Shown here in pieces: positions 1 to 14,981 of a stretch of 14,981 nucleotides of DNA. The DNA lies in contig JAEZEN010000320.1 of assembly GCA_023433185.1 (NCBI GenBank), forward strand, positions 1 through 14,981. The letters run 5' to 3'. The notes below the pieces were generated by a model. The model was not told where the DNA came from. It did no database searches and saw nothing but the letters and a program-made list of their open reading frames with translations. Position numbers and translations under genes: made by a program. This stretch comes from Pseudomonadota bacterium (GTDB lineage Bacteria > Pseudomonadota > Alphaproteobacteria > Rhizobiales > Kaistiaceae). How positions within the stretch are numbered: position 1 is the first letter of the stretch; the number at the start of each line of letters is the position of its first letter.

Positions 1-151
1 TGCTCGCGCCGGCCGCTCGCGGCCGCGGAGCCGGTGGGCCGATGCGGATGCGCCGACGGCGGAGGAGGCCCGGCGGTGCCTGAGGTCTCGCCCAAGCGGT
101 CGCGCCGCCGCCCGGCGCGAAGCGTCTCCGGGGAGGGGAGGAAGCGACATT
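1..151. other. Left-edge stretch with no supported gene
   Basis: This GC-rich stretch could hold the last codons of a gene that began outside the window. On plus, frame 3 is open from the edge to a TGA at 81-83 and frame 2 to a TAG at 164-166. Both are too short and too arginine/proline-rich to recognise. The small open frame starting at 34 runs across the next gene's ribosome binding site and has no convincing start, so it is not called. I see no terminator. Confidence 0.3.
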
Positions 152-185
152 TTCGGTGTCATGTAGCCCCGTTTGGTGTCAACAA
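152..185 (+). promoter_or_regulatory. Candidate operator: 20-bp-spaced direct repeat plus imperfect palindrome
   Basis: The decamer TTYGGTGTCA occurs at 152-161 and again at 172-181, exactly 20 bp apart, so both copies face the same side of the helix. The second copy lies inside the imperfect palindrome TTGGTGTCAACAA (173-185), in which 10 of 13 positions are symmetric. Its core TGGT-N3-AACA is one base from the TGGT-N3-ACCA site of FadR-type GntR regulators. It ends 33 bp before the ATG of the sugar isomerase gene, a typical place for a local repressor site. That it binds a regulator is inferred; no regulator gene is in the window. Confidence 0.4.
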
Positions 186-218
186 GGCCAGCCAACCCGA
201 CTTGAGGAGACTGTGTGC

Positions 219-1187
219 ATGACTGCCCCCGGATACCGCTTCGCGACGCGTCTCAATTCGTTCCGAAACGGACCTGCGGGCCGCGTGCCGGTCGGCGATG
301 CGATCCGCGCGATCGCCGCCGTGCCCGGGATATCCGCGGTGGAGCTGAACTATCCCCAGCACTTCGTCGCTTCCGATGGCGAGGACATCCTGGCCCTCGC
401 GACCGACGCCGGGCTCGCGGTCACCGCGCTCAACCTCCGTTGGGACGGCCCGCAATTCGCGCTCGGCGCCTTCACGCATCCCGATGCGGGATCGCGCGAG
501 GAAGCGGTGCGGGTCGCGAGCGCGGCGGTCGACCTCGCCGCCGAGAAGGGCATCGAGCACGTCATCCTGTGGATGGGGCCGGACGGCTTCGACTACCCCT
601 TCCAGGCAGACTACCGGGCGCTGTGGGAGATGGAGATCGACGGTTTCCGCCGTGTCGCCGGGCGCAATCCGGCGATCCGGGTCAGCGTCGAGTACAAGCC
701 GAACGACCCGAGGCGGGTGTCGCTCATCCGCTCCATGGCGGAATCGCTGCTCGCGGTTGCCGATGTCGGCTTGCCAAATTTCGGGGTCACGCTCGACCTC
801 TGCCACGTGCTGATGGCGGGCGAGCATCCGGCGGCGGTGGCGGCCATGGCGATCAGTCGGGGAAAGCTGTTCGGGGTGCACCTCAACGACGGCTACGGCC
901 CGGCCGACGACGGCATGATGGTCGGCTCCGTCCATCCCTGGCACATCCTCGAGCTTCTCCTCGAAATGCGGCGGGGCGGCTTCACCGGCACGATCTATTT
1001 CGACACCTTCCCCGACCGCGTCGACCCCGCCGCCGAGGCGGCCGCCAACGTCGCCTCCATCCGCCGGTTCGAGCGCATGCTCGACCGCATGCCGCTCGCC
1101 GAGCTCGATCGGCTGCGGTCGGCGCAGGACGCGGTCGGCGCGATGCGACTGGTCCAGGACGTTGCCTTTGGCGACCGCGATGGTTGA
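219..1187 (+). CDS. Xylose-isomerase-like TIM-barrel sugar isomerase/epimerase
   Basis: This 322-residue cytosolic protein belongs to the AP-endonuclease-2/xylose isomerase-like TIM-barrel superfamily, whose members interconvert aldoses and ketoses or epimerise keto-sugars at a divalent metal site. Visible candidate ligands and catalytic residues are E158 in VEYKPND, D193 and H196 in TLDLCHV, H221 and D224 in VHLNDGY, and D262 in FDTFPD. EYKP followed later by a late-barrel Asp recalls Pseudomonas-type L-rhamnose isomerase, but the substrate cannot be read from sequence. ATG 219 is chosen because GAGGAG (204-209) sits 9 bp upstream. An in-frame GTG at 213 is too close to that site, and the frame is open back to 156. 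The 3' end overlaps the kinase start by 8 bp, so the two are co-transcribed and probably act on the same sugar. Confidence 0.85.
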   Translation: MTAPGYRFATRLNSFRNGPAGRVPVGDAIRAIAAVPGISAVELNYPQHFVASDGEDILALATDAGLAVTALNLRWDGPQFALGAFTHPDAGSREEAVRVASAAVDLAAEKGIEHVILWMGPDGFDYPFQADYRALWEMEIDGFRRVAGRNPAIRVSVEYKPNDPRRVSLIRSMAESLLAVADVGLPNFGVTLDLCHVLMAGEHPAAVAAMAISRGKLFGVHLNDGYGPADDGMMVGSVHPWHILELLLEMRRGGFTGTIYFDTFPDRVDPAAEAAANVASIRRFERMLDRMPLAELDRLRSAQDAVGAMRLVQDVAFGDRDG

Positions 1188-2124
1188 CGGCCGCCGCCCG
1201 CGGGTGGTCGTGTTGGGCAGCGTCCACATGGACCTCATCGCCACCGCCCCCAGGCTTCCCGGGCGCGGGGAGTCGGTCTCCGGCGGCACCTTCGCGATGG
1301 CGCCCGGCGGCAAGGCCGGCAACCAGGCCTGCCAATGCGCATTGGCCGGCGCCGATGCGGCGATCCTGACACGCCTCGGCGACGACGAGTTCGGCCGGAC
1401 GCTGAGGACGGCACTCGCCGCACGCGGCGTCGACGTTTCGGCCATTGTCATGGACCGCGAGGCGGCGACCGGAGCGAGCACGGTGCTGGCCGCGGAGGGC
1501 GACTACCAGTCGATTATCGCGCCGGGGGCCGCGGGCCGGCTGTCGGCGTCCGACATCGATCGGGCCCGGCCGATGATCGAGGCGGCAGACGCGCTCCTCC
1601 TCCAGTTCGAGATCGACCCGGCGATTTCGGCTCATGCCGCGGCAATCGCGGCGGCGGCCGGAAAGACGGTGGTGCTGAACGCCTCGCCCGCACCGGAGGG
1701 CTGGGACGCGCTGCCGGCGGCGCTCCGCCAGGCCACGCGCATCCTCGTCGTCAATTCCGTCGAGGCGGCCCGGCTGAGCGGCCGGGCGGAACTTGCAGCA
1801 GGCGAAGCGGCCGCGACGCTCGCCTCGCGGACCGGTATGCCCATCGTCATCGTGACGCTCGGCGGCGCCGGGAGCGAAGGCATTGCCGGAGCCGAGACGG
1901 TGCGGCAGGCGGCGTCTCCCGCGACGGTCATCGACACCGTCGGCGCCGGCGACGCCTTCCTCGGCACGGCGATCGTCGCGCTGATCGAAGGCGCCCCGCT
2001 CGCCGTGGCTCTTCGTCGGGGGGCGGCTGCGGGCGCCATCGCGGTGTCGCGGCGCGGCGTCTACGACGCCTTGCCGCCGCGAGACGCAGTCGACCGCTAT
2101 CTCGCTGCCGCGGGGGACATCTGA
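1180..2124 (+). CDS. PfkB-family carbohydrate kinase (ribokinase-like)
   Basis: This 314-residue cytosolic ATP-dependent sugar kinase has the ribokinase fold. The N-terminal substrate loop is seen as VLGSVHMDLIA (about 11-21) and the glycine pair as APGGKAGNQA (41-50), matching the ribokinase GGKGANQA motif with GA changed to AG. PfkB signature 2 is DTVGAGDAF (252-260), with D258 as catalytic base and the GAGD anion hole. VTLGGAG (225-231) precedes it as expected. Ribokinases are about 305-310 aa, so it is full length. ATG 1180 overlaps the isomerase stop (TGA 1185-1187), giving translational coupling. An in-frame TTG at 1162 is possible but less likely. Ribose, a deoxyribose-like sugar or the isomerase product are all possible substrates. 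The stop lies 4 bp from the converging amidase stop. Confidence 0.88.
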   Translation: MVDGRRPRVVVLGSVHMDLIATAPRLPGRGESVSGGTFAMAPGGKAGNQACQCALAGADAAILTRLGDDEFGRTLRTALAARGVDVSAIVMDREAATGASTVLAAEGDYQSIIAPGAAGRLSASDIDRARPMIEAADALLLQFEIDPAISAHAAAIAAAAGKTVVLNASPAPEGWDALPAALRQATRILVVNSVEAARLSGRAELAAGEAAATLASRTGMPIVIVTLGGAGSEGIAGAETVRQAASPATVIDTVGAGDAFLGTAIVALIEGAPLAVALRRGAAAGAIAVSRRGVYDALPPRDAVDRYLAAAGDI

Positions 2125-2128
2125 TCCC

Positions 2129-3610
2129 TCACCCGAGGGGACGCGCCGCCGCCTTCGCATAGCGGCCGGCCCACGGACGCAGCGTCTCGAAGGCGGCGCT
2201 CGCGGCCAGCACATCGGCATCCGCGTAACGGCGCCCGATGATCTGCAGGCCGACCGGCAGGCCGTCGATCTCGCCGGCGGGAATGGAGGCCGCCGGGTGT
2301 CCGGTGAAATTGACCGGGTAGGTCAGGCACCAGCCGATCAGCGGGTCGACGGCTTCGCCGTTGATCGCGCTCGGGCCGACGGTGTTGCCGTCGGCGGCGT
2401 TCTTCACCGGCATCGCGGCGAGCGTCGGCGTGTCGATCAGGTCGTAGGTGCCGAAGGCGCCCTGCACCGCGTCGTAGACCTCGCTGCGGATCCCCTGGTC
2501 CCGGAGGAGGTCGGTGATCGTCATCTTCTGGCCGATCTCGATCCACTGCAGATACTCGGGCGGGAAGTCGCGGGCGTGGTCCTTGAGAAGATCGAGGCCG
2601 AAGCTCTTCATCGTCTCGAACGTGCCGAGATTGAGCGGCATCATCAGCCGCGACCAGGCATCGCTCAGTTCGCGCTGGCTCCGCCTGATGCCGAGCGTCA
2701 CCGGCTCGACATGAGCGCCCGCCTGCTCGAAGGCCCGCACTGCCTCCGCGACCACGGCGGCGATCCGGGGGTCGACCGGGAAAACGTCGAAGTCGGCGCT
2801 GTAGCCGATCTTCCAGCCCTTGATGTCGCGCTTCATCAGCGCCGCGAAATCCGGCTGTTCGTCGAGCGCCAGCGGATCGGCGGGGTTGTAGCCGGAGAGC
2901 GCGGTGAGGGCGATGGCTGCGTCCTCGACGGTGCGGGTCAGCGGCCCCTCGTGGACGAAGGGCAGATCGCCGGCAAAGGCGTTGGGCCGGATGACAACCG
3001 GAATCCGGCCATAGGAGGCCTTGTAGCCGTACACGCCGCACCAGGCGGCCGGGATGCGGATCGAGCCGCCGGCATCGGTGCCTTCGGCGAGCGGCAGGAG
3101 CCCGTCGGCTACCGCCGCCGCGCTGCCGCCGGACGAGCCGCCGGCGTTCAGCGTCGTGTCGAAGGGGTTGCGGGTCGGTCCGAACAGCGGGTTGTCGCAG
3201 GTGCCGCGGAGTCCCATGACCGGCGCGTTGGTCTTGCCGACGAGGACCGCGCCGGCCTTCTCGATGCGCTCGGCGAAGGGGCAGTGCCACTGCGCGATGT
3301 TGTCCTTGAGGGCACGCACGCCGCCGAAGGTGGTCGGCCAGCCGGGCTTGAAGTCGAAGAGGTCCTTGATCGCCGACGGCACGCCATGGAGCGGGCCGAG
3401 GGGGTCGCCGCGCATCACGGCCTCCTCGGCGGCCCTGGCGCTCTTCCGGGCGCCTTCGGGGTCGAGGAAGATGAGGGCGTTCAGGCTCGGGTTGCGGGCT
3501 TCGATCCGCGCCAGCGTCGCGTCCATCACCTCGACGGGCGACACCTCCTTCGCGGCGATGCGGCGGGCGATCTCCGCCGCGCTCAGGTAGGCCAGATCAT
3601 CGCCCGTCAT
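2129..3610 (-). CDS. Amidase-signature family hydrolase
   Basis: This 493-residue amidase of the GatA/FAAH/6-aminohexanoate-cyclic-dimer hydrolase superfamily hydrolyses a C-N amide bond through a Ser-cisSer-Lys triad. All three residues are in place: K82 in SAIKDLF, cis-Ser S159 in GGSSGGSAAAV (157-167) and nucleophile S183 in GTDAGGSIRIPA, 24 residues later as in FAAH. There is no signal peptide, so it is cytosolic. The start is firm: AGGAGG (plus coordinates 3618-3623) lies 7 bp before ATG. It is the last gene of a four-gene minus-strand unit, 22 bp after the sugar-kinase stop. The neighbours suggest it acts on an amidated or N-acylated metabolite of the same pathway. Members of this family are sold as generic amidases because the substrate is rarely predictable. 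It is unlikely to be GatA, as no gatB or gatC is adjacent. Confidence 0.9.
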   Translation of the reverse strand: MTGDDLAYLSAAEIARRIAAKEVSPVEVMDATLARIEARNPSLNALIFLDPEGARKSARAAEEAVMRGDPLGPLHGVPSAIKDLFDFKPGWPTTFGGVRALKDNIAQWHCPFAERIEKAGAVLVGKTNAPVMGLRGTCDNPLFGPTRNPFDTTLNAGGSSGGSAAAVADGLLPLAEGTDAGGSIRIPAAWCGVYGYKASYGRIPVVIRPNAFAGDLPFVHEGPLTRTVEDAAIALTALSGYNPADPLALDEQPDFAALMKRDIKGWKIGYSADFDVFPVDPRIAAVVAEAVRAFEQAGAHVEPVTLGIRRSQRELSDAWSRLMMPLNLGTFETMKSFGLDLLKDHARDFPPEYLQWIEIGQKMTITDLLRDQGIRSEVYDAVQGAFGTYDLIDTPTLAAMPVKNAADGNTVGPSAINGEAVDPLIGWCLTYPVNFTGHPAASIPAGEIDGLPVGLQIIGRRYADADVLAASAAFETLRPWAGRYAKAAARPLG

Positions 3611-3632
3611 CGCCGGTCCTCCTGTCCCGTTC

Positions 3633-5129
3633 CTACCCGTCCAGCCGCCGCATCAGGTCGTGCGTGCGGCCATAGAGGTCCTTGAAGACCTGGTATTGCC
3701 GGCCGTAGACCGCGGCGGTCTTGGCGTCGGGCGCGACCTCGGAGGCGACCGGGTTCCAGGACCGGATGTCCTCCCGTCGCACGTCGCCGACAGCGAGGGC
3801 GGCGAGAAAGGCGTCGCCGTAGCTCGCCCCGATGGTCTTGTCGCGGATGATCTGGGTGCGGCCCGACACGTCGGAGGTCGCCTGCGACCACACCGCGTTC
3901 TTGGTGCCGCCGCCGACGGCATAGATCGCCGCGGGGTCCGCCCCGGCCTCGAGATAGGTCTCGAGGACATGGTTGGTGCCATTGGCGATCCCCTCGAGCA
4001 GCGCGCGATAGATGTCGCCGCGCCCGTGGGTCAGATTGAGGCCGAACAGTACGCCCTTCGCGAAGGGATCGTGGATCGGGGTCCGCTCTCCGGAGAAATA
4101 GGGGAGGAGGACGAGGCCCCTCGCGCCCGGCGGCGAGCCCTCCGCCTCGGCGGCGAGCGTGATCATCGCCGTTGCCGGGTCGAGATCGCGGGCGAGGTTG
4201 TCGCGGAACCAGTGGGTGAGGGTGCCGCTCGTCGCCAGCCCCGACATCGAGGCGTGCTGTCCGGGAAAGAGCCAGGGCGCGTACCACAGCCGCGGATCGC
4301 GAACCCGCTCCGGCGTGATGGCGATGATGAAGATGGTCGATCCGTACATCAGCATCATGTCGCCGGGATCGAGCACCCCGACGCTCACCGCCTCGGCCGC
4401 GGCGTCGATCGTGCCGACGATGACCGGGGTGCCTTCGGCGAGGCCGGTCTCCTCGGCGGCGCGGGCGGTCACGCCGCCCGCGATGTCGGTGGTCCAGGAC
4501 GGTTCCGGCAGCATCGCGAGGTCGACGATCTCGCGGGTGAGGGCGTCGCCATAGCCGAGCTGGTCGACGAGGTAGAGCGGGCTGGTGCTCGAGGCCGAGT
4601 AATGGTCGATGGTGAAGGCGGCGGTCAGCCGGTGGACGAGATACGAGGTCGAGTTCAGGATCTTGTGGGTGCGGGCGAAGATCTCTGGCCGGTTGCGCTT
4701 CAGCCACAGGATCTTAGGGCCGACCGACTGCGAAGTGAGGGCGTTGCCGCAACCGTCGAGGATGGCATCCTCGCCGATCGCCGCCGTCAGGTCCTCGATC
4801 TCGCGCGCCGCCCGCGTGTCGACGCCGTAGAGCACCGCGTTCATGAGCGGCGTGCCCTCCGCGTCGACCGGCAGCATGCAGGGGCCGATGGCGCTCATCC
4901 CGACCGACCGGATGTCGGCGGGCGCGATCCCGGTCTCGGCGATCAGCGCCCTCGAGATATGGGTGACGTCGTCCCACCAGTCCTCGCGCGGCCGGTGCTC
5001 CGCCCAGCCTGGCTGCGGCACCAGCATCTTGTGGGGGCTGGCCGCCGAGGCGAGGATCCGCCCCGTCTCGTCGACGAGGACGCCCTTCGATTCGAACGTT
5101 CCGATGTCTATTCCGAGATAGGCCTTCAT
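3633..5129 (-). CDS. FGGY-family carbohydrate kinase
   Basis: This 498-residue kinase of the FGGY (xylulokinase/glycerol kinase) family phosphorylates a sugar or polyol with ATP in the cytosol. Both actin-like domains are present. The N-terminal phosphate loop is YLGIDIGTFESKG (4-16), the catalytic base is probably D242 in VGTIDAAAEA, the PYFSGERTP segment is at 343-351, and the adenine-side glycine loop is AVGGGTKNAVW (404-414). VDTRA (103-107) resembles the substrate-contacting D-x-R motif. The start overlaps the upstream peptidase stop as ATGA and has no Shine-Dalgarno sequence, so translation is coupled. A longer open frame continues upstream to about 5678, but it lies over the peptidase gene and the family N-terminus begins exactly here. 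Xylulose, erythritol-type polyols and other sugars are all possible substrates; I cannot choose. Confidence 0.9.
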   Translation of the reverse strand: MKAYLGIDIGTFESKGVLVDETGRILASAASPHKMLVPQPGWAEHRPREDWWDDVTHISRALIAETGIAPADIRSVGMSAIGPCMLPVDAEGTPLMNAVLYGVDTRAAREIEDLTAAIGEDAILDGCGNALTSQSVGPKILWLKRNRPEIFARTHKILNSTSYLVHRLTAAFTIDHYSASSTSPLYLVDQLGYGDALTREIVDLAMLPEPSWTTDIAGGVTARAAEETGLAEGTPVIVGTIDAAAEAVSVGVLDPGDMMLMYGSTIFIIAITPERVRDPRLWYAPWLFPGQHASMSGLATSGTLTHWFRDNLARDLDPATAMITLAAEAEGSPPGARGLVLLPYFSGERTPIHDPFAKGVLFGLNLTHGRGDIYRALLEGIANGTNHVLETYLEAGADPAAIYAVGGGTKNAVWSQATSDVSGRTQIIRDKTIGASYGDAFLAALAVGDVRREDIRSWNPVASEVAPDAKTAAVYGRQYQVFKDLYGRTHDLMRRLDG

Positions 5130-6268
5130 TCGGGGTAATCGTCGCGGTCGAGGCTGAGCCCGCCGTCGATCCCTGCAAGGCCGGCCACGAGCAGCTGCGT
5201 GAGGCCGGCGAGATCGGCGATGTCGCAGACCTCGAGCGAGGAGTGGGTGTAGCGGCACGGGAAGCCGAGGTCGATCACGGCGACGCCGCCATTGACCAGC
5301 TGCACGTAGGACGAGTCGGTGAGCGCTCCGATATGGGCGCTCTTCTGGAGCGGGATTCCCTCGCGCCGGGCGGTCTCGGCGAAGAGCCGGACGAGGGCGG
5401 GATGCGGAATGGTGCCGTTGAGCGTGCCGCGACCGTGAAAGCTGTAGAGGCTCATGGCCGGGCCGCAGCCGAGCCGGATGTCGCCGCGCGCCGTCATGTC
5501 CGGCGTGTCGGTGGCGAGCATCAGGTCGAGCTGGATGGCGATGTCGGGGGCGAGCACGTTGGCCGCGGTCAGCGCGCCGCGGAGATTGTACTCCTCGAGC
5601 ACCGAGAAAACGAAGTGGATCGTCGGCCGCTTCCTCGCGTCCCGGAGCGCGCGGGCCACCTCGACCATCACCGCACACGCCGCCCGGTCGTCGACCGAGG
5701 TGCCGGCGATGCGGTCGCCGGCCAGTTCGACGACCTTCGGCGCGTAGACGATGGGCGTGCCGATGTCGACGCCCGCGGCCAGCACCTCCGCCGCGCTCGA
5801 AAGCCCGACGTCGACATAGAGTTCGGGATAGGGGAGGACGCGGTACTTCTCGTCGGGCGTGGTGGCGTGGTGGCTCTTGTTGGCGATGACGCCCGGCACG
5901 TCGCGGCCCTCGCCGACGCAGAGCAGCACCGACTGCGCCGGCAGCGCCTTCTCCGGCACGCCGCCGAGGCGCTCGACCCGGATCAGGCCGTTGGCCTCGA
6001 CCTTGCGGACGACGAGGCCGAGCTGGTCCATATGCGCAAACAGCATGATACTCGGCGCATCCTCGGCCCCGTCGAGGGTGGCGATGAGGTTGCCGAGCCG
6101 GTCGACGCTGGTGGCGAAGCCGAGCGCCTTCATCTCGGCGGCGAGGCGGCGCCGGACGCGGCCCTCGTAGCCGCTCAGGCCGGGGATCATCATCAGGTCG
6201 GCCGTGAGGGCGCGGAGCCGGTCCTTGAGGCCGGCGTCGCCGCCTTTCGTGGTCCTCCTCTTCGCCAT
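5126..6268 (-). CDS. M42-family metallopeptidase, SgcX/FrvX-like
   Basis: This 380-residue protein belongs to the M42 glutamyl-aminopeptidase/TET family, cytosolic di-metal enzymes that usually assemble as large tetrahedral shells. The metal-site motifs are intact: H79 and D81 in FAHMDQLG, the bridging Asp in SVDDRAA (193-194), the catalytic/ligand pair in LEEYNLRGA (E225, E226), D248 in QLDLMLATDTP and H342 in RYTHSS. PDM42 proteins include true aminopeptidases and SgcX/FrvX proteins found in sugar operons with unknown substrates. Adjacency to a BtpA/SgcQ gene and a sugar kinase favours the SgcX group. Start ATG 6268 is 2 bp after the upstream stop, with only a weak GGGGCGG upstream, so it is probably coupled. 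The first 15 residues are basic and not a signal peptide. Confidence 0.87.
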   Translation of the reverse strand: MAKRRTTKGGDAGLKDRLRALTADLMMIPGLSGYEGRVRRRLAAEMKALGFATSVDRLGNLIATLDGAEDAPSIMLFAHMDQLGLVVRKVEANGLIRVERLGGVPEKALPAQSVLLCVGEGRDVPGVIANKSHHATTPDEKYRVLPYPELYVDVGLSSAAEVLAAGVDIGTPIVYAPKVVELAGDRIAGTSVDDRAACAVMVEVARALRDARKRPTIHFVFSVLEEYNLRGALTAANVLAPDIAIQLDLMLATDTPDMTARGDIRLGCGPAMSLYSFHGRGTLNGTIPHPALVRLFAETARREGIPLQKSAHIGALTDSSYVQLVNGGVAVIDLGFPCRYTHSSLEVCDIADLAGLTQLLVAGLAGIDGGLSLDRDDYPE

Positions 6269-6270
6269 GA

Positions 6271-7083
6271 TCAGCCGCCCCGCGCGGCGCGGACGAGCCG
6301 CATGAACTCGGCGGCGCGCTCGGGGTCGACCGGGTTCCAGGTATCGCCGTCGACCTTGAGCGACGAGCCGACGATGCAGCCGTCGGCGATACGCAGCACG
6401 TCGGCGACGGTGGCGTGCTTGACGCCGGTATTGGCGAGCACCGGGGTGCTCGGCAGGGCGGCCTTCACCGCCTCGAGGTCGGTCATCTCCGCCGCCTCGC
6501 CGGTGATCGCGCCCGAGACGAGGATGGCGTCGGAGATCGATGAGAACACCGCGCTCCGTGCCCGGTCGGCGAGGCTCCGCCGGTCGAGCGACCAGGCGAA
6601 TTCGGCCGAGACGTTGTAAAGGAGGGCGAGGTCCTTCCGGCCGAGGCGGTCGCGGTAGCGCATCGCCGCGCCGGCATCGGGGTTCCAGGGGCCCATGTCG
6701 GAGGCATAGGTGCCGGTGAAGATCTCGCGGGCGAAGGACGCCCCGGTCGCGGCGGCGAGCGCCATGCTGCTCATCGGGTCCCACAGCACATTGACGCCGA
6801 AGGGCACCGTGATCTCGGCCCGGAGCGCGCCGATGACATAGGCCATTGTCGCGGTCGAGGCGGTATCGACGCTGAACTCGTAGGGCCTGTCGTTCTCGTT
6901 GCCGAACATCACGGCATCGAAGCCCGCTGCCTGGAGCGCGCGAAGGTCCTTGCGGGCATTCTCGACGAGGCCGCCGATCCCCGCTTCGGCGTCATGAAGC
7001 GGCGCGCCCGGCAGGGCCCCGAGATGAACCATCGCGATGGCCACCTTGCCGTCACCGAAAACGCGCCTGAACTTGTCCGTCAT
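6271..7083 (-). CDS. BtpA/SgcQ-family (βα)8-barrel protein
   Basis: This 270-residue cytosolic protein is of the BtpA/SgcQ family. The family was named for BtpA, needed for photosystem I accumulation in a cyanobacterium, and SgcQ of the Escherichia coli sgc sugar operon. Its reaction is not established. Recognisable family blocks are MVHLGALPG (18-26), MFGNENDRP (59-67), PFGVNVLWDP (94-103), LANTGVK (216-222) and GCIVGSSLKVDG (235-246), with late-barrel glycine loops suited to a phosphate group. ATG 7083 is preferred because GGGG (7091-7094) is 7 bp upstream. ATG 7089 in the same frame sits 1 bp from that site. It is first in the four-gene unit. The following M42 gene makes an sgcQ-sgcX-like pair. 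Confidence 0.85.
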   Translation of the reverse strand: MTDKFRRVFGDGKVAIAMVHLGALPGAPLHDAEAGIGGLVENARKDLRALQAAGFDAVMFGNENDRPYEFSVDTASTATMAYVIGALRAEITVPFGVNVLWDPMSSMALAAATGASFAREIFTGTYASDMGPWNPDAGAAMRYRDRLGRKDLALLYNVSAEFAWSLDRRSLADRARSAVFSSISDAILVSGAITGEAAEMTDLEAVKAALPSTPVLANTGVKHATVADVLRIADGCIVGSSLKVDGDTWNPVDPERAAEFMRLVRAARGG

Positions 7084-7106
7084 TGTCATTCCCCTGTTCG
7101 TGCGGG

Positions 7107-7119
7107 CGCCACTCTGGCG
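7107..7119. promoter_or_regulatory. Short perfect inverted repeat ahead of the btpA-like operon
   Basis: CGCCA-CTC-TGGCG is a perfect 5-bp inverted repeat with a 3-bp spacer, 24 bp upstream of the operon's first start codon. The operon's promoter must lie between this start and the terminator of the preceding gene (7163-7201), so the repeat sits where an operator would be. I see no convincing -35/-10 pair here. In DNA this rich in GC such short repeats also arise by chance. Confidence 0.25.
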
Positions 7120-7162
7120 TCACGCGGCGGGGAGGACAAGGGGCGGGCAGGCGCGCCGGACG

Positions 7163-7201
7163 AAAAGGCCCCGCAAACCGACAAGAGCGATCTGCGGGGC
7201 C
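7163..7201 (-). terminator. Intrinsic terminator of the small repeat-protein gene
   Basis: Read on the minus strand, the 9-bp perfect stem GGCCCCGCA/TGCGGGGCC (7193-7201 with 7167-7175, 17-nt loop) is followed directly by TTTT. It lies 38 bp past the stop of the small secreted protein gene. It separates that gene from the btpA-like operon, which therefore needs its own promoter. Confidence 0.8.
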
Positions 7202-7205
7202 GCTT

Positions 7206-7227
7206 CGGGTCGGACCGCTCCGACCCG
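7206..7227 (-). other. Second perfect hairpin in the 3' untranslated region
   Basis: CGGGTCGGA (7206-7214) and TCCGACCCG (7219-7227) pair perfectly over 9 bp with a 4-nt loop. The hairpin lies between the stop codon at 7239-7241 and the terminator hairpin. It has no T-run of its own, so it is not a terminator. It may protect the mRNA 3' end or form part of a 3'-UTR-derived RNA. Confidence 0.6.
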
Positions 7228-7238
7228 GGGTAGCAGGG

Positions 7239-7553
7239 CTATTCGGTCTGCGGCCAGTCCGCCTCCGGGCAGAACTGGCGGATGGCGTTCTGGTCGCCGC
7301 TGCCCTTGGCGTCCGCGCACTGGGCTTCGTTGGCCGCGTTGTCGGCCGACTCATCCATCACCGCGCCCGGTACGACGGTCTGCGGCCAGTCCGACTCCGG
7401 GCAGAACTGGCGGATGGCGTTCTGATCGCCGCTTCCCTTGGCCTCGGCGCACTGAGCGGCGTCGAGGGTCTGCGCGGTGGCCGGGATGGAAGTCATCGCC
7501 CCGGCGCTCATCAGGATGGCGGCAGAGGCGGCAATCGTGCGGATCAAGGTCAT
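7239..7553 (-). CDS. Small secreted two-repeat cysteine-containing protein, unknown function
   Basis: I do not recognise this family. The 104-residue product opens with MTLIR, a hydrophobic core (about 6-20) and P-A-T-A|Q, a good signal-peptidase I site after A27, so it should be periplasmic or secreted. The mature part consists almost wholly of two copies of one 27-residue unit (33-59 and 77-103), each with Cys-X15-Cys (C35/C51, C79/C95) and the core KGSGDQNAIRQFCPE-x-DWPQT. They are joined by an acidic, alanine-rich linker. A disulphide per repeat is plausible. ATG 7553 is chosen because AAGGA lies about 6 bp upstream and the signal peptide begins there; ATG 7568 is a weaker alternative. 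An EcfG-type promoter lies 37 bp upstream, suggesting induction in the general stress response. Confidence 0.75.
   Translation of the reverse strand: MTLIRTIAASAAILMSAGAMTSIPATAQTLDAAQCAEAKGSGDQNAIRQFCPESDWPQTVVPGAVMDESADNAANEAQCADAKGSGDQNAIRQFCPEADWPQTE
7245..7324 (-). repeat. Intragenic direct repeat, copy encoding C-terminal unit
   Basis: These 80 bp match 7377-7456 with about six substitutions (roughly 92% identity) at an offset of 132 bp (44 codons). They encode the second Cys-X15-Cys unit of the small secreted protein. Most substitutions are silent or conservative in that frame (for example Ser/Ala and Glu/Asp), so the coding frame appears to be under selection. Confidence 0.9.
7377..7456 (-). 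repeat. Intragenic direct repeat, copy encoding N-terminal unit
   Basis: Partner of the copy at 7245-7324. It encodes the first repeat unit after the signal peptide. High DNA identity between the copies points to a recent duplication or ongoing gene conversion. Confidence 0.9.
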
Positions 7554-7589
7554 GGCGTTTCCTTGCATGGTCGGATTCGACGAGGGCGG

Positions 7590-7614
7590 AACGCCGCGCG
7601 CGGGGACCGGTTCC
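7590..7614 (-). promoter_or_regulatory. EcfG (σT/RpoE2-type) promoter for the small secreted protein
   Basis: On the minus strand GGAAC (7614-7610) and CGTT (7593-7590) are separated by exactly 16 bp. This is a perfect match to the alphaproteobacterial general-stress sigma factor consensus GGAAC-N16/17-CGTT. A start about 7 bp downstream would give a leader of about 30 nt before ATG 7553. Confidence 0.8.
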
Positions 7615-7664
7615 CGCGACAAGGGACGGAGGGGACACCCGGTAGAAAAAAGGTCCGAACGGCG

Positions 7665-7689
7665 GGAACCATCCGGCGGCGAGCGAGTT
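7665..7689 (+). promoter_or_regulatory. EcfG-type promoter for a rightward small RNA
   Basis: GGAAC (7665-7669), a 16-bp spacer and AGTT (7686-7689) match the EcfG consensus in all but the first base of the -10 element. No open frame follows in this direction. The predicted start, near 7695-7698, coincides with the base of the hairpin at 7694-7739. Confidence 0.65.
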
Positions 7690-7695
7690 ATCGGC

Positions 7696-7788
7696 TCATC
7701 GGGAATGCCAGTTTCCCCCAGCCCGCGTTCCCGATGGGCGTGCACTAAGGCCGTCTTCCATGCTCACGCGGAAGACGGCCTTTCTTCT
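7696..7788 (+). ncRNA. Candidate general-stress small RNA, GsrN-like architecture
   Basis: The predicted RNA is about 93 nt. It begins with a long hairpin (7694-7705 paired with 7728-7739, core CATCGGGAA/TTCCCGATG) whose 22-nt loop contains UUUCCCCC and further C runs. Seven nt later comes a 13-bp terminator hairpin with a T-rich tail. It is preceded by an EcfG-type promoter. GsrN of Caulobacter is a σT-dependent sRNA conserved in Alphaproteobacteria, with a C-rich 5' loop that pairs with target leaders such as katG and a 3' intrinsic terminator. The match here is in promoter, order and loop composition; sequence homology was not tested. The C-rich loop could pair with G-rich ribosome binding sites. 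Its 3' half is antisense to the last codons of the GNAT gene. Confidence 0.6.
7747..7788 (+). terminator. Intrinsic terminator of the candidate sRNA, overlapping the GNAT gene end
   Basis: AAGGCCGTCTTCC (7747-7759) pairs perfectly over 13 bp with GGAAGACGGCCTT (7770-7782) around a 10-nt loop. On plus it runs on into TTTCTTCTT. On minus only two Ts follow, so it is a weaker terminator for the converging GNAT gene. The GNAT stop codon (7764-7766) lies in the loop. Confidence 0.75.
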
Positions 7789-8303
7789 TCCCGCGGCCGG
7801 CCGGCGCGGTTGTTCCTTTCCATGAAGACGGCGTCCCCGCCGTAGCCGCGGAGCTTCTCCGACATGCTCCGCCCGACGGGGCGGAACCCGAATCGCGACC
7901 AGAACCCGGCGGTGCCGTAGACGGACACGAGAGCGGTGGTCGGATAGGCCGCAGCGACGTCGAGGAGCCGGCGCACAGCTGCGGCGGAGGCTCCCTGGCC
8001 GCGCATCTCCGGGGCGACGACGACATCGTGGAGATAGAACTGGTCGGTATCCGCGGCGAGGCTTCCGAGAAGGGATCCGAGGGCCGGCGGCGACCCCTGG
8101 CGGATGGGATGCGCGATCGCATAGCCCGCAACGCCCGAAGGTGCCTCCAGCACCAGGCAGCCGTGCGGGAACAGCGCCAGCCGCTCTGCGAAAACGGCGC
8201 GGCCCTCGGGGAGATCGGGATGGCACCGGGCGGCGAGCGCCAGAACGGCGTCGAGGTCGGCGCCCTCCATCGGTCGCCAGACGAGGGCGGCCCGCTCGCT
8301 CAT
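7764..8303 (-). CDS. GNAT-family N-acetyltransferase
   Basis: This 179-residue cytosolic protein has the GNAT fold, transferring acetyl from acetyl-CoA to an amine of an unknown substrate. Motif A is LHDVVVAPEMRGQGASAAAV (91-110), where R-G-Q-G-A is the pyrophosphate-binding loop. The C-terminal YGTAGFWSRFGFRPV (129-143) is the usual 'A-x-x-F-[WY]-x-x-x-G-F' segment. ATG 8303 is preferred, with GGGGAG about 9-12 bp upstream on the minus strand. An ATG at 8321 lacks a ribosome binding site. The last codons are encoded inside the terminator hairpin of the opposing sRNA. The start faces the LexA-box region at 8366-8406, and because those sites are also readable as GTTC-N7-GTTC on this strand, SOS control is conceivable but unshown. 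Confidence 0.85.
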   Translation of the reverse strand: MSERAALVWRPMEGADLDAVLALAARCHPDLPEGRAVFAERLALFPHGCLVLEAPSGVAGYAIAHPIRQGSPPALGSLLGSLAADTDQFYLHDVVVAPEMRGQGASAAAVRRLLDVAAAYPTTALVSVYGTAGFWSRFGFRPVGRSMSEKLRGYGGDAVFMERNNRAGRPREEERPSSA

Positions 8304-8340
8304 CGGGCTTTCTCCCCACAATTAACCACGGTGCATTCCG

Positions 8341-8349
8341 CTATCCACA
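8341..8349 (+). promoter_or_regulatory. DnaA-box-like nonamer
   Basis: CTATCCACA differs from the DnaA box TTATCCACA only at its first base. It lies 16 bp ahead of the -35 element of the microprotein-dnaE promoter. DnaA is known to regulate replication genes in Alphaproteobacteria, but a single near-match can be chance. Confidence 0.3.
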
Positions 8350-8356
8350 GGTCTTG

Positions 8357-8385
8357 TTGACTCTCGAACGAAACGAGAACATAGT
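8357..8385 (+). promoter_or_regulatory. σ70-type promoter of the SOS microprotein gene
   Basis: TTGACT (8357-8362) and CATAGT (8380-8385) are separated by 17 bp and match the -35 and -10 consensus at 5 of 6 and 4 of 6 positions. A start near 8391-8393 gives a short leader before ATG 8413. The first LexA box fills the spacer. Confidence 0.65.
8366..8380 (+). promoter_or_regulatory. LexA (SOS) box 1
   Basis: GAAC-N7-GAAC is an exact match to the alphaproteobacterial LexA site, written GTTC-N7-GTTC on the other strand. It sits in the -35/-10 spacer, so bound LexA would block RNA polymerase. Confidence 0.85.
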
Positions 8386-8391
8386 TCCCTG

Positions 8392-8406
8392 GAACAAAGA
8401 GGGAAC
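8392..8406 (+). promoter_or_regulatory. LexA (SOS) box 2
   Basis: A second exact GAAC-N7-GAAC lies 26 bp downstream of the first. It covers the expected transcription start and the GAGGG ribosome binding site (8399-8403). Two perfect boxes in 41 bp are very unlikely to be chance and predict tight repression and strong induction by DNA damage. Confidence 0.85.
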
Positions 8407-8412
8407 ATTGCC

Positions 8413-8511
8413 ATGACCGCGTATATCAAGGATGTTGCCGCCCTGATCGCCATCGTCGCCTTCGTGGCCTCCGTCGGCGTCGCCCACGAGGCCGTTCGAC
8501 TTCTCCTGTAA
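8413..8511 (+). CDS. SOS-controlled single-pass membrane microprotein (32 aa), SidA-like in character
   Basis: The 33-codon frame ATG...TAA encodes a 32-residue peptide that starts MTAYIKD, has one hydrophobic helix (about 8-24, AALIAIVAFVASVGVA) and ends with HEAVRLLL. It is therefore a short inner-membrane protein. GAGGG at 8399-8403 lies 9 bp before the ATG, and two perfect LexA boxes control it. Nearly all codons end in G or C, like the neighbouring genes. SidA of Caulobacter crescentus is a 29-residue SOS-induced membrane peptide that delays division through FtsW/FtsN; size, topology and control agree, but I cannot test sequence homology. It precedes dnaE by 88 bp with no terminator seen, so they may share a transcript. 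It could alternatively be a leader peptide. Confidence 0.7.
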   Translation: MTAYIKDVAALIAIVAFVASVGVAHEAVRLLL

Positions 8512-8599
8512 CCCGCCCGTGCCGGCCGACGCGCCGGGGCGACGCATGGACTTCCCGCCGCCGCTCCGCGACACTCGGCGCTCTCCGGGAGACAGCGCC

Positions 8600-11500
8600 A
8601 TGAGTCGCATCGCCGACGAGGTCGGTTTCATACATCTTCGCGTGCATTCGGCCTATTCGCTGCTCGAGGGCGCGCTCCAGATCAAGAAGCTCGCGGCGCT
8701 CGCCCAGGCCGACCGGATGCCGGCGCTGGGTCTGGCCGACACGGGCAACCTGTTCGGTGCCCTCGAATTCGCGGAGAAGATGGCCGAGGCCGGGGTGCAG
8801 CCGATCATCGGCTGCCAGCTGGCGGTCGATTTCGGCGACAGCCCCGAGGCCGAGCGGCCGGGATCGGCGCGACCGAAGCGCCTCGCCGACCTCGTCGTCA
8901 TCGCCGCCAGCGAGGAGGGCTACTGGAACCTCGTCCGCCTCGTCTCGTCATCGTTCATCGATACCCCCCAGGGCGACCGGCCCCACGTCCCGGTGGCGGT
9001 GCTCGAGGCCGCCTCCGCCGGACTCATCGTCCTCACCGGTGGACCCGGCGGCCCCGTCGACCGGGCCGTCGCGGCCGGGCAGGCCGACCTTGCCGCGGCG
9101 CGGGTCGATCGTCTGGCGGCGGCCTTCCCGGATCGTCTCTATGTCGAGATCCAGCGCCACCTGACGGCGGAGGAGGAGGCGGTCGAGCCGCATCTTCTCG
9201 ACCTCGCCTATGGCCGCGGCCTGCCGATCGTCGCCACCAACGAGGTGTTCTTCCCCGCACGCGGGGACTACGAGGCGCACGACGCGCTGATCTGCATCGC
9301 CGAAGGCACGGTGATCGCCGACGACAACCGCCGGCGGCTGACCCCCGAGCATCATTTCAAGACCCGCGAGGAGATGCTGGCGCTCTTCGCCGACCTTCCC
9401 GAGGCGACCCGGAACACGGTCGAGATCGCGTTGCGCGCGGCTTTCTGGCCGCGGCTGCGGAAACCGATCCTGCCGCGCTTCGCGGGCGGCGACGCCGACG
9501 CCGAGACGGCCGAGGCTGCCGAGGCGGAACTGCTCCGCCGGATGGCGCGGGATGGCCTGGCGCGGCGCCTCGAGGCTCACGGCCTCGCGCCCGGGCAGAC
9601 CCGGGAGGACTACGAGTCGCGGCTCGATTTCGAGCTCAACGTGATCGCCCGGATGAAGTATCCCGGCTACTTCCTGATCGTCGCCGACTTCATCCAGTGG
9701 GCCAAGACGGCGGGCATACCGGTCGGTCCCGGCCGCGGCTCGGGGGCCGGCTCGGTGGTCGCCTGGGCGCTGACCATCACCGACCTCGATCCGCTCCGCT
9801 TCGGGCTGCTCTTCGAGCGCTTCCTCAATCCCGACCGCGTCTCGATGCCGGATTTCGACATCGACTTCTGCCAGAACCGGCGCGACGAGGTGATCCAATA
9901 CGTCCAGGAGAAGTACGGTGCCGACCGGGTGGCGCAGATCATCACCTTCGGCAGCCTCCAGGCGCGGGCCGTGCTCCGCGACGTCGGCCGCGTCCTCCAG
10001 ATGCCCTATGGCCAGGTCGACCGCATCGCCAAGATGATCCCGTTCAACCCGGCCGCGCCCGTGACGCTCGAGAAGGCGATCGCCGACGAGCCGCGGCTGA
10101 AGGCGATGCGCGACGAGGAACCCGTGGTGGCGCGGCTGCTCGCCATCGCCCAGAAGCTCGAGGGACTCTACCGCCATGCCTCGACCCATGCCGCCGGCAT
10201 CGTGATCGGCGACCGGCCGCTGGACCAGCTCGTCCCCCTCTACCGCGATCCGCGGTCGGGCATGAAGGTGACCCAGTTCAACATGAAATGGGTCGAGAAT
10301 GCCGGGCTCGTGAAGTTCGACTTCCTCGGGCTGAAGACGCTCACCACCCTCGACATCGCCGTCCGCCACGTCCGGCAGCGCGGCATCGATATCGACCTGT
10401 CGCGGATCCCGCTTGACGACCGCAGGGCCTACGAGATGCTGGCGCGGGGCGAGACGGTCGGGGTGTTCCAGGTGGAAAGCGCCGGGATGCGGCGTGCCCT
10501 GGTCGACATGCGCCCCGACCGCTTCGAGGACATCATTGCCCTCGTCGCGCTGTTCCGGCCGGGGCCGATGGCGAACATCCCGACCTACAATGCCCGCAAG
10601 CACGGCGACGAGGAGCCGGAATATCCCCATCCCCGGCTGGAGCCGTTCCTGAAGGAGACCTACGGGGTCATCGTCTACCAGGAACAGGTGATGCAGATCG
10701 CCCAGGAACTCGCCGGCTACTCGCTCGGCGAGGCCGACCTGCTCCGCCGCGCGATGGGCAAGAAGATCAAGGCGGAGATGGACGCCCAGCGGGGCCGCTT
10801 CGTCACCGGCGCGATGGAGCAGGGCATCGGGCGCGACCTCGCGGATTCGATCTTCGACCTCCTCGCCCGCTTCGCCGACTACGGCTTCAACAAGAGCCAC
10901 GCTGCCGCCTACGCGCTGGTCGCCTACCAGACCGCCTACATGAAAGCCAACTATCCGGTCGAGTTCATGGCGGCGTCGATGACGCTCGATACCGGCAATA
11001 CCGAGAAGATCGCCGAGTTCCGGCGCGAGGCGATCCGTCTCGGAATCGACGTGGAGCCGCCCTCGGTCAACCGCTCCGGCGTCGAGTTCGACGTCCGCGA
11101 CGGCCGCATCCTCTATTCGCTCGCGGCGATCAAGGGGGTGGGCGCCCAGGCCGTGGAGCATCTCGTTGCGGCGCGCGGCGACCGCCCGTTCAAGGATCTC
11201 GCCGATCTCGGACAGCGGATCAATCCGAAGATCATCAACAAGCGCACCCTCGAGAGCCTGATCGCCGCCGGCGCGCTCGATGAGCTGTGGCCGGACCGGG
11301 CGAGCGTGCATGCCGGCGTGGACCGGATTCTCGGCCATGCCGCGCGCCTCCAGGACAGCGCCAGCAGCGGCCAGACCGACATGTTCGGGGCGGCGCTTGC
11401 CGCCGACCCCGTGCTGCTGCCGGCCGTCGAGCCATGGCTTGCCGCCGAGCGGCTGCAGCGCGAGCACGATGCCGTCGGCTTCTACCTGTCGGCCCATCCC

Positions 11501-12058
11501 CTCGACGAGTATGCGGGCGTTCTCAAGAAGATGCGGGTGCAGACCTGGGCCGAGTTCAGCGAGTCCGTCCGGCGCGGCGCCACCGCCGGACGGCTTGCGG
11601 GCACCGTGACGGCGCGCCAGGAGCGGCGCATGCGGACGGGCAACCGGATGGCCGCGGTGCAGCTCTCGGACCCCTCGGGCACCTACGAGGGCGTGCTCTT
11701 CTCGGAGGGGCTGACGCAGTATCGCGAACTGCTCGAGCCGGGCCGGTCGGTGGTCGTCCTGGTCAGCGCCGAGGACCGCCCCGAGGGCATCAACGTGCGC
11801 ATCGAATCGGTCGAGCCGATCGAACGGCACATGGGCAGCCTCAAGCAGCTCCGGGTCTTCCTCCGCGACGAGGCGCCGCTGCCGAGCCTCGGCCGCCACC
11901 TCGTGCCGAAGGGGGAGGGGGCGGTCAGCCTCATCGTCATCCTCGAGGAAGGCCGGCGCGAGGTTGAATTGCAGCTGCCCGGGGGCTACGCCATATCCCC
12001 ACAGATCGCGAGCGCGCTCCGGGCCGTCAAGGGCGTCGAGCAGGTCGAGATGGTGTGA
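8600..12058 (+). CDS. dnaE: DNA polymerase III subunit alpha (DnaE1)
   Basis: This 1152-residue catalytic subunit of the replicative polymerase III carries out leading- and lagging-strand synthesis at the fork. It opens with the PHP domain (FIHLRVHSAYSLLEGA, 10-25). The palm-domain catalytic aspartates are D418 and D420 in PDFDIDFC and D574 in VKFDFLG, spaced as D401, D403 and D555 of E. coli. The internal β-clamp motif is QTDMF (925-929), equivalent to QADMF in E. coli. An OB fold follows (about 1000-1075), then the τ-binding tail. Length and the clamp motif mark it as DnaE1, not the shorter error-prone ImuC/DnaE2. ATG 8600 has GGGAGA about 8 bp upstream; an in-frame extension to 8519 is low-complexity and unlikely. 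It may be read from the LexA-controlled promoter upstream as well as from a promoter I cannot see. Confidence 0.96.
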   Translation: MSRIADEVGFIHLRVHSAYSLLEGALQIKKLAALAQADRMPALGLADTGNLFGALEFAEKMAEAGVQPIIGCQLAVDFGDSPEAERPGSARPKRLADLVVIAASEEGYWNLVRLVSSSFIDTPQGDRPHVPVAVLEAASAGLIVLTGGPGGPVDRAVAAGQADLAAARVDRLAAAFPDRLYVEIQRHLTAEEEAVEPHLLDLAYGRGLPIVATNEVFFPARGDYEAHDALICIAEGTVIADDNRRRLTPEHHFKTREEMLALFADLPEATRNTVEIALRAAFWPRLRKPILPRFAGGDADAETAEAAEAELLRRMARDGLARRLEAHGLAPGQTREDYESRLDFELNVIARMKYPGYFLIVADFIQWAKTAGIPVGPGRGSGAGSVVAWALTITDLDPLRFGLLFERFLNPDRVSMPDFDIDFCQNRRDEVIQYVQEKYGADRVAQIITFGSLQARAVLRDVGRVLQMPYGQVDRIAKMIPFNPAAPVTLEKAIADEPRLKAMRDEEPVVARLLAIAQKLEGLYRHASTHAAGIVIGDRPLDQLVPLYRDPRSGMKVTQFNMKWVENAGLVKFDFLGLKTLTTLDIAVRHVRQRGIDIDLSRIPLDDRRAYEMLARGETVGVFQVESAGMRRALVDMRPDRFEDIIALVALFRPGPMANIPTYNARKHGDEEPEYPHPRLEPFLKETYGVIVYQEQVMQIAQELAGYSLGEADLLRRAMGKKIKAEMDAQRGRFVTGAMEQGIGRDLADSIFDLLARFADYGFNKSHAAAYALVAYQTAYMKANYPVEFMAASMTLDTGNTEKIAEFRREAIRLGIDVEPPSVNRSGVEFDVRDGRILYSLAAIKGVGAQAVEHLVAARGDRPFKDLADLGQRINPKIINKRTLESLIAAGALDELWPDRASVHAGVDRILGHAARLQDSASSGQTDMFGAALAADPVLLPAVEPWLAAERLQREHDAVGFYLSAHPLDEYAGVLKKMRVQTWAEFSESVRRGATAGRLAGTVTARQERRMRTGNRMAAVQLSDPSGTYEGVLFSEGLTQYRELLEPGRSVVVLVSAEDRPEGINVRIESVEPIERHMGSLKQLRVFLRDEAPLPSLGRHLVPKGEGAVSLIVILEEGRREVELQLPGGYAISPQIASALRAVKGVEQVEMV

Positions 12059-12107
12059 TCCGGGGGCGTTCGCCGGATCGGAACGAGGATTGGGGGAGGC
12101 AGGGACG

Positions 12108-12995
12108 ATGGCGCTCGACTTCAAACCGCTCGACGACATCCGCTGCACGCTCGGCGAGGCGCCGACCTACGACGACCGGCGCGATGCGCTGTTCTGGGGC
12201 GATATCGTCGAGAGGGCCATCCACGCCCATTTCCTCCATGACGGGCGCACCCGGACCTGGACGTTCGAGAGCGAGGTCTGCTCCCTCGGCATCGCCGAAA
12301 GCGGGCGCCTCGTCGTGGCGCTGCGCGACGAGGTCGGCCTCTTCGATCCCGAGAGCGGCGTCTTCGAGCGGATCGCCGAGATCGAGGCGGGAATTGCCGA
12401 CACGCGCCTCAATGACGGCAAGGTCGGTCCCGACGGGGCCTTCTGGGTGGGCACCATGGACGACCGCAACGTGTCGCGGAAAGACCCGATCGGCGCACTC
12501 TACCGGGTCGATGCCGCGGGCAAGGTCGAGCGGAAGGTGGAGGAGATCGTCGTCTCGAACGGCCTCGCCTTCTCGCCCGACGGGCGGACCATGTTCCATG
12601 CCGATTCCCGCGGCCCCTGGATCGACCGCTGGGACTTCGATCCGGCGACGGGCGCAATCTCGGGCCGGCGACGGATCGCGGTGCTCGACGAGGAGACCGG
12701 CCGGCCCGACGGCGGCGCCACGGATGCCACCGGTGCCTACTGGAGCGCGGGGGTGTCGGCGGCGCGGCTCAACCGGTTCTCACCCGACGGCGAACTGCTC
12801 GACTCCTATCCTGTCCCGGTCGCGGCGCCGACCATGCCGTGCTTCGGCGGCCCCGGCCTGACCCGGCTGTTCGTGACCAGCCTTCGGGTCGGCCGCGCCC
12901 CCGAACTGCTCGAGCGCTACCCGCTGACCGGCTTCACCATCGTTGCAGATGCGCCCGTCGCCGGCGCCCCGGTGTCGCGCTTCCGCGACATCTGA
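12108..12995 (+). CDS. SMP-30/gluconolactonase-family sugar lactonase
   Basis: This 295-residue six-bladed β-propeller of the SMP-30/Gluconolactonase/LRE family is a metal-dependent enzyme that opens sugar-acid lactones. Metal ligands match human SMP30 (E18, N154, D204): E17 in LGEAPTYDD, N151 in VSNGLAFSPDG and D201 in GRPDGGATD. N102 in RLNDGKVGPDG corresponds to the substrate-side Asn. No signal peptide is seen, so it is cytosolic. GGAGG (12095-12099) is 8 bp before ATG 12108. It follows dnaE by 49 bp, where there is only a weak 7-bp hairpin (12057-12079) without a T-run. It could share the dnaE transcript or have its own promoter. The exact sugar (arabinono-, xylono-, glucono- or galactono-lactone) is not readable. 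Its stop is 6 bp from the converging phaC stop. Confidence 0.9.
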   Translation: MALDFKPLDDIRCTLGEAPTYDDRRDALFWGDIVERAIHAHFLHDGRTRTWTFESEVCSLGIAESGRLVVALRDEVGLFDPESGVFERIAEIEAGIADTRLNDGKVGPDGAFWVGTMDDRNVSRKDPIGALYRVDAAGKVERKVEEIVVSNGLAFSPDGRTMFHADSRGPWIDRWDFDPATGAISGRRRIAVLDEETGRPDGGATDATGAYWSAGVSAARLNRFSPDGELLDSYPVPVAAPTMPCFGGPGLTRLFVTSLRVGRAPELLERYPLTGFTIVADAPVAGAPVSRFRDI

Positions 12996-13001
12996 GGACC
13001 G

Positions 13002-14807
13002 CTACGCCCGCACCCGGACGTAGCTGCCGGGGGCCGCTTCGATCGTCTCGAAGGCCTCGCCCTCCGGCCTGGCGGCAGGCACGCGGCGCTTGTCGTGCTT
13101 CTCGATCCAGGCGTGCCAGTGCGGCCACCAGGAGCCGGGATGTTCCTTGGCCCTCGCAAGCCACGCCTGGTAGTCCGCGCCCTTCGGCGCCGGCCCCGTC
13201 CAGTACTGGTACTTGCCGCGCGCCGGCGGATTGACGACCCCGGCGATGTGGCCCGACCCGGTGACCACGAACGTCACCCTGCCACCGAAGAAGGACGAGC
13301 CGAGGTAGACCGATTCCGGGGGCGCAATGTGGTCCTCGCGGGTTGCGAGATTGTAGATCGGAATCTTCACCTTCTTCAGATCGATGATGATGCCGCCCAC
13401 CTCCATCCGACCCTGGGAGAGGTCGTTCTGCAGGTAGCAGTGGCGGAGATAGAAGGCGTGGTTCGCCGCCGGCATCCGTGTCGCGTCGGCGTTCCAGAAG
13501 AGGAGGTCGAAGGGCTGGGGCTCCTTGCCCTTGAAGTAGTTGCCGATGACGTAGGGCCAGATCAGGTCGTTGGGCCGCAGCATGTTGAAGGCCGCAGACA
13601 TTTCCTTGCCTTCGAGGTAACCGCGCATCTTCATCCGGTACTCGAGGTCGGCGACCTGCTCCTCGTCGACGAAGACCTTGAGGTCGCCGGCATGGCTGAA
13701 GTCGACCTGGGTGGCGAAGAGGGTCGCCGAGCGGATGCCCTGGTGGCCCGTGGCGGCCATGTAGGCGAGGCTGATCGCGAGGATCGTCCCGCCGACGCAA
13801 TAGCCCACGGCGTTGACGCCGTCGGCACCGGTGGCGCGGAGCGCCACGTCCACCGCCTCGATGACCCCGGCCTTCATGTAGTGCTCGAAGCTTGCCCGGG
13901 CGTGCCGCTCGTCCGGATTGACCCACGAGATGACGAAGACCGTGTGCCCCTGCTCGACGCACCAGCGGATGAACGATTTCTCCGGGGTGAGGTCGAGGAC
14001 GTAGAACTTGTTGATCCACGGCGGCACGATGACCAGCGGTCGCGTCAGCACCTTCTCCGTCGCCGGGTCGTAGCGGATGACCTGGCACAGGTCGTTCTGG
14101 TGGATCACCTTGCCCGGTGTTGTGGCGAGGTTCTCGCCGAGACGGAAGTCGCCGGAGCTGGTCTGGCGGATGCGCAGGTCGCCGCCGCCGGCCTTGATGT
14201 CCTCGGCGAGCATGTGCATGCCCCGCACGAGGTTCTCGGCGTTGGACGAGAGGGTCTCGCGGAGCAGTTCCGGGTTGGTCATGACGAAGTTGGTCGGCGC
14301 CAGCGCGTTCGTGATCTGCCTGACGTAGAAGGCCGCCTTGCGGCGTGTATGCGGGTCGAGCCCGCTCGCCTCGTCCGCGAGATCGCCGGCCCATCGGCTG
14401 GTGATCAGGTAGGCCTGCCTGATGAAGTCGAAGAACTGGTTGTCGCGCCAGTCGGGATCGGCAAAGCGCCGGTCGCGCGGATCGGCCTCGACGGCCGGCG
14501 CCGCGGGCTCTCCCAGCATCCGTTTCATCGACGCCGACCAGAGGTCGAGATAGCCCGACCAGAGCCGGCGCTCCGCCTCGAGGGCGCGCTCGGGGTCCGA
14601 CATCCAGTACTCGCCGACCCGGGTCAGGACCTTGATGACGTCGCTGAGCCCGTCAGCCAGATCGAAGGACGCCTTCCCCTCCTCGCGCGGCTTGAGGTAG
14701 GCGGAGGCCGCCTTGCCGACCTCCTCCACGACGCGCGCCAGGTTCCGGGCAAGCACCTCCGGGTCCTTCACCGCGTAGGGATGGTCCTCGATACCTTGGG
14801 TCGACAT
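13002..14807 (-). CDS. phaC: Class I poly(3-hydroxyalkanoate) synthase
   Basis: This 601-residue PHA synthase polymerises (R)-3-hydroxyacyl-CoA, mainly 3-hydroxybutyryl-CoA, into polyester at the granule surface. The N-terminal domain (to about 230) carries the PhaC_N region with RDNQFFDFIRQAYL (121-134). The α/β-hydrolase domain has the lipase-like box GYCVGG (335-340) with nucleophile C337, then D492 in REDHIAP and H520 in GSGHIAG, completing the Cys-Asp-His triad. FWNAD (437-441) is also typical. The length of about 600 aa and the absence of phaE or phaR partner-subunit genes place it in class I. ATG 14807 starts MSTQGIEDHP; its ribosome binding site (AGAAGA) is weak, and the frame is open to 14930, but the extra residues lack family character. 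No phaA/phaB is adjacent in the window. Confidence 0.95.
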   Translation of the reverse strand: MSTQGIEDHPYAVKDPEVLARNLARVVEEVGKAASAYLKPREEGKASFDLADGLSDVIKVLTRVGEYWMSDPERALEAERRLWSGYLDLWSASMKRMLGEPAAPAVEADPRDRRFADPDWRDNQFFDFIRQAYLITSRWAGDLADEASGLDPHTRRKAAFYVRQITNALAPTNFVMTNPELLRETLSSNAENLVRGMHMLAEDIKAGGGDLRIRQTSSGDFRLGENLATTPGKVIHQNDLCQVIRYDPATEKVLTRPLVIVPPWINKFYVLDLTPEKSFIRWCVEQGHTVFVISWVNPDERHARASFEHYMKAGVIEAVDVALRATGADGVNAVGYCVGGTILAISLAYMAATGHQGIRSATLFATQVDFSHAGDLKVFVDEEQVADLEYRMKMRGYLEGKEMSAAFNMLRPNDLIWPYVIGNYFKGKEPQPFDLLFWNADATRMPAANHAFYLRHCYLQNDLSQGRMEVGGIIIDLKKVKIPIYNLATREDHIAPPESVYLGSSFFGGRVTFVVTGSGHIAGVVNPPARGKYQYWTGPAPKGADYQAWLARAKEHPGSWWPHWHAWIEKHDKRRVPAARPEGEAFETIEAAPGSYVRVRA

Positions 14808-14852
14808 AGTCTTCTGTGCGATCGATCTGCGACAACGGCCCGCGTTTTTGAC

Positions 14853-14882
14853 ATAATAGAGGGGGACAGTCGCCAGTGACAG
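14853..14882 (-). promoter_or_regulatory. Candidate phaC promoter
   Basis: On the minus strand CTGTCA (14882-14877) and TATTAT (14858-14853) are separated by 18 bp, matching the -35 consensus at 4 of 6 and the -10 at 5 of 6 positions. A start about 7 bp downstream leaves a leader of about 40 nt. An opposite-facing TTGACA (14848-14853) has no -10 partner. Confidence 0.45.
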
Positions 14883-14923
14883 ACTTAGCGAGCGGGTGTT
14901 AACGCATTGATCACTCTTGCCCA

Positions 14924-14941
14924 ACACCATTGCAACGGTGT
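14924..14941. promoter_or_regulatory. 18-bp inverted repeat upstream of phaC
   Basis: ACACCATTGCAACGGTGT is symmetric at 16 of 18 positions around a TTGCAA centre. TTGCA-containing sites are bound by PhaR, the PHA-responsive repressor, in some bacteria. The repeat is 42 bp upstream of the candidate phaC -35 element, so it may instead belong to a divergent gene beyond the window edge. Binding is inferred only. Confidence 0.35.
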
Positions 14942-14981
14942 GTCGGGGAGACGCAGTGCCGCGCGCCGTGCGGGCCTGATG

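Follow-up and report, generated by a model that had tools for sequence, protein, structure and literature searches.

What does the short reading frame encode that lies between a pair of LexA boxes and the gene for the replicative DNA polymerase in the window (the whole stretch of 14,981 nucleotides that was analysed), and is it a gene in its own right? The frame (8413..8511, + strand) runs from ATG to TAA and specifies a predicted SidA-like membrane microprotein of 32 aa with a single hydrophobic stretch (peak hydropathy 2.72 over 17 residues). The sequence GAGGG (8399..8403, + strand), 9 nt before the ATG, is read as its ribosome binding site. Upstream, a promoter scan found a sigma70-type promoter (8357..8385, + strand; -35 TTGACT at 8357-8362, -10 CATAGT at 8380-8385, spacer of 17 bases, nine of 12 consensus matches), the TTGAC of which recurs in relatives. 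LexA box 1 (GAACGAAACGAGAAC, 8366..8380, + strand) lies inside the -35/-10 spacer and reaches the first base of CATAGT; LexA box 2 (GAACAAAGAGGGAAC, 8392..8406, + strand) lies over the predicted start and contains the ribosome binding site. Both match GAAC-N7-GAAC exactly and are the only such sites in all 14,981 bases (chance expectation 0.38; at least two sites in 10 of 200 shuffles). The earlier note on this DNA had described just this arrangement, a short frame with its own ribosome binding site and one hydrophobic helix behind a sigma70-type promoter holding two exact LexA boxes, and these elements were borne out. The frame is followed on its strand by dnaE (8600..12058, + strand; Pfam domains), encoding the DNA polymerase III alpha subunit, which we regard as the usual downstream neighbour and not as part of the proposed inhibitor.

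Existing family models do not name the peptide. It matched no Pfam family at E ≤ 10, the NCBIfam search did not match it to NF033228 (SidA), and its sole NCBIfam match was to the helix of an unrelated antiporter subunit (E 0.0082, far under the model cut-off). An RNA element was also considered and rejected, with no Rfam match at E ≤ 1 in 8250-8700. A search of the + strand over the same interval found no terminator-like site.

Conservation was followed in the family of Bauldia (L001, dnaE 77%), the nearest relative in a scan of dnaE loci described below. A match at E ≤ 1 was found in 27 of the 28 genomes of this family (one genome had none), and 24 of the 28 combine an intact frame, an exact LexA box and dnaE, one locus per genome. 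Throughout these 24 loci dnaE begins 37-178 nt past the stop codon, the exact box lies 38-54 nt before the start codon and TTGAC recurs before the box (by eye). The remaining matches comprise five weak ones without dnaE (L172-L176) and a locus with dnaE that is interrupted by a contig end (L171) and is not counted among the 24. Substitutions are depleted at amino-acid-changing positions of the frame, with a pN/pS of 0.45, compared with 1.24 and 1.86 when the frame is shifted (128 non-independent pairs from 25 sequences, uncorrected), a pattern indicating that selection acts on the amino acids of the peptide in the relatives. The earlier note had named loss of the frame or boxes in relatives, or broken frames at orthologous loci, as grounds for abandoning its proposal; frame and box are instead widely kept, with the frame intact in 24 loci. 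Its description of the gene as doubly LexA-repressed fared less well, in that two exact boxes occur in the window and in L153, the only such case among the 24 fully read Bauldia-family loci, and are thus not a trait of the family. L153, whose dnaE (83%) is the most similar to that of the window among those compared, has its boxes at -48 and -21 from the start codon (-47 and -21 in the window), box 2 being common to both, and its genome (L153/L227) shares with the window BtpA-like and sugar-kinase-like neighbours (by eye).

The association of LexA boxes with this position extends well beyond the family. A scan for DnaE in bacterial genomes retrieved 80 dnaE loci. In these, the density of exact boxes over the 500 nt preceding dnaE is 40 times that of the remaining sequence (39 boxes in 39,108 bp, distributed over 28 of the 80 loci, against 15 in 601,715 bp), and the upstream boxes are therefore more than chance occurrences. 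A hydrophobic frame follows the box in 26 of the 28 box-bearing loci (exceptions L048 and L078; the readout of boxes and frames covers L058 to L062 in part only). Most of these frames span 26-34 residues, and L017 and L050 have longer N-termini. An exact box also stands immediately 5' of lexA in six of six relatives; the fetched recA stretches of five relatives (L177-L181), in which only exact sites were sought, contained none.

SidA itself occupies the same address. NF033228, 'cell division inhibitor SidA' (equivalog cut-off 35 bits), was matched in 23 of 120 Caulobacterales genomes, the other 97 having no match at the threshold of E ≤ 0.01, and in 22 of these 23 genomes the match lies directly upstream of dnaE, the exception being L112. 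All 15 genomes above the cut-off show this adjacency, as do seven of the eight with matches below 35 bits; one genome carries a second match away from dnaE (L113). Caulobacter crescentus (C. vibrioides) served as the named control and scored above the cut-off, dnaE adjacency being read from the other Caulobacterales loci. Exact LexA boxes are present in 17 of the 22 dnaE-adjacent loci and one-mismatch boxes only in the other five (L058-L062 read in part). At one Caulobacter locus of the DnaE scan (L059) the frame that follows the box is itself an NF033228 match (2.8e-15).

Profiles built from hydrophobic ORFs upstream of dnaE connect the two groups. Start codons were chosen by eye, L017 and L050 were trimmed at the N-terminus, and duplicates (L007, L049, L093, L094) were excluded, as were loci that offered no candidate. 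Twenty relatives, mostly Hyphomicrobiales and not including the window or Bauldia, formed a profile that gave the window peptide 23.7 bits, compared with at best 8.3 bits for 94 control membrane sORFs and 11.4 for 100 shuffles. With the profile of all 22 peptides, all of 23 Caulobacterales SidA-type peptides outscored the control sORFs (11.3 or more, against 8.4 at most), two of them falling under the best of 1100 shuffles (13.1). In the reverse direction, with a Caulobacterales-only SidA profile, 12 of the 22 Hyphomicrobiales-type peptides scored higher than any of the 94 controls. The window peptide and Bauldia were not among them; since they reached only 4.4 bits (1 of the 94 controls as high) and -0.1, respectively, the profiles place the SidA link in the family as a whole and not in the single window peptide. 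NF033228 likewise matched 3 of 40 Hyphomicrobiales-type peptides, with a best E of 0.0062.

A direct comparison of a hand-picked Hyphomicrobiales profile (A4, 40 rows, leaving out the divergent L017, L021, L024, L033 and L050) with a Caulobacterales SidA profile (A5, 19 rows) gave a probability of 95.3% and an E of 2.1e-8. Removing the window and its three nearest sequences left the probability at 95.5%, and 100 column-shuffled versions reached at most 17.4%. One phenylalanine, F17, is the same in every row of both A4 and A5 (the divergent L021, outside A4, lacks it), and the C-terminal half of the family peptides is variable. Shared position, LexA boxes and the profile comparison together argue for a relative by descent and not a mere analogue, so that the window peptide is, very likely, a SidA relative that had been overlooked; the functional equivalent proposed in the earlier note is supported and extended to kinship. 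The window peptide and SidA of C. crescentus are alike in their size of about 30 residues, their single hydrophobic helix, a charged pair ahead of an A-L/F core, the conserved F17, the LexA boxes and the address directly upstream of dnaE. They differ in length (32 versus 29 residues), and the window peptide lacks both an NF033228 match and the tryptophan that is invariant in A5. Divergent members at the dnaE address in Microvirga (L030, L075), Methylobacterium (L033) and L021 have no charged pair before the helix and possibly form a separate subfamily.

Two surveys of 150 genomes of the order give an impression of how common the gene is. A hand-picked profile (A3), its rows drawn from the dnaE loci of the 80-locus scan and the Caulobacterales search, matched 71 of the 150 at E ≤ 0.1. 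Among the best 30 of these 71 loci, 28 stand 45-662 nt before dnaE, 24 with an exact LexA box and four with one-mismatch boxes only; the other two are a dnaE locus with an inserted gene (L143/L149) and a prophage-like stretch (L137/L148). A4, searched irrespective of position in the genome, matched 78 genomes, with 72 giving no match at E ≤ 0.1; this survey is not independent of the former, 16 of the 40 A4 rows coming from genomes of the same draw (Bauldia, L001/L119, included). Crossing these matches with DnaE positions showed that 58 of the 78 genomes have their best A4 match no more than 1000 nt before dnaE and on its strand, at distances of 63-684 nt between the peptide match and the dnaE match. 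The adjacent share declines with match quality, from 40 of 46 at E ≤ 1e-5 through 11 of 16 up to 1e-3 to 7 of 16 up to 0.1. In a class-wide draw, 5 of 289 genomes matched and 284 had no match at E ≤ 0.001. The genomes of this draw and of the order draw were selected automatically. Sixteen further genomes whose dnaE locus holds no clear candidate included four of Mesorhizobium or Aquibium, three of which carry a SidA-like gene elsewhere in the genome; in the fourth and in the other 12, which include Rhodobacterales and Acetobacteraceae, any match that did turn up had E ≥ 0.3.

In a number of genomes the gene is found apart from dnaE. SidA-like frames with an exact box, and no dnaE in the fetched stretch, occur at L188, L189, L190, L224 and L226. 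At two further loci the frame and an exact box are kept while other genes intervene before dnaE: a same-strand gene, short-chain dehydrogenase-like by eye, at L149, and two opposite-strand ORFs at L225. Six A4 matches at E ≤ 1e-5 do not adjoin dnaE. One adjoins lolCD and has two exact boxes (G232, L224); another, also with two exact boxes, has lolCD about 2 kb off with an ORF between (G263, L226); a third has two exact boxes on a short stretch in which lolCD is absent (G196, L220). The remaining three are the genome with one gene separating the match from dnaE (G212, L149), that with the opposite-strand ORFs (G170, L225) and one (G211) whose best match is a prophage copy, another copy being at dnaE. 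The genes of L188-L190 (Mesorhizobium, Aquibium), L224 and L226 all lie near lolCD, each accompanied by one exact LexA box or by two. Within the 80-locus scan, 37 loci carry lolD on the upstream side of dnaE, and the older gene order was likely lolC-lolD-sidA-dnaE. The prophage copy of G211 is a SidA-like frame of 27 residues (L148:4400-4483, - strand; second copy L150) in a prophage-like stretch with phage integrase, SSB and primase-polymerase (Pfam); the only exact LexA box of that stretch is ~630 nt away. A search of phage records with this copy found no match. A phage-borne division inhibitor in this genome is possible.

Taken with the kinship to SidA, the arrangement makes it probable that the window gene encodes a SidA-family SOS division inhibitor, a LexA-controlled, single-helix peptide restraining the late divisome. 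In an undamaged cell, LexA would close the promoter through the box between -35 and -10 and the box that covers start and ribosome binding site. Damage to the DNA would activate RecA and lead to LexA self-cleavage, upon which the 32-residue peptide would be made, insert in the inner membrane as one helix and keep the late divisome (FtsW/FtsI/FtsN) inactive, so that the cell would not divide until repair is complete and LexA is back. LexA binding, induction, membrane insertion, the FtsW/FtsN target and division arrest are presumed here from what relatedness to SidA would imply. SidA is reported to act on FtsW/FtsN (PMC4211646), and Caulobacter lexA mutants are described as filamenting because of constitutive sidA (PMC12700426). 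According to the same source, the sidA promoter, called early, gives more reporter signal than the uvrA promoter, called late, and about 97% of Caulobacter SOS promoters have a single LexA box (PMC12700426). Comparable small proteins have been described: DidA is likewise a small single-helix protein of the inner membrane that acts on FtsN, but it has 71 residues and is SOS-independent (PMC4211646), and YneA is SOS-induced and interacts with FtsW (PMC13396833). In the literature as searched, where subscription papers are thinly covered, we found no description of Hyphomicrobiales relatives of SidA or of the sidA-dnaE neighbourhood, and no SOS-induced division inhibitor named for rhizobia and their relatives.

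Other explanations of the locus can be envisioned. Short ORFs are common, and this one is named in neither Pfam nor NCBIfam, but a chance frame within a LexA-regulated promoter region is exceedingly improbable given its conservation in 24 of the 28 Bauldia-family genomes, in-frame selection at a pN/pS of 0.45 and profile scores far over those of the controls; conserved frame and in-frame selection led us to reject it. A peptide that is SOS-induced and membrane-bound might also have another target, as a TisB-like depolarising toxin or a modulator of some other membrane protein. TisB, itself a short membrane peptide induced in the SOS response, provides a precedent; the variable C-terminal half would fit such a function, and the SidA sequence link, strong for the family, is weak for the window peptide alone. 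Against this, Pfam contains a TisB model and the window peptide has no Pfam match at E ≤ 10, and position and profile tie it to SidA; we consider another target unlikely.

The frame could, moreover, be a leader peptide or upstream ORF that tunes dnaE, with the LexA boxes making the replicative polymerase SOS-inducible. Proximity speaks for such a role, dnaE lying in the same orientation no more than 1 kb downstream in 58 of the 78 matched genomes and the + strand from 8250 to 8700 having no terminator-like site, as does a translated sORF in the dnaE1 5'-UTR of Sinorhizobium meliloti (PMC10117765). This sORF25, identified by Ribo-seq, is named there among 5'-UTR sORFs of which some could act as upstream ORFs; SOS, LexA and SidA do not occur in the main text of that paper. 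A translated small ORF before dnaE1, it occupies the position usual for the SidA-like family, and it is probably the same gene. A leader would, however, be hard to reconcile with the loci at which the frame persists, together with one or more exact LexA boxes, without dnaE as its direct neighbour (L188, L189, L190, L224, L226, L149 and L225), with a peptide-dnaE distance that varies from 63 to 684 nt in 58 genomes, with selection on amino acids, or with the lack of an Rfam match at E ≤ 1 in 8250-8700. Because the gene persists with its LexA boxes at loci where dnaE lies elsewhere or behind intervening genes, control of dnaE is unlikely to be its main task, and we rejected this as the main reading, giving it quite a low probability. 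The peptide gene and dnaE may possibly share a transcript nonetheless.

SidA-type inhibition is already known as a kind; what appears to be new is how wide the family is, where its genes usually lie and that they can occur apart from dnaE. With a conserved gene to be expected at a known place, and one that neither Pfam nor NCBIfam names, the question of an SOS division inhibitor in rhizobia can be put to a direct test, and the translated upstream ORF of S. meliloti dnaE1 can be read in a new way. The family, which is divergent around a conserved core (F17, the charged pair and A-L/F), could also aid in mapping the control of FtsW by a helix of about 30 residues. More tentatively, and as a conjecture that we hold to be rather less probable than its negation, SidA might be the SOS checkpoint ancestral to Hyphomicrobiales and Caulobacterales at least, with brake and polymerase co-transcribed and sORF25 an instance of this checkpoint. 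If so, a single LexA-controlled transcript would, where the gene precedes dnaE, yield both a division brake and the replicative polymerase, damage would stop division and raise replication capacity at once, and translated dnaE 'upstream ORFs' such as that of S. meliloti would be an SOS checkpoint. Elsewhere in the window, on the opposite strand (7239-7745, - strand), a small predicted protein contains an internal repeat, AQCA-AKGSGDQNAIRQFCPE-DWPQT, that is present twice.
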